From assembly GCF_900176035.1 (NCBI RefSeq), contig NZ_FWWT01000005.1, positions 62,001-126,000 on the forward strand: DNA of 64,000 nt. Direction: 5' to 3'. A program made the position numbers and the translations under genes. The DNA is from Desulfonispora thiosulfatigenes DSM 11270. GTDB taxonomy: Bacteria > Bacillota > Peptococcia > Peptococcales > Desulfonisporaceae. Shown piece after piece: positions 1 through 64,000 of the stretch (its first letter is position 1; every line of letters begins with the position of its first letter). The notes under the pieces are model-generated. The model did no database searches. It was given only the letters and a program-made list of their open reading frames with translations, and was not told the DNA's origin.

Positions 1-85
1 CTTTAGCATAATCACCACTGGTAATAATTTCTTTATTATATAATTTAGAAGCTCCTTTTAAATAAAGCTTTACCTTATTTAGCAT
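1..85 (-). CDS. Partial gene entering the left edge, function unknown
   Basis: An open frame starts with ATG at 85-83 and runs off the left edge, giving only 28 complete codons (MLNKVKLYLK...). An AAGGGTG ribosome binding site lies about 6-8 bases upstream, inside the end of the methyltransferase gene, and the start overlaps that gene's stop by 11 bases. The tight overlap suggests translational coupling with the methyltransferase. Too little protein is visible to recognise a family. Confidence 0.5.
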   Translation of the reverse strand, partial: MLNKVKLYLKGASKLYNKEIITSGDYAK

Positions 86-647
86 TTTTTTCACCCTTAA
101 TGATAAAATAATATTTTTCTTGCCTACACAAGTGGACAGTAAACCTATCCTTTAGTAACTCCTTGACTTCCCTGCTCGTTTTAAAATAAAGTTTACCAAA
201 TAAAAAATACTCAAATAACCTCAATAGTTTAGTCCGTAAATATTTTCTATCAAAATCAAGAATTAAAATTTTACCCTTATCTTTTAATACTCGCTCTATT
301 TCAACGATTAATTTTTCTTGCTGGGAAATGTGATGTAATACATCGGCTAAAATAACAACATCTATACTTTTATCTTTAAAATTCGTGGTTAAAGCATCTC
401 CTACAATTGGTACAATCTTTTTATTAGGTTTAATTTTAGAAAGCATTTTTTCACTTTCATCTAATATATATACTTTTTTACAGTCTTCTTTTAAATGCTG
501 AGCTAAATGACCCGTACCACCACCGATATCTAAAATTATCTCTGTACCCTGTAAATTTAAAACTTCCTTTATTTCCCTAACCTTATATAGTTTAAATGTT
601 CTCATAAAAGAATCATAATGAGCAGAAACCTTATCAAAATCCTTCAA
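75..647 (-). CDS. Class I SAM-dependent methyltransferase
   Basis: This 190-residue protein has the Rossmann motif I of class I methyltransferases (ILDIGGGTG, about residues 38-46), an acidic residue after strand 2 (ILDESEKM, about 61-68) that would hold the SAM ribose, and a motif-III-like segment (ILADVLHH, about 100-107). This resembles the Methyltransf_11/UbiE-like group that methylates small molecules; no substrate can be read from sequence. The start is TTG (647-645) behind an AAAGGGGAAG ribosome binding site. It lies 27 bases downstream of the XRE regulator on the same strand and overlaps the next partial gene, so the three may be co-transcribed. Family call is firm, substrate unknown. 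Confidence 0.85.
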   Translation of the reverse strand: MKDFDKVSAHYDSFMRTFKLYKVREIKEVLNLQGTEIILDIGGGTGHLAQHLKEDCKKVYILDESEKMLSKIKPNKKIVPIVGDALTTNFKDKSIDVVILADVLHHISQQEKLIVEIERVLKDKGKILILDFDRKYLRTKLLRLFEYFLFGKLYFKTSREVKELLKDRFTVHLCRQEKYYFIIKGEKNAK

Positions 648-674
648 AGTAATATCTTCCCCTTTAACTATTAC

Positions 675-1127
675 TTAAATATTAGCCAATTCAGCTAGTC
701 TTTTCTTCATATAGTCAAGATCAAAAGAAGAACTAATCCTCTTATTTTGCTCGTTTAAAATCCTATAATGGTTGCTTATTATATTCTGCTGTATTTTATA
801 ATTATTGCATTTTTCTACATCACGCCACCATACCTTACCCCCTAGGGTATTTTCATAATCTAGTTCATATTTTTTAAAGGCAAGAGACAAAATAATATCT
901 TCTACATCCCCACCAAAATTCATTTGCATTATTTTGCTATTTTTAAATATAGAAGCTACCGCTACAGCCCCCATCCAACCTAAACTTGCTCGTTCTTTTT
1001 CTATTTGTACCAAAGTCTTTTTTGAAATTCCTATAGTTTCAGCCATTTTATCTTGCGTAAAATTACTTTCATTTCTTATAAGTTTAAGATTAGTATCTAT
1101 AATTTTTATAAATGCATTACGATCCAA
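675..1127 (-). CDS. XRE-family helix-turn-helix transcriptional regulator
   Basis: About 150 residues. An N-terminal XRE helix-turn-helix (LIRNESNFTQDKMAETIGIS) occupies roughly residues 13-50; the C-terminal hundred residues are a conserved-looking but unnamed domain. I chose the TTG at 1127 because AGAGGTGAT sits directly upstream; an ATG seven codons earlier has no ribosome binding site. The gene is followed closely by the methyltransferase. A perfect inverted repeat lies upstream between a -10-like TATACT and the start, the expected position for autorepression. DNA binding is confident; target genes beyond its own operon are unknown. Confidence 0.8.
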   Translation of the reverse strand: MDRNAFIKIIDTNLKLIRNESNFTQDKMAETIGISKKTLVQIEKERASLGWMGAVAVASIFKNSKIMQMNFGGDVEDIILSLAFKKYELDYENTLGGKVWWRDVEKCNNYKIQQNIISNHYRILNEQNKRISSSFDLDYMKKRLAELANI

Positions 1128-1150
1128 AATATCACCTCTATGTATCATTT

Positions 1151-1174
1151 AGTGTAATTTTACACTTTAGTATA
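1151..1174 (-). promoter_or_regulatory. Palindromic operator and -10 box of the XRE gene
   Basis: AGTGTAA-TT-TTACACT (1151-1166) is a perfect 7-bp inverted repeat. It lies just downstream of a TATACT -10 hexamer (1169-1174, minus strand), so a bound regulator would cover the transcription start. I found no convincing -35 box. Assignment to the adjacent XRE protein is inference from position. Confidence 0.55.
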
Positions 1175-1193
1175 CCTTTTGTAAATATAAAAA

Positions 1194-1251
1194 TGCTCCA
1201 TTTAAAGTATCCAGATTATTATTGTTTAATCTGGATACTTTAAATGGAGCA
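1194..1251 (-). terminator. Long hairpin terminator after the SMR pair
   Basis: A perfect 25-bp stem (1194-1218 with 1227-1251) encloses an 8-base loop. On the minus strand it is followed by TTTTTATATTT, so it reads as an intrinsic terminator for the SMR genes upstream. The other strand has no T tract. The stem is unusually long for a terminator. Confidence 0.75.
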
Positions 1252-1365
1252 CATCATAACAAAAGTGTCAAAAATATTCACTATGAAGTTTTACATAATA
1301 ATTACTGCTAGGTATAAATTCATTTTTAATCCGTCTGCTAATACTATTTCTATCTTTTTGTACCT

Positions 1366-1680
1366 TTATCCCACAAACTTTAAACCTATAGCCCCTGTAA
1401 TAATAAACCCTAGGAAAATAATTCTTTTTAAATTAGCTGGTTCTTTAAAAAATATTATCCCCATTAAAACTGCTCCTGCCGCTCCAAGCCCAGTCCAAAT
1501 AGCATAAGCAGTTCCCATGGCTATTTGACGCATTGATAATGATAAGAAAATAAAGCCCGAGGCAAAGATTAGTGCAATTAAAAAAAGCCGTGCTATACTC
1601 TTTTTTTGTAAATAATAATTAATACTCGCAACACCTAAGATTTCACCTAAGCTTGCTATAATCAAGTACATCCAAGCCAA
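1366..1680 (-). CDS. SMR-family efflux subunit (second of a pair)
   Basis: About 104 residues with four predicted membrane helices. It has the membrane glutamate of EmrE-like transporters at about residue 13 (ASLGEILG) and the family motif GTAYAIWTGLGAAGAV. The start is TTG at 1680, one base after the preceding SMR stop; its GGAGG lies inside the end of that gene, and this start gives MAWMYLII, the usual SMR N-terminus, whereas the upstream ATG has no such support. Adjacent, unequal SMR genes normally form a heterodimer (YkkCD, EbrAB type) exporting cationic drugs or guanidinium-like compounds by proton antiport. The substrate here is not determined. Confidence 0.85.
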   Translation of the reverse strand: MAWMYLIIASLGEILGVASINYYLQKKSIARLFLIALIFASGFIFLSLSMRQIAMGTAYAIWTGLGAAGAVLMGIIFFKEPANLKRIIFLGFIITGAIGLKFVG

Positions 1681-1681
1681 A

Positions 1682-2050
1682 CTATTTTCCTCCTTCATTT
1701 ACTTGTAAATCCTTTTTATTTTCTGCTCTTTCTTTAATTTTTTCTTCCTCAGTAGATAATTTAATTCCTATAACTCCTGTAATAATTAGCCCAATAAAAA
1801 GAGCCTTAGCCAGTGAAAAGTCTGCCTTAAAAACTAAAAAGTCTATTAAAACAATGCCTGTAGCACCCATACCCGTAAAGACAGCATAAACCGTTCCAGA
1901 AGGAAGAGTATCGCATGCTTTTATTACAAAATAAAAGCTTAAAATTATCATAACTATTGTCCCTAGCCACTGCCAAGAGGTCGATGAATGTCTTAGCCCA
2001 ATCACCCAAAAAACTTCTACAATACCTGCTAAAAAAACATAAATCCACAT
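1682..2050 (-). CDS. SMR-family efflux subunit (first of a pair)
   Basis: About 122 residues: four predicted membrane helices, the conserved glutamate at residue 12 (AGIVEVFW) and the SGTVYAVFTGMGATGIV motif. A charged tail of some 20 residues after helix 4 is longer than in its partner, a common asymmetry in paired SMR proteins of the YkkC/YkkD type. The ATG at 2050 has AGGAAAGG upstream; a longer reading frame would overlap queH. It directly precedes the partner SMR gene, so the two are probably translationally coupled. No guanidine riboswitch is visible, and queH occupies the immediate upstream space. Confidence 0.85.
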   Translation of the reverse strand: MWIYVFLAGIVEVFWVIGLRHSSTSWQWLGTIVMIILSFYFVIKACDTLPSGTVYAVFTGMGATGIVLIDFLVFKADFSLAKALFIGLIITGVIGIKLSTEEEKIKERAENKKDLQVNEGGK

Positions 2051-2064
2051 GATTTTATCCTTTC

Positions 2065-2676
2065 CTAATGTGTTTTTTCTTGCTGTGAAAAAACACAACC
2101 GCAGTAGTCTTGACGGTATAAATTATATTTTTTAGACATATCTACTGAACTTTTATAACCATTATTCTTTTTAAAGTCAGAATGGAGAAATTTGACATTA
2201 TATTTTTCACCTAACTCTACTCCAATTTCATTAATTTTGTGTGTATTTTTTAAGGGGCTAATTGTTAGAGTAGTTGTAAAATAATCAAAACCCTTTTCTT
2301 TAGCATACTGGGCAGTTTTATCTAAGCGTAAATTAAAACACTGAAAGCACCGCTCGGTTCCTTCTCCTAAATGTTCATAACCTTTTACAGCTTCATAAAA
2401 TAAATTACTTTGGTGATCAGTATCTACTACCTTATAATTAAGACCCATTTCTCCTATAAGTCTTATTTGCTCTTCTAGTCTTTTTAAATATTCTTCTTCT
2501 GGATAAATATTAGGGTTAAAGAAAAATACTTCTATTTCAAAATGCTCAGATAAAAATTCTAAAACATACGAGCTACATGGTGCACAACAGCTATGTAATA
2601 ATAATTTAGGTCTTTTGTTTTGCTTAGACATTTCATTTATTTCAGTTAACATTATTTTATGATAATTTTTTTTCAT
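2065..2676 (-). CDS. queH: Epoxyqueuosine reductase QueH
   Basis: QueH (DUF208) carries out the last step of queuosine synthesis, reducing epoxyqueuosine in tRNA, and replaces QueG in many Firmicutes. The protein has the cysteine pattern of the family: LLLHSCCAPCSS near the N-terminus (about C30, C31, C34), ERCFQCFNLR in the middle and DYCGCVF near the C-terminus, which hold Fe-S and metal sites. About 203 residues, normal length. The ribosome binding site is weak; I chose the ATG at 2676 over a GTG three codons upstream. The SMR pair begins 14 bases downstream, an unexpected operon partner. Confidence 0.92.
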   Translation of the reverse strand: MKKNYHKIMLTEINEMSKQNKRPKLLLHSCCAPCSSYVLEFLSEHFEIEVFFFNPNIYPEEEYLKRLEEQIRLIGEMGLNYKVVDTDHQSNLFYEAVKGYEHLGEGTERCFQCFNLRLDKTAQYAKEKGFDYFTTTLTISPLKNTHKINEIGVELGEKYNVKFLHSDFKKNNGYKSSVDMSKKYNLYRQDYCGCVFSQQEKTH

Positions 2677-2711
2677 TTTTATCACTACTTTTCTCTAATT
2701 TCAATAATTAT

Positions 2712-2753
2712 GTAACCTCACCTTTTTTAGTATACTTAAAAAGGTGAGGTTAC
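2712..2753. terminator. Hairpin between the MarR gene and queH
   Basis: A perfect 16-bp inverted repeat (2712-2727 with 2738-2753) whose stem has T/A runs at the loop side. It sits just after the stop of the MarR gene and before queH, as expected of a terminator for the MATE-marR operon. The T tract beyond the stem is poor on both strands. Confidence 0.6.
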
Positions 2754-2761
2754 AGTTTTAA

Positions 2762-3193
2762 TTAACAGTTACAATCCAAGACATTTCCAGCCATTCTTTT
2801 TAACAATTTTAAAGCAATTTCTTTTTCTTCTAACTCAAAGTCTTTAGTTAATAATTCTGTCCACTGGCTGATAATTAATTCTATTTGTGGTTCTATTTCG
2901 TTAGCCTTTTGGGTTAAAATAACTTTATTAATTCTCTTATCTTCAAAGCATTCTACCCTTTTAACATAACCTGAAGCTTCTAATTTTTTCACTGCCCTTG
3001 CCGTTGTTCCTTTGTCGATACATAGAGATTTTGCTAAACTGTCCTGACTTACCCCATCCTTTTTAAAAAGAAGCATCAAAAAAGGAAATTGACCACAACT
3101 TAAATCTATTTCTTTTAATTTTCGATCAAGATAACTTTGACCTAAACGATAAAGAATAGAAACCCATCTACCAATAGAATTTTCATTATCCAT
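2762..3193 (-). CDS. MarR-family regulator of the adjacent MATE pump
   Basis: 143 residues with the winged-helix MarR fold: a recognition region around KSLCIDKGTTARAVKKLEASGYV (residues 60-83) and a wing with VECFEDKRINKVILT (about 84-100). MarR proteins act as dimers that repress efflux genes until a ligand binds. The start overlaps the last 8 bases of the MATE gene, so the two are translationally coupled, an arrangement like staphylococcal mepR/mepA though in the opposite gene order. A palindrome over the -35 box of the MATE promoter is the probable binding site. Confidence 0.88.
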   Translation of the reverse strand: MDNENSIGRWVSILYRLGQSYLDRKLKEIDLSCGQFPFLMLLFKKDGVSQDSLAKSLCIDKGTTARAVKKLEASGYVKRVECFEDKRINKVILTQKANEIEPQIELIISQWTELLTKDFELEEKEIALKLLKRMAGNVLDCNC

Positions 3194-4556
3194 CTCCTAA
3201 GACCTCCGTTAAAGACGGTCTTGATAGAAATTTAAATTCTCTAGCGATAAAGATAAAGGTTAAAATAAAAGAACAAAAATCAGCAGTTGGTCCTGCATAT
3301 AAGATGCCTTCTAAACCGTAAAATCTAGGTAAAATTAAAAGTAAAGGTATCAAAAATAAAATTTGCCTTGATAATGTTAAAATCATGGCTGCCCTTGGCT
3401 TACCAACAGCTTGATAATAGTTTGCTCCTACTATTTGAAAACCTACAACAGGTAACATGATGAAAAAATAATGTATAGCTTTGGAACCAAATTTAATTAA
3501 TTCTTTATCTTCAGGATTAAATAGTGTTACTAATTGTACCGAATATAATCTAGTTAAGACAAAACCTAAGACAGCAATTGTTGTGGCTGCATACATTGCT
3601 GATTTTAAAGCTTCTTTAACACGATCGTACTTTTGTGCCCCATAGTTATAGCCAATTATTGGTTGTACTCCTTGACTTATACCTATGACTGGCATCATTA
3701 ATAACATCATAGTACTAAATACTATACCCATACCGGCTATAGCAGTATCCCCTCCGTATACTTTCAGGCTATTATTCATGATTAAATTTAATAAACTTGA
3801 AGCTAATTGCATAGCAAATGGTGCAGATCCAATTGCCACAATCTGTAGTAATAGTTTAGTATCTAATTTTAAATTTTTCTTTTTAAGCTTTAATAAACTT
3901 TTTCCTCCAAGGAAATAAACTAAAACCCAAGCAGCAGATACAGCTTGCGCTAAAACAGTTGCAAAAGCAGCTCCTTGTATTCCCCAGTTAAAGATAAAAA
4001 TAAAGATATAATCTAATATAACATTTATAACTGCTCCCAGTAGCATTGTAAACATAGCGATTTTAGGATTTCCCTCTGCTCTAATAAAATTATTCATCCC
4101 AAAACCAATCGAGGCAAAAATATTACCTAGCAAGATAATTTGCATATAACTTTTAGCATAAGGCAAGTTAGCAGCAGTAGCACCAAATAACTTTAAAAGT
4201 GGTTCAAGAAAAGTTATACTTAAAGCCGAAAGTAATAACGCCATTAAAACTAGGCCCATAGCTCCTGTTCCCATTATAGATTCAGCACTTTCTTGATCAT
4301 TTTCTCCTAATCTGATTGAAATTAAGGCAGTTGTACCTACACCAATAAGCATAGAAAAAGCCATCGAAATCATCATAATTGGAAATCCTATTGTAAGACC
4401 TGCTATCCCTAAAGAGCCAACACCATTTCCAATAAACATTCTATCAACTATATTATATAAAGCATTTACCAATGTTCCTATAATTGCTGGAATAGAAAAT
4501 TTAAATAATAATTTGGATATTTTTTCCTCCCCTAGTTCTCGTGAATTTTTCTTCAT
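3186..4556 (-). CDS. MATE-family multidrug efflux transporter
   Basis: About 456 residues with two homologous halves of six predicted membrane helices, beginning GEEKISKLLFKFSIPAIIGT and containing the MATE-typical NIVDRMFIG and GISQGVQPIIGYNYGA segments in the first and second halves. It would extrude cationic drugs or dyes using a Na+ or H+ gradient. I chose the ATG at 4556 (GAAAGG nine bases upstream); upstream TTG and GTG codons lack proper spacing. The MarR gene overlaps its 3' end. MepA-like subfamily is likely but not certain. Confidence 0.9.
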   Translation of the reverse strand: MKKNSRELGEEKISKLLFKFSIPAIIGTLVNALYNIVDRMFIGNGVGSLGIAGLTIGFPIMMISMAFSMLIGVGTTALISIRLGENDQESAESIMGTGAMGLVLMALLLSALSITFLEPLLKLFGATAANLPYAKSYMQIILLGNIFASIGFGMNNFIRAEGNPKIAMFTMLLGAVINVILDYIFIFIFNWGIQGAAFATVLAQAVSAAWVLVYFLGGKSLLKLKKKNLKLDTKLLLQIVAIGSAPFAMQLASSLLNLIMNNSLKVYGGDTAIAGMGIVFSTMMLLMMPVIGISQGVQPIIGYNYGAQKYDRVKEALKSAMYAATTIAVLGFVLTRLYSVQLVTLFNPEDKELIKFGSKAIHYFFIMLPVVGFQIVGANYYQAVGKPRAAMILTLSRQILFLIPLLLILPRFYGLEGILYAGPTADFCSFILTFIFIAREFKFLSRPSLTEVLGDG

Positions 4557-4593
4557 AGACACCAACCTTTCTTAACATTAATAACACTGAGCT

Positions 4594-4623
4594 ATTATAC
4601 TAAAGCACAGTTGCATATGCAAC
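4594..4623 (-). promoter_or_regulatory. MATE-marR promoter with MarR operator on the -35 box
   Basis: On the minus strand TTGCAT (4617-4622) and TATAAT (4594-4599) are separated by exactly 17 bases. The -35 hexamer is embedded in the perfect palindrome GTTGCATATGCAAC (4610-4623). A MarR dimer bound there would block RNA polymerase, implying autoregulation of the pump operon. Confidence 0.75.
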
Positions 4624-4640
4624 TAAAATTTGAAGAAAAA

Positions 4641-4671
4641 AAGTCAACTAAGTTATAAACTTAGTTGACTT
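4641..4671 (-). terminator. Terminator of pdxST
   Basis: A 14-bp perfect stem (4641-4654 with 4658-4671), loop of three bases, followed on the minus strand by TTTTTTTCTTC: a classic intrinsic terminator about 40 bases after the pdxT stop. Confidence 0.85.
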
Positions 4672-4713
4672 AAATATTAATATTCAATCTAAAAAATATT
4701 GTGAACAATTATT

Positions 4714-5322
4714 CTAAAAAGAAGAAACACATTTTTTAGAATTTTCTACTGGCACACCCATCATTTTTATAAAATACTCATGAAAACAAGTATTATTAGT
4801 TAATTCAGGATGAAACGATGTTGCGAGCATATTGTCTTGCCGTGCTGCAACAATATTTCCCTCTAACTTGTGAATAATTTCAACATTTTCAGCTGTTTCT
4901 ACAATATACGGTGCCCTAATAAACACAAGTGGAATTTCCTTCTCAGAAACCTTTGGGATTTTTTCGTTAGTAATAAAACTATCTAATTGTCTTCCATAAG
5001 CATTTCTTTTTACTTTAATATTCATAACACTTAGATGAGAATGTTCATAACCTTCTATCTCTTTAGCCAATAAAATCAATCCAGCACAAGTTCCCCACAC
5101 AGGAAAACCATTCTTGATTTTTGATTTTAAAATATCTTTCATATTAAAATCAACTAATAGTTTTCCCATAGTTGTACTTTCTCCCCCAGGTAGAATAATT
5201 CCATCTATACCCTCGAGTTGATCAGCATTTCTTATTTCTATGGCGTTATGACCTAAAGACTTGATAATTTTTATATGTTCTTTAAATGCACCTTGTAATG
5301 CTAAAACACCAATATTTCTCAT
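4714..5322 (-). CDS. pdxT: Pyridoxal 5'-phosphate synthase glutaminase subunit PdxT
   Basis: 202 residues, a class I glutamine amidotransferase that releases ammonia for PdxS in the DXP-independent vitamin B6 pathway. The oxyanion region PGGEST is at about 45-50, the nucleophile in WGTCAGLI (C79) and the His-Glu pair in SFHPEL (H171, E173), completing the triad. The ATG at 5322 lies one base after the pdxS stop, with AGAGGA eight bases upstream inside pdxS; a longer frame would overlap pdxS. The cysteine-containing tail (KKCVSSF) is slightly extended. Length and context are standard. Confidence 0.95.
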   Translation of the reverse strand: MRNIGVLALQGAFKEHIKIIKSLGHNAIEIRNADQLEGIDGIILPGGESTTMGKLLVDFNMKDILKSKIKNGFPVWGTCAGLILLAKEIEGYEHSHLSVMNIKVKRNAYGRQLDSFITNEKIPKVSEKEIPLVFIRAPYIVETAENVEIIHKLEGNIVAARQDNMLATSFHPELTNNTCFHEYFIKMMGVPVENSKKCVSSF

Positions 5323-5323
5323 A

Positions 5324-6202
5324 TTAGTATCCTCTATTAGCCATTTTTTCTTCCTCATTTATTGAATAAACATTTATTCCTACCATTGCTTCTCCTAGAT
5401 TTTCAGAAACTTCAGCAAGCATCTTAGGATCCTTAAAGTGAGTAACAGCCTTTACAATTGCACTTGCTCTTTTTCTAGGATCTCCAGACTTAAATATGCC
5501 AGAACCTACAAATACTCCATCACAACCAAGTTGCATCATCATTGCTGCATCAGCAGGTGTAGCAACACCACCAGCGGCAAAGTTTACAACTGGAAGCTTT
5601 CCATGTTCATGAACGTATTCAACTAAATGAATTGGAGCTTGTAATTCTTTAGCTGCATTCATTAATTCTTCTTTAGCAAGTCCTTGTATTCTTCTTATTT
5701 CAGAATTCATCATACGCATATGTTTTACAGCTTCAATAACATCACCGGTTCCAGGTTCTCCCTTAGTTCTTATCATTGATGCCCCTTCCCCAATTCTTCT
5801 TAATGCTTCTCCTAAATTTTTAGCTCCACATACAAAAGGAATCTTGAATTCTTTTTTATTTATATGTAAAGTTGGATCAGCAGGAGTTAATACTTCACTT
5901 TCATCAATATAATCTACATTAAGAGCTTCTAATATTTGAGCTTCAACAAAATGTCCAATTCTTACTTTTGCCATTACAGGAATCGAAACTGCCTTTTGTA
6001 TTTCTTTAATCATTTGTGGATCTGATGCTCTTGCTACTCCGCCATTTTTTCTAATATCAGCTGGTACTCTTTCAAGAGCCATTACAGCGCATGCACCAGC
6101 TTCTTCTGCAATTTTTGCTTCTTCAGGATTTGTTACATCCATAATAACTCCACCTTTAAGCATTTGTGCAAGATTCTTGTTTAATTCATATCTATTTTCC
6201 AT
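5324..6202 (-). CDS. pdxS: Pyridoxal 5'-phosphate synthase lyase subunit PdxS
   Basis: 292 residues, the TIM-barrel synthase that builds PLP from ribose 5-phosphate, glyceraldehyde 3-phosphate and ammonia. Recognised by [13 protein letters not shown] with the catalytic Asp at about 22, [15 protein letters not shown] with the Schiff-base lysine at about 79, and the phosphate-binding [17 protein letters not shown] loop. It makes a dodecamer decorated with PdxT, which is encoded next with a one-base gap. No MocR-type PdxR gene is nearby, so regulation is open. Very confident. Confidence 0.97.
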
Positions 6203-6264
6203 AAAAACATACCCCCAATTAAATGTATCGCTACAATTGTACTGATAACGATTTATTTGTTCAT

Positions 6265-6293
6265 ATTATGCCATACACTTTGCTTGCATTCAA
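6265..6293 (-). promoter_or_regulatory. Candidate pdxS promoter
   Basis: On the minus strand TTGAAT (6288-6293) and CATAAT (6265-6270) are 17 bases apart. A small palindrome, TACAATTGTA, lies between this promoter and the gene near 6234 and could be an operator. Confidence 0.45.
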
Positions 6294-6392
6294 TCAAGTT
6301 TATATGGTTTAATCAATATTTTATAATTGTATCAATACACATATTTGTAATTTAAATATGTTCTCTTAAAATTACAACATCATGTATGTTTA

Positions 6393-6470
6393 TTGACATT
6401 TATACATAATATAGATAATATTTATTTTAATAATAAAATTAATTTTACGCATTATATAATTATAAGGAGG
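6393..6470 (+). promoter_or_regulatory. Promoter and ribosome binding site of the SDR gene
   Basis: TTGACA (6393-6398), a 17-base spacer and TAATAT (6416-6421) form a good sigma-A promoter; AAGGAGG (6464-6470) sits eight bases before the ATG at 6479. Confidence 0.65.
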
Positions 6471-6478
6471 ATTTTTTT

Positions 6479-7279
6479 ATGAATTTATTAGAAAATAAAA
6501 TAGCTCTAGTAACATCTTCAACACGAGGAATTGGCCTTGCTTGTGCAAAAAAATTAGCAGAACATAAGGCTAAAGTATATCTAGCTGTGAGAAGATTAGA
6601 TGCAGGTAAAAATATTGCAAATGAAATTATTGCAGCCGGTGGCTGGGCAGACGTAGTATATTTTGATGCTATGAAACATGAAACATACTCTGCAATGATC
6701 GAAGAGCTAATTGCTAAAGAAGGAAAAATTGATATTTTAGTAAATAATTATGGGGCTACGGATGTTAAGGTAGATTTTGACCTCGTAAACGGTGATACGG
6801 AATCTTTCTTTGATATTGTCGAGCAAAACATGAGAAGCGTTTACGTTCCCTCAAAATCTGCAGTACAATCTATGATTAAGACTGGTGGAGGAAGTATAAT
6901 TAATATTTCCTCTGTCGGGGGAATGTTTCCTGATGTAACACGTTTAGCTTATGGAACTGCTAAAGCAGCTATTAACTTCATCACAAAAAATATAGCTGTT
7001 CAATATGCTAAACAAAATATACGTTGTAATGCTGTTTTACCTGGCTACATAGAAACAGATGCAGCAGCAGATAATATGTCTCCAGAATTTTTATCTACTT
7101 TTATAAAGACAGTTCCTTTAAACAGAGTAGGTAAACCCGAAGACATAGCTAATGCAGTGCTTTATTTAGCAAGTGACATGTCCTCCTTTATTACGGGAGA
7201 AACTATCCCTGTTGCAGGAGGATTTGGTCTTCCATCTCCGATGTATCCTTTTTATGGCGATATGAAAAGTAAGGGTTAG
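6479..7279 (+). CDS. Short-chain dehydrogenase resembling clostridial 7-alpha-hydroxysteroid dehydrogenase
   Basis: 266 residues, a classical NAD(P)-dependent SDR. The nucleotide loop is TSSTRGIG (12-19) instead of TGxxxGIG, followed by NNYG (89-92), catalytic serines in NISSVGG (144-145) and YGTAK (Y158, K162). The stretch VTSSTRGIGLA, the DLVNGD segment, NISSVGG, IAVQYAK and IRCNAVLPG match, from memory, the 7-alpha-HSDH of bile-acid-converting clostridia better than FabG. Such enzymes oxidise the 7-alpha-hydroxyl of primary bile acids. It is monocistronic with its own promoter and terminator and no other bile-acid gene nearby, so a different alcohol or steroid substrate is possible. SDR is certain, HSDH moderate. 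Confidence 0.65.
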   Translation: MNLLENKIALVTSSTRGIGLACAKKLAEHKAKVYLAVRRLDAGKNIANEIIAAGGWADVVYFDAMKHETYSAMIEELIAKEGKIDILVNNYGATDVKVDFDLVNGDTESFFDIVEQNMRSVYVPSKSAVQSMIKTGGGSIINISSVGGMFPDVTRLAYGTAKAAINFITKNIAVQYAKQNIRCNAVLPGYIETDAAADNMSPEFLSTFIKTVPLNRVGKPEDIANAVLYLASDMSSFITGETIPVAGGFGLPSPMYPFYGDMKSKG

Positions 7280-7308
7280 AAAATAATAAATTTTTCAATC
7301 TTAGGATA

Positions 7309-7384
7309 AAAAAAAGCCTCATAATTAGAGGGCACTAAAAATCATAAGATTTTCAGTGCCCTCCATATTTATGAGACTTTTTTC
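7309..7384. terminator. Bidirectional terminator between the SDR and FUSC genes
   Basis: A large stem pairs 7328-7343 with 7348-7363 (GAGGGCACT core) and extends outward through TCATAAT/ATTTATGA-like arms to A and T runs on both sides. It can end both convergent transcripts. Confidence 0.85.
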
Positions 7385-7402
7385 ATTAACAATTTAATAA
7401 TG

Positions 7403-9070
7403 TTAATTACTAACTTTCCCTAATAGTAGCGATTTGCGATAAATTTTATCTACCATTTTATTTTTCTTAGAGACAAACCTACTATAATCACTACTATTAT
7501 TGATCATTAACTTATTTTCTATTAAAGAAGCAATTATATATAAATTTTCTATAGTATGATAATTATTTTCACCTTTTTTAGATAAATTAAATTCTCTGTT
7601 AATATAATCTATTACTGAATCTCCCATAAGCATTAAATCATTATTAGCTTTTTCTAAGTTATACGGAAGTATCATCTTATTACCAATGAAAGCTACTAGT
7701 AATCCTAGGCCTAAGAATAGTAAACGATAAAATAACTGTCCTTCAATATTTAAAGTTAAAGAAGCTGCCCCGAGTGCTGAAACAGTTACACAAATCATTT
7801 TTTTATCGTAAGTTGTACTAAATCCATCTAGATATCCAGCAGTTAAAATCATAATAGTTTTAATAACTGGATTTTGAAATATAGAAAATACAATAAATGA
7901 AATCACTCCACCTATGAGTGTCCCTTTTAGCCTTTGCCTTGATTTAACTTTAGAATTTTCATAATAAGGCTGTATCAGCGCAAAAACCGTATATGCCATC
8001 CATCTTCCTTCTGGTATTTTGAAATAATCCATAATGAAAATTGAAAATCCACCGCAAATACCTAATTTAAGCGCATAAGAAAATCTCACAGTATTAATTT
8101 TAAGGTTTCTCTTCGTTACCTCAAAAACATTAAATATTTTAGGAACTTCAGTTGACTTTATAATATTATCGGGATCTTCTAAACTTTCTAACTCACTAAA
8201 ATGATTATATAATAATTCTAATTGCTCTGCTAATTTTTTATCTTGGCATTTAATTTCAATATTTTTTTGTGCTTCTAATTTATTAAATTTATTGCGGTTA
8301 TTAATTATTTTATCTAAGCTATACTGAAAATCTTGCAAAATGCTTAATTTATCTTCACGATTATAAAATCCATCGAGATTATTTAATCTTTCACTTATAT
8401 ATTCGAAGATTACTAAAATTCTTAAGTTAATCCTCCCGCCTTCAGTTAAATAAAAGGACTTTTTCCTTCTATGAGCAATCAGTTTTTTCAGCTCTATAAC
8501 ATTTCTTTTAATAATAAAATCTACATCGAGTGTACTTTTTTCCTCTTTAATTACTTGTACCTTTTCTAATAATAACTCTGAAATATGAGCTATAATTTTA
8601 TTACCTGTTTTTTCTAGTCTACTTTTATTAAAATAAAATTGCATAATGATGATAGTTATTGAACCAAAAATTAAAGATATTAGTCTAACTCCTAAATCTA
8701 CCGATCCTACTGGAGCACTTAACATGAATAAATACTGAAGTCCAAAGGGAATATACATATTACTATTTAAATCATAGCAAAATAAAAACCCTATAGTAAA
8801 TAAGGCGATAAAATTGATAGGTATCCCTATCCAAATATTTAAACCTGCTAAGAAAGCTGCTATTGCTAAAAATAAATTAAATCCTATTAAACATATTAGA
8901 TACCTAAATGGTGATATCGTAAAGTCTCTTTCTAATAACATTAAAGCTGCGGTTATAACTGTTACCCCTATAAGTGTATTTTGTTCACCAAATATTTTAG
9001 CAAATATAATTATATATGCAATAATTAATACAAAGGTAATAGTTTTGGATTTTATTAATTTCGTATTCAT
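7403..9070 (-). CDS. FUSC/aromatic acid exporter-type integral membrane protein
   Basis: About 555 residues. Predicted membrane helices cluster at about 8-150 and again at about 345-460, separated by a charged cytoplasmic domain rich in helices, the layout of the FUSC/YccS and ArAE families. PEGRWMAYTVFALIQPYYE in the second membrane block is typical. These proteins are thought to export aromatic or weak-acid compounds. The ATG at 9070 is preceded by GGGGGAG; a longer reading frame lacks a ribosome binding site. It stands alone between terminators, and its substrate cannot be inferred. Confidence 0.75.
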   Translation of the reverse strand: MNTKLIKSKTITFVLIIAYIIIFAKIFGEQNTLIGVTVITAALMLLERDFTISPFRYLICLIGFNLFLAIAAFLAGLNIWIGIPINFIALFTIGFLFCYDLNSNMYIPFGLQYLFMLSAPVGSVDLGVRLISLIFGSITIIIMQFYFNKSRLEKTGNKIIAHISELLLEKVQVIKEEKSTLDVDFIIKRNVIELKKLIAHRRKKSFYLTEGGRINLRILVIFEYISERLNNLDGFYNREDKLSILQDFQYSLDKIINNRNKFNKLEAQKNIEIKCQDKKLAEQLELLYNHFSELESLEDPDNIIKSTEVPKIFNVFEVTKRNLKINTVRFSYALKLGICGGFSIFIMDYFKIPEGRWMAYTVFALIQPYYENSKVKSRQRLKGTLIGGVISFIVFSIFQNPVIKTIMILTAGYLDGFSTTYDKKMICVTVSALGAASLTLNIEGQLFYRLLFLGLGLLVAFIGNKMILPYNLEKANNDLMLMGDSVIDYINREFNLSKKGENNYHTIENLYIIASLIENKLMINNSSDYSRFVSKKNKMVDKIYRKSLLLGKVSN

Positions 9071-9206
9071 TACACTCCCCCATTTATTAAACATGTTAAA
9101 TATTATAACATAAACTTCACTCAACTTTATAATACACTTTTTACTTTTTAGCTATTCTCTTGAATATTTGGATTTAAATTGTAAAATTTTGATTTTCCCC
9201 TAATTT

Positions 9207-9262
9207 AAAATAACCTATTCACTACTATTGCATGTACATAGTAAGACGAATAGGTTATTTTT
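9207..9262. terminator. Terminator of the ABC exporter operon
   Basis: AAAATAACCTATTC (9207-9220) pairs with GAATAGGTTATTTT (9248-9261); T-rich flanks occur on both strands. It lies immediately after the stop of the second ABC gene. Confidence 0.7.
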
Positions 9263-9269
9263 ATATTCT

Positions 9270-11135
9270 TTAACTTGCAGGTACTACCTCAAATTGGCTA
9301 GCATATAATTTTGCATAAAATCCACCTTTTTCCAATAACACTTCGTGATTTCCTTGCTCAACTATATCACCTTTATCCATCACAAGAATTAAATCTGCAT
9401 CCCTAATTGTAGATAACCGATGAGCTATGATAAAACTTGTTCTTTTTTGCATTAGATAATCCATTGCTTTTTGGATTCTTACTTCAGTCCTAGTATCTAC
9501 TGAGCTAGTAGCCTCATCAAGTATTAAAATTGTGGGTTCAGAAAGAATGGCTCTAGCTATGGTAATTAATTGCTTTTGTCCCTGGGAGACATTTGAGGCA
9601 TCTTCATTTAAAAGCATATTATATCCATCAGGCAAGTTATGAACGAAACTATCCACATGTGCTGCTTTAGCGGAAGCAATTACCTCTTCATCTGTAGCAT
9701 CAAGTCTTCCATAACGAATATTTTCTAAGATGCTCGTATTATAAAGCCAAGTATCTTGAAGTACCATTCCAAACATAGACCGTAAATCATTACGGCTAAA
9801 ATCTTTTATATCATGACCATCAATTAAAATCTTACCCTTATTTATATCATAAAATCTCATAAGTAGTTTTACAATTGTAGTTTTACCCGCTCCTGTAGGT
9901 CCAACTATAGCAACCTTTTGACCAGGCTTAATTGATATAGAAAAATCATTAATTACAGGGTCATTTTGTTTATAACCAAAATGCACATTTTTAAAATCAA
10001 CTTTTCCAAGTGGTTTATTTAAGTTAACAGGATTAGAAGATTCAGGTACCTCTTCTTCCTCTTCTAAAAACTCAAAAACACGCTCAGCTGATGCTGCAGT
10101 TTGTTGAAGTATGTTAGAAATATTAGCAATTTGTCCAATTGGTTGGTTAAATTGACGTATATATTGAATAAATGCCTGAATTTCCCCAACTTCTATGGTT
10201 CGTTTAGCTGCAAGATATCCTCCTAAAATAGTTACACCAACATAACCTAAATTCCCCACGAAATTCATAAGTGGATGCATGATACTACTTAAAAATTGGG
10301 ACTTCCAAGCAGAGGCATAAAGCTTATCATTTAACTCATCAAATTTTTCAATACTTTTCTTTTCTCCATTAAAAGCTCTCATCACAAGATGAGCACCATA
10401 CATTTCCTCAACATGACCATTTACATTACCTAAAAAATCTTGTTGCTGTTTAAAATATTTTTGAGATTTTTTTACAATTGATAAAATTAAACCCATAGAT
10501 ATTGGAATAATTACCAAAGCAACTAGTGTCATTTCCCAACTAATAGTTAACATCATAATTAATACTCCCACTACCGTTGTAACAGAAGTAATTATTTGTC
10601 CTAAACTTTGATTTAAAGTCTGGCTAAGGGTATCAACATCATTTGTTATCCGCGACAGCACTTCACCTTGATTTGTATTATCAAAATAACTAAAAGGCAT
10701 TTTATTAATTTTTTCTGCTATATTTTTTCTAAGAGTATAACTAACCTTCATTGAAACACCAGACATAATAAAACCTTGGATATAGCCAAAAAGAGCACTT
10801 AATAAATATAGTCCTATCAAAGTAAGCATAATTTTTTCAATTGCTCCAAAATCAATACTTCCAGTACCAGAAATTTTAGCCATAACTCCTTCAAACAAGA
10901 TAGTCGTAGCATTTCCTAGAATTTTAGGACCTACAATGGTAAAACCAGCACTTGCAATAGCAAAAATAAGAACTACTATAATTGAGATCTTATATACACT
11001 TAGATATTTAGCTAGTTTTTTCATAGTTTCTTTAAAGTTACGGGGTTTTTCACCGCCACCCATTGCAACCATTTTTTTGTGTCCCCGCTTCATTCTAGGT
11101 ACATTTGTATTTCTCTTATCGGAGTTCATACTCAT
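9270..11135 (-). CDS. ABC exporter half-transporter, catalytically competent subunit
   Basis: About 621 residues: an N-terminal six-helix type IV ABC membrane domain (about 45-350) and a C-terminal nucleotide-binding domain with Walker A GPTGAGKTT, signature VSQGQKQ, Walker B ILILDEATSSVD with the catalytic Glu, and the switch His in IIAHRLST. The ATG at 11135 has AAAGGAGG upstream and overlaps the previous gene's stop by four bases. With its neighbour it should form a heterodimeric multidrug or lipid exporter of the TM287/288 (YheHI) type. Positively charged residues precede TM1. Substrate unknown; control by the MarR at the operon start is likely. Confidence 0.9.
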   Translation of the reverse strand: MSMNSDKRNTNVPRMKRGHKKMVAMGGGEKPRNFKETMKKLAKYLSVYKISIIVVLIFAIASAGFTIVGPKILGNATTILFEGVMAKISGTGSIDFGAIEKIMLTLIGLYLLSALFGYIQGFIMSGVSMKVSYTLRKNIAEKINKMPFSYFDNTNQGEVLSRITNDVDTLSQTLNQSLGQIITSVTTVVGVLIMMLTISWEMTLVALVIIPISMGLILSIVKKSQKYFKQQQDFLGNVNGHVEEMYGAHLVMRAFNGEKKSIEKFDELNDKLYASAWKSQFLSSIMHPLMNFVGNLGYVGVTILGGYLAAKRTIEVGEIQAFIQYIRQFNQPIGQIANISNILQQTAASAERVFEFLEEEEEVPESSNPVNLNKPLGKVDFKNVHFGYKQNDPVINDFSISIKPGQKVAIVGPTGAGKTTIVKLLMRFYDINKGKILIDGHDIKDFSRNDLRSMFGMVLQDTWLYNTSILENIRYGRLDATDEEVIASAKAAHVDSFVHNLPDGYNMLLNEDASNVSQGQKQLITIARAILSEPTILILDEATSSVDTRTEVRIQKAMDYLMQKRTSFIIAHRLSTIRDADLILVMDKGDIVEQGNHEVLLEKGGFYAKLYASQFEVVPAS

Positions 11136-13357
11136 GCTAATTCCTCCTTTGACAGCTGCGACAACGCAATTTCTTGGTATGTTGGGCAATTCTCCATAAG
11201 TTCCTTATGTGTACCTTTACACACAATTTCACCATCATTTAGAACTATAATTTGATCAGCCGCTATAATACTTGATACCCTTTGAGCTACAAGTAAAATT
11301 GTACTATAGCTTGTAATTTCTCTTAACGCTCTTCTTAAAGCTGCATCAGTTTTAAAGTCTAAAGCTGAAAAACTATCATCAAATATATAGATTCCTGGTT
11401 TTTTCACGAGAGCACGGGCAATCGATAATCTTTGCTTTTGCCCCCCCGATACATTTGCCCCACCTTGAGAAATTTCTGTTTTTATTCCTTCTGGTTTTTC
11501 CTTAATAAATTCCGTAGCTTGTGCGATTTCAGCCGCTTTTAATAATTCATTGTCCGTAGCTGCCTCTTTTGCATATTTTAGGTTTGATTCAATTGTTCCA
11601 CTAAATAAAGAACTTTTTTGTGGTACATACCCTATTTTTTCACGAAGATCGTGTTGACTAACTTCTCTTATATCTACTCCATCTACCAAAATCTGTCCAC
11701 TAGTTACATCATAAAAACGCGGAATTAGATTAACTAAGGTTGTTTTACCGGAACCAGTAGATCCGATAAAAGCAGTTGTTTGACCTGGTAAAGCTGTGAA
11801 GCTAACTTTCTTTATCATATCTTCCTCTGCACCTTGATAACGAAAGGATACATCTTTAAACTCAACTGTATTTTTTAAGTTTTCTTTGAATTCTTTAGGC
11901 TGCTCTGGGTCTTTTATTTCAGGTTCAGTTTCTAAAACTTCTACAATCCGCACAGCTGAAACTGCTGCCCTTGGAATCATAATAAACATAAAAGACATCA
12001 TTAAGAAAGCCATTATAATTTGCATAGCATATTGCATAAATGCCATCATATCTCCTACTTGCATACTAGAGTTTGCAATCTGGTTAGCACCAACCCAAAC
12101 TATTAATAAGACTATTCCATTCATTATTAACATCATGATTGGATGCATTAAAACCATTACTCTATTCACAAATAGATTAGTTTTTATTAAATCTTTATTC
12201 GCCTCATCAAATCTTTTCTCTTCAAAATTTTGGGTATTAAAAGCTCGTATTACCATCATTCCCGATAAGTTTTCTCTTGTTACTAAGTTTAATTTATCAA
12301 TTAACTTTTGGATTAATTTAAATTTTGGCATAGCAACAGAAAATATCCCTACTATTAAAATTAAAAGTGCGATAACTGCTACTGCAATAATCCAAGACAT
12401 CGATGGACTATGTTTTAGAGCTTTAAAAACTCCTCCTACCCCTAAAATAGGGGCATAAATTACCATTCTAATCATCATTACAACTAATGTTTGAATTTGG
12501 GTAATATCATTAGTGGTTCTAGTTATAAGGGTAGCTGTAGAAAATTTATCTAGTTCTGTTTTAGAAAAGTTTTCTACTTTAGAAAATACAAGTTGACGCA
12601 AGTTTTTAGCAAGTCCTGCTGCAGTTTTAGATGATAAAAATCCTACTAAAACTATAGCCACAGCACTAACTAAAGCTATCATGAGCATATAAATACCCAT
12701 TTTAAGAATATATTTATTTTGCATCTGATTTGTATCTATTCCTAGAGCATTATACTCAGATTTTATGCTACTAGCTGCTGCCTGAATAACCATCTTATCA
12801 CCTAAAGCTATAAATTGTTCATTCATCTGGTTACTGATTTCAGTTCTTTTATTTTCTGGTAAATTAGCAAAAAGTTCATAAAGATCCGTATTGGCTGGGA
12901 CTTTATTTCCCATGATATAAATAAATCCATCTTTTGCCTCTGTCTGCATTTTTTCAATCCCTGTTACAGCAAGAAATGATTTTCCCATTACGGAATTAAG
13001 CTGTTCAAATTTTGTCTTGTCTATCTTATTTGAAACATAAATGGGTTCCTTAGCGAGAGTCGGATATGTTTTTACATACTGATTATAATCAGAGCTTGAT
13101 CTATCAATTAGCTTATATTGCTCTAAAACTTCTTTTTTATCTTGTTCATTCATAAAAATGGTTAGCTTATCCATCTTACTTTGCCTTACTGCTTCTGGCA
13201 CTGCATTTACAATTCCACCTTGCTGGATACCATTGTTTACAATTCTGGCCATGTAGTCGGGAAGCGAAAGATCTGCCATTGCCTGTACAAAAAGAAGCAT
13301 AATTGCTAAGATAATTAATCCCATAAAAGGCTTTAAATGTTTTGCTAATTTAAGCAT
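11132..13357 (-). CDS. ABC exporter half-transporter with large extracellular insert
   Basis: 741 residues. After TM1 (about 13-30) comes an unusually large extracellular domain (about 35-215) before TM2, a feature of one subunit in many clostridial heterodimeric exporters. The nucleotide domain has Walker A GSTGSGKTT and signature VSGGQKQRL, but its Walker B reads IYIFDDSFSALD, with Asp in place of the catalytic Glu, and the switch region is LVAQRVSS with Gln for His. This predicts one degenerate ATP site, as in TM287/288. It follows the MarR gene by four bases and overlaps its partner, giving a three-gene operon. Confidence 0.9.
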   Translation of the reverse strand: MLKLAKHLKPFMGLIILAIMLLFVQAMADLSLPDYMARIVNNGIQQGGIVNAVPEAVRQSKMDKLTIFMNEQDKKEVLEQYKLIDRSSSDYNQYVKTYPTLAKEPIYVSNKIDKTKFEQLNSVMGKSFLAVTGIEKMQTEAKDGFIYIMGNKVPANTDLYELFANLPENKRTEISNQMNEQFIALGDKMVIQAAASSIKSEYNALGIDTNQMQNKYILKMGIYMLMIALVSAVAIVLVGFLSSKTAAGLAKNLRQLVFSKVENFSKTELDKFSTATLITRTTNDITQIQTLVVMMIRMVIYAPILGVGGVFKALKHSPSMSWIIAVAVIALLILIVGIFSVAMPKFKLIQKLIDKLNLVTRENLSGMMVIRAFNTQNFEEKRFDEANKDLIKTNLFVNRVMVLMHPIMMLIMNGIVLLIVWVGANQIANSSMQVGDMMAFMQYAMQIIMAFLMMSFMFIMIPRAAVSAVRIVEVLETEPEIKDPEQPKEFKENLKNTVEFKDVSFRYQGAEEDMIKKVSFTALPGQTTAFIGSTGSGKTTLVNLIPRFYDVTSGQILVDGVDIREVSQHDLREKIGYVPQKSSLFSGTIESNLKYAKEAATDNELLKAAEIAQATEFIKEKPEGIKTEISQGGANVSGGQKQRLSIARALVKKPGIYIFDDSFSALDFKTDAALRRALREITSYSTILLVAQRVSSIIAADQIIVLNDGEIVCKGTHKELMENCPTYQEIALSQLSKEELA

Positions 13358-13361
13358 ATTT

Positions 13362-13814
13362 TCACTCCTTCTTTTGTTGATTCCTTTTCATTAATTCCTT
13401 GAGAAGATTTAAACCCTCAAATATTTTGTCCACTTCTTCTGGTGTTGTGTTGTAATTTAAAATGCTCTGAAACTTCTCTTCTATTTGATTAAAATGCTCT
13501 TTGGCCTTTTTCTTGAATTCAGCAGTTACTTTAACATAAACTACTCTTCTATCTTCAGTACTTCTTGTTCTTTCTACTAAACCTTGCTTTTCTAGACGAT
13601 CTACTATTCCAGAAATTGTACTGTTTGAAAGTTTCATTCGTTCACTTAAATCACTTATTTTCATTTCACCATAATGAGCTAATATGCCAACGAGCATTCC
13701 CTGAGGCCCTGTTAAATTTAATTCCATAAATTCTAATTCTACATTTTGCCTTATTCCATCTGTTATTTGTTTTAAAAGACGAACAAGCATCATCCCGTTA
13801 TTTATTTCTTCCAT
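13362..13814 (-). CDS. MarR-family regulator of the ABC exporter operon
   Basis: 150 residues with a MarR winged helix: recognition helix KLSNSTISGIVDRLEKQGLV (about 63-82) and wing RTRSTEDRRVVYVKVT. It is the first gene of the MarR-ABC-ABC operon, the usual layout for a ligand-responsive repressor of drug export. An inverted repeat of ATTTCGCAT upstream is a plausible autoregulatory operator. The ATG is preceded by GGAAAAAATT-type purine-rich sequence, a weak ribosome binding site. Confidence 0.88.
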   Translation of the reverse strand: MEEINNGMMLVRLLKQITDGIRQNVELEFMELNLTGPQGMLVGILAHYGEMKISDLSERMKLSNSTISGIVDRLEKQGLVERTRSTEDRRVVYVKVTAEFKKKAKEHFNQIEEKFQSILNYNTTPEEVDKIFEGLNLLKELMKRNQQKKE

Positions 13815-13860
13815 AATTTTTTCCTTTCAAATATAATTATTTTTTATATTTATCCAGTAT

Positions 13861-13891
13861 ATTTCGCATTAACATATTTCGTATGCGAAAT
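13861..13891. promoter_or_regulatory. Candidate MarR operator upstream of the exporter operon
   Basis: ATTTCGCAT (13861-13869) and ATGCGAAAT (13883-13891) form a perfect inverted repeat 13 bases apart, with a further TTTCG half-site (13877-13881) inside, giving TTTCGTATGCGAAA next to it. It lies about 45 bases before the MarR start. A TATACT -10-like hexamer overlaps its edge; the -35 is unclear. Confidence 0.55.
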
Positions 13892-14030
13892 TTATTGTAC
13901 TGTAAATTTATTTGAAAGTAAATAGGATTTTACTGTTTGTAAATAATTAACTTTTAAATTTTAAAGTCTCTTTCATTATTTCCATCTTCTTAAATATTAG
14001 TAATTTAGAACTTGATTTTGCGCAAATAAA

Positions 14031-14049
14031 AAACCCCTAAGAGGGGTTT
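14031..14049 (-). terminator. Terminator after the tryptophan-rich membrane protein
   Basis: AAACCCCT (14031-14038) pairs with AGGGGTTT (14042-14049); on the minus strand TTTTTTATTT follows. It ends the 14094-14894 transcript. Confidence 0.85.
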
Positions 14050-14093
14050 AAGTTTAAGTTTAAATTACAATTTATTCTTTTATAAATGATTAT

Positions 14094-14894
14094 CTACCAC
14101 TTATTCTTTTTACCAAAAAACAAGATATAAGCCTCAGCTATTACAAATAAAATTAAACTCACTATTACTGTGATTATTATTTCTGGATACTCACCATTAA
14201 ATCCTGTTGCTGATTTATGCTTATATAAAATTCCCACATACGCCCAAATAAGAACCAATCCATAGGCAATATTTTTATTTCTTACGATTGTCATTAATCC
14301 AATTACCGTTCCAATAACAATCATAGTAATAGCCCATATTACCCCTGTTTTACCTAGTCCATCTCCTCCTAAACTAACCCAGAGGGTTGTTAAATTAGCT
14401 AGCGTTGCTACGGTAATCCAGCCATAGTAAATACTAAAAGGAAATCTTATAAATACTTTTTCAGAAAATGATAGATTTTCTTTATTTATAAGGTTATTAA
14501 TTTTAATTAAACACAGAAGAATAGCAATCATTAAGATCATTGAAAGAGGTATCATCAGATAATGCCAGGCAAATATCCAAGCTGTATTAAATAAAGAAGA
14601 AAGCGAGAAATATATTCCGACTTTTTCTAGTAATTCTATTTGCCTTATTGTTTTAGGTCTTTGAAAAAAACCAAACTGATAAATTGTGAAACCAGCTAAA
14701 GCAAAATAAATTAGTCCCCAAATTGCAAAGGTAAATCCAGCAGGAGCAAAAAGATTTGGAAATTGACTAGAAACTTCTGCTGTTGTTAGACCATTAATAG
14801 GAAGACTTGTCGCTAACCAATTTGCCGTAATCATAATCAAAAAAGTTATTGCTACTAAAATCTTAATCCAGGGTCTTACTTTGTTTTCAAACAT
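14094..14894 (-). CDS. Tryptophan-rich sensory protein-like membrane protein
   Basis: About 266 residues, mostly hydrophobic, with eight or so predicted membrane helices. The N-terminal part has NWLATSLPINGLTT followed by FAPAGFTFAIWGLIYF, which matches the group in Firmicutes annotated as TspO/tryptophan-rich sensory protein relatives. Several Trp residues line the helices. The function of this group is not established; TspO itself binds porphyrins. The ATG at 14894 sits ten bases after AGAAGGG, and a GTG three codons upstream is too close to that site. It appears monocistronic with its own terminator. Confidence 0.7.
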   Translation of the reverse strand: MFENKVRPWIKILVAITFLIMITANWLATSLPINGLTTAEVSSQFPNLFAPAGFTFAIWGLIYFALAGFTIYQFGFFQRPKTIRQIELLEKVGIYFSLSSLFNTAWIFAWHYLMIPLSMILMIAILLCLIKINNLINKENLSFSEKVFIRFPFSIYYGWITVATLANLTTLWVSLGGDGLGKTGVIWAITMIVIGTVIGLMTIVRNKNIAYGLVLIWAYVGILYKHKSATGFNGEYPEIIITVIVSLILFVIAEAYILFFGKKNKW

Positions 14895-14948
14895 TTTCAG
14901 CACACCCTTCTAATTTGACTCATATTTACTATATTCTATATCTTAGAT

Positions 14949-15680
14949 CTATTTTAAATTCATTAATTTAGCAGCATTATTATAAAAAACATCTTTTAAC
15001 TCTTCTTGATCTAATCCACTAGTTAATACCTTTTGTATTTCTATAGTTGGATGATGAAAAGGGGAATCTGTCCCAAACATAATCCTATCTTTTCCAACCT
15101 CTTCGTATGCTTGCTTAATTTTTGTATTCATTGGCATGCCTGACATTTCTAAATACAGGTTATCATAACGTTTTGCCATTTTAATACTTGCGTCAATATA
15201 AACTCCATGCCCATGTCCCATATGTATCATAACTATCTTGACTTTAGGAAATCTTTCTGCTAAAAGGGCTATACTCCAAGGTAATGAATGTGGGGGATGC
15301 CCACAGTGCATAAATACAGGCAAGTTTAAATCTTCTGCTTTCTTTATAATAGGGTCAACTACTTCTGCATCAGCAACATAAGCATGTCTTAATGGATTTA
15401 GTTTTATACCTACAAATCCTTCGTTAGTAACATAATGTTCGATTTTTTTTAACGCCTCTTTACCTTCTAGTGGATTTGTATAAACCAAAGGTAATATTCT
15501 ATCAGGATATTTTTTAAATGCATTAGCAACATTATCATTATCATGAGTATCAGAACTACATAAAATTGTTTTTTCTATATTATACTCATTCATTTGCTTT
15601 ATTAATCCTTCTAAATTAATTGAAACGCCTGCCCATCCTCCAAAATCACCAATATGTGCATGTGCATCTATTTTTTTCAA
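14949..15680 (-). CDS. Metal-dependent amidohydrolase-type TIM-barrel hydrolase
   Basis: 243 residues, Amidohydro_2 family (PF04909). DAHAHIG at the N-terminus gives the HxH metal pair (H7, H9); further candidate ligands are in VFMHCGHPP, IHMGHGHG and FGTDSPF (Asp). Members of this family act as hydrolases or decarboxylases on small carbonyl compounds, such as the ACMSD and gamma-resorcylate groups. The short length is typical of clostridial members. A good AGGAGG lies before the ATG. Neighbours give no pathway clue, so the substrate is unknown. Confidence 0.82.
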   Translation of the reverse strand: MKKIDAHAHIGDFGGWAGVSINLEGLIKQMNEYNIEKTILCSSDTHDNDNVANAFKKYPDRILPLVYTNPLEGKEALKKIEHYVTNEGFVGIKLNPLRHAYVADAEVVDPIIKKAEDLNLPVFMHCGHPPHSLPWSIALLAERFPKVKIVMIHMGHGHGVYIDASIKMAKRYDNLYLEMSGMPMNTKIKQAYEEVGKDRIMFGTDSPFHHPTIEIQKVLTSGLDQEELKDVFYNNAAKLMNLK

Positions 15681-15861
15681 GACTATAACCTCCTTTTTCT
15701 TCTATTATTACATACTTTATCCTTAAATTGTATCTACTAATTTAATTATAAAATGTATATACTTTATAATTAAAAACTTTTGCTTTAATTATTCTGCTAA
15801 ATATTATGAATTATTAAACAAAAATACAAGAAACCAATGTCAGTCTCTTGCATTTAAGCTA

Positions 15862-17334
15862 TTAAGTGCCACAAAAAGTTCGATAAGGGGTATTAGTAGC
15901 GCAAGGTAGTTTAGCATATTCTTCCTGATCTTTAGAATACGTATAAGGATTTGAAAGAACCGAAAGTAATCGTTCCATCACGGTAAAGTCCCCTTTTTTG
16001 ACAGCAGCGTCTAATGCCTCTTCTACCCTATGATTGCGTGGAATAATAGCTGGATTATTCCTTTTCATCAGCTGATAAGAGGATTCTTTTGATTCTTCTT
16101 GCCTATCAAGCCTAGACTGCCATAACTTATACCATTTAGTAAACTCTTCATTAACAAAAAAGACTGTTTCTTCAGGTTTTCCTAAGGTTAAAGCACGAAA
16201 GGTATTAGTAAAGTCCGCTTGATACTGCTGCATGATATTTAGAAAATCTTCAATTAAAGCTTCATCTTGTGGCTCTTCATTAAATATTCCAAGTTTTGCT
16301 CGCATTCCATTTATCCAAAATTGATTAAATAATTTATTATAATTTTTTATTTCATTTTGAGCAATTTCAACAGCCTTTTCTTTATTAGAATCTAGCAGTG
16401 GTAATAAGGTTTCAGCAAATCTGGCTAAATTCCAGGCACCAATTTGGGGCTGATTACCATAAGCATAACGGCCATTTCTATCAATAGAACTAAATACAGT
16501 TTTAGGATCATAAGTATCCATAAAAGCACATGGTCCATAATCAATAGTCTCACCACTTAATACCATATTATCCGTATTCATTACTCCATGAATAAAGCCT
16601 ACTAGTTGCCACTTTGCAATTAACATTGCCTGCTTTTTAATTACTTCTTGAAGTAAGAAAAGATATTGATTTTCCCCTTTATCACCATTTGGAAAATGTC
16701 TTTGCAATGTATAATCAGCTAAAGCTATTAGATTATCACTACTTCCCCAATTTGCAGCGTATTGGAAAGTGCCGACACGGATATGACTTGAAGCCACGCG
16801 AGTTAAAATTGCACCAATTTCCTTTTTCTCACGAATTATAGCTTCTCCAGTTGTTACTACCGCTAAGCTTCGAGTAGTAGGAATATTAAGTCCATGCATA
16901 GCTTCACTAATAATATATTCTCGTAACATCGCTCCAAGTGATGCTCGTCCATCTCCTCCACGCGAGTATGGAGTCTTGCCAGATCCTTTAAGCTGAATAT
17001 CAAACCGCTCACCTTTAGGCGTTATCTGTTCCCCTAAAAGTAAAGCTCGTCCGTCCCCTAACATTGTAAAATGACCAAATTGATGCCCTGCATAGCTCTG
17101 CGCAAGCGGAAAAGATCCTACCGGCACTTTGCTACCCGAGAGAACCGCTACCCCAACACTACTTTGTAGTCTTTCTATATTAAATCCTAAAGATTTTGCT
17201 AGTGGATGATTAAGAATCACAAGTTTTGGTGAAGGCACAGGATTTAAGTTAAGATGCGAAAACAAGCTTTGCGGCAAGTCTTTATAGCTATTTTCTAAAT
17301 TCCAACCTATTTCAGTTACTTCATTTTTATCCAT
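15862..17334 (-). CDS. selO: Protein adenylyltransferase SelO (YdiU/UPF0061)
   Basis: 490 residues, the pseudokinase-fold enzyme that transfers AMP from ATP to protein Ser, Thr or Tyr residues and takes part in redox stress responses. Diagnostic segments are [39 protein letters not shown] and [13 protein letters not shown], the last carrying the metal-binding residues. The C-terminus ends YRTFCGT with an ordinary Cys codon (TGT), so this is the cysteine form rather than a selenoprotein. Length is full. It is monocistronic. Confidence 0.95.
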
Positions 17335-17496
17335 AATATCACCCTTTCTTTTTACACTATAAGTTCATTATCTCCCATCTTGAACTAAATATTTATTTGC
17401 TTTATTTCACTTCACTATTAATTTCAAGTTTGTCATTTTTAATTTTCAACATTAATATTTAGGATATCTTAGTCTTCCTAGAAGTGGTAATAAAAA

Positions 17497-17536
17497 TAGT
17501 GATCCAAATTTTAATTAATTTAAAATTCGGATCACT
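17497..17536 (-). terminator. Terminator of the HlyD/ABC-2 operon
   Basis: TAGTGATCC... (17497-17514) pairs with ...GGATCACTA (17519-17536) with one mismatch; the minus strand continues into TTTTTATT. It lies 20 bases after the last gene of the operon. Confidence 0.85.
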
Positions 17537-17556
17537 AGTATAATATCAATCGTTTA

Positions 17557-18768
17557 TTAAGCCTTGGACTCTAAGGCTTCTTCTCTTTTATGTTTTCTGT
17601 TATCTTGCATCTCTAAAACCTTTTCAGTTTTATATTTTTTGATAGTTATCATACCCGAGTATAAAATAATTCCTACGGGAAGCCAAAATAAAGTGTAACC
17701 AATTCCTTCTTTTATATATGGAAGCATTACACCCCACCCTGATCCTTTTAAATTTAATAATTTTAAGGGGAGTGCTACATGAATATATGGCCAGATACTT
17801 TTAACAACTGCTGCAAATCCTGGTGGCATCATATGCTCTGGCCACGGAACTGCTGATGTGAGCATCACGATTAAGTTAGTCATACCATAAAATTGTAAAA
17901 AGAGAGTCATATTTTCTACTACCGAAGCAATAACTAAGCTAATTGCGGTAAGATTAACTAGGAAAATTGCCATTAATGCTGCATATATCCATACATTTCC
18001 ACGTAAAGGTACAGCATATAATTTTCCTGTAAACAAAAGTCCAATAAAACTTGCAATAATCGTGATACTAATAATCATCAAAATTCTTGCTACGAGAATC
18101 AATATCCTTTTTCTTCCTTCTTTTTTGCTGATTTCAATCGAAGCTAGTTGTTTTTTCTCTCGGCTTAATGTTGGCACTAAAAAACCTGTAACAAAAAGCA
18201 TCTGAATTACAAAAGGCATTAGGATATAAACCATATTTCTCATATAACTAAGCTGATTATCATAAAGTATTCGTTCTTCAAAGGAAAAAGATGAAAGTGA
18301 TTGTTTTGCACTATAAGGAAGAACATTACCTCCTTGCAAAACGTTTAACTGAAAACCAGCATTTAAAGTACCTAGCACAGTGCTACTACAACTAAGTGCA
18401 TTTCCTCCTGTTAACATATTAGTGCCATCAACAATTATTGACGCCTTAGGCCCATTTAATTTAACAGCATCTTTATTAAAACCTTTAGGGATAATAATGC
18501 CTCCTACTACCTCTTTAGATTTTATGGCTGCTTCAAGTTCTGATTCCGAATCAAGATAAGTAGATACATTTAAGCCTGGATGAATTTCTAGTTGCTGGGT
18601 AATAGTTCTTGATAAAGAGGAATTATCCATATCCACTACAGCAAAAGGAATGTCTAGTACAAATATCTTACTAAAAATAAAACACAATCCAACTATAGCG
18701 ACTATAGGTCCAACTAACATTTTCAGTATATTATCTTTATCATTTTTAATAAAGTTTAGTAATTTCAT
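17557..18768 (-). CDS. ABC-2 type permease (second of two)
   Basis: About 403 residues. The layout is that of ABC2_membrane_3 / YhgE-like permeases: TM1 near residues 18-40, a large extracytoplasmic domain with FAVVDMDNSSLSRTI (about 43-57), then five predicted helices between about 185 and 385, ending in a charged tail. Start at the ATG three codons inside the longest frame, eleven bases after GGAG. It begins only a few bases after the preceding permease gene and belongs to a MarR/HlyD/permease/permease operon. There is no nucleotide-binding domain in it or its neighbours. Confidence 0.82.
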   Translation of the reverse strand: MKLLNFIKNDKDNILKMLVGPIVAIVGLCFIFSKIFVLDIPFAVVDMDNSSLSRTITQQLEIHPGLNVSTYLDSESELEAAIKSKEVVGGIIIPKGFNKDAVKLNGPKASIIVDGTNMLTGGNALSCSSTVLGTLNAGFQLNVLQGGNVLPYSAKQSLSSFSFEERILYDNQLSYMRNMVYILMPFVIQMLFVTGFLVPTLSREKKQLASIEISKKEGRKRILILVARILMIISITIIASFIGLLFTGKLYAVPLRGNVWIYAALMAIFLVNLTAISLVIASVVENMTLFLQFYGMTNLIVMLTSAVPWPEHMMPPGFAAVVKSIWPYIHVALPLKLLNLKGSGWGVMLPYIKEGIGYTLFWLPVGIILYSGMITIKKYKTEKVLEMQDNRKHKREEALESKA

Positions 18769-18773
18769 CCATA

Positions 18774-19922
18774 TCACATCTCCAAATCCACAGTACCTAT
18801 TTTACTTTTTTCTTTACTTTTCTTTTTTGTTTTTGCTAAAAAGGCCATTAAAAGAACTCCCCACATAATGAGAACAAACTTAGTAAGCCAATAGATTTCA
18901 GGTAAAACATCTGCTAAGTTAAGCCCTAATAAAGATATATCTCTCATGGGTATTCCATAATATAGAAAGGGAACATATTTTGAAATAGGACCGAACATAC
19001 CCGGCATTGCCATTACAGGAAAAGTATATCCAGCAAGTAAAATCGTAGCTGATACTAAAGACATTGAACTATTTGCTGCTTCCATTTTGTCATCTTTTAA
19101 AATACCTAGAGTAATTCCAATACTTGTTATGCCTATACTATACAGCACGGTTAATATTATTGCTGCTAGTACTGAACCTTTAAAGGGAAATCCAAAATAT
19201 TTTACTTGAATTATAATAGTTGAGAGTATAGCAATTGCACCTAAGAGCCCACAGACTATACTTTTAATCCATAATGGTAAGTAACCTTTTTTATTAGCTA
19301 CTACAACCCCTAAAATTACTATTCCTACTTGGGCTACCCCAATCAACATTCCTTGTAACATATAATTAGATATACTTTTAGCTGGGTTTCCTAAAAATCT
19401 ATATGTATAGTTTAATGGCATGATATGATCTTTTACTTCTCCCGGCATTAATCCAAGTTTACCCCCTCCTAGGCCTATCAAGTAGCCAGCCTTAATAGTG
19501 GATAAAATTTCAGAAATTCTGCCTTTTGCTGAACTAACTGCAGACATTTGGGCACCATCATAAGCAACAAGTACTTTAGGTGCTTGCCCATTTAGTAAAT
19601 CTATTGAAAAATTTTCTGGAATAATCATGCCTACAACTATTTCACCTTTATCGATTAAATTTTCTATATCATCATTATTTTCTGGATAATTAGTTACATT
19701 AAAAGCATCATTTGTCTTTATCTTATCAACTAAACTTCTGCTTAAAGTAGAGTTATCATGATCTACAATTGCAGTAGTAACATTATTAACTACATGTTCT
19801 TTAAATTCATAGCCTAAAATCATACTAGCAATTGGTGGTATAGTTAAAAGAAGTATAATAGAAATTATTACTTCTTTATGTGTTAAAAACAGGTTATATA
19901 AATTTAATATTTTTGCTTTCAT
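18774..19922 (-). CDS. ABC-2 type permease (first of two)
   Basis: 382 residues with the same layout as the next gene: one N-terminal helix (about 17-36), an external domain with TAIVDHDNSTLSRSLVDKI (about 51-69), and about five helices from 180 onwards. The two are diverged paralogues and probably form a heterodimeric channel. It follows the HlyD-type lipoprotein by nine bases. Such trios resemble YhiI/YhhJ or YbhGSR exporters, but those include an ATPase. Confidence 0.82.
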   Translation of the reverse strand: MKAKILNLYNLFLTHKEVIISIILLLTIPPIASMILGYEFKEHVVNNVTTAIVDHDNSTLSRSLVDKIKTNDAFNVTNYPENNDDIENLIDKGEIVVGMIIPENFSIDLLNGQAPKVLVAYDGAQMSAVSSAKGRISEILSTIKAGYLIGLGGGKLGLMPGEVKDHIMPLNYTYRFLGNPAKSISNYMLQGMLIGVAQVGIVILGVVVANKKGYLPLWIKSIVCGLLGAIAILSTIIIQVKYFGFPFKGSVLAAIILTVLYSIGITSIGITLGILKDDKMEAANSSMSLVSATILLAGYTFPVMAMPGMFGPISKYVPFLYYGIPMRDISLLGLNLADVLPEIYWLTKFVLIMWGVLLMAFLAKTKKKSKEKSKIGTVDLEM

Positions 19923-19931
19923 TATAAATCA

Positions 19932-20987
19932 TCACTTCACTTTTCCAAAATCAACAAAGGCTGTCATTCCTGCGTAAAGAGGTTGATTCATATCAAGTAA
20001 CTCCACTTTAACGCCATAAGATAAAATATCAAATTCTCCATTATCATTAGTCGCTCTTTTAACAGCAAAGTCAGCATTTTTATTAATTTTAACTATTTTA
20101 CCTATGAAATTTTTATCAGGAAAACTAGGAATACTTATGGAAACCTCTTGACCTAATTTTACTTTTGAAAGATCAGTTTCTTTTAGATTACACTGTATAG
20201 AAGGATTATTGGTATTGGTTATTACAACTAATGGCATTCCCATAGAAACAAGTTCTCCAGGTTCAGCATTTATTTGAGTAACAACACCATCCGTAGGAGC
20301 CGTAATTATCGTATTATTAACATTAACCTGTAGCCCTTGTAAAGATGCTTCAGCTTGCTTTAATTGGCCTTGAACTACTTCAATTGAAGCGTTTGCTTGA
20401 TTTACTTGTGCTTGTGATGCTGCTATATCTTCTGGTCTAGTACCATTTCGTATAAGTTCATATTTATTTTTAGCAATTTCATACTGAGAGTAAACATTAT
20501 CTAGGTCAGCTTTAGAAATAGCATCTTCTTCATATAACATCTTTTCTCTTTCATATTTTATTTGAGCAAGCTCATATGCTGATTTAGCTTGATTAATTTC
20601 TTCAGGTCTTGCACCATTTTGCGCTTTTTGGAGCTGAGCTAAAGCTGCATCTCTCCCCGCTATCGCAGAATTTAACTGAGCTTTAATTGTTCCCATCTGC
20701 GCTAATATTTGCGCTCTTTGCGCAGCTAAAGAATCACTATCAATAGTAATTAAAACTTGACCTTGTTTAACGCTATCGCCCTCTTTAACATTTATTTCTT
20801 TAATCTTTCCCCCAGTTTGAGAATTTATATTAGTATCTGTCATTTCTACATTTGATTGAACAATTAAATGGTCATTTTCCTTTTTTACTATTTTATCACC
20901 TGTCAAAGTTGCTAATGTGCTACATGCAGTAAATAAACTTACTACAATTACTAAAGCTGATAAAACTAGAATTCTTTTGTTTTTCAT
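19932..20987 (-). CDS. HlyD-family membrane fusion lipoprotein
   Basis: 351 residues. An N-terminal signal ends in a lipobox-like FTAC (about 19-22), so the mature protein is probably lipid-anchored outside the membrane. A biotinyl-lipoyl-like domain (GGKIKEINVKEGDSVKQGQV, about 59-78) leads into a long Ala/Gln-rich coiled coil (about 85-215) and a beta-barrel with TITAPTDGVVTQINAEPGE. In a Gram-positive this adaptor would work with the two downstream permeases. It is the second gene of the MarR-led operon, starting 34 bases after the MarR stop. Confidence 0.88.
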   Translation of the reverse strand: MKNKRILVLSALVIVVSLFTACSTLATLTGDKIVKKENDHLIVQSNVEMTDTNINSQTGGKIKEINVKEGDSVKQGQVLITIDSDSLAAQRAQILAQMGTIKAQLNSAIAGRDAALAQLQKAQNGARPEEINQAKSAYELAQIKYEREKMLYEEDAISKADLDNVYSQYEIAKNKYELIRNGTRPEDIAASQAQVNQANASIEVVQGQLKQAEASLQGLQVNVNNTIITAPTDGVVTQINAEPGELVSMGMPLVVITNTNNPSIQCNLKETDLSKVKLGQEVSISIPSFPDKNFIGKIVKINKNADFAVKRATNDNGEFDILSYGVKVELLDMNQPLYAGMTAFVDFGKVK

Positions 20988-21021
20988 AAATTCTCTCCTC
21001 CAAAAAATAATATTATGATAT

Positions 21022-21513
21022 TTAATCTTTTAAATATTTCTTGATTAACCCTTGCTTGATTTTCATCGTTAATTTATATGCTGTTTCTATTTCAGTTTCT
21101 GTTAAAAAATCTAAAATAGTTGACTTAAACACTTCATTATCTGGCAACACTTCTTTCATGATTTCTTTTCCCTTATCCGTAATAATAACTCGAATACTTC
21201 TCCTATCATCTTCATTGTCCACTCTTTCTGCCAGTCCTGAAGCTACCATTCTATCAATTAAAGATGTTGTTGTGGGTCTTGTTATATCCATTTTTTCACT
21301 AATACTCGATAAGGTAATTCCTTCAGAAGTACATGAGTATAAAAATAATAATGCCTTAAACTGAACCCTAGTTAATTTAAACTTTTTATAAAACTTGTCA
21401 TTAATATTATTTAATATTTCTGCTGTTTTCGATATTTCCATAAGTAACCCTATGGATTTAGCATTATGTAAATTCTGAATCTGACACGTCTCCGTGCTAT
21501 CTTTTTTATTCAT
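21022..21513 (-). CDS. MarR-family regulator of the HlyD/ABC-2 operon
   Basis: About 163 residues. The MarR recognition helix is KMDITRPTTTSLIDRMVASG and the wing contains ERVDNEDDRRSIRVIIT. The ATG at 21513 has AGGGGTG upstream; a start eight codons earlier has none. It heads the operon with the membrane fusion protein and two permeases. A strong promoter with a palindrome just downstream of the -10 box lies directly upstream, so autorepression is likely. Confidence 0.88.
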   Translation of the reverse strand: MNKKDSTETCQIQNLHNAKSIGLLMEISKTAEILNNINDKFYKKFKLTRVQFKALLFLYSCTSEGITLSSISEKMDITRPTTTSLIDRMVASGLAERVDNEDDRRSIRVIITDKGKEIMKEVLPDNEVFKSTILDFLTETEIETAYKLTMKIKQGLIKKYLKD

Positions 21514-21588
21514 AATTACACCCCTAATTTTTTTCAAACTGGTTTATTTTTACTATCATCTTATCCGTTGAATATAGTTAGGTTGCTC

Positions 21589-21640
21589 ATAGTTAGTATG
21601 CTAACTATACTAATTATATATATAATCATTTATTTGTCAA
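21589..21640 (-). promoter_or_regulatory. Promoter and operator of the MarR/HlyD/ABC-2 operon
   Basis: TTGACA (21635-21640, minus strand) and TATAAT (21613-21618) are consensus hexamers 16 bases apart. The near-perfect palindrome ATAGTTAGTATGCTAACTAT (21589-21608) covers the expected transcription start, and an extra ATAGTTAG half-site lies at about 21574. This is a convincing MarR-type control region. Confidence 0.75.
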
Positions 21641-21672
21641 TATAATACTAATATTTCTAATTGATCATAAAA

Positions 21673-21717
21673 AATAGTAGTCCAGATCTAATTTATCTTT
21701 AAATCTGAGCTACTATT
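21673..21717 (-). terminator. Terminator of msrAB
   Basis: AATAGTAG (21673-21680) pairs with CTACTATT (21710-21717) and inner CAGAT/ATCTG arms extend the stem; the minus strand continues into TTTTTTATG. Confidence 0.8.
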
Positions 21718-21740
21718 GAAATAACAATAACAATTCATTG

Positions 21741-22727
21741 TTATTGTTTATCTAATAAATGAAGTAAAAATCCATATCCTTTTTCTTTCATCTGTTCTTT
21801 TGGGATAAAATTTAGTGAAGCACTATTAATACAATATCTAAGACCACCTGATTTCTTTGGTCCATCTGGAAATACATGTCCAAGGTGGGCATCTCCTCGC
21901 TTACTTCTTACTTCTACCCTTTTCATGCCAAGACTTGTATCAGTTAATTCATTAATTAAATCCTTATTTATTGGTTTAGAAAAGCTTGGCCAGCCACACC
22001 CTGATTCAAACTTATCCGTGGAGACAAAAAGCGGTTCACCTGTAGTAACATCTACATATATTCCCTCTTCAAAATTTGCATTATACTTATTTTTAAATGG
22101 TGGTTCCGTGGCATTATTTTGGGTTACATTATACTGCATTTCAGAAAGAGTATTTTTTAAAACATCTTTTGGTTTTACCTGATACTTAAGTTTTGGATCT
22201 TGGGCAGATTTTGCCTTTAGAAATTTATCCTGTCCAATATGACAATAGCCACTTGGGTTATTATCTAAATATTTTTGATGATATTCTTCAGCAGGAAAAT
22301 AATTTTCAAGGGGCATCACTTCAATTGCAATCGGACTTTCATAGTTTTTTTGCAGTTCTTTTAAAGAATCTACTATGATTTGCTTATCATCATTATCAGT
22401 GTAATAAATACCCGTACGATATTGAGTACCGATATCATTACCCTGTCTATTTAGCGTTAGAGGATCTATAACATCATAAAAAAGCTGTAAGATAAACTCT
22501 AAACTTACTTCACCAGGATTATACACTAACCTTACAGCTTCCGAATGACCACTGTTACGCCTACATACATCTTCATAACTTGGGTTTTCCGTATTACCAT
22601 TTGCATAGCCTACTTCCGTGCTTATAATACCTTTAACCTGTGAAAAGTATTTTTCTGTTCCCCAAAAGCAGCCCCCAGCTAAATAAATTTCTTTTATTTT
22701 TTCATAGGGGTTAGTTACAATAGCCAT
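21741..22727 (-). CDS. msrAB: Bifunctional peptide methionine sulfoxide reductase MsrA/MsrB
   Basis: 328 residues, a natural fusion that repairs both S- and R-methionine sulfoxide. The MsrA domain (about 1-165) has the catalytic Cys in [10 protein letters not shown] (C20). The MsrB domain (about 185-328) has [21 protein letters not shown] and the catalytic Cys in [10 protein letters not shown] (C299). No signal peptide, so cytoplasmic. The zinc-binding CxxC pairs of some MsrB proteins are absent, as in Bacillus-type MsrB. Monocistronic with its own terminator. Confidence 0.96.
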
Positions 22728-22777
22728 AATACCCTTCCTTTCATTTAATAGTAAATGGGATATTTAGTTAGATAAAA

Positions 22778-23203
22778 TCATAAAATCTTTTCCATCTGGA
22801 TATGGGGACAAAATTCATCATAATAAATGTCACCCTTAGCTATATAACCATTCTTTTCATAAAATCTTTGGACCTCACATTGAGCAGACAATTCTATTTT
22901 ATGGGACCCTTCTTCCTTTGCCTTTTCTTCAAGAAATTCTAATACCTTATTTCCTAGATTCAAATTTCGATATTCTAAAAGCACAGCAACCCGCCCAATT
23001 GTATACACATTTTCTTTAGTATTACTTATAAATAAACGCCCTGTTGCTACTGCTTTACCATTATCAGTGATAATTAAATGTGTAGCCTTATCATCAATTT
23101 CATCAAACTCATTTTGAAATCCTTGTTCTTCTACAAATACCTTTTCTCGTATATAACGCACATCATTAGTTAAACCTTTATAAAAATCTCTTTTTAAGTT
23201 CAT
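22778..23203 (-). CDS. GNAT-family N-acetyltransferase (ElaA/YjcF-like)
   Basis: 141 residues. The N-terminus IREKVFVEEQGFQNEFDEID is the signature of the YjcF/ElaA group of GNAT proteins, and the acetyl-CoA loop region follows in IGRVAVLLEYRNLNLGNKVLEFLE (about 69-92). The C-terminal RFYEKNGYIAKGDIYYDEFCPHIQM is also typical. Substrate unknown for the group. It stands alone between msrAB and the purine operon terminator. Confidence 0.85.
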   Translation of the reverse strand: MNLKRDFYKGLTNDVRYIREKVFVEEQGFQNEFDEIDDKATHLIITDNGKAVATGRLFISNTKENVYTIGRVAVLLEYRNLNLGNKVLEFLEEKAKEEGSHKIELSAQCEVQRFYEKNGYIAKGDIYYDEFCPHIQMEKIL

Positions 23204-23273
23204 TATTATATTCTCCTAAATAATTATTAATATTTATTGATAATTACTATCTTATAAAAAATTTTATTAAATT

Positions 23274-23312
23274 AAAAGGTTGTGTTTCCAATAAAGAAAA
23301 CACAACCTTTTT
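23274..23312. terminator. Terminator of the purine operon
   Basis: AAAAGGTTGTGTTT (23274-23287) pairs with AAACACAACCTTTT (23298-23311), flanked by A and T runs, directly after the NCS2 permease stop and able to act in both directions. Confidence 0.85.
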
Positions 23313-23332
23313 AACATTAAGAATTTTATATT

Positions 23333-24898
23333 TTAGACATAATCAAAATCATCGGGTGCATCAAACCATTTATCTCGTCCTGAGTGGAGAATAAAGCAAG
23401 TAACTGCCATAGTTAAATAACCTATCATAAATGGTGACTCTGGGAATATTCCTAAAGCTGCACTATGAATAAATCCAAAGAAAGAAAGAACAGCCCCTGC
23501 TAGAGAGATATACCCTGCTTTATCTAAACGTCTATCGATAATAAATACTGTCAAGGTTCCAAGAATAATACCTATTATAATGGCACCTGACTTAACAGCT
23601 GGTACCCCGTTCCACATAACCCCAGATGCTGCTAAGCTTTGAGTTATTTCTGTACCATAACCGACAAGGCCTGACGGCAAAGTTTCTGTCCATACGTCCG
23701 CTAGCCCAACAGCTCCCGTGATTTGAGTAAATAAGAAGTCTGCAATAGGTGGAACCATGGCAATACCTATTCCAGCATAATGTCTTCTATCACAGGCTCT
23801 AAATGCTTGAGATAACATAACAATCGAACACCACAAATATGTGATAGCTGCAATAGCTGGTGGAACTAATGCACTAAAGAATGTGAATAATCCAAATACA
23901 CCTGCTAAAGCAAGTAGGATTCCTCCAACCCAAGAAAACCCTATATTAGCACCTGCTTTTTTAAGCCCTGCATGTCCAAGCCAAACAGTATTTGGTACTA
24001 CTCCACCGCATGCTGCTGAAATCATAGTACATACACCATCAGCAAATTGTGCTTCTCTTACACTATAATTGTCTCCAGCAGCTTGTGCCGCTTCAACATT
24101 ATCCATTGTTTCAATAAAATTATAAATTTCTACTGGAATTATAATTGTTAAATATGGAATTACAATTGCAAATCCATTAATAAGTGCTTGAATAGAATTT
24201 GCAGGATTAGGAATAAAAAATCCTATGCCTGAAAAATCAACATGCGTACGTCCGATAAGTAAGGCATAAAGAATACCTCCTAAAATAGCGACCACAAATG
24301 GTGGAATTCTTTTAGGAAACATATATCCTCCAAATACACCAATCATCCCTACAAGTAAAACCGGAAGTCCTACAACTGGATCGCTAAATAAGTCAAAAAC
24401 ACCTTGCGTAGCCATCCAAATAAATCCAATCCCTGCTACCGTACCTAAAAGTGCAGCTCGTGGAATCTCCCTTTTAAGCCATGGTCCAATAAAACCGCCT
24501 AGAAATTCAATTGATCCACCTATAAAACATGCTGCTACAGCTGCTGACCAAGCAAGTTCTGGATCATTAAGTCCATAATGTAAAGGCATTATAACACCAA
24601 ATAAAATAACAAACATCGCAGGAGTAGATACTCCAGAAGGTAATGCCGTTACATCTGTTCTTCCTTCTTTTTTAGCTAGTTTACGAGCCATATAAGCATA
24701 ATATAAACCACTAAATAAAAGTCCCATCGACATTCCAGGAATAACTCTTCCATAAACTATTTCATCTGGCCAACCTAATACTCCAGATAAAGTCGCTATT
24801 ACAATAATATAGTTTACAATATTGTTTGTAAGGATATAAGTCAAACCACCTATATCCCCTTTATTAAATAATGGTAGAATTTTTTCAGATTTTGTCAT
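23333..24898 (-). CDS. NCS2-family nucleobase permease
   Basis: 521 residues with about 12-14 predicted membrane helices. DVTALPSGVSTPAMF near the N-terminus and the motif-like IVPVEIYNFIETMDNVEAAQAAGDNY region mark the nucleobase:cation symporter-2/AzgA-like superfamily. A hydrophilic tail follows the last helix. It is the third gene of an operon behind two adenine deaminase paralogues (29-base gap), so adenine, hypoxanthine or a related purine is the obvious substrate. The precise base cannot be read from sequence. Confidence 0.85.
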   Translation of the reverse strand: MTKSEKILPLFNKGDIGGLTYILTNNIVNYIIVIATLSGVLGWPDEIVYGRVIPGMSMGLLFSGLYYAYMARKLAKKEGRTDVTALPSGVSTPAMFVILFGVIMPLHYGLNDPELAWSAAVAACFIGGSIEFLGGFIGPWLKREIPRAALLGTVAGIGFIWMATQGVFDLFSDPVVGLPVLLVGMIGVFGGYMFPKRIPPFVVAILGGILYALLIGRTHVDFSGIGFFIPNPANSIQALINGFAIVIPYLTIIIPVEIYNFIETMDNVEAAQAAGDNYSVREAQFADGVCTMISAACGGVVPNTVWLGHAGLKKAGANIGFSWVGGILLALAGVFGLFTFFSALVPPAIAAITYLWCSIVMLSQAFRACDRRHYAGIGIAMVPPIADFLFTQITGAVGLADVWTETLPSGLVGYGTEITQSLAASGVMWNGVPAVKSGAIIIGIILGTLTVFIIDRRLDKAGYISLAGAVLSFFGFIHSAALGIFPESPFMIGYLTMAVTCFILHSGRDKWFDAPDDFDYV

Positions 24899-24927
24899 TA
24901 ATTAATCTCCCCTAATGTTTAAAAGAT

Positions 24928-26658
24928 TTAGGCTTCATTGCTTATAAATTCAAATTTGGTAACATCGAATAATCCCATGTCTGTAAGTTTTATTTCTGGT
25001 ATAACCGCTAAAGACATAAAACAAAGTGTCATAACAGGTTCAACGTCTTGATTAATTTTTAAAGTGTTATGGGCAATTTCATGAATTTGCGTAAGCTTTT
25101 CATCAACCCACTCCCCACTTTGATTACTCATCAGACCCGCAATTGGCATAGGCATACTTTCTAAGATTTCCTGATTATTTACAAGGATAATTCCACCACC
25201 TTGTTTAATAAGCTCTTCTACAGCAAATGCCATATCGGTATCATTTACACCAACTACAATTATATTATGGGAATCATGTGCGATAGAAAGGGCAACTGCT
25301 CCTTCTTTAATGCCATAGCCTTTTAATAAAGCCACTGCTACATTCCCAGTATTTTGATGCCGTTCAACTACAGCCACTTTAGCAATGTCTACTGATGAAT
25401 CGTAAACAAAGTCACCATTTTCATCACGATTAATTTCTAGCACTTCTTTACTGGTAACTACACCACCTGGCAAAATATTTATAACATTTGCCTTTTTAGA
25501 GTTTATAGTTAAGCGTAACTTTTCTTTAGAGAAATCTTTGACATGAAAACTTCCTTTAGTTTCTGAAATATCATGAAAATTAATAGGCAAATTATAGTTT
25601 CCTTGAGTTGCTACTTCTTGCCCCGCAATAAACACCTTTACTACATTAAAATCTTGAAGATTATCCATGAGCACGATATCTGCTCTAAGACCCGGTACGA
25701 TTGCACCTCTATCTTCTAATTTAAAGCACTCTGCTGCATTAAGGCTCGCCATTTGAATAGCAATTATTGGATCAATTCCTTCTTCAACACATATCCGTAA
25801 GTGATTATCTAAATGGCCTAAGCTTAAAATCGTCTTTGGCTGACAATCATCTGAACAAAGAAGACAGCGTCTACTATTTAAAGGAGTAACCCCTTTAAGT
25901 AAATCTTTTAGATTATGACAAGCTGAACCCTGACGAAGTAAAATATACATACCTCTTGATATTCTATCTTGCATTTCTTTTACAGTAGAACATTCATGAT
26001 CTGTTCTAATTCTCGTCGCTGCGTATGCATTAAGTGCACTACCTTCTATTCCCGGGCTATGTCCATCTATTAATTTTCCTTGATCTTTTGCTACTAAGAG
26101 TTTATCTAAAATATTATCATTAGCCCCGATTACCCCAGGAAAATCCATGAATTCTCCAAGACCTAAAATCTCATCTAATTTAATTGGCTCTTTCATAGCT
26201 TCTGCATTGATATTAGCTCCAGCATGTTCAAAAGGTGTTGCTGGCACACAAGAAGGTAACATCCACTTCACATCTAAGCTCGTTCCCTTAGATGCCTCCA
26301 TCATATAATTTAAACCTTTAAGACCACATACATTAGTAATTTCATGGGGATCTGCAATAATTGTTGTGGTACCATGAGGAATTATCAGTCTACCTAGTTC
26401 CTCTGGGCTTAAATATGAAGATTCAACATGAATATGACTATCGATAAAACCAGGGGCTGCATAACAGCCCTTAGCATCAATTTCATTACATCCTTCATAT
26501 TTTCCTACTCCTGCAATAAGTCCATCGCATAGAGCTATGTCACCTTCAATAATAGAAGCATTATATACATCTACTACTTTAGCGTTTTTTATAACTAAAT
26601 CAGCTGTAATTCTTCCCGCTGCAATATCGATAAGTTTTTTTAATTGTTTTTTTTCCAT
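24928..26658 (-). CDS. ade: Adenine deaminase (canonical paralogue)
   Basis: About 576 residues, COG1001 amidohydrolase that converts adenine to hypoxanthine and ammonia. The metal-site motifs are intact: DSHIHVESS, ADPHEITN, DGHSPG, RTDHEC and CSDDCQP, followed by the family's C-terminal domain (HDSHNIIVVG, GGIILVNN). The ATG at 26658 follows AAGGAG by nine bases. It lies between the diverged paralogue upstream (21-base gap) and the NCS2 permease downstream, a complete uptake and deamination module for purine salvage. Confidence 0.93.
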   Translation of the reverse strand: MEKKQLKKLIDIAAGRITADLVIKNAKVVDVYNASIIEGDIALCDGLIAGVGKYEGCNEIDAKGCYAAPGFIDSHIHVESSYLSPEELGRLIIPHGTTTIIADPHEITNVCGLKGLNYMMEASKGTSLDVKWMLPSCVPATPFEHAGANINAEAMKEPIKLDEILGLGEFMDFPGVIGANDNILDKLLVAKDQGKLIDGHSPGIEGSALNAYAATRIRTDHECSTVKEMQDRISRGMYILLRQGSACHNLKDLLKGVTPLNSRRCLLCSDDCQPKTILSLGHLDNHLRICVEEGIDPIIAIQMASLNAAECFKLEDRGAIVPGLRADIVLMDNLQDFNVVKVFIAGQEVATQGNYNLPINFHDISETKGSFHVKDFSKEKLRLTINSKKANVINILPGGVVTSKEVLEINRDENGDFVYDSSVDIAKVAVVERHQNTGNVAVALLKGYGIKEGAVALSIAHDSHNIIVVGVNDTDMAFAVEELIKQGGGIILVNNQEILESMPMPIAGLMSNQSGEWVDEKLTQIHEIAHNTLKINQDVEPVMTLCFMSLAVIPEIKLTDMGLFDVTKFEFISNEA

Positions 26659-26679
26659 CACTTACAACTCCTTACTCTA

Positions 26680-28461
26680 TTAATCTTGAATAAGCTCAAG
26701 TATTGGATCGAAAGTATTTAATGCTATACAATCTACTGGTCCTACATCTGTGATTGCATAGTCAGGAATAGCTGTAATTGGTAAGAAAAACATATACATC
26801 AAAGGCTCAGGTAAATTACAACCTAGTTGATTAGCAGCTTTTGTAAGTAACGCTTCACGATGGGCTATTTTCTCGGCATCCTCATCGCTTGCAATTCCTC
26901 CCACTGGTAAAGGAAGGAATTCAATTATTTCTCCATCAGCAACAACAACTTGTCCTCCACCATTTTCGATTAAATGATTTACTGCAATAGACATATCACT
27001 TGCATCTGCTCCCATAACAATTAAGTTATTATCATCTGGGGCAGCTGAAGAAGCCATTGCTCCTTTTTTCAGATTCCAACCTGAACAAAATGCTAAAGAT
27101 TTATTACCGTTACGACCAAAACGTTCAAGAACTGAAACCATGAGAACATCTTGCTCTGTATCTGGAATGACAATAGAATTTTGTACTTTTACGGTTACAT
27201 CTCTTCTTTTACGTACAAAAGGTCCCTTTACATCCATAGAAAGAACTTTAGCCTGTCCATTTTCGATATCTACCTTGTATTCAAAATCTTCTCTTGTAGT
27301 TTTCTTGCATTTTAAAGCACTACTAAGCACACTACTTCTAGCCGGTGCCTTAAGATCATAATTTAATTTGCGGTTTTCTGCTACTAAACGACCATTAGTG
27401 ATAACTGCTTCAACTTGGAAGTTTTCTGGGCTATCTACTAACAAAATATCTGCTATTCTTCCTGGCGAAATAGATCCTACTAAATGATCTATTCTATAAG
27501 CTTCTGCACTATTTATTGTCGCCATTTGAATAGCTGTCATCGGTTCTACACCTTCTGCTATTGCTAAACGAACTACATTATCAACATGACCTTTTTCTAA
27601 AACATCTGTTGCAGTTACATCATCCGTACAAAAACTTACACGACGAGCTAAATAAGGATTTACTTCTGTAACAGCTCTTATATTTTCTTTAAGAAAATGG
27701 GTAACAGACGATTCTCTAATAACCATATGCATCCCTTTACGCATTTTTTCCACAACTTCTGTATGATCATAACTTTCATGATCTAATCTAATTCCAGCAC
27801 AAAGATAACCATTTAAATCTTTACCTCCGACCATAGGCGCACACCCAAAAATAGGAAGACGATTTTTAAATGCTTGCTCAATAGCTCCTAGAGTATCTTC
27901 ATCTTCTACTTGTACAGCTTCACGAACTGTTTCCCATACACCAAAGCACTCTGGCCACTGTTGCACTTCTTTATGAACTTCTTCCGTAAAGTTAAAAGCA
28001 ACTGTTGACTGTGGGAAAGTGTAAGGCGTTTTATATGGAGCTCCCCAAAAAACTTTAAGAGGACTTGCTTTAACTTCAGCAAATATTTCATGTAAACCTT
28101 CTAGACCAGAAACAGAAATATATTCATCTAATCCAGATACGATACTAGTTGTCCCACACGGAACTACAGCCTTAGCAAAACTTGTTATGCTAAGCTTACT
28201 ACATTCACTATGAAGATGACCGTCAATAAGACCTGGTACTAAATACTTACCAGTAGCATCAATTGTTTTTGTTTCTGGGCCAATATAATCTGTCACATCG
28301 CCTATTGCCACAATAGTATCTTCATATATTGCTACATCTGCTAGATAAATTTCACTTGACATAACATTTACTAAGTTACCATTACGAATAACTGTATGTG
28401 CTGGAATCAAACCCCTTCCCGCACGAATTAACTGTTTTAAATTTTCCTTATTTTTTTGCAT
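26680..28461 (-). CDS. Adenine deaminase-like amidohydrolase with altered metal site
   Basis: About 593 residues and clearly homologous to the following ade gene across its length, but several ligand motifs differ: DGHLHSECS keeps the HxH, yet ADPHE is replaced by SGLDEY and DGHSPG by FGCAPM, so two conserved histidines are missing. RLDHES and CTDDVTATD remain. The enzyme may bind metal differently, act on another purine, or serve as a non-catalytic partner. The ATG at 28461 has GGAGG eight bases upstream; a longer frame of 47 codons runs through the structured leader and is rejected. First gene of the purine operon. Confidence 0.8.
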   Translation of the reverse strand: MQKNKENLKQLIRAGRGLIPAHTVIRNGNLVNVMSSEIYLADVAIYEDTIVAIGDVTDYIGPETKTIDATGKYLVPGLIDGHLHSECSKLSITSFAKAVVPCGTTSIVSGLDEYISVSGLEGLHEIFAEVKASPLKVFWGAPYKTPYTFPQSTVAFNFTEEVHKEVQQWPECFGVWETVREAVQVEDEDTLGAIEQAFKNRLPIFGCAPMVGGKDLNGYLCAGIRLDHESYDHTEVVEKMRKGMHMVIRESSVTHFLKENIRAVTEVNPYLARRVSFCTDDVTATDVLEKGHVDNVVRLAIAEGVEPMTAIQMATINSAEAYRIDHLVGSISPGRIADILLVDSPENFQVEAVITNGRLVAENRKLNYDLKAPARSSVLSSALKCKKTTREDFEYKVDIENGQAKVLSMDVKGPFVRKRRDVTVKVQNSIVIPDTEQDVLMVSVLERFGRNGNKSLAFCSGWNLKKGAMASSAAPDDNNLIVMGADASDMSIAVNHLIENGGGQVVVADGEIIEFLPLPVGGIASDEDAEKIAHREALLTKAANQLGCNLPEPLMYMFFLPITAIPDYAITDVGPVDCIALNTFDPILELIQD

Positions 28462-28486
28462 GAAAAAACCTCCAATAATAATTTTT

Positions 28487-28541
28487 AAGATACACCGACC
28501 AAAAATGGCGAGCCAGGTTTCCCGTCCTGCAGTTGTATCTC
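28487..28541 (-). ncRNA. Structured leader RNA of the adenine deaminase operon (candidate riboswitch)
   Basis: On the minus strand the 5' leader folds as a small junction: closing stem AGATACA/TGTATCT (28534-28540 with 28488-28494), hairpin CAGG-(8)-CCTG (28526-28529 with 28514-28517) with loop ACGGGAAA, and hairpin GCCA/TGGT near 28498-28509. The closing stem ends about 26 bases before the start codon, so translational control is conceivable. The region is markedly richer in G and C than its surroundings. It does not have the conserved loops of the purine riboswitch, and I do not recognise a known family. Confidence 0.45.
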
Positions 28542-28681
28542 GACGAATTTTATATTGGATTGAAAATATTAAAATGTACTGTTTTATGACATAATACCAC
28601 ATTCTTTTTGAAAAATATATAATTTTTCGAGATATTTATGATTAATATTTTATTTTACTTGAAAATTGTTCGTGTTTTTTT

Positions 28682-28705
28682 TAAATCCTCCGAATTGTTT
28701 ACATA
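28682..28705 (-). pseudogene. Scrap of a solute-binding protein gene 3' end
   Basis: Nineteen bases (28682-28700) are identical to 29672-29690, the codons for KQFGGF at the C-terminus of the binding protein gene; similarity continues weakly on both sides (ATG-AA before, A-rich coding-like sequence after). It lies about ten bases after hairpin A, whose only relative is in that operon's leader. This looks like the residue of a deleted second copy of the operon. Confidence 0.35.
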
Positions 28706-28707
28706 AA

Positions 28708-28762
28708 GAAAACCACAAAGTCTTTACCTGAGCCCTCCCAGATTCTAAACTTTTGTGGTTTA
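28708..28762 (-). ncRNA. Hairpin element A, related to the fmdE operon leader
   Basis: On the minus strand an outer stem (28749-28761 with 28710-28721, AAACCACAAAAGT against ACTTTGTGGTTT) encloses AGAAT, an inner hairpin CTGGG-AGGG-CTCAG and a 3' internal loop, then TTTTCTTT. The same architecture, with compensating base changes, occurs at 33204-33260. Here it may simply act as the terminator of the gene at 28782. Confidence 0.5.
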
Positions 28763-28781
28763 TTAAATTTATAATAGGATA

Positions 28782-29537
28782 TTAATTATATTTTGGGTTT
28801 CTGTATTCTTCAGATGGTGCATCTGTAGAATTTTTATCTGAATAAATGAATTCACCATTAGGGTAATATTCATAAATATATCCTGTATTTTTATCTACAC
28901 AATAATTAGAATCATATATATACCCATCTTGTTCACCATCAGCTATAAATGTAACCATTATGCCAAAAATATACGTATTTTTACTTATGGCCTTATCATC
29001 TGAAGCATAAGAGTTAAATGGCATATAAATAAATTTTTCATCCTCACTTGTTTTAGCTAATTTCACTAATATATTGTGCGCCTCATCTAAGGATATAACG
29101 GGTGATTTAACATCTGTATTTATAATCACCTTAGAACTGTTCCAATCCCAAGAAACATTTAATCCAAGTAATTCTGATACAATTCTTACTGGAACTAAGG
29201 TTCTTCCTTTTATTATTGATGCTGGTACGTCTAAACTTAAATCAATATTATTATATTTATTGTCATACTCCTTATCAATATTAAGCTCTATCTTATGATC
29301 AGTATTTTCACCAACAACCGTTCTGGATTTTTCATCCCAGCTTACCTTAAGTCCTAATTCCTCTAGTAATGCTCTTGCTGGAACGAGAGTTCTTCCTTCT
29401 TTAATTATCGGTTTTACGTCTAAGTCGATTTCTTGCCCATCTAACACAATACCATTTGTTTCTTGATAGGCAAACCCTACAACCGAAAAAGAACAAAGGA
29501 CAATTACTGATAATAATACTATGATGGTCTTTTTCAT
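28782..29537 (-). CDS. Secreted protein with two copper amine oxidase N-terminal-type repeats
   Basis: 251 residues. A signal peptide (about 1-23) ends near VVGFAYQ. Two PF07833 units follow: IIKEGRTLVPARALLEELGLKVSWD (about 45-69) and IIKGRTLVPVRIVSELLGLNVSWDW (about 109-133). These small beta-rich stalk domains are common on clostridial surface proteins and do not imply amine oxidase activity. The C-terminal 100 residues contain aromatic-rich sequence around YIYDSNYCVDKNTGYIYEYYPNGEF. It sits just after the transporter operon and may be unrelated to it. Role unknown. Confidence 0.8.
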   Translation of the reverse strand: MKKTIIVLLSVIVLCSFSVVGFAYQETNGIVLDGQEIDLDVKPIIKEGRTLVPARALLEELGLKVSWDEKSRTVVGENTDHKIELNIDKEYDNKYNNIDLSLDVPASIIKGRTLVPVRIVSELLGLNVSWDWNSSKVIINTDVKSPVISLDEAHNILVKLAKTSEDEKFIYMPFNSYASDDKAISKNTYIFGIMVTFIADGEQDGYIYDSNYCVDKNTGYIYEYYPNGEFIYSDKNSTDAPSEEYRNPKYN

Positions 29538-29651
29538 CCCTTAACCCCCATTGTGTTTATTTAGTTTATTTTCATATTAAATAGTTTATGTTCATTCGAG
29601 TTAAATGTCAATAAATACCATATTGTTTGATATTTATTATCCTTACTATTT

Positions 29652-30761
29652 TTAGAATTTGTCTATTTTCCTAAATCCTCCGAATTGTTTTTGCATTTCT
29701 TTAAATAATTCTTTACCTAATAGAGTTTTATATATTTCATCGGCCTTTTTTTCTGGATTTATATCCGTAAACTTTTCTGGATATAATATCTTACCTATAT
29801 AGTAAGCATCTGCTATAGCTGTATCAATGTTTGTAGTATAAAAATTATACGGAAGCATCTGGTAAACATCACTATTTTGAAAAGCAGTTAAAGTATTATA
29901 ATAACCTTTATTTTTTTGATAATCTTGTTTTAACATTTTTAGTCCAGCGCCATCAATAAAGATTTTATCAGGATTCCACTCTAATAATTTTTCCTTATCT
30001 ATCATAAGTGATCCAGTTTTCCCAGTTTCATCTACAACATTCTTTACATGTACTGCATTAAACAAAGAATAGTTGCCCTGAGTACTTTCAATACCATGTG
30101 CTCCTTTCATATTTATGCAACCAATATATGCACTGTCCTTTTTATCATCAGAAATATCCTTTGTCCGAGTATTAAGATCATTTTTGCATTCTTCCATGTA
30201 ATCAACTATTTCCTTAGCTTTTTGCTCCTCACCCACAATCTTTCCTATTAGATTTAACGATGTATATACAGCTGGGTCAAAAGTAGAAGTTTTACCATAA
30301 CTAATTACAATCACTGGTATTCCTGTTTTAGATTGTAAATTATCCGCCGAAGCTTGATCTGATGCATAAGTACTAAAAATTACTTCAGGATTAACCGCAA
30401 GTATTTTTTCAGGATCAGGAGCGTTATTAGGTCCCCCCTGTCCTATCAAAGGCAGATTTGCTAATTGAGGATTTGCCATTACATAGGGTTTACCCGTGGA
30501 GCTACCTTTATCCATTTGTTCAACTCCAACAATCATCTCTGGATTATTAAAATAGCTACATAATCTTAAGGCACCAGGACCAATAGCTACTACACGTTTT
30601 GCCTGTCCACTTAATTCTACCTGTCTTCCTAATATATCGGTAACAGTAATTTTCTGTGCATTCACATTTGTATCCTGTGATATATTCTGCGAACAACCTC
30701 CGATTATGAATGTGATACAAAAAAGGGTTACAACAAGTACATATATATTTCTCTTTTTCAT
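29652..30761 (-). CDS. ABC transporter substrate-binding lipoprotein (Fe/B12 class)
   Basis: 369 residues: a lipoprotein signal peptide with lipobox IIGGCSQ (Cys about 23), then a type III periplasmic-binding fold (TroA/BtuF-like) with ITVTDILGRQVELSGQAKRVVAIGPGALRLC and PEKILAVNPEVIFSTYAS. Binding proteins of this class carry siderophores, haem, cobalamin, or molybdate/tungstate (MolA type). The adjacent fmdE gene hints at molybdenum or tungsten metabolism but does not prove it. It is the last gene of an fmdE/permease/ATPase/binding-protein operon, with a 56-base gap to the ATPase. Confidence 0.85.
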   Translation of the reverse strand: MKKRNIYVLVVTLFCITFIIGGCSQNISQDTNVNAQKITVTDILGRQVELSGQAKRVVAIGPGALRLCSYFNNPEMIVGVEQMDKGSSTGKPYVMANPQLANLPLIGQGGPNNAPDPEKILAVNPEVIFSTYASDQASADNLQSKTGIPVIVISYGKTSTFDPAVYTSLNLIGKIVGEEQKAKEIVDYMEECKNDLNTRTKDISDDKKDSAYIGCINMKGAHGIESTQGNYSLFNAVHVKNVVDETGKTGSLMIDKEKLLEWNPDKIFIDGAGLKMLKQDYQKNKGYYNTLTAFQNSDVYQMLPYNFYTTNIDTAIADAYYIGKILYPEKFTDINPEKKADEIYKTLLGKELFKEMQKQFGGFRKIDKF

Positions 30762-30817
30762 ATTTCATACATCCTCCATAATTTTATTAATTAAACTTAT
30801 TCACTAGAGCCATCTCA

Positions 30818-31570
30818 CTACTTAGGTATTACAACCGGAATATCTCCAACTTTATCTATTTTTACGGGTACAGAATAAACACTTTCAATGTTTTCTGGAG
30901 TTATTACTTCAGATCCCCCTGCTGCAAAAATTTGCCCATTTTTTAAAAGTATAAACTTATCCGCAAAACGTATTGCTAGATTTAAATCATGCATTGTTAC
31001 AATAGCAGCCATTTGTTGTTCCTTAGCTACCTTATTTATCACTCTTGCTACTTCAAGCTGATTTTTTAAATCCAGACTGCTTGTTGGTTCGTCCAGTAGT
31101 AAAATTTCTGGTTTTTGTGCCAAAGCTCTTGCTATCACAACCTTTTGCTGTTCTCCACCACTTAGTTCATTTAAATAGCGTAGTGCATATTCCTCTAAAT
31201 CAAGTACTTTTAAAGCCTCCTGGGTAATCTCTAGATCATTTTTAGAAACCTCCCATTTTATATACGGCTTTCTCCCAAGTAGTACCGCATCAAAAACTGT
31301 AGATCTTATGTTTTCATTTCTCTGTGCAACATACCCTATTTTCTTTGCAAGTTCCCTTCTGCTTAGTTTAGAAGCTTCATCATCATTTATATAAACGATA
31401 CCTGCATTTGGATTTAAGATCCTATTTAAACATTTAAGTAACGTAGATTTACCCGCACCGTTAATCCCTAAAACTGCAAGAAAATCGCCTTTTGAAATAG
31501 AAAAGTTAATGTCTTTGATTACCGAACGACTCGGATATCTAAATGATAAACTTTTAACCGATAAAATCAT
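30818..31570 (-). CDS. ABC transporter ATPase (FecE/BtuD type)
   Basis: 250 residues with all motifs of an importer ATPase: Walker A GINGAGKST (about 36-44), signature LSGGEQQKV (about 138-146), Walker B ILLLDEPTSSLD and switch MHDLNLAI. The Q-loop is in YVAQRNEN. The start overlaps the permease stop by four bases, so the two are coupled. It would power the type II importer formed with the FecCD permease. Confidence 0.93.
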   Translation of the reverse strand: MILSVKSLSFRYPSRSVIKDINFSISKGDFLAVLGINGAGKSTLLKCLNRILNPNAGIVYINDDEASKLSRRELAKKIGYVAQRNENIRSTVFDAVLLGRKPYIKWEVSKNDLEITQEALKVLDLEEYALRYLNELSGGEQQKVVIARALAQKPEILLLDEPTSSLDLKNQLEVARVINKVAKEQQMAAIVTMHDLNLAIRFADKFILLKNGQIFAAGGSEVITPENIESVYSVPVKIDKVGDIPVVIPK

Positions 31571-32625
31571 TTTTGCTGATACCCCCTTGCTAATAAATAA
31601 AGAAACACTGGTGCACCAAAAAACGAAGTTATTGCCCCAACAGGAAGAACAACAGGTGCAATCATTGTCCTTGCAAGGGTATCTGAAATCAAGAGCAAAA
31701 GCGAACCCGTTAGAGCTGATGCAGGAATCAAGTAACGATGATCTCCACCTATGACCCTCCTCATAATTTGGGGAGCTACTAAACCAATAAATCCTATTAT
31801 ACCTAAAAATGAAACTACCACAGCTGTTATCAAGGATGAAACAAACATACCACCTAACCTGATATTTTCAACATGGACACCCAAACTTTTTGCGGTCTCT
31901 TCTCCACTATCAAGAGAATTATAGTCCCATCTTTTAATCATGAAATAAATAAATGATATAACAATTATGCAGACTAAAATAATTACTTCCTTCCAAGCAA
32001 TCCTTCCAAGATCTCCAAAAGTCCAAAAAACTGCTGCTGCTATCTGAACATCCTCAGCAAAATACTGTAATAACATAGTGCCTGCGGAAAAAAGCGAGCT
32101 TAAAGCAACACCTGCAAGCACCATTGCCTCAGGTGAAAATCCACGAAACCTTGCTAGTAGCAATATAATTGCTGTACCCACCATCGCCCAGATAAACGCA
32201 GAAACTGTAACCATATACGGATTGTTTATAATTACTGCATCATTTCCTGTACTCTGAATACTACCTGCTCCAAATACAATTATTGCAATATTTGCACCAA
32301 AAGCTGCAGCATTGGATATTCCAAGAGTTGATGGAGAAGCTAGTGGATTTCTTAAATTGTTTTGCATTACACATCCTGCCACTGACAAGCCTGCACCACC
32401 AATAATTGCAGTTAAAACCCTTGGAAGACGTATCTGCCATATCACAATATTAGAATTATCTGTACCCTTACCTAAAATTGCTTGAATAACTTGATAAAAG
32501 TTAAATTTAATCGATCCTGCATTTATTGCAATCACTGAAAATATAACAATAAGTATAACTAGGACAATGATTATAATCTTTTTTCTTGCTGTATATTTAT
32601 AGTATCCCTCAGTATTCATTAACAT
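31567..32625 (-). CDS. FecCD-family ABC importer permease
   Basis: 352 residues with about ten predicted membrane helices, as in BtuC/FhuB. Family segments include RLPRVLTAIIGGAGLSVAGCVMQNNLRNPLASPSTLGIS near 75-113 and FIGLVAPQIMRRVIGGDHRYLIP near 285-307, the latter holding the coupling helix region. It follows fmdE by three bases and overlaps the ATPase gene. It imports an iron-chelate, corrinoid or oxyanion; which one is not decided by sequence. Confidence 0.93.
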   Translation of the reverse strand: MLMNTEGYYKYTARKKIIIIVLVILIVIFSVIAINAGSIKFNFYQVIQAILGKGTDNSNIVIWQIRLPRVLTAIIGGAGLSVAGCVMQNNLRNPLASPSTLGISNAAAFGANIAIIVFGAGSIQSTGNDAVIINNPYMVTVSAFIWAMVGTAIILLLARFRGFSPEAMVLAGVALSSLFSAGTMLLQYFAEDVQIAAAVFWTFGDLGRIAWKEVIILVCIIVISFIYFMIKRWDYNSLDSGEETAKSLGVHVENIRLGGMFVSSLITAVVVSFLGIIGFIGLVAPQIMRRVIGGDHRYLIPASALTGSLLLLISDTLARTMIAPVVLPVGAITSFFGAPVFLYLLARGYQQK

Positions 32626-32628
32626 TAC

Positions 32629-33159
32629 TTACCAGCCTCTCGAATAGTCCTTAAAACAATCAAGACATACCATTTTGCCATCATTCATTCTCATTTTATA
32701 TTCAGGTGCCCCCTCACCACAATTTTCACAAGCAATAGTGGTAAATATTCTCGCCTTTTCAGGCAGACTAAAGGTTGGTTTGCTAAAACTAAAAATCTTA
32801 TCCACTGATGAATTTAATATGTATTCCTGGCGTTGCTTCCGATCCATTTCTTCCGTAGGATCCTTTACTATCATCCTGAGACTTTCACCATTACTCCTAT
32901 TAAAGAAACTAAAAGCCATTTTACCTGTTCCTTTATAAATAAGATTTCCTTTTCCAAACGTACATCCCGTAATTACCTGAATTGCATCTACTCCACAAGC
33001 ATCATTTTCCGTAACACAGACAACCTCCTCATCTTTAGAAAATGTAATATTCATTTTTTCCCTTGCTGCCTCACAAGCTTTAACACCCATTGCAAGTCCT
33101 GGACATTCATGACCATGAAATTCAACACATCTTTGCCATTCACTAACTAATTTACACAT
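32629..33159 (-). CDS. FmdE-family protein with zinc-ribbon tail
   Basis: About 176 residues. The FmdE core (PF02663) has FHGHECPGLAMGVKACEAA (about 13-31) and CVTENDACGVDAIQVITGCTFGKGNL (about 44-69), with conserved His and Cys residues that bind metal. The C-terminal part is a four-cysteine zinc ribbon, ACENCGEG ... MVCLDCFKDY. The name comes from subunit E of tungsten/molybdenum formylmethanofuran dehydrogenase, but isolated bacterial homologues have unproven roles. The ATG at 33159 has GAAAGGAG upstream; longer frames read through the leader. First gene of the transporter operon. Confidence 0.85.
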   Translation of the reverse strand: MCKLVSEWQRCVEFHGHECPGLAMGVKACEAAREKMNITFSKDEEVVCVTENDACGVDAIQVITGCTFGKGNLIYKGTGKMAFSFFNRSNGESLRMIVKDPTEEMDRKQRQEYILNSSVDKIFSFSKPTFSLPEKARIFTTIACENCGEGAPEYKMRMNDGKMVCLDCFKDYSRGW

Positions 33160-33203
33160 ATTTTTTTCTCCTTTCAATTTGAAACTTTTTTTAAAATAAA
33201 TGC

Positions 33204-33325
33204 AAAAAAACCACAAAAGTATCCTCCGTGTTCTCACAGATTCCTAACCTTCATGGTTTGCTTATATTTTTTAAACTTAATTTTTGGTTACTGAGTCTTC
33301 ATGACTCAAATTATCACATATTATA
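33204..33325 (-). promoter_or_regulatory. fmdE operon leader with hairpin element B and -10 box
   Basis: On the minus strand a TATAAT (33320-33325) is followed by a small hairpin TGAGTC/GACTCA (33292-33297, 33303-33308) and element B. In B, outer stem 33247-33259 pairs with 33208-33220 using G-U pairs, enclosing GGAAT, hairpin CTGTG-AGAA-CACGG and AGGAT, followed by seven T residues. B ends about 45 bases before the fmdE start, so it could be a conditional terminator. No good -35 box was found. The GGAATC...GGAG core faintly recalls the B12-box end of cobalamin riboswitches, but the rest of that aptamer is absent. Confidence 0.5.
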
Positions 33326-33502
33326 CTAACATATTCCTTTTATTAAATCCATAGGAAAATTCAGACTTTTCACTAAAACGGAAAATATCATTTAATTATT
33401 TTTTAATCTAATTAAACTATAGAATTTATAGTTTTATCATTATTTACAGGTGTTACTTTCCAGCAACACCTATATTATAATAATTTTTTAATTATGATAA
33501 AT

Positions 33503-34579
33503 TTATTTTTTCATATTCTTTGATTTGATATAATTTCTAGCATTTTTTATTCCACCAAATCCAGAAAACATTTCATTTATCTTTTGTTTTTCAATTTGTC
33601 TTGAATTAAGGCCTTCGTATTTTGCTTCTTTTTTTAGTTTTTCATAACTTAGAAAGCGCTCTTCAGAGATTATACCTTCTTCAATGGCTTGTTTAACGGC
33701 ACACCGTGGTTCATTCTTATGTGTACAATTGCTGTATTTGCATTTATCTGCAAGTTCCTCAATATCCGTAAATGTTTTTGAAATATTTGCACTTTCAATT
33801 CCAATTTCCCGCATACCTGGAGTATCTATAACTGCACCACCTGATGAAATTATTATTAGATCACGTCTTGTTGTTGTATGTCTTCCCTTATCATCATCTC
33901 TAATATCTCCTGTTTCAATAACATCTTTACCAATTAGCCGATTTATCAAAGTAGATTTACCTACACCCGATGAACCAATGAAGGCAACTGTTATGCCACT
34001 TTTAATATATTTTAATACTGTTTCATATCCATCCTCAGTCATGCTTGTAGTAACAACTACATCAACTCCAACTGTAACAGTATTTACTTCTTCTAATTTT
34101 TTCGAAAGGGAACCACATAAGTCAGATTTTGTTAAAACTACTACAGGAACTGCACCACTATCCCAAGTAATAGCAATATAACGCTCTAGCCTTCGCAAAT
34201 TAAAGTCCTTGTTAAGCGACATACAAATAAAAACCATATCAATATTTGCTGCTACAAATTGCACGTCATTTTCATTTCCTGCTGCTTTCCTTGAAAATGC
34301 ACTTTTCCTATCTAATACTTGGTGAATAATGGCATTACCATTTTTATTATTATCTCTATCAATCATAACAAAATCACCTACAACAGGAAATTGTGACCTA
34401 CTTATAACTTCATGTCTAAATCTACCTGAGACCTCAGCTAGTAATTCACATTTCTCAGTTGCAACTTTATATAAATCTTTATATTGTGATATTACTCTCC
34501 CTAAGATAAGACCATTATAAAGATTAGCTTGCTGTATAAATCTATCAGAAAATCCTAAATTAATTAATCTATTATTCAT
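33503..34579 (-). CDS. rsgA: RsgA-type circularly permuted GTPase (ribosome biogenesis)
   Basis: 358 residues. N-terminal OB-fold (about 20-100), then a circularly permuted G domain: G4 TKSD (150-153), G1 GSSGVGKST (202-210), G3 DTPG (252-255), and a zinc site C280-x4-C285-x-H287-x5-C293. The basic C-terminal tail is extended. RsgA binds the 30S subunit, aids late maturation and is a target of (p)ppGpp. This copy diverges from the rsgA that usually sits beside a PP2C phosphatase/kinase pair and rpe in Firmicutes, so it may be a second paralogue. It has an unusual leader with a short coding region. Confidence 0.9.
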   Translation of the reverse strand: MNNRLINLGFSDRFIQQANLYNGLILGRVISQYKDLYKVATEKCELLAEVSGRFRHEVISRSQFPVVGDFVMIDRDNNKNGNAIIHQVLDRKSAFSRKAAGNENDVQFVAANIDMVFICMSLNKDFNLRRLERYIAITWDSGAVPVVVLTKSDLCGSLSKKLEEVNTVTVGVDVVVTTSMTEDGYETVLKYIKSGITVAFIGSSGVGKSTLINRLIGKDVIETGDIRDDDKGRHTTTRRDLIIISSGGAVIDTPGMREIGIESANISKTFTDIEELADKCKYSNCTHKNEPRCAVKQAIEEGIISEERFLSYEKLKKEAKYEGLNSRQIEKQKINEMFSGFGGIKNARNYIKSKNMKK

Positions 34580-34580
34580 A

Positions 34581-34648
34581 TATACTACCTCCTAAAATTG
34601 TATCTATCTTTTGGAGGTGTATACATTAATTATCTTGTATACACCTCC
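34581..34648 (-). promoter_or_regulatory. Competing RNA pairings around the rsgA ribosome binding site
   Basis: In transcript order: segment 1 GGAGGTGTATACA (34648-34636) lies in the last codons of the leader peptide; segment 2 TGTATACACCTCC (34625-34613) is its perfect 13-base complement; segment 3 GGAGGTAGTATA (34592-34581) contains the rsgA ribosome binding site and is complementary to segment 2 except for one bulged A. Thus segment 2 can pair either with the leader or with the rsgA site, the logic of a translational attenuator. Confidence 0.6.
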
Positions 34649-34686
34649 GTTTTTAATACAATCTCAGCATTATTATTTTTCTTCAT
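34630..34686 (-). CDS. Putative 18-residue leader peptide upstream of rsgA
   Basis: A short open frame (MKKNNNAEIVLKTEVYTR) starts with ATG at 34686, ten bases after AAGGAG (34697-34702). It ends in TAA within the loop of the hairpin that precedes rsgA. Its last seven codons form one arm of that hairpin, so a ribosome on the peptide would change the folding of the rsgA leader. A TATAAT box about 25 bases further upstream gives a plausible promoter. No protein family is expected at this size; translation is inferred from the ribosome binding site and position. Confidence 0.5.
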   Translation of the reverse strand: MKKNNNAEIVLKTEVYTR

Positions 34687-34839
34687 AAAACTTCAACTCC
34701 TTCTTAATAATTTAATTTAATTATACATTAAATATACCGTTTGACCCAAATATATGTTATATATGCTTTTTAAATATATGACCTTTTTCCAAAACAGCTT
34801 TAATTTTAACTGTATTTTTAGCCTACTTTTAGACAAAAA

Positions 34840-34881
34840 AATGTGTTAGTTCAGAATTTATATCTTCTCAACCAACACATT
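34840..34881 (-). terminator. Terminator of the cupin gene
   Basis: AATGTGTTAGTT (34840-34851) pairs with AACCAACACATT (34870-34881) with one mismatch; the minus strand continues into seven T residues. Confidence 0.8.
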
Positions 34882-34905
34882 ATAGCTGAAACTGACAAGT
34901 AATAT

Positions 34906-35253
34906 TTAAACATCACCTTCAGGTGGTACTATACAAAGAAAAGAAAATTTTTCAGAACTATTATTTACAAATTGATGAATTTTTCCTCCAGGAATATATG
35001 CAAATGAACCAGCCTTAACTTCATTATCAGCTCCATCTAGATGAATTATACCTTTACCTTCAACTATATAAACAATATGAGGCCATTCATGGCTATGTCT
35101 TAACGAACAAGCATCTTTACCTGGACTTAATTCAAATAAACGCATAACATAATCTTTCCAGCCTACCTCCGGAGAAATTAATACTTTTTTTAATACATTT
35201 TCATTTCCAGCATTATTTATGCCTTGAACATCTTTAGAATGAGAAACAATCAT
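34906..35253 (-). CDS. Single-domain cupin protein
   Basis: 115 residues forming one double-stranded beta-helix. The metal-binding cupin motif 1 is HSHEWPHIVYIVEGKG (about 60-75) and motif 2 is AGSFAYIPGGKIHQF (about 86-100), with His and Glu ligands. Such proteins can be isomerases, dioxygenases or small-molecule sensors; nothing here narrows it. The ATG follows GAGGGGG. Monocistronic. Confidence 0.85.
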   Translation of the reverse strand: MIVSHSKDVQGINNAGNENVLKKVLISPEVGWKDYVMRLFELSPGKDACSLRHSHEWPHIVYIVEGKGIIHLDGADNEVKAGSFAYIPGGKIHQFVNNSSEKFSFLCIVPPEGDV

Positions 35254-35462
35254 CCGTATACCCCCTCAGATTTTTTTCTAAGATTGAATTATGTTAATTA
35301 TATCATTTTTTTCATAAATTTCCAATTACCAACCATTTATAAGGAAAGAATTCTATTCCAAATGAATAAGTATTAATCCGTTTATTCTAGTCTTATCATA
35401 AATCAACAACACAAATAAGTAATATTACACTTAAAGCTTCCAAAGCTAAATTTTAATTTGTT

Positions 35463-35492
35463 TTGCAATTCTTAGCCTCTAAATGGCATAAT
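35463..35492 (+). promoter_or_regulatory. Candidate promoter of the radical SAM gene
   Basis: TTGCAA (35463-35468) and CATAAT (35487-35492) are 18 bases apart, about 30 bases before the start codon. The ribosome binding site is GAAAGGGAA, seven bases from the ATG at 35524. The 270-base gap to the divergent cupin gene holds nothing else recognisable. Confidence 0.5.
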
Positions 35493-35523
35493 AGATTATA
35501 TACATTTTAGAAAGGGAACTGCC

Positions 35524-37293
35524 ATGAAAATACTTTTAACAACCTTAAACACCAAGTATGTCCATTCTTCTCTAGCACTCCGCTATTTAGAAAAATATTG
35601 TAAAGATTATTTTTCCAACATAGCTATAAGAGAATATACCATTAACCAGGGTTCAGATTATATCCTAGGTGAAATTTATAAAGGTAATTATAATGTAGTC
35701 TGCTTTTCCTGCTATATCTGGAACATTACTTCTATCTTAGATTTAGTCGCTGATTTAAAAAGAGTTAATCCTAAGTTACTGATAATATTAGGAGGTCCTG
35801 AGGTTAGCTTTGATCCGATAGAGTTAATGGAGCAGCATCAGGCAATTGACTATGTCGTTATAGGAGAAGGAGAGGTTACCTTTTTGGAATTGCTTCACTA
35901 CTTACAAACAGGTCAAGGAGATAGAGCAAGTATTCATGGCCTATCTTATCGTGAAGATAATCAAGTTAAAGTCACAAAACCAAGATCTTTAATAACTGAT
36001 CTAGGCCAAGTTCCTTTCCCTTACGACGAAGATTTAACAGAGCTAGATAATAAAATAGTTTATTATGAAAGTTCTAGAGGTTGTCCCTATAACTGCAGCT
36101 ATTGCCTATCATCCACTAGCCATGGAGTAAGGTTCTTCCCCTTGGAACGAGTAAAAAAGGATCTTAAATTTTTTCTTGAGGCTAAAGTTGATCAAGTTAA
36201 ATTCGTAGATAGAACTTTTAACGTAATAAAAAGCCATAGTTTAGAAATTATGCGTTTTATTCATAACAATGATAACGGCCACACAAACTTTCATTTTGAA
36301 GTAACTGCTGATCTACTTGATGAGGAAACTTTAAATTTTCTAGCTAATGTTAGAATAGGGCTATTTCAATTTGAGATAGGAGTACAAAGTACCAATCCTG
36401 ATACATTAAAATCTATTAATCGTACAGTAAACTGGGAAAAACTAAAATACGTAGTTGAAAGATTATCAAGAAATAAAAATATTCATCTTCACCTTGATCT
36501 TATTGCAGGCCTTCCTTACGAGGATTTTACCAGCTTTAAAAACTCTTTTAACGATGTATATTCGTTAGAGCCTGGAAAACTTCAGCTAGGTTTTCTAAAA
36601 CTATTAAAAGGTACTTCTCTTAGAAATGATAGTGAAGTATATGGTTATCAGCACAAAATGCTCCCCCCCTATGAGGTACTAGCTAATAACTATCTTGATT
36701 TTCATGAAATACTTCGCCTTAAGGCTATAGAGGAAATGTTAGAGCTTTACTACAATTCTAACGACTTTACTTATTCTATAAGATATATTCTAAGTAACTT
36801 TTATCTAAAACCAGCAGAATTTTATCAAGAGCTAAGTGAGTACTGGGAAGAGAAAGGTTATCATCACATGGCTCATACTAAATCAAAACTGTATGCTGTT
36901 TTATTAGATTTTTATCACGAGAAAAATTATCCAATAAATGATGTTTTTGCTGAAATTTTAAAGTTTGACTTCTTAACTAATAACAAAAATCCACTACCTT
37001 CTTTTTTACCTGAATTGGAGCATGAGGATTTCAAAAACATTCGGTATAATTTTCTAAAGGATAATGAAAATGTTACCAAATACTTACCTGAACATGTTGG
37101 ACAACCTGCTAAAACTATTTTAAAAAATGTTCGTTTTGAGCTCTTTAGATATGATGTTTTAAAAATTATAGCTAATCTAACTGATAAAAATATTATGAAA
37201 AAGCCAACTGTTATTTTATTTGATTATAGTAATAAAAATCCAATAACTAATGAATACCATTTTTCAAGGTTATCTCTTCCAGGACTTTTCTAG
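35524..37293 (+). CDS. B12-binding domain radical SAM protein (DUF4080 type)
   Basis: 589 residues. An N-terminal cobalamin-binding-like Rossmann domain (about 1-130; ILGGPEVSFDP at 88-98 and VIGEGEVTF) precedes a radical SAM domain with the cluster motif CPYNCSYC (C187, C191, C194). The C-terminal 200 residues match the DUF4080 architecture found in many Clostridia. Such enzymes use a [4Fe-4S] cluster and SAM, sometimes with B12, for methylations or rearrangements; this group has no assigned reaction. It is one of the few plus-strand genes and is monocistronic with its own promoter and terminator. Confidence 0.88.
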   Translation: MKILLTTLNTKYVHSSLALRYLEKYCKDYFSNIAIREYTINQGSDYILGEIYKGNYNVVCFSCYIWNITSILDLVADLKRVNPKLLIILGGPEVSFDPIELMEQHQAIDYVVIGEGEVTFLELLHYLQTGQGDRASIHGLSYREDNQVKVTKPRSLITDLGQVPFPYDEDLTELDNKIVYYESSRGCPYNCSYCLSSTSHGVRFFPLERVKKDLKFFLEAKVDQVKFVDRTFNVIKSHSLEIMRFIHNNDNGHTNFHFEVTADLLDEETLNFLANVRIGLFQFEIGVQSTNPDTLKSINRTVNWEKLKYVVERLSRNKNIHLHLDLIAGLPYEDFTSFKNSFNDVYSLEPGKLQLGFLKLLKGTSLRNDSEVYGYQHKMLPPYEVLANNYLDFHEILRLKAIEEMLELYYNSNDFTYSIRYILSNFYLKPAEFYQELSEYWEEKGYHHMAHTKSKLYAVLLDFYHEKNYPINDVFAEILKFDFLTNNKNPLPSFLPELEHEDFKNIRYNFLKDNENVTKYLPEHVGQPAKTILKNVRFELFRYDVLKIIANLTDKNIMKKPTVILFDYSNKNPITNEYHFSRLSLPGLF

Positions 37294-37302
37294 CTTTTGA
37301 TT

Positions 37303-37348
37303 ATATAAGTGCATCTCTAATATATATGTTTTAGAGATGTACTTATAT
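37303..37348 (+). terminator. Terminator of the radical SAM gene
   Basis: An 18-bp stem pairs 37303-37320 with 37331-37348 (one mismatch) only ten bases after the stop codon. The tail is AT-rich rather than a pure T run. Confidence 0.65.
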
Positions 37349-37503
37349 ATATCAACTAATTCAAATGATGAAAACTTATTCACACTTAAATATGCTTTTT
37401 AAGAATACTTTGTAACAATTTATTGTAAAATTTTATCCCTTCTGCTTATTTCAAATAAACGGGTTATAGCCTCACATTAATATAAGTACAAGTAAATTAG
37501 TAA

Positions 37504-38064
37504 TTAGTTTTCTCTTTTTTCTTTTCCAATTGTAAAATAAATAAGTATTAACGCAATAATTGTTATAGCTAATCGCAACCAATTATTGTAAATATTAATT
37601 ATATCATAGCTAACAAGTGCTTCTAGAGCTATAGATGGAGCCTTTCCAATCATAGTTGCAACAGTGAATATCTTACCATTAACATTACTTATTGAGGCTG
37701 CTAGTGTCACAAATCCTGATGGTATAAATGGAATTACTCTTCCTTCAAATATTAATAGGCCAGCCTTTTTCCCTTCACTATTAACTATCTGCGAAAGTAA
37801 TATATATTTATCTGTAAATTTCTCTATCTTCTTCTTAAAACCTAATCTATAAACAGTAAAAGTTATACAGGCTCCTATTGTTTCTCCTAACAAAGATATC
37901 AGAAACCCTTTAACAGGTCCAAAGAAAATTATGTTAGCTCCAGTTACAAATACTGAAGGTAATACCCCCGCTAAAGAAATTGCTATACTTATTAAAAGAC
38001 TTATAGGAACTGCTATAAAGCTGTTATTTTCAAATAACTCAAGTATAATATTTATATCAAACAT
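37504..38064 (-). CDS. TVP38/TMEM64 (VTT domain) membrane protein
   Basis: 186 residues with five or six predicted membrane helices and the VTT/SNARE-associated (DedA-related) core: ISLAGVLPSVFVTGANIIFFGPVKGFLISLLGETIGA (about 28-64) and RVIPFIPSGFVTLAASISNV (about 109-128). Members are thought to scramble or transport lipid carriers such as undecaprenyl phosphate. The ribosome binding site is weak. No operon partner. Confidence 0.85.
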   Translation of the reverse strand: MFDINIILELFENNSFIAVPISLLISIAISLAGVLPSVFVTGANIIFFGPVKGFLISLLGETIGACITFTVYRLGFKKKIEKFTDKYILLSQIVNSEGKKAGLLIFEGRVIPFIPSGFVTLAASISNVNGKIFTVATMIGKAPSIALEALVSYDIINIYNNWLRLAITIIALILIYFTIGKEKREN

Positions 38065-38188
38065 TGCTTTATCCTTTTTAACATATTATTTAACTGTTTT
38101 TTAGGTATATCCATCTCTAACCTTTCATAAGGAGACAATATCATATGCTAAACGGCGGTTTAAATATATTAGCAACCCGTATGCCGTT

Positions 38189-39931
38189 TTATACCTTGAA
38201 TTTATGAATTATTTGTTGCAGTTCTTCAGCTATAGTAGCAAGACTCTCACCCGAATTAGAAATTTCTTCGATACTAGCAGCCTGTTCTTCCATCGATGCT
38301 GATGCTTCTTGGGTTCCAGCTGCATTTTCTTCTGAAATTGCTGATAAATTCTGCATTAATTCAATGATCTTATTCTTATTATCAGTCATTAATTCTGATG
38401 AGATATTTAACCTTTTAATAATATCTTCGACTGAATCTATTGCATCTGCAATAAGTTTAAACTTATCTTCAGTATCTTTTACACTCTTTGATTGAGAATC
38501 GACAATACCTTTTACTTTTTGCATAGTACTTACTGCACCATCTGATTTTATTTTTAATTCATCAATTACTACTTTAATATCATTTGTAAAGCTATTCGAT
38601 TGCTCAGCCAATTTTCTGATTTCTTCAGCAACAACCGAAAATCCTCTCCCAGCTTCACCTGCTCTAGCAGCTTCTATAGCTGCATTTAGAGCTAAAAGAT
38701 TAGTCTGATCTGCTATACTCTGAATCATTTCACTAGCACTTTCAATTTTTTCTGCACTTTGATTGTTGCTAAGAATAATTTCATAAATTGTTTGCGTTGC
38801 TTCACTATTTTGATTCGTTTTAAGTACAAGCTCTTTTAAAATATCATACCCTTCTTCTTTTTGCTTATATATTTCCTGTGATGCTTTATTTAGATCATGT
38901 ATGTATTGTTCATTTTTTTCTAAATAATTACCCATTTCATCTATATTATTAGCAGATGTTTCTGTATCAATGGCTTGATTATTTGCCCCTTTAGCAATCT
39001 CTTCAATGGTTTTTACTACTCCTTCTGCTGATGATGCAGCCTGCTGTGATGTTGCCGTTAGTTCCTCAGATGATGCAGCTACTTGTTCAGCTGTATCAGA
39101 GGTTTTTATAATAAACTCTCTTATGTTATCTTCCATTATTTTAAACGCATTTGCCATAATACCTATTTCGTCTTTTCGTTTAATATACTTTAAAACTTCT
39201 AATTGTCCATCAATTCTAAAATCAAGATTAGCTTTTTTATTGATTATATTTGTTAGTGCAGAAATCGGTTTAGCTATTGAAGTACCAATAAAATAACTTA
39301 TTACAGAAGAAATAGATAAAATAATTATTACTAAAAGTATAACGGATTTAATTATTGATGTTATTCCATTATTAATTATGTTCTGAATATTATCTATAGG
39401 TTTACCAACAAAATAAATCCCAATAACTTCATTATTTTCAGTTATAGGCACATATTGAGTAACATATTGTTTACCAAGTATTTCAGCTTCTCCAAAATAT
39501 ACATTTCCCTTAGATATTTCTTCATAAGCTTTACCTTTAGGATCTAAATTTGTACCTACAACACGTTCACCCTTCTCATCTCTAATAGTCGTTAAAATTC
39601 TTTTGTAATCATTTCCATTTTTACTAAATACAGTAGCTACTACATCCATTCCTTGCGATAGCTCATCAATATAAGCAAATCTACCATCAATAGGGTTACC
39701 ATTTTCATCAACTAATCTTCCATCTGTTGACATCTTAAATTCTCCAAACTCTTCTACTAAATATACTTTAAGCATATTGTAAGCACTTCTTAATTGTTCT
39801 TCATACAATTCATGTATTATATTTTCAGTTGTTTTAAAACTACTTTTAAGTCCTATGCCTACAGTAGATATAGAAGATACTATTACCAATAAAAGAATTA
39901 AAATAATTAATTTATTTTTTATACTTTTCAA
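38189..39931 (-). CDS. Methyl-accepting chemotaxis protein
   Basis: 580 residues. TM1 about 7-27, a single Cache-type extracellular sensor (about 30-185, with [19 protein letters not shown] and [23 protein letters not shown]), TM2 about 192-215, HAMP to about 265, then a long cytoplasmic signalling domain whose tip is [20 protein letters not shown] followed by [10 protein letters not shown]. The start is TTG at 39931 with GGGGGAG six bases upstream. The ligand of the Cache domain is unknown. No chemotaxis or flagellar genes are nearby, so this is an orphan receptor. Confidence 0.92.
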
Positions 39932-40302
39932 GCATAACTCCCCCTTGAAGACATAATTGTCCTAAAACTTAATTTGGTTTTAAAACATTTTAAGATCTTA
40001 AACATAAATAAACATATAATTTTAAATTTTAAAAAATTGTTACATTATTTTACTAGTTAAATAATATTATATTATGAAAAATTCATTGTCAACTTAATTA
40101 TTAATTTAAATAAAAATTTAATTTTTACGTATAATCTATAATCATACCTCTGTTTGTTATACGTAGCAATATATTGCGTATATATGCAAAAAGCACCTAC
40201 CCAACGGATAAATGCTCTTTAAATTCATCTATTATCTGTTTTATTCTTTTTATTCTTTTTGAATAGGTTAATATTTGAAATTACGTAAGATAATCACTAT
40301 CT
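39932..40302. promoter_or_regulatory. Intergenic region with chemoreceptor promoter and hydrolase terminator
   Basis: On the minus strand TTGACA (40087-40092) and TAATAT (40064-40069), 17 bases apart, form a promoter for the chemoreceptor with a 130-base AT-rich leader. A perfect 12-bp palindrome GCAATATATTGC lies at 40166-40177. AAAGAGCA/TGCTTTTT arms (40188-40220) followed by Ts could terminate the MBL hydrolase gene. No gene is visible. Confidence 0.5.
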
Positions 40303-41139
40303 TTATTCATATACAAATACATTTCCTGTGTTATTATTAAAAAATTCTTCTAATTCTTCTTTCAACATTTTTTCTGCCTTTTCTCCTGTGCAATGAGAAA
40401 CCCCTACTAGTTTAATCTTCTTTTCTTTTAAATAGGAAATAACCCTTTTAATCTTTTCTTCATCAGAGTTAACTAAATGAGTACCTCCTATAACACCATA
40501 AATATTCATATTTATTCTTTCTGAAATTGTATCTAAAATATTTACAATACCTACATGAGAACAGCCAACTATAACAAACAAACCTTTTTCGGTTTTTATA
40601 CCAAGAGCAATTTCATCAAGAAACTTATCCATTATGTAATTACCATTTTCTTTTATAACCATTTTTTCATCTAAATTGGCATACTCAGTATCTACTTTAA
40701 AATTAGTAAATACCATTACATTTTCCGAAATAAAAGTTATATCTTCATTTATAAAATCTACATCAATTTTACTTTTTTCTAAATAACGCTTGTCAAAAGA
40801 ACTGCCTATAAATTTATATTTTCCTTCTTCTATTGATTTGTATTTTTCCTTAAAGAAGTTTTCTCCTATAAAGAGTTTAAACTTAGAATTAAATTTTTCT
40901 ACTAACTTTGGTAACCCTCCAGTATGATCATAATGACCATGACTTATTAAAACATAATCTATTTTATTTAAATCTATATTTAATTTTTCTGCATTATCAA
41001 TAAAATTTTCACTTTGTCCTGTGTCAAATAAAATATTTATTCCCTTAACTTCAATAAATATTGATAATCCATGTTCAGTATCTAAAGGTAGTTTGTCTTT
41101 TAAATTATTTTCAATTAAAGTAGTTATTTTAAATTTCAG
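40303..41139 (-). CDS. MBL-fold metallo-hydrolase (COG1237 type) with apparent CTG start
   Basis: The frame is open from 41139 to 40303 (278 residues). It has the metallo-beta-lactamase motif SHGHYDHTGG (about 63-72), LFDTG before it, and the C-terminal GCSHVGIVNILD, IGGTHL and VSHCTGEK segments of the COG1237 group, annotated elsewhere as dihydropterin ribofuranosyl-aminobenzene phosphate synthase-like. No ATG, GTG or TTG occurs in frame before codon 142, which would remove the active site; a strong TTAGGAGGAG lies eight bases before CTG AAA TTT AAA. A CTG start, or a mutated ATG, is the best reading. Substrate unknown. Confidence 0.75.
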   Translation of the reverse strand: MKFKITTLIENNLKDKLPLDTEHGLSIFIEVKGINILFDTGQSENFIDNAEKLNIDLNKIDYVLISHGHYDHTGGLPKLVEKFNSKFKLFIGENFFKEKYKSIEEGKYKFIGSSFDKRYLEKSKIDVDFINEDITFISENVMVFTNFKVDTEYANLDEKMVIKENGNYIMDKFLDEIALGIKTEKGLFVIVGCSHVGIVNILDTISERINMNIYGVIGGTHLVNSDEEKIKRVISYLKEKKIKLVGVSHCTGEKAEKMLKEELEEFFNNNTGNVFVYE

Positions 41140-41228
41140 AAGAACTCCTCCTAACTTCAGGTTTATACCTAGCCGTTGTATTATTTGTCCATAGACCTCT
41201 TCTAATAATTATAATCTAGCAACTATTT

Positions 41229-41246
41229 AAAACTCTAATGGGAGTT
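41229..41246 (-). terminator. Weak hairpin after the C_GCAxxG_C_C gene
   Basis: AAACTC (41229-41234) pairs with GAGTTT (41241-41246); the minus strand continues TTAAATAG. A small stem, so only a tentative terminator. Confidence 0.35.
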
Positions 41247-41304
41247 TAATTAGCTATTGTCTTACGGATTTGTTCCAATGCATGAAGCCCATCCATATCC
41301 TACT

Positions 41305-41748
41305 CTATTTTTCTCGTAAAATTTCCTCGAGTGTATCTACTGCAGCTTCAATTAAATCAGGGCAAATTTTCTTAAATAAATTATTTTCTTTAGCATATCT
41401 TAATCCCTCTTGTGTACTTAAATCACATCCTAATAACTCTCGACATTTAAGTGAACCTACTTTATCTTGATAAATACGGGCAAACTCTCTTATAACTTTA
41501 TTAGTTTTTCCTTTAGACGTAGTATCATTAACACTTATTTTTCCATATTTCAAACCAATAACCATAAATCCAGCTGTTACCACCCCACAGGTTTCACCTA
41601 ATTGACCCATTCCTCCCCCAAAACCACCGGCAACTTTCAAAGCTGTTATTTGATCTAAATTGAAATCAGAAGCAAACGCACACAATACAGATTGAGAACA
41701 GGAAAATCCTTGGTTAAAAAGAGCTAAGGCTTGTTCTTTTTTATTCAC
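41305..41748 (-). CDS. C_GCAxxG_C_C family redox-type protein
   Basis: 147 residues. The N-terminal half shows FNQGFSCSQSVLCAFASDF, then KVAGGFGGGMGQLGETCGVVTAGFMVIGLKYG, and later KCRELLGCDLSTQEG: the spaced cysteines and glycine-rich loop define the family named C_GCAxxG_C_C (PF09719), thought to be redox active and often near transporters or oxidoreductases. Its ribosome binding site lies in GGGGGGAT before GTG/ATG. Function is not established. Confidence 0.88.
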   Translation of the reverse strand: MNKKEQALALFNQGFSCSQSVLCAFASDFNLDQITALKVAGGFGGGMGQLGETCGVVTAGFMVIGLKYGKISVNDTTSKGKTNKVIREFARIYQDKVGSLKCRELLGCDLSTQEGLRYAKENNLFKKICPDLIEAAVDTLEEILREK

Positions 41749-41931
41749 ATTATCCCCCCTTTAGGTGATTAAGTAACCATGCTAGGTTAAATTCACCACC
41801 TTGTATGGCTTCTCGTTATATTTCTCGTTTAGTTCCATCCATTTCATTAACATCTAATGCTTATAAAATATCGATGCTAAACTTTCAAACTCTTTTTGAA
41901 CCCTTCAAAAACCGTTCCTTTGTGTCCTATT
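41749..41931. other. Non-coding gap with no recognised gene
   Basis: I see short peptide-like stretches on the minus strand interrupted by stops, suggesting decayed coding sequence, but nothing assignable to a family. Confidence 0.3.
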
Positions 41932-42571
41932 TTATTCATCAAGCATACTTGAAGCAATTTCAAATTCTTTTTGACTCTCTTGATATTTCTTTTCTTTAGG
42001 AGGAAAGGATTTATCGAATTCTTCAATTTCTTCTTCAGTAACATCAAGTACAGCAGAAAAAACTGCATGACCAGAAATATTATCTAATGCACCTTCATAA
42101 AGTGGCAATACTAATAAACCCTTATAAAACTTTCCATCAGGCATGGATATATTATATTTTTTCCCCCCCTAAAAATCTATATGGTTCATAATGATATGGA
42201 TATCCTAATGTTAAAATAGCACGATATCCCTTTTCTTTTGCGACATTGATAGAATAAGTTATTAACTCTCTTCCAAGTCCTTTCCTATGAAAATTTGGAG
42301 ATATAAAAACAGGTCCAAAACTAATTGTTTTATATTCTTTATTATCTTTTGATACTATTTTTGAATGAGTATAGAATATACCACCTACAATCTTGTCATC
42401 TGCTTCGATTACAAATGAGAGTTCTTTTATAAAATCTTTGTGTTCTCTCATTTTGTGAACAACAAAATGTTCATGACCTCCAGGAAAGTACAAATTCCAA
42501 AAGGCTTCCCTTGCAATTTCTTCAACTATTTTATAATCTTCTGGATTTTCGTTTCTTATTATTATATTCAT
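41932..42571 (-). pseudogene. GNAT-family acetyltransferase split by a frameshift in a poly-G tract
   Basis: The first 139 codons (42571-42152) encode a GNAT domain with FHRKGLGRELITYSI (acetyl-CoA loop) and end YEPYRFLGGEKI-stop. The next frame (to 41932) continues ...MPDGKFYKGLLVLPLYEGAL, the normal ending of this acetyltransferase subgroup. The break lies at seven G residues followed by six A residues (minus strand, about 42160-42172); removing one base gives a continuous reading frame of about 212 codons. Either a real inactivating or phase-variable mutation, or a sequencing error in a homopolymer. Confidence 0.8.
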
Positions 42572-42698
42572 AAAAAATTCTCCTTTTTACTTTTATACTA
42601 CACGTTCTTCTATTTAACAGGTAAGTCTTATGCTATAATTCTAATTTGTGATAAATATTGTCTAACTCAACCCCATATCCTTATACCCTATATAAGTT

Positions 42699-43201
42699 TT
42701 ATGATACCACCCAGTTAATTTCATATTGATTTAACATATCATTCCACTCATTTGGTACTTCTTTATTAGAAACAATAACATTGACTTCATTAAGTTCTGA
42801 TATTTTATAAAAGTTTCTTACTCCTATTTTAGAGTAATCTACAACTACTATAACTTCCTTTGAATTTTCCATTATCTTTTTTGGTAAATTAGCTTCGTTT
42901 ACATTATAGCCCGTTAATCCATTTTGCAAACTAATTCCTCCAACTGCTATAAATGCCTTATCTATATAAAAATTTTCTAATATATTTTCACTTATAGGCC
43001 CAAAACACGACAATTGATTGGTGTCTATTTCTCCACCTAAAAATATTATATTACCATCAAACATTTTATTGTTTTTTAAATCTATCATAATATTAAGACC
43101 TGCCACATTATTAAGTAACATAGTAATATTTTTCTTATCTTTTAAATGATACAGTATTTCACAAGTAGTAGTTCCAGTATCTATAGCTATTACATCTGAC
43201 A
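42699..43201 (-). pseudogene. DeoR-family regulator, C-terminal effector domain only
   Basis: About 167 codons match the DeoR C-terminal (DeoRC) effector domain, beginning at IAIDTGTTTCEIL and continuing through FLGGEIDTNQLSCFGP, KAFIAVGGISLQNGLTGYN and VDYSKIGVRNFYKI. The DNA-binding helix-turn-helix of about 80 residues that should precede it is missing because the IS3 element begins at 43202. The missing part is not on the other side of the element either. Not expected to bind DNA. Confidence 0.85.
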
Positions 43202-43271
43202 TGATAAACTAAAGTTGTAACACCACATAGAAATAATATATTATAATATTTAAGAAAGTGGTGATACAAAA

Positions 43272-43562
43272 ATGAGTAAAAAAATATATGAAAAATCCTT
43301 TAAAGAGAAATTAGTAAAATTACATCTTGAAGAAGGCAGATCTATTGCCAGTTTAACTAAAGAATATGGCCTTGGACAAGGCTCTTTAAATATATGGATT
43401 AAAAACTATCGCAAAGAATGCATCCAAACAGAAATAGGAACAAAGGATTTAGAATTACTTGATAAAATTAGAAAATTAGAACGTGAAAACAAAGAACTAG
43501 AAAAGGAAAATAATTTTTTAAAAAAGGCAGCAGCATTCTTTTCCAAGGAAATAGACGATTAA
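43272..43562 (+). CDS. IS3-family transposase OrfA
   Basis: 96 residues: an N-terminal helix-turn-helix (SKKIYEKSFKEKLVKLHLEEGRSIASLTKEYGLGQGSLNIWIKNY compresses to the HTH_Tnp_1 pattern, about 1-50) and a leucine-zipper coiled coil (LDKIRKLERENKELEKENNFLKK, about 63-85) used for multimer formation. OrfA binds the element ends. Normally a -1 frameshift near its end makes the OrfAB transposase; OrfB here is damaged, so the element probably cannot move by itself. Confidence 0.88.
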   Translation: MSKKIYEKSFKEKLVKLHLEEGRSIASLTKEYGLGQGSLNIWIKNYRKECIQTEIGTKDLELLDKIRKLERENKELEKENNFLKKAAAFFSKEIDD

Positions 43563-44283
43563 TCTATATATTTATTGATAAAAACAAAGATGAATTTGGG
43601 GTTAGATGCTTATTAAATCGTTTTAAAATATATCCAAACGCTTATCTAAAATGGGACATGAATTCAGCCAATTAACTGTTCATAAATACATGAAGGAACT
43701 AGGTTTGAAATCCATTACCTTTAAAAGAAAACCTGCTTATATTAAAGGCAAAGCACATAAAGTTTTTGAAAACCTACTAAAGCAAGATTTTACAGCACAA
43801 AAGATAAATACTAAATGGTGTACCGATTTCACCTATATACACCTTTTTAATGGTAGTTTAAGGTATAATTGTTCAATTCTTGATTTGTATGATCGTAGTA
43901 TTGTTGCCACTAAAACTACAAATTACATAACTGCTGATCTAGCAATAGAAACATTAAATGAAGCTTTAGCAAATAATAAACCTGAAGAAAACTTGATACT
44001 CCACAGCGATCAGGGAGTACAATATACATCAAAAGCATTTACTGAATATTGTAAGAATAAAAAAATCAGACAATCTATGAGTACGGCAGGTTGTCCCTAT
44101 GATAATTCACCTATGGAATCCTTTTTTGGTAAATTAAGAAATGAACATATTAAGCATTTTGACATTAAAAATGATAATCATTTAAATTTTCTAATTAATG
44201 ATTATATTTATGGATATTATCATCATATCAGACCACATAGTGCCTTAGGTGGTAAAACCCCTTTTGAAATGAGGTTTACATAA
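43560..44283 (+). pseudogene. IS3-family transposase OrfB with N-terminal deletion
   Basis: The catalytic domain (rve) is intact from about 43651: WCTDFTYIHL, LILHSDQGVQYTS and NSPMESFFGKLRNEH supply the DDE triad. The N-terminal part starts normally (IDKNKDEFGVRCLLNRFKIY, 43575-43640) but then jumps, out of frame, to SKMGHEFSQLTVHKYM, losing roughly 35-40 codons of the HTH_21 region. The resulting protein, if made from the internal ATG at 43651, lacks the DNA-binding segment. Confidence 0.8.
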
Positions 44284-44352
44284 TTTATTCTATTAGGTGT
44301 TACAATTTTGCTTGACCAGGTCAATATCTACTAATATAATAAACATAAAAAA

Positions 44353-44388
44353 TAACTGAACCCTTATTACTTACAAAAGTTTCAGTCA
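44353..44388 (-). terminator. Hairpin downstream of the BlaR1-tail-like gene
   Basis: ACTGAA (44355-44360) pairs with TTCAGT (44381-44386); the minus strand continues into TTATTTTTTATG. The stem is short. The 44319-44496 interval has no gene. Confidence 0.45.
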
Positions 44389-44496
44389 TTTTTATTACTT
44401 ACCATATTAATTTCATCCATACTTTTTTAATTATATTAATTCTCAAATTCTACTTAAATTGAACCTATTTAATCTTTACTACAGCATCGATGTCCT

Positions 44497-45000
44497 CTAT
44501 ATGGACAGTGATTTTGTATTTTCCAGAAATGAATCTATATAACGTGCAAAATCTGTCCCTGCTTCATAAAGGCCACCGTCCTTTTCAAGATAAGCCTTAT
44601 CATATAACGTATCGTAGTAAAGCCTGCAGCTATATCCACCAATATCATTAGACAATTCTATTCTATACTTATTGGTATGATTGTTATTTAAGTGATTCTC
44701 TTCAATATGCGTTTGGTTGGTTCTTAGAGTTGAATCAATGTATGCTACTATTTTAGAATCAGTTGTCTCAAACTCGTATGCAGACTTAGATCCCATCATA
44801 TCGGGGAGAAACTAAATTTTTACTTTGTTATACTCCGCATGATACGCCGTTTCAAGTATACCTGAATGACTTTCTAATACAATACTCCCTGCTTGAAGCA
44901 TGTCCCACTGTTTAGGATTTGTAACTAGTGCGATTACAATAATAACGGCGATAATTAATACAACAACCATCCAAAAGGAGGGTTTCCAGTAGCTCAGCAT
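44497..45000 (-). pseudogene. BlaR1-tail-like membrane-anchored gene with in-frame stop
   Basis: Read on the minus strand, the frame runs from the ATG at 45000 to 44497 with a single TAG at 44814-44812 (NKVKI-stop-FLPDMMGSK). The first part, MLSYWKPSFWMVVVLIIAVI, matches the linker and last membrane helix found at the C-terminus of clostridial M56/BlaR1 proteins (...NVLSYKKPSFW...), followed by an extracellular domain with SKIVAYIDSTLRTNQTH and GGYSCRLYYDTLYDKAYLEKDG. GGGAGGAG before the ATG is a good ribosome binding site. Either a nonsense mutant, or two small peptides. Function unknown. Confidence 0.55.
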
Positions 45001-45115
45001 ATTTTTACTCCTCCCTTTTACATTGCTCTAAGTTCCAATATTTTAAGTTTGCACTAAGCTAGAAAAAGTATCTATTTCAGCTATCCTTTTTTATTTAGCA
45101 CAATTTTTTGTATTG

Positions 45116-46474
45116 TTACTGTGCATCTTCTTGTTGCATTTTTTCAAGCTTTGATAAACTCCGTATCTCTCTAATAATAAATAGCATAGCAATTACTGAA
45201 GCGATCCCATCAGATATGGCATTACTTAGATAAATTCCTTTTACTCCTATTATAGGGGCTAAAATTAGTACCGATGGCAATATGATTATCCCATAGCGCA
45301 GCATCATCAGTATTGTAGAAAGCTTTGGGTTTCCTATCCCTTGAAAATACTGGGAACTAATAGTCTGTATCCCAATCAGTGGTATCATTAGAAAATAGAG
45401 CCTCATTCCGACCACGGCAGTACTCCTTAAGCTATCATCATCAGTAAAGATAGTTACAAGTAAAGAAGGGTATATTTGGATTATTAAAAATAGTGCCACA
45501 GACATTATCGTTGAATAAACCAGCGATCTAATCAAGGATTCCCTGACTCTGTGATACTGTTTACTACCCCAGTTGTACCCTATTATAGGCTGATTACCCT
45601 GGGCTAGGCCGATTACAAACATATGATAAAAACTAAAAATGGTTGATATGATTGTCATTGCAGCCACATCTAAATCCGAACCGTAATGTACGGCATTTGT
45701 ATTTACAAACACATTAACAAATGATGCAAGTATCTGGGTAAAAAAAGAAGGCGAGCCAATCATAGAGATTCTTTTTATTATTTTAAGCTCATTTATAACC
45801 TTTTTATATTTAAGATTAATAAGTAACTCTTTGTTCGTCACAAAATAATATGTAATGTATAGAGTTAGTGCCGTTTGAGAAATAACTGTAGCAATGGCCG
45901 CTCCAGCAATCCCCATCTTTAAGGTAAAAATGAATATTGGATCTAAAACGATATTAAGTATTGAAGACCACAAGATAGCCTTCATGGTAATATTCGCTTT
46001 TCCGATTGCCCTTAGAGAATTGTTCAAACAATATCCAGGGATGCCAATAATCGATCCAACTATTATAATTAAAATATAGGGTTTTGCATACATATACACT
46101 GCATCTGAAACGGAAACTGCAACTAATATTTGATCACAAAATAGGACAAATATAGTAGCAAACGCTATCATCGAAATGATTATATATTTAAAGGACAAAA
46201 AAAGTATACTCTCTGCCTCTTCCTGCTTGTCCTCCCCTAGCTTTATTGATACTAAAGTCGCCGATCCTATTCCTATGAGTAGGATGATTGCCATTTGAAG
46301 CATTTGGATAGGCATAGTAATGCCGACCCCCGACAATGCCAAAGGGTCAATTTTTCCTACAAAATATCTATCCGCAATATTAAAGATTGCACTACTCATC
46401 ATACCCAGAATTGCTGGTATACTAAGTTCCCATAATAATTTACTTATTTTTTCCTGGCCTAATTTTGTATTCAT
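45116..46474 (-). CDS. MATE-family efflux transporter
   Basis: 452 residues, 12 predicted membrane helices in two halves. The N-terminus KISKLLWELSIPAILGMMSSAIFNIADRYFVGKI and the mid-protein GLAQGNQPIIGYNWGSKQY are MATE signatures, and it is a clear paralogue of the pump at 3186-4556. No regulator gene is adjacent and the 133-base upstream gap has no obvious operator. Substrate unknown. Confidence 0.9.
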   Translation of the reverse strand: MNTKLGQEKISKLLWELSIPAILGMMSSAIFNIADRYFVGKIDPLALSGVGITMPIQMLQMAIILLIGIGSATLVSIKLGEDKQEEAESILFLSFKYIIISMIAFATIFVLFCDQILVAVSVSDAVYMYAKPYILIIIVGSIIGIPGYCLNNSLRAIGKANITMKAILWSSILNIVLDPIFIFTLKMGIAGAAIATVISQTALTLYITYYFVTNKELLINLKYKKVINELKIIKRISMIGSPSFFTQILASFVNVFVNTNAVHYGSDLDVAAMTIISTIFSFYHMFVIGLAQGNQPIIGYNWGSKQYHRVRESLIRSLVYSTIMSVALFLIIQIYPSLLVTIFTDDDSLRSTAVVGMRLYFLMIPLIGIQTISSQYFQGIGNPKLSTILMMLRYGIIILPSVLILAPIIGVKGIYLSNAISDGIASVIAMLFIIREIRSLSKLEKMQQEDAQ

Positions 46475-46607
46475 GCGTCCTCTTTTTCTACTTTATTTTA
46501 CCATTATTGTATAATGTGTATTTATGTACTGTCAACTTTGGAATAAATTAAAAGTATATGTGACTACTTAAATAAGTAAATCCAATCGCTCATTAAAAAT
46601 GATTATC

Positions 46608-47381
46608 TTAAAAATTAATGTCTGCAACTGAATATAAAGCTGTATTTCCACTTAATTTAACTCTTTCACCCTGAAATTCACAATATAAAATTCCACTTCT
46701 TCTAGATGCTTGATATGCTACCAATTCATTATTACCCGTTTTTGCCGCCCAGTAAGGAATAATATGGCAGTGCCCCGAACCACATACCGGATCCTCAGGT
46801 ACATCTATTTTTGGAGCAAATGATCGCGATACACAGTCATAGTCCCTTCCTGGTGCTGTTACATGTAATAATAGTCCGTCTAACTTCTTTATCTTTTGCA
46901 TATTAGGCTTAAGTTTTCTTATATTTTCCTCATTTTCAAGAACTAAAAGCAAGTCTCTTCCCTTGAAAGCTTCTATAGGCCTAATTCCAATGGCTTCTTC
47001 CATTTCATCAGTCACATTTATTTTTTGTAGGTCATAGGCAGGAAAGTCCATTTCATAAAGATCTCCCCTATTAATTACCTTCAAAACACCACTAAGAGTC
47101 TTAAATTGTATCTCTTCTAACTTTGTATTATAAAATTTGGTTATAACATAAGCTGTGGCAAGAGTAGCATGTCCACACAAATCAATTTCTCCTCCCGGTG
47201 TAAACCATCTTAATCTATAATCTTCTCCCTCTTTTACGGCAAAAGCAGTTTCAGATAGATTATTTTCCAGAGTAATTTTCAACATAGTACTTTCCGGTAA
47301 CCACTCATCCATAATGCAGACTGCTGCTGGATTACCTTCAAATACTTTATCTGTAAAAGCATCAACAACATATTGTCTCAT
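46608..47381 (-). CDS. PhzF-family isomerase/epimerase-like protein
   Basis: 257 residues with the two-lobed diaminopimelate-epimerase-like fold. VDAFTDKVFEGNPAAVC at the N-terminus, NNLSETAF with the catalytic Glu (about 44), TPGGEIDLCGHATLATAYV (about 61-79) and the second-lobe VCGSGHCHIIPYWA are diagnostic. PhzF acts in phenazine synthesis, but most bacterial homologues lie outside such clusters with unknown substrates, as here. It lies 77 bases after an arylamine N-acetyltransferase gene. Confidence 0.9.
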   Translation of the reverse strand: MRQYVVDAFTDKVFEGNPAAVCIMDEWLPESTMLKITLENNLSETAFAVKEGEDYRLRWFTPGGEIDLCGHATLATAYVITKFYNTKLEEIQFKTLSGVLKVINRGDLYEMDFPAYDLQKINVTDEMEEAIGIRPIEAFKGRDLLLVLENEENIRKLKPNMQKIKKLDGLLLHVTAPGRDYDCVSRSFAPKIDVPEDPVCGSGHCHIIPYWAAKTGNNELVAYQASRRSGILYCEFQGERVKLSGNTALYSVADINF

Positions 47382-47458
47382 TTTTTCTCCTCCTTCATAC
47401 TTCTATTTAATTCATTTATTATAGATAACTGTCTTTTTACAACTCAAATAGTATACCC

Positions 47459-48262
47459 CTACATCCCAAAATGCTGTTTCAATAATTCTTTAAATTTCAT
47501 ACTATCAATTGTCTCTTTTGAAACCACTCCCTCAGTCCTTTGTGTGAATGAATTATTTGTTAATATTAAATTTCCTCCGCCGGTGAGCCTAGTAATTAAA
47601 GGACTTTTGTTAAATGGTGAGTCTTTATGTTCAGCTATAATCTTTTGGATCATATTAATTTCAGATAAATCACTTATACTCTTCTTTGTATCAAATGCAT
47701 ATCCAATTTTCCAATCTGTATCCCTATGTTTTAACCTCATTTCAAAAACATAATCTCCATATTCACCATTTACCCTTTTTACCCGAAATTCTCCATTCTT
47801 AGAAGATACGCTCTCTTCGGTTAAAGGTACAGGTTTTAATGGCAAATTCCCACCAAAGCCCGTATCTATTAAGTACTTTTGCTCCTTGTAAGTTACAAGA
47901 ATAACTACATGCGTTCTTCCAAGTTTCTGATATTTTTTTATATCGTTATTATAAATAACCCCTCCGATAAGGGCAGCATCAAAACCATTCTCTTTTAAGA
48001 AGAAATAAAGAATCAAATTTAATTCATAACATAGTCCGCCTTCATTTTTTACAAGTATTTTTTCAATTAAGCTTTCTTTAGTAATGTTACTTGTTCTATT
48101 TTCAATTATGCAAAGATTTTCAAAAGGAATATTTTCAGCAGTTTTTTCAAGAATATTACTAAGTGATTCAAATGTAATATTTTCTACTTGCATACCTATT
48201 CTTTTACGAAATAAAGCATTTATATCTATAGCTGATTGATTCTTTGGTATCAACTTCTTCAC
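47459..48262 (-). CDS. nat: Arylamine N-acetyltransferase
   Basis: 267 residues. The Cys-His-Asp triad is in GGLCYELN (C78), GRTHVVIL (H118) and LIDTGFGG (D133), and IPFENL (about 45-50) is a family signature. NATs move acetyl groups from acetyl-CoA to arylamines, hydrazines or aromatic amino precursors. With PhzF directly downstream, an aromatic-metabolite or detoxification role is possible but unproven. The start has GAGAGGAAG upstream. Confidence 0.9.
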   Translation of the reverse strand: MKKLIPKNQSAIDINALFRKRIGMQVENITFESLSNILEKTAENIPFENLCIIENRTSNITKESLIEKILVKNEGGLCYELNLILYFFLKENGFDAALIGGVIYNNDIKKYQKLGRTHVVILVTYKEQKYLIDTGFGGNLPLKPVPLTEESVSSKNGEFRVKRVNGEYGDYVFEMRLKHRDTDWKIGYAFDTKKSISDLSEINMIQKIIAEHKDSPFNKSPLITRLTGGGNLILTNNSFTQRTEGVVSKETIDSMKFKELLKQHFGM

Positions 48263-48337
48263 TTCCTCTCAATTATAGCAACATATATTATCAAATTTAC
48301 TTAGTTTAAACTTTGCACCGCTGTAGTATCTACTATG

Positions 48338-50842
48338 TTAAGTTATAACCTTTTCTATAAAGATTTTAACTATTTCTTCATCAAATTGTGTTCCTGAGTT
48401 TAATATTAATTCATTCACCGCTTCAGGTACAGTTAAGGGTTCTTTATAATGTTTGTTTATCATAGAATCATAGGCCTCAGCTATGCAAAGTATCCTAGAC
48501 TGAATTGGGATATTCTCTCCTTTAAGACCTCTAGGGTAGCCTTTACCATCAGGTCTTTCATGATGACAAAGCACATATTCTGCTATATGGGAAAATTCAC
48601 TAACTGATTTTAAGATATGATATCCAGTTTCAGGATGCTTTTTTATTTCCTTACATTCCTTTTCATTAAGCTCAATATTACTGTTTAATATACTTTTGTC
48701 TAATCCAATTTTACCTATATCATGGAGCATTCCTAGTAAGGCTATTTCTTCAATCTGTTGGCCTTCAAGCTTCATAGCTTCTGCTGTTTTCGTGCACAGC
48801 TCTGCTACTCTTTCGCTGTGTAATTGCTCATCTTTATTTCTTTCATAAAGACTTCTGGTAATTAGAGTTATCATCTCGCTTTTCATACTGCCACTTTCAA
48901 GCAACTTTCTTCTATACATATAATCTTCTGCTTGAGCGAATATTTTTTCCATATCTTCAGATTCTTCTTTTTTAGTGTCTAATCCAAATGATACCGATGC
49001 AGATATTTTATCTATAACCGTATTGGATATTTTGTCCTTTAACCTGTTTACTATTAATTGAGCCTCTACACTATCTGTCTTTGGAAGAAGAATAACAAAT
49101 TCATCTCCGCCTATTCTTGCAAGAATATCATCTGCTCTAAGCTCTTTCTTCATAATATCTGCAACAGCTTTAAGTAACATGTCTCCAGACGTATGACCAA
49201 ATGCATCATTTGTAAGCTTCAAGCCGTTTACATCTGCCATTACAAGCGTTAAAGGAAGATTTCTTTTTGTATCTAACCTTTCCAGTTCTTCTTCGTAAAA
49301 TCTCCTATTATATAATCCTGTAAGTTGATCGAAATAGCTAAGATATAGGATTTTTTCCTCTGTAGATTTACGTTCTGTGATATCCATAGCAAAATAAAGT
49401 CCAGCTTCCCCTTCATTCCAGTCTATCTTGATACCATCAGATTCAATCCATCTTATTTCTCCGTCTTTCTTTATTATTCTAAACTGCTGCTTGGTGACAC
49501 CGTCCATACCTTCAAGTCTTTTTTTATGAAAAGCAAGTGTCTTTTCTTTATCCTCTGCATAGACAAAATCTGTAAATTTAATTTTGACTAGTTCTTGCTG
49601 ACTATATCCTGTGAGAATAGATGTCATAGGATTACACATTTTTATCTGCTCATTTTGAATAACAAGAATGGATTCTACAGCATTTTCAAAAAGAAGACGG
49701 TATTTTTCTTCACTCACTCTTAGGGCATCTTCAGCCTCTTTTCTTTCCGTTATATCACTTAATAAGTTAAATGTAGCTGGTCTTCCTTTCCATTTAATTT
49801 TAAGAGAATTCATTTCTACCCACCGCACATATCCTCCTTTTTTTAAAATCCTATAACTATATATGCGGTCTACTGTTTCATCTTTTAATCTTTTTGTATG
49901 ATTTGTCACTACAAGCTCTTCATCATCAGGATATATAAAGTTTAAAAAATGTAGCTTTCCCAGTTCTTCTTGTGAATAACCAGTAAGAGCAGTTGCCATT
50001 TGATTACTTAGAACAACTTTTCCATCTTGAATTACTACTATTGATTCAGCTGCATTTTCAAAAAGTAGTTTGTATTGTTCTTCACTCTCTTGAAGTGACC
50101 TTTCCATTTCTTTACGTTCTGTTATGTCATGCTGACTGGAAAGTACACATTCTTTACCCTGATACTCTATGATTATACCGCTTCCCATGGACCAAAGCTC
50201 TTTACCCGATGCAGTCCTAACATGCATCTCGAAATCCGTTACTATACCTTCATTCTTTATTTTGTCCAGCCATAAGAGTCTTCTCTCAGGGTTCACCCAG
50301 TGCATCATAGCTGCTCTTTGACCTATTACATCTGCTTCTACCTCAAAGTATTCCATCCCCTTTGGATTTATATAAAGTACTGTGCCATCCAGAGTTATAA
50401 TGGAAAGACAAAAAGGCAGAGTATCTATTATCCTTTCAAACTGCAGCTCATTTTTAATTATAGTTTCTATGGAATTTTTGTATGCTGTGATATCCCTATT
50501 GTTTGCTCTATATCCCAGGTAAACTCCCGTTTCATCTATTACAGCCCTACAAATATGCTCTATCCATACGATGTAGCCGTCTTTATGAAGTATTCTAAAC
50601 TGTTTTTCATACATTTTATCTCTGTTAGCTATTTCATGATGATGACTTTTCCATATTTCTAAATCCTCGCCTAATATAATAGATTCAAATAGCCTAGGAT
50701 TATCTAGAAACTCCTCAGAAGCGTAGCCTGATATCCTTTCACATGATGGAGATACATATTGGAGTTTTCCATTTTGATCCTCCCATGTTTCCCAGTCATA
50801 TGAATAATCTGCTATTATTTTATATTTATAATCTTCTAACAT
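48338..50842 (-). CDS. PAS(x4)-GGDEF-HD-GYP cyclic di-GMP signalling protein
   Basis: About 834 residues, soluble. Four PAS domains occupy roughly 1-125, 130-245, 250-370 and 375-495 (repeats such as LLFENAVESILVIQ and GYSQEELGK). A GGDEF domain (about 505-660) has IGGDEF with the RADD inhibitory-site motif just before, and a C-terminal HD-GYP domain has LLGMLHDIGKIG and HHERPDGKGYPRG. So it may both make and degrade c-di-GMP, or use one domain for sensing. The ATG at 50842 follows TGGAGG; an upstream TTG reads through that site. Its upstream region shares a motif with the other HD-GYP gene. Confidence 0.93.
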   Translation of the reverse strand: MLEDYKYKIIADYSYDWETWEDQNGKLQYVSPSCERISGYASEEFLDNPRLFESIILGEDLEIWKSHHHEIANRDKMYEKQFRILHKDGYIVWIEHICRAVIDETGVYLGYRANNRDITAYKNSIETIIKNELQFERIIDTLPFCLSIITLDGTVLYINPKGMEYFEVEADVIGQRAAMMHWVNPERRLLWLDKIKNEGIVTDFEMHVRTASGKELWSMGSGIIIEYQGKECVLSSQHDITERKEMERSLQESEEQYKLLFENAAESIVVIQDGKVVLSNQMATALTGYSQEELGKLHFLNFIYPDDEELVVTNHTKRLKDETVDRIYSYRILKKGGYVRWVEMNSLKIKWKGRPATFNLLSDITERKEAEDALRVSEEKYRLLFENAVESILVIQNEQIKMCNPMTSILTGYSQQELVKIKFTDFVYAEDKEKTLAFHKKRLEGMDGVTKQQFRIIKKDGEIRWIESDGIKIDWNEGEAGLYFAMDITERKSTEEKILYLSYFDQLTGLYNRRFYEEELERLDTKRNLPLTLVMADVNGLKLTNDAFGHTSGDMLLKAVADIMKKELRADDILARIGGDEFVILLPKTDSVEAQLIVNRLKDKISNTVIDKISASVSFGLDTKKEESEDMEKIFAQAEDYMYRRKLLESGSMKSEMITLITRSLYERNKDEQLHSERVAELCTKTAEAMKLEGQQIEEIALLGMLHDIGKIGLDKSILNSNIELNEKECKEIKKHPETGYHILKSVSEFSHIAEYVLCHHERPDGKGYPRGLKGENIPIQSRILCIAEAYDSMINKHYKEPLTVPEAVNELILNSGTQFDEEIVKIFIEKVIT

Positions 50843-50910
50843 TTTAAATTTTCCTCCAAACAAACGCTTTAAATTATATTTATATAATCCATTATAGCTT
50901 AATTTTCACA

Positions 50911-50931
50911 TTGTAAATTATTATATTAAAA
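50911..50931 (-). promoter_or_regulatory. Shared upstream motif, copy 1 (PAS-GGDEF-HD-GYP gene)
   Basis: The 21 bases TTGTAAATTATTATATTAAAA are identical to 52315-52335, and similarity extends about ten more bases downstream on the minus strand (ACAAT-TGAAA). It contains TATAAT on the minus strand. Both copies precede genes for HD-GYP proteins. Confidence 0.4.
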
Positions 50932-51025
50932 ACAATAAATTATTTCCTAGTATATCTTATTATTTATGCCCGAGGGTGTTAATAGCAATCTGAACTAATA
51001 CTAGATTGTTTTCCAAATTAGCTTT

Positions 51026-51113
51026 AAAAAAACCTACTTAAATGCATACAAAGTATGACAAATAAGTAGGTTTTTCTAACTTGTTAAACCATCTTCTTGA
51101 CTTATAAAATTTA
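51026..51113 (-). repeat. Dispersed repeat, partial copy a (terminator part)
   Basis: About 88 bases match the terminator end of the full repeats at 60254 and 62909. AACCTACTTA (51031-51040) pairs with TAAGTAGGTT (51063-51072), followed by TTTTTTT on the minus strand, making it the terminator of the HD-GYP gene. The match ends at that gene's stop codon, so the repeat supplied its 3' end. The peptide gene is absent. Confidence 0.75.
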
Positions 51114-51116
51114 ATC

Positions 51117-52184
51117 TTACATATTCACAACATCTATTATAGTTAAGTTATTATTTCTGAAATCATCTCTAAGATTGATATAATTAGGTTTCCCATCATT
51201 TTTATTTAATATTCTTATTTTTGGTCTTGTTGAAGCATCTGAGAAATTTTCAACTACGATTCCTATAAGTCCATTATTAAGTTTTACGCAAGTACCAATT
51301 GGATATGCGGCAACTTTTTTAATAAATAGATTTACTAAATTGAAATCAAAATGGGTATCACAGCCACCCATTATATATTCTATTGCATTAGCAGGTAAAA
51401 TTGATTTTCTATAAGGCCTATCTGATATTAAAGCATCATAAACATCAGCTATTGCAATAATTCTTCCAAATAAAGATATATTTTCGCCAACTTTATTCTT
51501 GGGATATCCTGTTCCGTCATATTTTTCATGATGATCTAAAGCAGCAATATATGACTTTATAGGAACATCAAAGTTTGATTTTAAATATTTATATCCAGTA
51601 GTCGAATGAGATTTGATTATTTCAAATTCTTCGTTTGTTAATTTATCATTTTTATTTAAAATATTGTGGCTTATAAATATCTTGCCCACATCGTGTAACA
51701 ATGCGCCCATAGCTAGTTTATATAACTCATCTCTATTTAAGTGGGATGATATACCCACAATAATGGAAAGTACAGCTACGTTTACAGAATGATAATAAGT
51801 ATAATTATCATATGATTTTATATCTATCATATTAACCATTAAATGTTTATTTGAGACTAATTCATCTGCCATGTTTTTAGCAATATTACTAATATTATTC
51901 ATATCCTTATCAATAGGATTTTTGTTTTCTATATTCATAAACATATTTTTTATTTTTGCTATGGACTCTAGTTTTAATTCATCACTAATTACATTTTTAA
52001 TCTCAATATCTTGTGAAATATCATCTATTATATATAATCCCTGAAATCCTAATTCCATAATTTTTTTAATATACGGTCCCTTTATTTTTGAGCCTTCTTT
52101 TAAGATAAGACCACCATAATTATTATATAAACTTTTGCCAAGTATTTGTCCTTCTCGCAAACAAAAAGTGGGTATAAATCTCAT
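51117..52184 (-). CDS. HD-GYP domain phosphodiesterase-type protein
   Basis: 355 residues. An N-terminal region of about 100 residues (DUF3391-like position) is followed by the HD-GYP domain with LLHDVGKIFISHNILNK, LDHHEKYDGTGYPKNK and DVYDALISDRPYRKS, all typical of active c-di-GMP phosphodiesterases. A short C-terminal domain (IGTCVKLNNGLIGIVVENF, about 295-313) is often present in such proteins. It is the second c-di-GMP gene in a row and its stop abuts a dispersed repeat. ATG with AAAGGAACG upstream. Confidence 0.9.
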   Translation of the reverse strand: MRFIPTFCLREGQILGKSLYNNYGGLILKEGSKIKGPYIKKIMELGFQGLYIIDDISQDIEIKNVISDELKLESIAKIKNMFMNIENKNPIDKDMNNISNIAKNMADELVSNKHLMVNMIDIKSYDNYTYYHSVNVAVLSIIVGISSHLNRDELYKLAMGALLHDVGKIFISHNILNKNDKLTNEEFEIIKSHSTTGYKYLKSNFDVPIKSYIAALDHHEKYDGTGYPKNKVGENISLFGRIIAIADVYDALISDRPYRKSILPANAIEYIMGGCDTHFDFNLVNLFIKKVAAYPIGTCVKLNNGLIGIVVENFSDASTRPKIRILNKNDGKPNYINLRDDFRNNNLTIIDVVNM

Positions 52185-52314
52185 TTTTACGTTCCTTTCT
52201 AAGTCATATAATAGCTGTCGTTAAAATAAGAGCTTTGTATAATTAAATAATTTCTTTTAAATTGATTACATTATAATTAATTATACTATAGATTGACATT
52301 TAGTAAATTTCATA

Positions 52315-52335
52315 TTGTAAATTATTATATTAAAA
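52315..52335 (-). promoter_or_regulatory. Shared upstream motif, copy 2 (HD-GYP gene)
   Basis: Identical 21 bases to 50911-50931, located about 130 bases before the HD-GYP start codon. Its minus strand carries a TATAAT; a second TATAAT-like box lies nearer the gene at about 52283. Confidence 0.4.
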
Positions 52336-52361
52336 GCAAGCACTTATTATCTATAACTAAG

Positions 52362-54095
52362 TTAAAACTGCTTCTTCATAATATTATATAATTTTCTATA
52401 TCTACCTTGCGGTATATTAATCAACGTATGATGTGACCCAGTTTCTATTATTTTACCATGTTGTAATAAATAAATGGAGTCTAGTGTTTGCAGAAATTTC
52501 AAATCATGGGTAATCAAAATTAACGTTTTATCCCGGGACCAGTTTAATAATAGCGACATCATTTGAGTAACATATTCCTGATCTAAGTTTTGAGTGGGTT
52601 CATCTAAAATTACCACGGACGGATTTTTAAGGAGTAGGCGCGCAATTGAAAGCCTTTGCCTTTGACCACCAGAAAGCCTAGAACCATCTTCTGCTAAAAT
52701 TGTTTCCATCTTTTCTGGCATTAATTGTACGGCATCCCATAAGTCCACGGCCTTTAAGACTTTTTCTAATTGCTCTATTGTTGCTTTAGGATTTGCCAAT
52801 AATAGGTTTTCACGCATGGTGGCATGGAAAATCGTAGACTTCTGTTCTAAATAAGCTATTTCACGCGCTAGTTGAGCACGTCCTAAATCTGTGTAAGCAT
52901 TTCCACCATAGCTTATTTCTCCATCATCACATTGCCATAATCCAGCAATTAGGCGCGCTAGGCTAGATTTTCCACTTCCACTTTGTCCGACAAAGGCAAT
53001 ATGCTCTCCTTGAGAAACAGTAAGATTTATATTAGATAAAAATATTTCGTCTTTTTGGTGATATTGAAAAGAGACATCTTTTAAGATAATTTCTCTAGAT
53101 GACAACTTTTGCTCAGTTGCTTGACGCACGGGAGTTTCTATTTCCTCAATTTTTCTTAGTTCTTCTCCCGCCTGTAATGAATCCCCCACTTGAATAATAG
53201 CCTTAGGCATTGCCTCTGCAGCTTCAAAGGCTACCCAAACCACCATCCCTACCATTGCTAAGTAAACTCCTTCTAATCTCCCAGTTTGAACTAGGGGCAC
53301 TGCAACAGCTAGCGCACCTAGCATAGTCAAATGACTAAGAAAAGTAATAGTTCTATCTCCTAATGAAGATAACTTTCCTACGAAAAATTGCACATCAACT
53401 AAACCTGTGTGATACTTATTCATTTTTTCTTGCCAGTTTTTTAATGCCTTTGGATGCATCAATAAATCTACCAAACCGTGCTGATAATCCAAAAAGGTAT
53501 CGGATAGTTGGGTTCTTTTTTGTGCAGATTCACCTCGAGCAGAACGAGTCGATTTTCGAATAACCGTAGGCACGACGATACCTGCTAAAAACATACATAC
53601 CCCTAAAATTATAATCGCTTTATGAGCAAAAAACGAAAGAAAAATTGCGCCACAAATCAGGACCATAAAAAATGCCAGTGGCAAGGAAACAGCACGCAAA
53701 TAAAAATATTGCAAGACTTCAATATCTAAAAGCATACGCCTATAGAACATACCTTCCGTGTAACCGATTAATCGATCTGGCACTAAGTTTTCTAGCTTTT
53801 TATATACACGAACCCGAAGTCCGCCTAATATCCGGTAGGCAATACTGTGATTTAAAAGACGCTCTATATAGCGTAAAAGCGCCCGGGCAATCCCAAAAAA
53901 ACGCACACCAGTTATAAGTGTCATTAACCATAAAAGAGGTGGCATAAGAGCTGCCTTTGATAACAAAACCGCAGATGTGGCTAGTAATCCCATGTTTGCA
54001 CAAATAGTAAAACCAGAGAGCATGGCACCTAAAAAAACCCAACCACGATACGGCTTTAAAAGCGAAAAAAGCCATTTTACATTTTGAGGATTCAT
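52362..54095 (-). CDS. cydC: Cytochrome bd biogenesis ABC exporter subunit CydC
   Basis: 577 residues, a fused membrane and ATPase half-transporter. Six helices in the first 310 residues; Walker A GQSGSGKSS, signature LSGGQRQRL, Walker B VVILDEPTQNLD. CydDC exports thiols (or handles haem) and is needed for cytochrome bd assembly. It overlaps cydD by four bases and ends the cydABDC operon. Assignment as CydC rather than CydD rests on gene order and similarity. Confidence 0.92.
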   Translation of the reverse strand: MNPQNVKWLFSLLKPYRGWVFLGAMLSGFTICANMGLLATSAVLLSKAALMPPLLWLMTLITGVRFFGIARALLRYIERLLNHSIAYRILGGLRVRVYKKLENLVPDRLIGYTEGMFYRRMLLDIEVLQYFYLRAVSLPLAFFMVLICGAIFLSFFAHKAIIILGVCMFLAGIVVPTVIRKSTRSARGESAQKRTQLSDTFLDYQHGLVDLLMHPKALKNWQEKMNKYHTGLVDVQFFVGKLSSLGDRTITFLSHLTMLGALAVAVPLVQTGRLEGVYLAMVGMVVWVAFEAAEAMPKAIIQVGDSLQAGEELRKIEEIETPVRQATEQKLSSREIILKDVSFQYHQKDEIFLSNINLTVSQGEHIAFVGQSGSGKSSLARLIAGLWQCDDGEISYGGNAYTDLGRAQLAREIAYLEQKSTIFHATMRENLLLANPKATIEQLEKVLKAVDLWDAVQLMPEKMETILAEDGSRLSGGQRQRLSIARLLLKNPSVVILDEPTQNLDQEYVTQMMSLLLNWSRDKTLILITHDLKFLQTLDSIYLLQHGKIIETGSHHTLINIPQGRYRKLYNIMKKQF

Positions 54096-55813
54096 GAGTT
54101 TTCTCCTTTCACTAAATTATAATAATAATTTTTCTGGGCTTTTAGTTGCCCTGGTTTACCTTGTTCTACCAAATGCCCTTCGTGAAAAACAAGAATCCGA
54201 TCGACCTGCTCTACTGTGGTAAGACGATGGGCAATAATCAAGGACGTCTTTTTTCTGAGAAGATTATTTAAAGCATTAATGACATTTTGTTCGCTTATAA
54301 TGTCTAAATTATCCGTCACTTCATCTAAAAATAAAATTTCTCTAGCTTCATAAAATGCTCTTGTCAAGTAAAGTAATTCCTGTTGACCACCTGAAAGCTC
54401 AATTCCACCTTGCCCTACAAGTGTATCTAACCCCTGAGGACAATTCAAAATACTCTCACTTAATCCGGTTTCTTGGGCTAGTTTTTCTATTCGTTTCTTT
54501 TTAGTCTGATCTAAATTAGCTTCCATTGCAATATTTTCACTAATACTCATGCCAAATAAATAGGGCTTTTGGGGCACATAAGAAATACGTGATTGCCAAT
54601 GTCCTATTTGGCCGTCATGCATATCCTTTCCATTAATTAAAATGCGCCCTTTGGTAGGCTTTATTAATCCTAAGGCAAGCTGCATGATTGTTGACTTTCC
54701 ACTACCACTTTGTCCCACCATCGCTAAAGATTCACCAGCCTTTAATCTAAAGTTAATATCTTGTACTGCATAAACCTTGGTCTCAGGATAACGATAAGAT
54801 ACATTTTCAAAAGTAAGATCTGAAAAAGAAAATGACTCGTCCTTTATTTTTAGAGTTAATTCTTCTGATACATTTAAAAAAGCATATATATCTGTCGCTG
54901 CAGCTTCTGCATCTAAACTTACATGAAAATATGATCCTAGGCTGCGCATCGGTTTATAATACTCTGGAGCTAATAACAAAGTAAACAAAGCAATTTGATA
55001 ATTCATTTCCCCTGAGACTAGGCGTAGACCTAAACTCACTGCAACCAAAGCAATGGAAATAGTTGCAATTAGTTCTAGAGCTAAAGATGAAATAAATGCC
55101 CAGCGTTGTACGCGTAGAGTCGATACCCGATAGGCCTCACTAATCGCTTCAATTTTATTTCCCTGCTCTTCACTTCGACCTAATACAACGAGGGTTTCTA
55201 GTCCACGCAGTACATCTTGAAGATAGCCTGAGAGCTGAGTAATTAGTCTCCACTGGCGTTCACTTGCATTTTTCGTCCACTTCCCAATAAGTATCATAAA
55301 AAACGGTATTAATGGTAAGGTTAAGAAAAAAATCACAGATGCAATATAATCAAGAGGAGAAACCACCAGTAAAAAAAGAGTTGGAATTAATAGTGACTTT
55401 ATTAACTGAGGTAAATAACTACGAAAATAAGTTTCTAGGGTATCTACACCATCCAATAACATACTAAGCATGGCCCCGCTCTGTTTCTTTTCCATATAAC
55501 TAGGGCCAAGTAGAGCTACCTTCTGAATGATACGAGATCGTACATTTTTTTGAATTACTCCAACTAGCTTTTGAGCATATAAATCATCAAAATAGTCAGT
55601 AATCATGCGTAAAGTAAGTACTACTACAGCTTGGATAAAAATCGGCTTTAAAACTTTAATCCCAATATTATCTAAAAATGCATTTTGAATAATTTTAGCG
55701 ATTAACCAATACTCCCACAATAACAAAAATGCCGAGAAAACTGATAGAAAGACAGATACAAAAAATAAACGTGGTGTTTTTTGTATTTCACTTATTAAAT
55801 TCCGATTTATCAT
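54092..55813 (-). CDS. cydD: Cytochrome bd biogenesis ABC exporter subunit CydD
   Basis: 573 residues with an N-terminal six-helix domain (about 20-310) and a nucleotide domain with Walker A GQSGSGKSTIM, signature LSGGQQELL and Walker B ILFLDEVTDNLD. Partner of CydC, whose start overlaps its stop. A strong hairpin terminator separates it from cydB, so cydDC may be made at lower level than cydAB or from its own promoter. Confidence 0.92.
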   Translation of the reverse strand: MINRNLISEIQKTPRLFFVSVFLSVFSAFLLLWEYWLIAKIIQNAFLDNIGIKVLKPIFIQAVVVLTLRMITDYFDDLYAQKLVGVIQKNVRSRIIQKVALLGPSYMEKKQSGAMLSMLLDGVDTLETYFRSYLPQLIKSLLIPTLFLLVVSPLDYIASVIFFLTLPLIPFFMILIGKWTKNASERQWRLITQLSGYLQDVLRGLETLVVLGRSEEQGNKIEAISEAYRVSTLRVQRWAFISSLALELIATISIALVAVSLGLRLVSGEMNYQIALFTLLLAPEYYKPMRSLGSYFHVSLDAEAAATDIYAFLNVSEELTLKIKDESFSFSDLTFENVSYRYPETKVYAVQDINFRLKAGESLAMVGQSGSGKSTIMQLALGLIKPTKGRILINGKDMHDGQIGHWQSRISYVPQKPYLFGMSISENIAMEANLDQTKKKRIEKLAQETGLSESILNCPQGLDTLVGQGGIELSGGQQELLYLTRAFYEAREILFLDEVTDNLDIISEQNVINALNNLLRKKTSLIIAHRLTTVEQVDRILVFHEGHLVEQGKPGQLKAQKNYYYNLVKGENS

Positions 55814-55857
55814 GAGTTCACCTCCAAAACTGGATTCTTCGTATCTAACATATCAAA

Positions 55858-55886
55858 AAAGCAGGCTGCCAAAGATAGCCTGCTTT
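55858..55886 (-). terminator. Hairpin terminator inside the cyd operon, between cydB and cydD
   Basis: AAAGCAGGCT (55858-55867) pairs with AGCCTGCTTT (55877-55886), a GC-rich 10-bp stem with nine-base loop, followed on the minus strand by TTTTTTGATA. This is a textbook intrinsic terminator, about ten bases after the cydB stop. Confidence 0.85.
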
Positions 55887-55895
55887 CTCTATTCC

Positions 55896-56903
55896 TTAAT
55901 AATGTAAATCATTTTTTGTTACGCGTTTGCGGAACACGTAAAATGACCAAGTTTGATATGCCAATACTATTGGCACTAAGGTAAGTGCAATGAAGGTCAT
56001 CAAGCGAAGTGTCTTCGGCGATGAAGATGCATTGTAAATATCCAGGCTCCATTTTGGATTTAACGTGGATATCATAATATCTGGGAAAATTCCAGCAAAA
56101 ACTGTCGCTGTGGTACAAACAATTGAAAGGCCAATGGTAATAAATGCAAAGCCTGCCTTCCCACTATGATTCTTCCAAACTGACAAAATCATCATAACAG
56201 CAGCCGCGGCGCAAAGAACCATTGCCAGTGTACTATTAAAAATATCCGATACGAAAAAAGCATATACTACCCACAGCACAGTTGCAACAATCATAGCAAG
56301 GCCTAGTTTCGGCGCCAATGGACGCAAACGGTCTAAAATTTTCTGTTCTCCAACTTTTAATTGCAAGTATGTAGCTCCATGGTATAAAAATAATAAGGCA
56401 AAAACAACACCGCCTAAAATGGTAAAGGGCGTCAATAGTGTATAGAAGCTTCCGGAATATTGCATATCGGCATCTATCGGTACCCCCGTCACCAAATTAC
56501 TCACAGCTACGCCCCACAAAATTGCTGAAAGAATAGAGGAAATTGCAATTATAGCATCCCAGTTCTTACGCCATTTCAAAGAAGGCTGTAAGCTCCGAAA
56601 TTCTATTCCAGTTGCTCTAAAGATTAAAGCAACTAAAATTAAAAACAGCGCGATGTAAAAACCGCTAAACATGGTTGCATAGACATGTGGAAAAGCTGCA
56701 AATAATGCACCACCTGCCGTAATCAGCCATACTTCATTTCCATCCCAAAAAGGACCAATAGTATTTAAAACAACTCGGCGTTCGTCATCATCTTTACCTA
56801 AAAACGGAATCAAGGCTCCTACCCCATAGTCAAACCCTTCCAAGAAAAAGAAGCCAATGAATAAAACTGTGATCAATAAAAACCACAAAATATTTAAATC
56901 CAT
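55896..56903 (-). CDS. cydB: Cytochrome bd ubiquinol/menaquinol oxidase subunit II CydB
   Basis: 335 residues with about eight or nine predicted membrane helices. FLEGFDYGVGALIPFLGKDDDERRVVLNTIGPFWDGNEVWLI (from about 21) is the family signature, with the conserved acidic and Trp residues. It forms the bd oxidase with CydA and supports O2 reduction at very low oxygen. The start overlaps cydA by ten bases. Confidence 0.96.
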   Translation of the reverse strand: MDLNILWFLLITVLFIGFFFLEGFDYGVGALIPFLGKDDDERRVVLNTIGPFWDGNEVWLITAGGALFAAFPHVYATMFSGFYIALFLILVALIFRATGIEFRSLQPSLKWRKNWDAIIAISSILSAILWGVAVSNLVTGVPIDADMQYSGSFYTLLTPFTILGGVVFALLFLYHGATYLQLKVGEQKILDRLRPLAPKLGLAMIVATVLWVVYAFFVSDIFNSTLAMVLCAAAAVMMILSVWKNHSGKAGFAFITIGLSIVCTTATVFAGIFPDIMISTLNPKWSLDIYNASSSPKTLRLMTFIALTLVPIVLAYQTWSFYVFRKRVTKNDLHY

Positions 56904-58279
56904 AACGAACCCTCCTCCTTGGCTATCGGTGCTTTTGCTTCCTCATCTACACCTTTTGCAAATTTTACTAACAGTTGAACATCAATGACTGCTAATATCA
57001 AATATATGAGGGTAAAACCAACCATCGATAATAAAACCATCTGACTAGAAACCACAGTGGATACCCCATCTGCAGTTTTTTGTAATCCAAATACAATCCA
57101 CGGCTGACGGCCCATCTCTGTAATCAACCAGCCAAAAGAATTGGCAAGATACGGTAGTGCTATCGCAGGTGTCAAGAGCATCAAGAATTTATGCACCCAT
57201 CCACCACTTAACATCTTATTTTTAAATGCAATAAATACAGAAACCATAGCAAGTAAAACCATAATTGATCCAGCAGCAACCATAATTCTAAAACTCCAGA
57301 ACATGGTTACTACATCAGGAATATAATTTCCACTACCATATTCTTCTTCATATTGCGCCTGAACATCATTAATGCCCTGTACTTCCTTAGTAAAGCTATT
57401 AAATGCCATAAAACTAAGTGCATAAGGAACCGCTATTTCATGATTATTGGTTCTATTTTCCACATCAATACTTGCCCATAGTGCTAATGGTGCTTTTTCA
57501 GTAGTTTCCCATAGAGCCTCCATCGCAGCCATTTTCATTGGCTTTTCCTCTGCTAAAAATTGACCTTGGAAATGGCCTATACTAGCCACTGCTAAAGAAC
57601 CAATTAAAGCTGCCACTGCCGCTAACTTAAAAGACGAACTGAAAATGGATTCATCCTTATGTTTCACCAAATGATACGCACTAATACCGAGCATAAAAAA
57701 TGCAGCTGTTGATACACCTGCAGTAAAAGTATGGCCAAACTGAGTAAAAACATAAGGATTAGTGACTACCTCAAAAAAACTATCCATTTCAACACGGCCA
57801 TTATTTAAAACATAGCCAACAGGGTTTTGCATAAATGAATTTGCTACTAAAATCCAAAAAGCAGATAAGTTTGTCGCAATGGCAACGAGCCAAATACTAG
57901 CCAAGTGCACCTTTTTCGGTAGCCGATCCCAGCCAAAAACCCAAACCCCCAAAAAAGTAGATTCCACAAAAAAAGCAGCTAACGCCTCAATTGCTAGAGG
58001 TACACCAAAAATATCCCCCATAAATCTAGAATACTCAGACCAGTTCATACCAAATTGAAATTCTTGCACTAAGCCTGTCGCAACGCCCATGATAAAGTTA
58101 ATTATGAATAGCTTTCCCCAAAACTTGGCCATCGTTTTGTACTTTAGATCATTCGTGCGATAGTATTTTGTATGAATAATTGCTAGTAGTATGGATAAAC
58201 CCAAAGTCAATGGTACAAATAAAAAATGATACACTGTAGTAATCCCAAACTGCCACCTTGCAAGTAATAAAGGATCCAT
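56894..58279 (-). CDS. cydA: Cytochrome bd ubiquinol/menaquinol oxidase subunit I CydA
   Basis: 461 residues with nine predicted membrane helices. RWQFGITTVYHFLFVPLTLG carries the haem b595 His (about 18); a second haem His lies in GHFQGQF-adjacent helices, and GRQPWIVFG (about 392-400) is the invariant segment before the quinol-loop helix. The Q loop is of the short kind seen in Firmicutes. It uses quinol to reduce oxygen to water without proton pumping, giving a presumed anaerobe oxygen defence or microaerobic respiration. First gene of cydABDC. Confidence 0.96.
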   Translation of the reverse strand: MDPLLLARWQFGITTVYHFLFVPLTLGLSILLAIIHTKYYRTNDLKYKTMAKFWGKLFIINFIMGVATGLVQEFQFGMNWSEYSRFMGDIFGVPLAIEALAAFFVESTFLGVWVFGWDRLPKKVHLASIWLVAIATNLSAFWILVANSFMQNPVGYVLNNGRVEMDSFFEVVTNPYVFTQFGHTFTAGVSTAAFFMLGISAYHLVKHKDESIFSSSFKLAAVAALIGSLAVASIGHFQGQFLAEEKPMKMAAMEALWETTEKAPLALWASIDVENRTNNHEIAVPYALSFMAFNSFTKEVQGINDVQAQYEEEYGSGNYIPDVVTMFWSFRIMVAAGSIMVLLAMVSVFIAFKNKMLSGGWVHKFLMLLTPAIALPYLANSFGWLITEMGRQPWIVFGLQKTADGVSTVVSSQMVLLSMVGFTLIYLILAVIDVQLLVKFAKGVDEEAKAPIAKEEGSLWI

Positions 58280-58376
58280 AAACTTCCCCCCTCTTTAACA
58301 TATTTTTTAAAAATGTCTTAATCTTATAGAAATTATAGGTAAAATTTTCAGGTAGTGCAATAAGTTTCTTAACACC

Positions 58377-58437
58377 CATAAAAAACCTACTTATATGTAT
58401 ACAGAATATAACAAATAAGTAGGTTCTTATTACTCTT
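58377..58437 (-). repeat. Dispersed repeat, partial copy b (terminator part)
   Basis: About 60 bases match the terminator end of the full repeats. AACCTACTTA (58384-58393) pairs with TAAGTAGGTT (58416-58425), with AAAAA on one side giving TTTTT on the minus strand. It lies between the FMN reductase gene and cydA, and could terminate the former. It lacks the peptide gene. Confidence 0.7.
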
Positions 58438-58545
58438 CTATCCTTATATGTAGCACTTTAAATACAGATAAGAAATCATTTACGTGGTGTTTTGCCCCCG
58501 TATGCGCCCATTGTTATGTTTACTGAATTGCCTGTGATTCTTTTA

Positions 58546-59109
58546 TTATTGATTTCGTTTAGTAATAAAGCTCAAAAAAGAATTTACCTGTTTTTCTAAG
58601 TATGGATAGCTTTCTTTCAGTGTCAGCTTATTGTCGCTGTCAAGTTGTTGCATAACATTTGGTATAGTGAGACGCGGCACATTCATAACATCCATATTCA
58701 ATAAACTTATGAGTGTAACAAGATGGTCCTGGGCTATGCTAGTTCCGATCATAGAGGGAGAAATCCCGCTTATAGCGGCCGGTTTCCCTGCCAGAACCTG
58801 CCGCTCTTGATCGCTAATCGGGCGGGATAGCCAGTCGATCAGGTTCTTTAAAACGCCCGAAAAAAAGTGATTGTATTCAGGTATGAAAAACCATATACCA
58901 TCTGCAGACTTCACTTCATTACGAACGCGTTTGACAGCCTCTGGTGCGGGATATTCAATGTCCTGATTCATTAATGGTACGTCTTGATATTCAAGTAGTT
59001 CAAAATCAGCTCTATCCCCAATAATTTCTTTTGCTGCTAATGCCAGCTGACGATTATAGGATTCTTTTCGCAAAGAACCCACAACAGCTACTATTTTTAT
59101 TTTTTTCAA
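58546..59109 (-). CDS. NADPH-dependent FMN reductase family protein
   Basis: 187 residues, flavodoxin-like fold. VVGSLRKESYNRQLALAA (about 9-26) is the FMN phosphate loop with the GSLRxxSxN signature, and FIPEYNHFFSGVLKNLIDWLSRP (about 75-97) is the second flavin-binding loop. Relatives reduce quinones, azo dyes, chromate or iron chelates. It is followed upstream by the pirin gene 30 bases away on the same strand, so the two likely form an oxidative-stress-type pair. Confidence 0.9.
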   Translation of the reverse strand: MKKIKIVAVVGSLRKESYNRQLALAAKEIIGDRADFELLEYQDVPLMNQDIEYPAPEAVKRVRNEVKSADGIWFFIPEYNHFFSGVLKNLIDWLSRPISDQERQVLAGKPAAISGISPSMIGTSIAQDHLVTLISLLNMDVMNVPRLTIPNVMQQLDSDNKLTLKESYPYLEKQVNSFLSFITKRNQ

Positions 59110-59139
59110 TATGATGCACCCCTCTCTATGATATTATTC

Positions 59140-59979
59140 TCAATAAGAAATCTTATCTTGTATAAAAGTACCTTTCTTCAAATCATCAAAAGCCTTATTC
59201 AATTCTTCCTTAGTATTCATGACAATAGGACCACCCCAAACTACTGGTTCGTCCAGTCGTTTTGAACTTATGAATAAAACCTGTGCTTTTTCATCTGTAG
59301 CCTTTATCTCTACTTGATCACCTGATGTAAGTTTTACCGCTGTCTTTTCCTTTACCAGATCACCTCCGATATATGCATCCCCTAACAGGGTAAACACCAT
59401 GACAGAGCAATCATTTTCAGTATTCATCACAGTTGATGCATTTGGGTTTATGTGTAAATCGTAATAGTTAAGCGGAAGATATTTGCCCATATATCCTTTG
59501 CTTCCTTCAAATTCGCCCGCCAAAAGTCTTAGCTTACCCCAATCAAACTCTAATTCCAAAATTTCTGAGTTTTTAATGCTGTGATAAGCCGGAGGAGCCA
59601 TTTTGTCCTTCGCCGGAAGATTCAGCCAAAGCTGCACACCAAGCATTCGCTCAGAAGCCGGTAATTTTTCTTCATGCATTATACCAGAACCCGCTGTCAT
59701 CCACTGGACTTCTCCATCACCAATCGTATCCTCATTTCCTAAGCTATCCTTATGAGTCATAAAACCACGATACACATAACTGATTGTCTCGATACCTCTG
59801 TGCGGATGCATGGGAAATCCCGCTGTATAATCATCTGGATCTGTGCTATCAAAGGAATCAAGCATTAAAATCGGATCATATTCCTGTACAGTTCCATTTC
59901 CTAAAACCCTAACCAAGCTCACTCCAGCTCCGTCCTGTGTTCCAAACCCTTTAACCTGTTGCTTAATTTTTCTTTCCAT
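59140..59979 (-). CDS. Pirin-family protein
   Basis: About 279 residues, a bicupin. The N-terminal cupin has FPMHPHRGIETISYVYRG and GEVQWMTAGSGIMHEE, containing the conserved metal-binding His and Glu residues; the C-terminal cupin follows FEGSKGYMGKYLPLNYYDLHI. Pirins include quercetin 2,3-dioxygenases and redox sensors. The ATG at 59979 is eight bases after GGAGG; five codons upstream another ATG overlaps that site. Probably co-transcribed with the FMN reductase. Confidence 0.92.
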   Translation of the reverse strand: MERKIKQQVKGFGTQDGAGVSLVRVLGNGTVQEYDPILMLDSFDSTDPDDYTAGFPMHPHRGIETISYVYRGFMTHKDSLGNEDTIGDGEVQWMTAGSGIMHEEKLPASERMLGVQLWLNLPAKDKMAPPAYHSIKNSEILELEFDWGKLRLLAGEFEGSKGYMGKYLPLNYYDLHINPNASTVMNTENDCSVMVFTLLGDAYIGGDLVKEKTAVKLTSGDQVEIKATDEKAQVLFISSKRLDEPVVWGGPIVMNTKEELNKAFDDLKKGTFIQDKISY

Positions 59980-60253
59980 AATCATAACCTCCATCCTATT
60001 TATTCACATTAGATTTTACTGTCCATCAATCGGCAAGATGCGCCGTCAGTATATGGCTGTTATTTTTTGCTTTCTAGGTAGATTATACATGGAGGTTATA
60101 TATTCCTTCTCTTCTTCCTTGTTTTTATACTTTTCATATTTTAAAATGTCCAAGTATCCTATTATTATCAACGGCATTTTAAAATCCCATAAAACCTTTA
60201 ATCAAAAAATACATAACCAAAACCAAACTTAAATTCTTGTTATATTTTTAGTT
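59980..60253. other. Intergenic stretch with no recognised feature
   Basis: Between the pirin start and the full repeat. I see no supported gene, operator or terminator; a plus-strand open frame across it is a shadow of the pirin N-terminus with no ribosome binding site. Confidence 0.4.
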
Positions 60254-60525
60254 ATTATACATAAAAAAACCTACTTAAATGTATACAAAGTATAACAAAT
60301 AAGTAGGTTCTTGTTACTGTAAAACCATCTTTAGACTTATAAGATTAAAATTAAGATTAAATCTTATAAGTCCTTAGAACACTGGCGGCTCGTCCTCAGT
60401 TAAAACTTCGTCCTTTGCCTCTGTGCCTTGAATGCTTTGGTTACTTCGATTATTCATCGTTGTTCCCTCCTACATTCAGATTGATTTTACAATAATATTA
60501 TGTGCAGAATTTCGGGTTTTATACT
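60254..60525 (-). repeat. Dispersed direct repeat, full copy c
   Basis: About 272 bases nearly identical to 62909-63180 in the same orientation. On the minus strand it contains, in order, an upstream region, AGGAGGG, a 27-codon gene (60374-60457), a hairpin ACTTATAAGATT/AATCTTATAAGT just after the stop, and a terminator AACCTACTTA/TAAGTAGGTT (60268-60309) with seven Ts. The coding part is identical between copies; the few differences lie downstream of the gene. Confidence 0.92.
60374..60457 (-). CDS. 27-residue peptide gene, repeat copy c
   Basis: ATG at 60457 with AGGAGGG eight bases upstream, stop TAA at 60374. The peptide begins MNNRSNQSIQ and ends LTEDEPPVF; it is acidic in its C-terminal half (Glu/Asp-rich), has no Cys, no signal peptide and no membrane segment. 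It is identical to the peptide at 63029-63112. Preservation of start, ribosome binding site, frame and terminator in both copies argues that it is translated. Possibilities are a signalling peptide, a modified-peptide precursor or a regulatory small protein; I recognise no family and no maturation or export gene is adjacent. Confidence 0.6.
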   Translation of the reverse strand: MNNRSNQSIQGTEAKDEVLTEDEPPVF

Positions 60526-60610
60526 CTTGATTTATTTATCTCTTTTTGATATAAATCTATTTTTTAACCTGAAAGTATATCAGCAAATAGCCTTTCTAGA
60601 GAGACTGGTA

Positions 60611-61354
60611 TTACCCTACAATATAAAGATAGGTATCTATACTATTAGATACTGCCTTTTCTATAACTTTTATAAAATCACTATAATCGCCTGTTACGCT
60701 TGCCTTTTCTAATGCATTCATATACTCATCTCTAGCTTCTATTTTTATTACACAAACAGGGTATCCATTTCTCATTAATATAAGATTAGTAAGAAGCCTT
60801 GCACTTCTACCATTACCATCTATAAATGGATGTATATAAGTATATTTGTGATGAAACATTGCTGCAAGCTCTATGGGGTGTAATTTTACTTTATTTTCAT
60901 TATACCAATAAATCAGCTCTCTCATTTGCTCCTCAACTAAAAAGTTTTCAGGTGGTCTATGCTCACTACCACTTATTAACACATTAACATTTCTATAAAC
61001 ACCTGCATTTTCATTATTTATACTTTTTAAAATTATATAGTGAAGATTTTTAATAACTGTTTCTGTAATATTTATATCTTTTCTCACTATATCTTCTATA
61101 TAATCTATAGCTTCTTTATGATTTATAACTTCTAAATGTTCCTTTAATGTTTTTCCTTTTCCTATTGTAATTCCATCTTCAAGTACTACTTTTGTCTCTG
61201 TTAATGTCAATGTATTTCCTTCTATAGCATTAGAATTGTATGTTAGCTCTACATCATAATATTTTTTTAAGTTGTTTATTGCAATTTTTGAAAAAGGTTT
61301 TTTACTATCTAAAAGTACTTTCTGTTTATCTATTTCTTCAAACATAGTTTTCAC
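60611..61354 (-). CDS. Fic-family protein with N-terminal inhibitory motif
   Basis: 247 residues. The catalytic motif HPFIDGNGRSAR (175-186) is complete, so it can transfer AMP (or another nucleotide monophosphate) from a nucleotide to protein hydroxyls. SNAIEG (41-46) fits the (S/T)xxxE(G/N) inhibitory helix placed N-terminal to the Fic core, a class II Fic that regulates itself, so no separate antitoxin is required. The ribosome binding site is AAGAGGTG. It lies between the two full direct repeats, next to broken blaR1 remains. Target unknown. Confidence 0.9.
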   Translation of the reverse strand: MKTMFEEIDKQKVLLDSKKPFSKIAINNLKKYYDVELTYNSNAIEGNTLTLTETKVVLEDGITIGKGKTLKEHLEVINHKEAIDYIEDIVRKDINITETVIKNLHYIILKSINNENAGVYRNVNVLISGSEHRPPENFLVEEQMRELIYWYNENKVKLHPIELAAMFHHKYTYIHPFIDGNGRSARLLTNLILMRNGYPVCVIKIEARDEYMNALEKASVTGDYSDFIKVIEKAVSNSIDTYLYIVG

Positions 61355-61360
61355 CTCTTA

Positions 61361-61575
61361 GCTTTCTTTTCTCGTTAATGCTAGCAGTCAAACATATTAA
61401 TTCGCCATTCTGCCTATTAATATTTGTTTGGAATTTATATTTTCCTTTGCCCTCAGGGCAAAAAATTGCTAATCCATGCTGATTGTTTTTAGCGTTATAC
61501 CCACTTATAATATATCCACTTCAAATTCAATTTCATCGATTTCAGGATTATAAATATAATATCAATCCTAAATTC
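61361..61575 (-). pseudogene. Decayed coding remnant between blaR1 and the Fic gene
   Basis: Two frames read as one protein-like segment after a shift: YNPEIDEIEFEVD, then YIISGYNAKNNQHGLAIF, KGKYKFQTNINRQNGE and LICLTASINEK. The composition is that of a real folded domain, but there is no start and a frameshift interrupts it. It is probably the end of a gene once located after blaR1. I do not recognise the family. Confidence 0.45.
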
Positions 61576-62350
61576 GTTCTTCCTGATGCTAAATTTAGTA
61601 GTGACTGTAAATATTCTTTTTTAACTCCATGACCTAATTGATTAATAACGGATTCATCACAAGACATTTCCATATCTTTGCCGCTCAACCAAAATGCAAT
61701 CCAAACTAAGGGATTAAACCAATGAATACATAAAGTCAGATAACTTAAAAATCTACTAACATGGTCAAATCTCTTTATGTGTGTTTGCTCATGTAGCACT
61801 ATATAATCCTTCTCAATTTCTGACAAATATGAAGGTAGATATATCTTCGGCTTAATCAAACCTAAGACAAAAGGTGTTTCCACATTATCTGATCGGTAAA
61901 TATTATCCTTTTCAAGGTTTGCATGTTCTAATTTACTTTTAATCCTTTTAAGTGATAGCATTCCATACATTAATAGAACAGCAATTCCAAAAATCCAAAG
62001 CAATGATCCCAAAAAGACCCAACCTGCATCGGATTCACACTAGCACCTATATCAGCAACTGTTAGCGAACCGCTGATAGATTGTTCAGCCTTGGTTATGC
62101 CTGTATTAATATTAGGCGTTGGTTCTAATAAAATATTGTTAGAAATGGGCGTAGGATTGATTGGGATTAAGCTCAAAACACTTTCGAATGTAATAGGGAC
62201 AATAAGTCTAATGAGAACAACTGCCCACAATATGTACGAATACTTTTTTGGTGCTTTCTTAAGAAGCAATCTTGTTACTAATATGAACATAATAACTATG
62301 CTTCCTATATAACTCATATTAATGACTTGTAAAAACATTTTCTCCAACAT
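61548..62350 (-). pseudogene. BlaR1/MecR1-type M56 sensor protease, frameshifted and truncated
   Basis: The first part (ATG at 62350, GGGAGG upstream, two bases after the blaI stop) encodes two N-terminal membrane helices (VINMSYIGSIVIMFILV, KKYSYILWAVVLIRLIVPI). At about 62010 a run of five T residues shifts the frame; adding one T restores VGSFLGSLLWIFGIAV. The second part carries the M56 zinc motif HEQTHIKRFDH and SGKDMEMSCDESV. It ends early at SLLNLASGRT, where the last helix and sensor domain should follow. Not functional as read, though blaI is intact. Confidence 0.8.
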
Positions 62351-62351
62351 C

Positions 62352-62717
62352 CTACACCTCCCTTTTGTATCCATCAATTAATTGTTGAATTTCTTCAATC
62401 TCTTTATCACTTAACTTTTTTCGCCTAGTAAATGCTGCTAAAAATCTTGGCAAGGATCCTTTGAAAGATTCTTCTAAAAATTCTTCTCCTTTTTCTGCTA
62501 GAAAATCGTCTTTTCTAATTAAGACTTTAACCGTTCCATTTTCATTTTTAAATATACCTCTTTCACAAAGGCGTTTTAGCATGGTATATGTTGTCGTTCT
62601 TTTCCACTCGAATACCTCAGTACATATCTCAATCAGATTTCGAGTTTTAATAGGGGCTTTATCCCAAATAATATCTGCAAATCTCTGTTCCATTTCACCC
62701 AGTTTATATTTTTCCAT
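62352..62717 (-). CDS. BlaI/MecI-family transcriptional repressor
   Basis: About 121 residues. The winged helix is in GEMEQRFADIIWDKAPIKTRNLIEI and WKRTTTYTMLKRLCERGIF (about 7-55), followed by the C-terminal dimerisation helices where M56 proteases cleave. The ATG at 62717 follows GGGAGG. Two copies of a GTCTAA-n5-TTAGAC dyad over its promoter indicate autorepression. Its sensor protease is broken, so the operon may be locked in the repressed state. No beta-lactamase gene is nearby. Confidence 0.9.
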   Translation of the reverse strand: MEKYKLGEMEQRFADIIWDKAPIKTRNLIEICTEVFEWKRTTTYTMLKRLCERGIFKNENGTVKVLIRKDDFLAEKGEEFLEESFKGSLPRFLAAFTRRKKLSDKEIEEIQQLIDGYKREV

Positions 62718-62732
62718 AAGAAAACCTCCCAT

Positions 62733-62784
62733 GTCTAATGTCCTTAGACAATTTTAGTCTAATGCCGTTAGACTAAAAAGTCAA
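62733..62784 (-). promoter_or_regulatory. blaI promoter with two BlaI-type operators
   Basis: GTCTAATGTCCTTAGAC (62733-62749) and GTCTAATGCCGTTAGAC (62757-62773) share the dyad GTCTAA-n5-TTAGAC, spaced 24 bases centre to centre. On the minus strand TTGACT (62779-62784) and TAGACT (62756-62761) are 17 bases apart, so one dyad fills the promoter spacer and -10 and the other the transcription start. Confidence 0.75.
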
Positions 62785-62908
62785 TATATAAAAAAATTAC
62801 AGACTTGTTATGCCTGCAATCCTTTGATTGATATCTAATAAAGCGATAGAAATATAGATAAGACCAAACCATTTATAATAATTCTACTCTAAAGGCAACA
62901 ATTCTCTT

Positions 62909-63180
62909 ATTACACATAAAAAACCTACTTAAATGTATACAAAGTATAACAAATAAGTAGGTTCTTATTACTGTAAAACCATCTTCCAGACTTATAAGAT
63001 TAATATTAAAATTAAATCTTATAAGTCCTTAGAACACTGGCGGCTCGTCCTCAGTTAAAACTTCGTCCTTTGCCTCTGTGCCTTGAATGCTTTGGTTACT
63101 TCGATTATTCATCGTTGTTCCCTCCTACATTCAGATTGATTTTACAATAATATTATGTGCAGAATTTCGGGTTTTATACT
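62909..63180 (-). repeat. Dispersed direct repeat, full copy d
   Basis: Near-identical partner of 60254-60525 in the same orientation, with terminator stem 62922-62931/62954-62963 and the same 27-codon gene. Similarity starts at the ATTA-ACATAAAAAA edge and ends at TTTTATACT; flanking sequence is unrelated. The stretch from the BlaI operators to 63362 holds nothing else that I recognise. Confidence 0.92.
63029..63112 (-). CDS. 27-residue peptide gene, repeat copy d
   Basis: Same 27 codons as 60374-60457, with ATG at 63112, AGGAGGG upstream and stop at 63029, followed by the post-stop hairpin and the repeat terminator. The coding sequence is base-for-base identical while the non-coding tail differs at several positions between copies. 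Confidence 0.6.
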   Translation of the reverse strand: MNNRSNQSIQGTEAKDEVLTEDEPPVF

Positions 63181-63362
63181 TAAAATCTATATACCTTTGA
63201 ATAATTTATTAATACACATTTGAACCTCATTTTATATTGCAGTTAATAAATCCATTTTATATTTTCGCAACCTTAAAATACGTAATAATCAAATTTTCTC
63301 CATGTATTTAATAAATATTCTTACTTAACTCTATATGAAGCATATATATGCCTTAATCCAAC

Positions 63363-64000
63363 TTAATTAGCTCCTCTATTTTCCATTTCTTTTAGAGATG
63401 TTCCATTTTCTGTTTTCCACTCTACAAGCCCATTTGCATGGCCACCAATAACAAAAGCTGCAGCATATGAAGGGCTGTTAAATAATACGTTTTCTTGTAA
63501 GATGCCTAATTCATCTATTTTTGCTTTTAACCTACGTTCCTTTATTCCTGGTGGAATACTTGCAGAATCAATAGTTTCAATATGGCTTCCCTTTAAAAGA
63601 ACAAAACCTTCTATTGTCTGCTTGCAACTTGCCTCAATTAACTTCCCACTTTTACTACTTTTCCTCTTCATAAAAAGTGTTAATTCCTCATCCTCAATTG
63701 CTTCTTTTATTTTTGGTATTCTAGAATTATCGGCTAAACCTTCAAATAATTTATGTCCTAAAGTTCCCATTACAATCTTAGCATAATCTATAAATTCTTC
63801 TAGTTCGCTTTCTTTTTCTTCTGTTATATTCCCCATAGTAGGGTCAATGCTGTTTTTAACTAAATAGCGACCCGCTTCTGTTGCAATTCCAACAAAACGA
63901 TTCTCAAGATAACTAATTTCTGTCGGACCAAAAGAGTTATTAGAAGTTGTAAAAACAATAGCTTCTGTCCAATAATCCTTGTCGGGGCTTCGTTTATGTT
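63363..64000 (-). CDS. Partial DUF4357-containing (GIY-YIG-associated) protein at the right edge
   Basis: The frame is open from the stop at 63363 to the window end, about 211 codons, so the start lies outside. Visible upstream of an internal ATG at 63836 is HKRSPDKDYWTEAIVFTTSN, FGPTEISYLENRFVGIATEAG; downstream are KGSHIETIDSASIPPGIKERR and VLFNSPSYAAAFVIGGHANG, the DUF4357 pattern, ending near LVEWKTENG. Such proteins usually carry a GIY-YIG nuclease domain at the N-terminus and are common as stand-alone or phage-defence-related genes. The nuclease part, if any, is not seen except for the end of that region. Confidence 0.75.
   Translation of the reverse strand, partial: HKRSPDKDYWTEAIVFTTSNNSFGPTEISYLENRFVGIATEAGRYLVKNSIDPTMGNITEEKESELEEFIDYAKIVMGTLGHKLFEGLADNSRIPKIKEAIEDEELTLFMKRKSSKSGKLIEASCKQTIEGFVLLKGSHIETIDSASIPPGIKERRLKAKIDELGILQENVLFNSPSYAAAFVIGGHANGLVEWKTENGTSLKEMENRGAN

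Follow-up and report, generated by a model that had tools for sequence, protein, structure and literature searches.

A putative erm-type translation attenuator in front of an accessory RsgA gene of Desulfonispora thiosulfatigenes, conserved across Bacillota

The leader RNA that precedes an RsgA-type GTPase gene of Desulfonispora thiosulfatigenes DSM 11270 is best read as an erm-type, ribosome-dependent translation attenuator controlling an accessory RsgA. We give this reading, which rests on sequence comparison and folding models, a probability of about 0.6. A ribosome stalled on or just before a conserved Glu-Ile-Val (EIV) motif of the leader peptide would correspond to the ON state, and run-through or termination to the OFF state. 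The device probably turns on the genes behind it upon ribosome stalling, for example under antibiotic. The window, i.e. the whole stretch of DNA that was analysed, comprises 64,000 nt (GCF_900176035.1, NZ_FWWT01000005.1, forward strand 62,001-126,000), and its relevant features are the following.

34697-34702, minus strand: Shine-Dalgarno sequence (SD) AAGGAG of the leader peptide, read from the sequence; an A/G-rich SD stands at the same place in aligned relatives.
34630-34686, minus strand: leader ORF MKKNNNAEIVLKTEVYTR, 18 codons plus TAA (stop at 34632-34630); the length changes of relatives are nearly all multiples of three.
34657-34665, minus strand: conserved E8-I9-V10 codons, segment 0 and proposed stall site; most relatives have the motif, at a fixed distance from segment 1.
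34636-34648, minus strand: segment 1, GGAGGTGTATACA, 5' arm of the 1:2 hairpin within the leader ORF, from pairing and covariation.
34609-34625, minus strand: segment 2, TGTATACACCTCC (34625-34613) plus AAAA, putative anti-Shine-Dalgarno and partner of segment 1 or 3; both pairings covary.
34580-34597, minus strand: segment 3, TTTTAGGAGGTAGTATAT, rsgA SD with its flanks, from the 2:3 helix and its covariation.
33503-34579, minus strand: accessory RsgA-type GTPase of 358 aa, the proposed regulated gene (PF03193, TIGR00157, separate clade).

The sequence-only reading had described a short frame with its own SD that ends in a hairpin loop, followed by segments able to pair in two mutually exclusive ways, and its coordinates and segments were correct. 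Helix 1:2 (34648-34636 with 34625-34613) consists of 13 perfect bp around a 10-nt loop, in which the leader stop codon sits in the window copy. At -19.4 kcal/mol it is stronger than helix 2:3 (-15.6 kcal/mol), formed by segment 2 plus AAAA with TTTTAGGAGGTAGTATA, the rsgA SD. The latter reaches up to 17 pairs; the single bulge that had been ascribed to it is right over a shorter stretch, while the full 17 pairs contain two single-base bulges. The folding of the 191-nt leader was 4.6 standard deviations better than that of dinucleotide shuffles, none of 200 being as good. Nevertheless, perfect arms of at least 13 were found in 12 of 400 random 160-nt stretches of the window, frequently enough that the hairpin alone is not decisive and conservation has to decide. 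A scan of the window copy found no terminator-like site between leader and rsgA, so that the intrinsic terminator of transcription attenuators was not seen there. As a promoter scan at the leader gave nothing better than shuffles, no promoter is claimed. No Rfam 15 match exceeded its gathering score anywhere in the window, and matches at the leader itself were at chance level.

The gene behind the leader belongs to the RsgA family, with matches to PF03193 (RsgA_GTPase, 8.5e-49, 166 bits in a profile search), to TIGR00157 (165 bits vs a cut-off of 100) and to solved RsgA structures. Together with the helix competition, this bears out the earlier suggestion of erm-like attenuation logic on an RsgA-type GTPase. 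That suggestion had also called the product a ribosome-assembly GTPase, which holds for the family, but sequence comparison places the window protein as an accessory paralogue and not as the housekeeping RsgA. A second RsgA encoded elsewhere in the same genome is 31% identical to it, and in a tree of 106 proteins a fully supported branch splits 17 canonical RsgA rows from 89 accessory rows. The leader was confined to the accessory clade (48 of 89), being present at none of 15 canonical loci. Within its own subclade of 14 proteins, the window RsgA is the sole member with a detected leader; the leader is thus dispensable in its 13 closest relatives. Downstream, about 270 bases past rsgA, lies a gene for an FmdE-type protein with a DksA/TraR-like zinc finger (window 32629-33237), after which come putative ABC transporter genes; nothing ties either to the leader.

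By-eye inspection of 49 loci with a related RsgA protein revealed the same leader in many of them, and a covariance model was built from the window leader and its relatives (R1, then R2). In its own genome the window leader matches the model at 1e-13, with no second copy. The model found the leader in 22 of 398 genomes sampled from the phylum of the window, in 29 of 391 genomes from the Clostridia-type class to which Anaerovirgula belongs and in 9 of 12 chosen named genomes, most of which had been picked because they had the leader. It is seen for instance in Pelosinus, Anaerovirgula, Alkalibacterium, Fontibacillus, Anaerovorax and Propionispora. Outside this phylum, leader and accessory rsgA were found together on plasmid p2 of Cetobacterium somerae (Fusobacteriota; L154, E 2.6e-8), which suggests their horizontal transfer. 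Judged by these searches, the leader device appears conserved across Bacillota, with one Fusobacteriota plasmid copy.

The genes behind 66 aligned leaders encode members of the accessory RsgA clade, RNHCP zinc-ribbon proteins (PF12647, 1.7e-40), GNAT acetyltransferases and one methyltransferase. At L143 the order is leader, RNHCP, rsgA, i.e. an RNHCP-rsgA operon. The methyltransferase, of class I SAM type, is found in Anaerovirgula multivorans behind a second leader of the family, MFKHIKNESV (L123, G432:C76). It matches generic families only, apart from a weak NpmA match that was distrusted. The GNAT protein has no NCBIfam name and in the PDB only a distant relative. The downstream genes thus gave no pointer to the inducer.

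Several loci carry related or different arrangements. In C. difficile (L031, L033, L034) a different short ORF, MMSELYIMVNNK, stands ahead of an RNHCP-rsgA operon with, by eye, a long hairpin and a T run; this upstream element probably controls the same two genes by transcription attenuation. A compact variant was observed before rsgA at L025, L026, L043 and L050, where a leader of 16-17 codons ending in PSEVNLR is accompanied by a short hairpin, CGGAGGTAAACCTCCG, beside the stop, with the rsgA SD about 10 nt beyond, so that the logic of SD, anti-SD and SD is the same and the geometry another. L145 (G596:C209) is a natural deletion that lacks segment 1, with EIV almost abutting segment 2, and the same genome has a second copy on contig C207. 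L109 (G123:C83:2154-2276) is the second leader copy of its genome, near-identical to L089 through segment 2 and unrelated beyond, and is perhaps a duplicate that a rearrangement or a mobile element has disrupted. Finally, in Listeria monocytogenes NZ_CP030101.1 (L156), filed as a plasmid yet chromosome-sized, an accessory RsgA of 41% identity follows an unrelated leader ORF, MAIVKMENLIINTGVFYL, with GGGGG, CTCCC and GGAGC segments.

Both helices covary. In the model-based alignment of 66 sequences, which was fitted to helix 1:2 and favours it, 82.6% of the cells of this helix are paired and 103 are doubly changed vs 39.5 +/- 6.5 in shuffles (0 of 500), with a covariation score of 0.313 vs 0.164 for shuffles and at most 0.165 for slid versions. 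Helix 2:3, which played no part in that fitting, shows 76.3% paired cells, 44 doubly changed vs 27.4 in shuffles and a score of 0.171 vs 0.129 (0 of 500). An alignment-free partner-swap test on 57 non-redundant sequences gave z -9.8 for 1:2 and -6.2 for 2:3, and still -6.7 and -4.0 when the SD/anti-SD core was left out. The shuffled-partner control gave t -9.7 (1:2) and -3.6 (2:3), the significance of shuffle controls being inflated by kinship among the sequences. RNAalifold on a MAFFT alignment returned just 6 pairs with little covariation, because segments 2 and 3 are out of register in that alignment. At the level of sequence and folding, 1:2 and 2:3 are mutually exclusive helices, the second burying the rsgA SD, as had been proposed from the window alone. 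A single-sequence fold also paired the EIV codons with the bases that follow segment 2, as an outer helix, which was discarded since its family support is weak (t -1.9 in type A, -0.6 in type B).

Two types of leader were distinguished. Type A, which includes the window and mostly precedes rsgA, has about 18 codons with the C-terminal consensus [ED]IVxx[RG]EVCTK and contains segment 1 within its ORF. Type B, mostly before GNAT and in some cases RNHCP genes, has 11 codons ending in EIVR, EIVA or EIVG, its stop lying just before CC-GGGAGG. The distance from start codon to segment 1 in type A is 37 in most copies; the rest are chiefly at 31, 34, 40 or 52, values congruent with it modulo 3. Distances of 35 and 36 reflect shifted GGAGG matching, and L130 alone is a true one-base exception. 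Since nearly every change in length is a multiple of three, the leader ORF appears to be kept as a translated frame. In this way both the short frame and the three segments proved conserved in related genomes, the former through in-frame length changes and the latter through covariation. The motif [ED][ILS][VA] immediately precedes segment 1 in most relatives, and its distance from that segment is constant in both types. The spacing stays fixed while the distance to the start codon varies (by five additional codons at L020), and it is unchanged in type B, where the stop has shifted to just ahead of segment 1. The E8 codon is GAG in 36 cases vs GAA in 1, and the I/L/S/N codons are mostly T-ending; with this codon bias, EIV may be conserved partly through RNA pairing rather than as a peptide.

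A fourth segment was overlooked in the sequence-only reading. In helix 0:1 the EIV codons and the following bases pair with the 3' half of segment 1, in a hairpin that encloses GGGA. It reaches -14.1 kcal/mol in type B vs -6.0 when shuffled, and about -12 to -20 kcal/mol in the strong copies (type B; L128, L129, L134, L143 and L146, among others, in type A). In the window it is weak (-3.2 kcal/mol). With 0:1 and 2:3 opposed to 1:2, many copies have the four-segment design of ermC.

Each leader (49 of type A, 16 of type B) was folded with a ribosome footprint at every codon and the accessibility of the downstream SD was read out, in a model of equilibrium folding that has an assumed footprint with three assumed front edges and no kinetics. 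In both types the SD stayed open until the P-site had reached codon 8-9 and was shut from codon 10-11. The type A median was about 0.5-0.65 at codons 2-8, fell at 9-10 and was 0 from 11; the window copy gave 0.56-0.98 through codon 8, 0.14 at codon 9 and 0.00 from codon 10. In type B, a ribosome immediately ahead of segment 1 gave an accessibility of about 0.55, and one at the termination position gave 0.01-0.08. The resulting step amounted to 0.46 in native leaders (74% above 0.3) vs -0.03 (2%) with the region from segment 1 to the SD shuffled. Its position at codons 8-11 makes the conserved codons the last place where a halted ribosome would leave the SD open. Hence the earlier claim that translation of the leader hides the SD is upheld for a ribosome past codon 9-10, which closes the SD in these foldings. 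The sign proposed with it, an untranslated leader being the open state, is not borne out, as leaders of both types are predicted to be opened instead by a ribosome on or just before EIV.

According to the mechanism that we propose, ribosomes in unstressed cells would cross segment 1 in type A leaders and terminate on it in type B leaders. With segment 1 occupied, segment 2 would pair with segment 3 and rsgA would be OFF. In the window, where 0:1 is weak and the naked SD is 64% open, the OFF state would depend on ribosomes sweeping segment 1. A ribosome that stalls at EIV or just ahead of it, a ribosome-targeting inhibitor being the most plausible cause, would cover segment 0 and leave segment 1 free, so that 1:2 would form, the SD would be exposed and rsgA would be ON. 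The additional RsgA would then serve as a stress or protection paralogue that acts on 30S subunits in cells stressed by the drug. A more tentative extension is that the E-I-V nascent chain, or its codons, represents a new antibiotic-sensing class, in which a stall under a particular inhibitor switches on ribosome-protection factors including the accessory RsgA as a 30S resistance GTPase, with HflXr as its large-subunit counterpart.

The sequence-only version, in which any fall in leader translation, blocked initiation included, keeps 1:2 and thereby rsgA ON with no specific stall, is retained as a rather unlikely rival. The ribosome-free SD is half open in most type A leaders (median 0.52; window 0.64) and in the window the 13-bp helix 1:2 outweighs 2:3, which would make the untranslated window leader ON. 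Type B on the other hand is shut without a ribosome (0.14) and opens only with one just upstream of segment 1; the proposal thus fails for type B and is not the best reading. Moreover, a motif that holds its spacing to segment 1, while the start codon does not, is better explained by a stall site than by initiation. A stall at the same codons could also be caused by starvation for Ile, Val or Glu, as conserved codons 8-10 sit at the switch boundary. Such amino-acid attenuation is improbable, since each codon occurs singly and is freely exchanged (I by L, S or N; E by D; V by A) and the downstream genes are not biosynthetic.

The perfect inverted repeat with its 10-bp spacer would in itself suit an operator or an RNA site for RsgA, in autoregulation, or for another protein. 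We regard this as very improbable because the same element precedes unrelated genes, the flank beyond the repeat (2:3) covaries and a translated frame is maintained. An RNA thermometer, with one helix opened by temperature, is the least credible of the explanations considered: what speaks for it is a chance-level Rfam match (16.8 bits vs a cut-off of 58), and against it stand the length of the helices (9-17 pairs), the conservation of a translated ORF and the placing of the motif by ribosome geometry.

The proposed attenuator shares with ermC-type attenuators a short, apparently translated leader with its own SD. As in ermC, 0:1 and 2:3 hairpins would make up the OFF state in the copies where 0:1 is strong, and a ribosome stalled over the first segment would allow pairing between the middle segments and so expose the gene's SD. 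It differs in that segment 1 of type A, the window included, lies within the leader ORF with the stop in the 1:2 loop, so that non-stalling ribosomes would open 1:2 themselves; in addition 0:1 is weak in the window, and the targets are RsgA, RNHCP and GNAT instead of Erm. To our knowledge, [ED]IV matches no erm arrest motif.

Control of an accessory ribosome GTPase by a leader ORF has been described for HflXr (Listeria lmo0762, leader rli80; PMC6310831). As is proposed here, a short leader ORF and alternative folds of the RNA control an accessory paralogue of a housekeeping ribosome GTPase; in HflXr, however, attenuation acts on transcription through a terminator, and the leader has an RLR macrolide motif (PMC6310831). 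Between the present leader and rsgA no terminator-like site was found. Furthermore, HflX acts on 50S/70S and RsgA on 30S. Leader-ORF control of ribosome-acting factors in Bacillota is also known from the ABC-F genes CplR, VmlR and VgaL (PMC10201436) and from uORFC-6-1 upstream of hflX (PMC8632094), and CplR includes SD hiding, that is translation attenuation, as one layer (PMC10201436). These ORFs nevertheless either encode tiny peptides (MRI, MIN) or are believed to affect transcription (PMC10201436, PMC8632094), and no sequence relation of the rsgA leader to the CplR, VmlR, VgaL or uORFC-6-1 leaders was found. Of the two RsgA paralogues of Streptomyces coelicolor, SCO6149 and SCO5211, one is a member of the WblC regulon, which antibiotics induce (PMC7157823). 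There too a second RsgA, a possible orthologue of the Bacillota accessory RsgA, is induced by a translation-targeting antibiotic along with GNATs and methyltransferases, but through a transcription factor (WblC/WhiB7) and not a leader RNA (PMC7157823).

While erm-type attenuation is a known class of mechanism, the leader family, the placement of EIV, the stop-in-loop geometry and the targets appear new. A search of an open literature library retrieved no paper joining rsgA with a leader peptide or translation attenuation. That one stall-responsive leader is common to accessory rsgA, acetyltransferase, zinc-ribbon and methyltransferase genes suggests that they form a shared response, and these mixed targets, together with the parallel to the WblC regulon of Streptomyces coelicolor, hint at a response to ribosome inhibition. 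A second RsgA is carried by many Bacillota and we found no role assigned to it. If it is protective, it would be a resistance paralogue of the 30S assembly GTPase, a class for which no leader-controlled precedent was found, and the leader would provide a ready-made reporter for finding the inhibitor.
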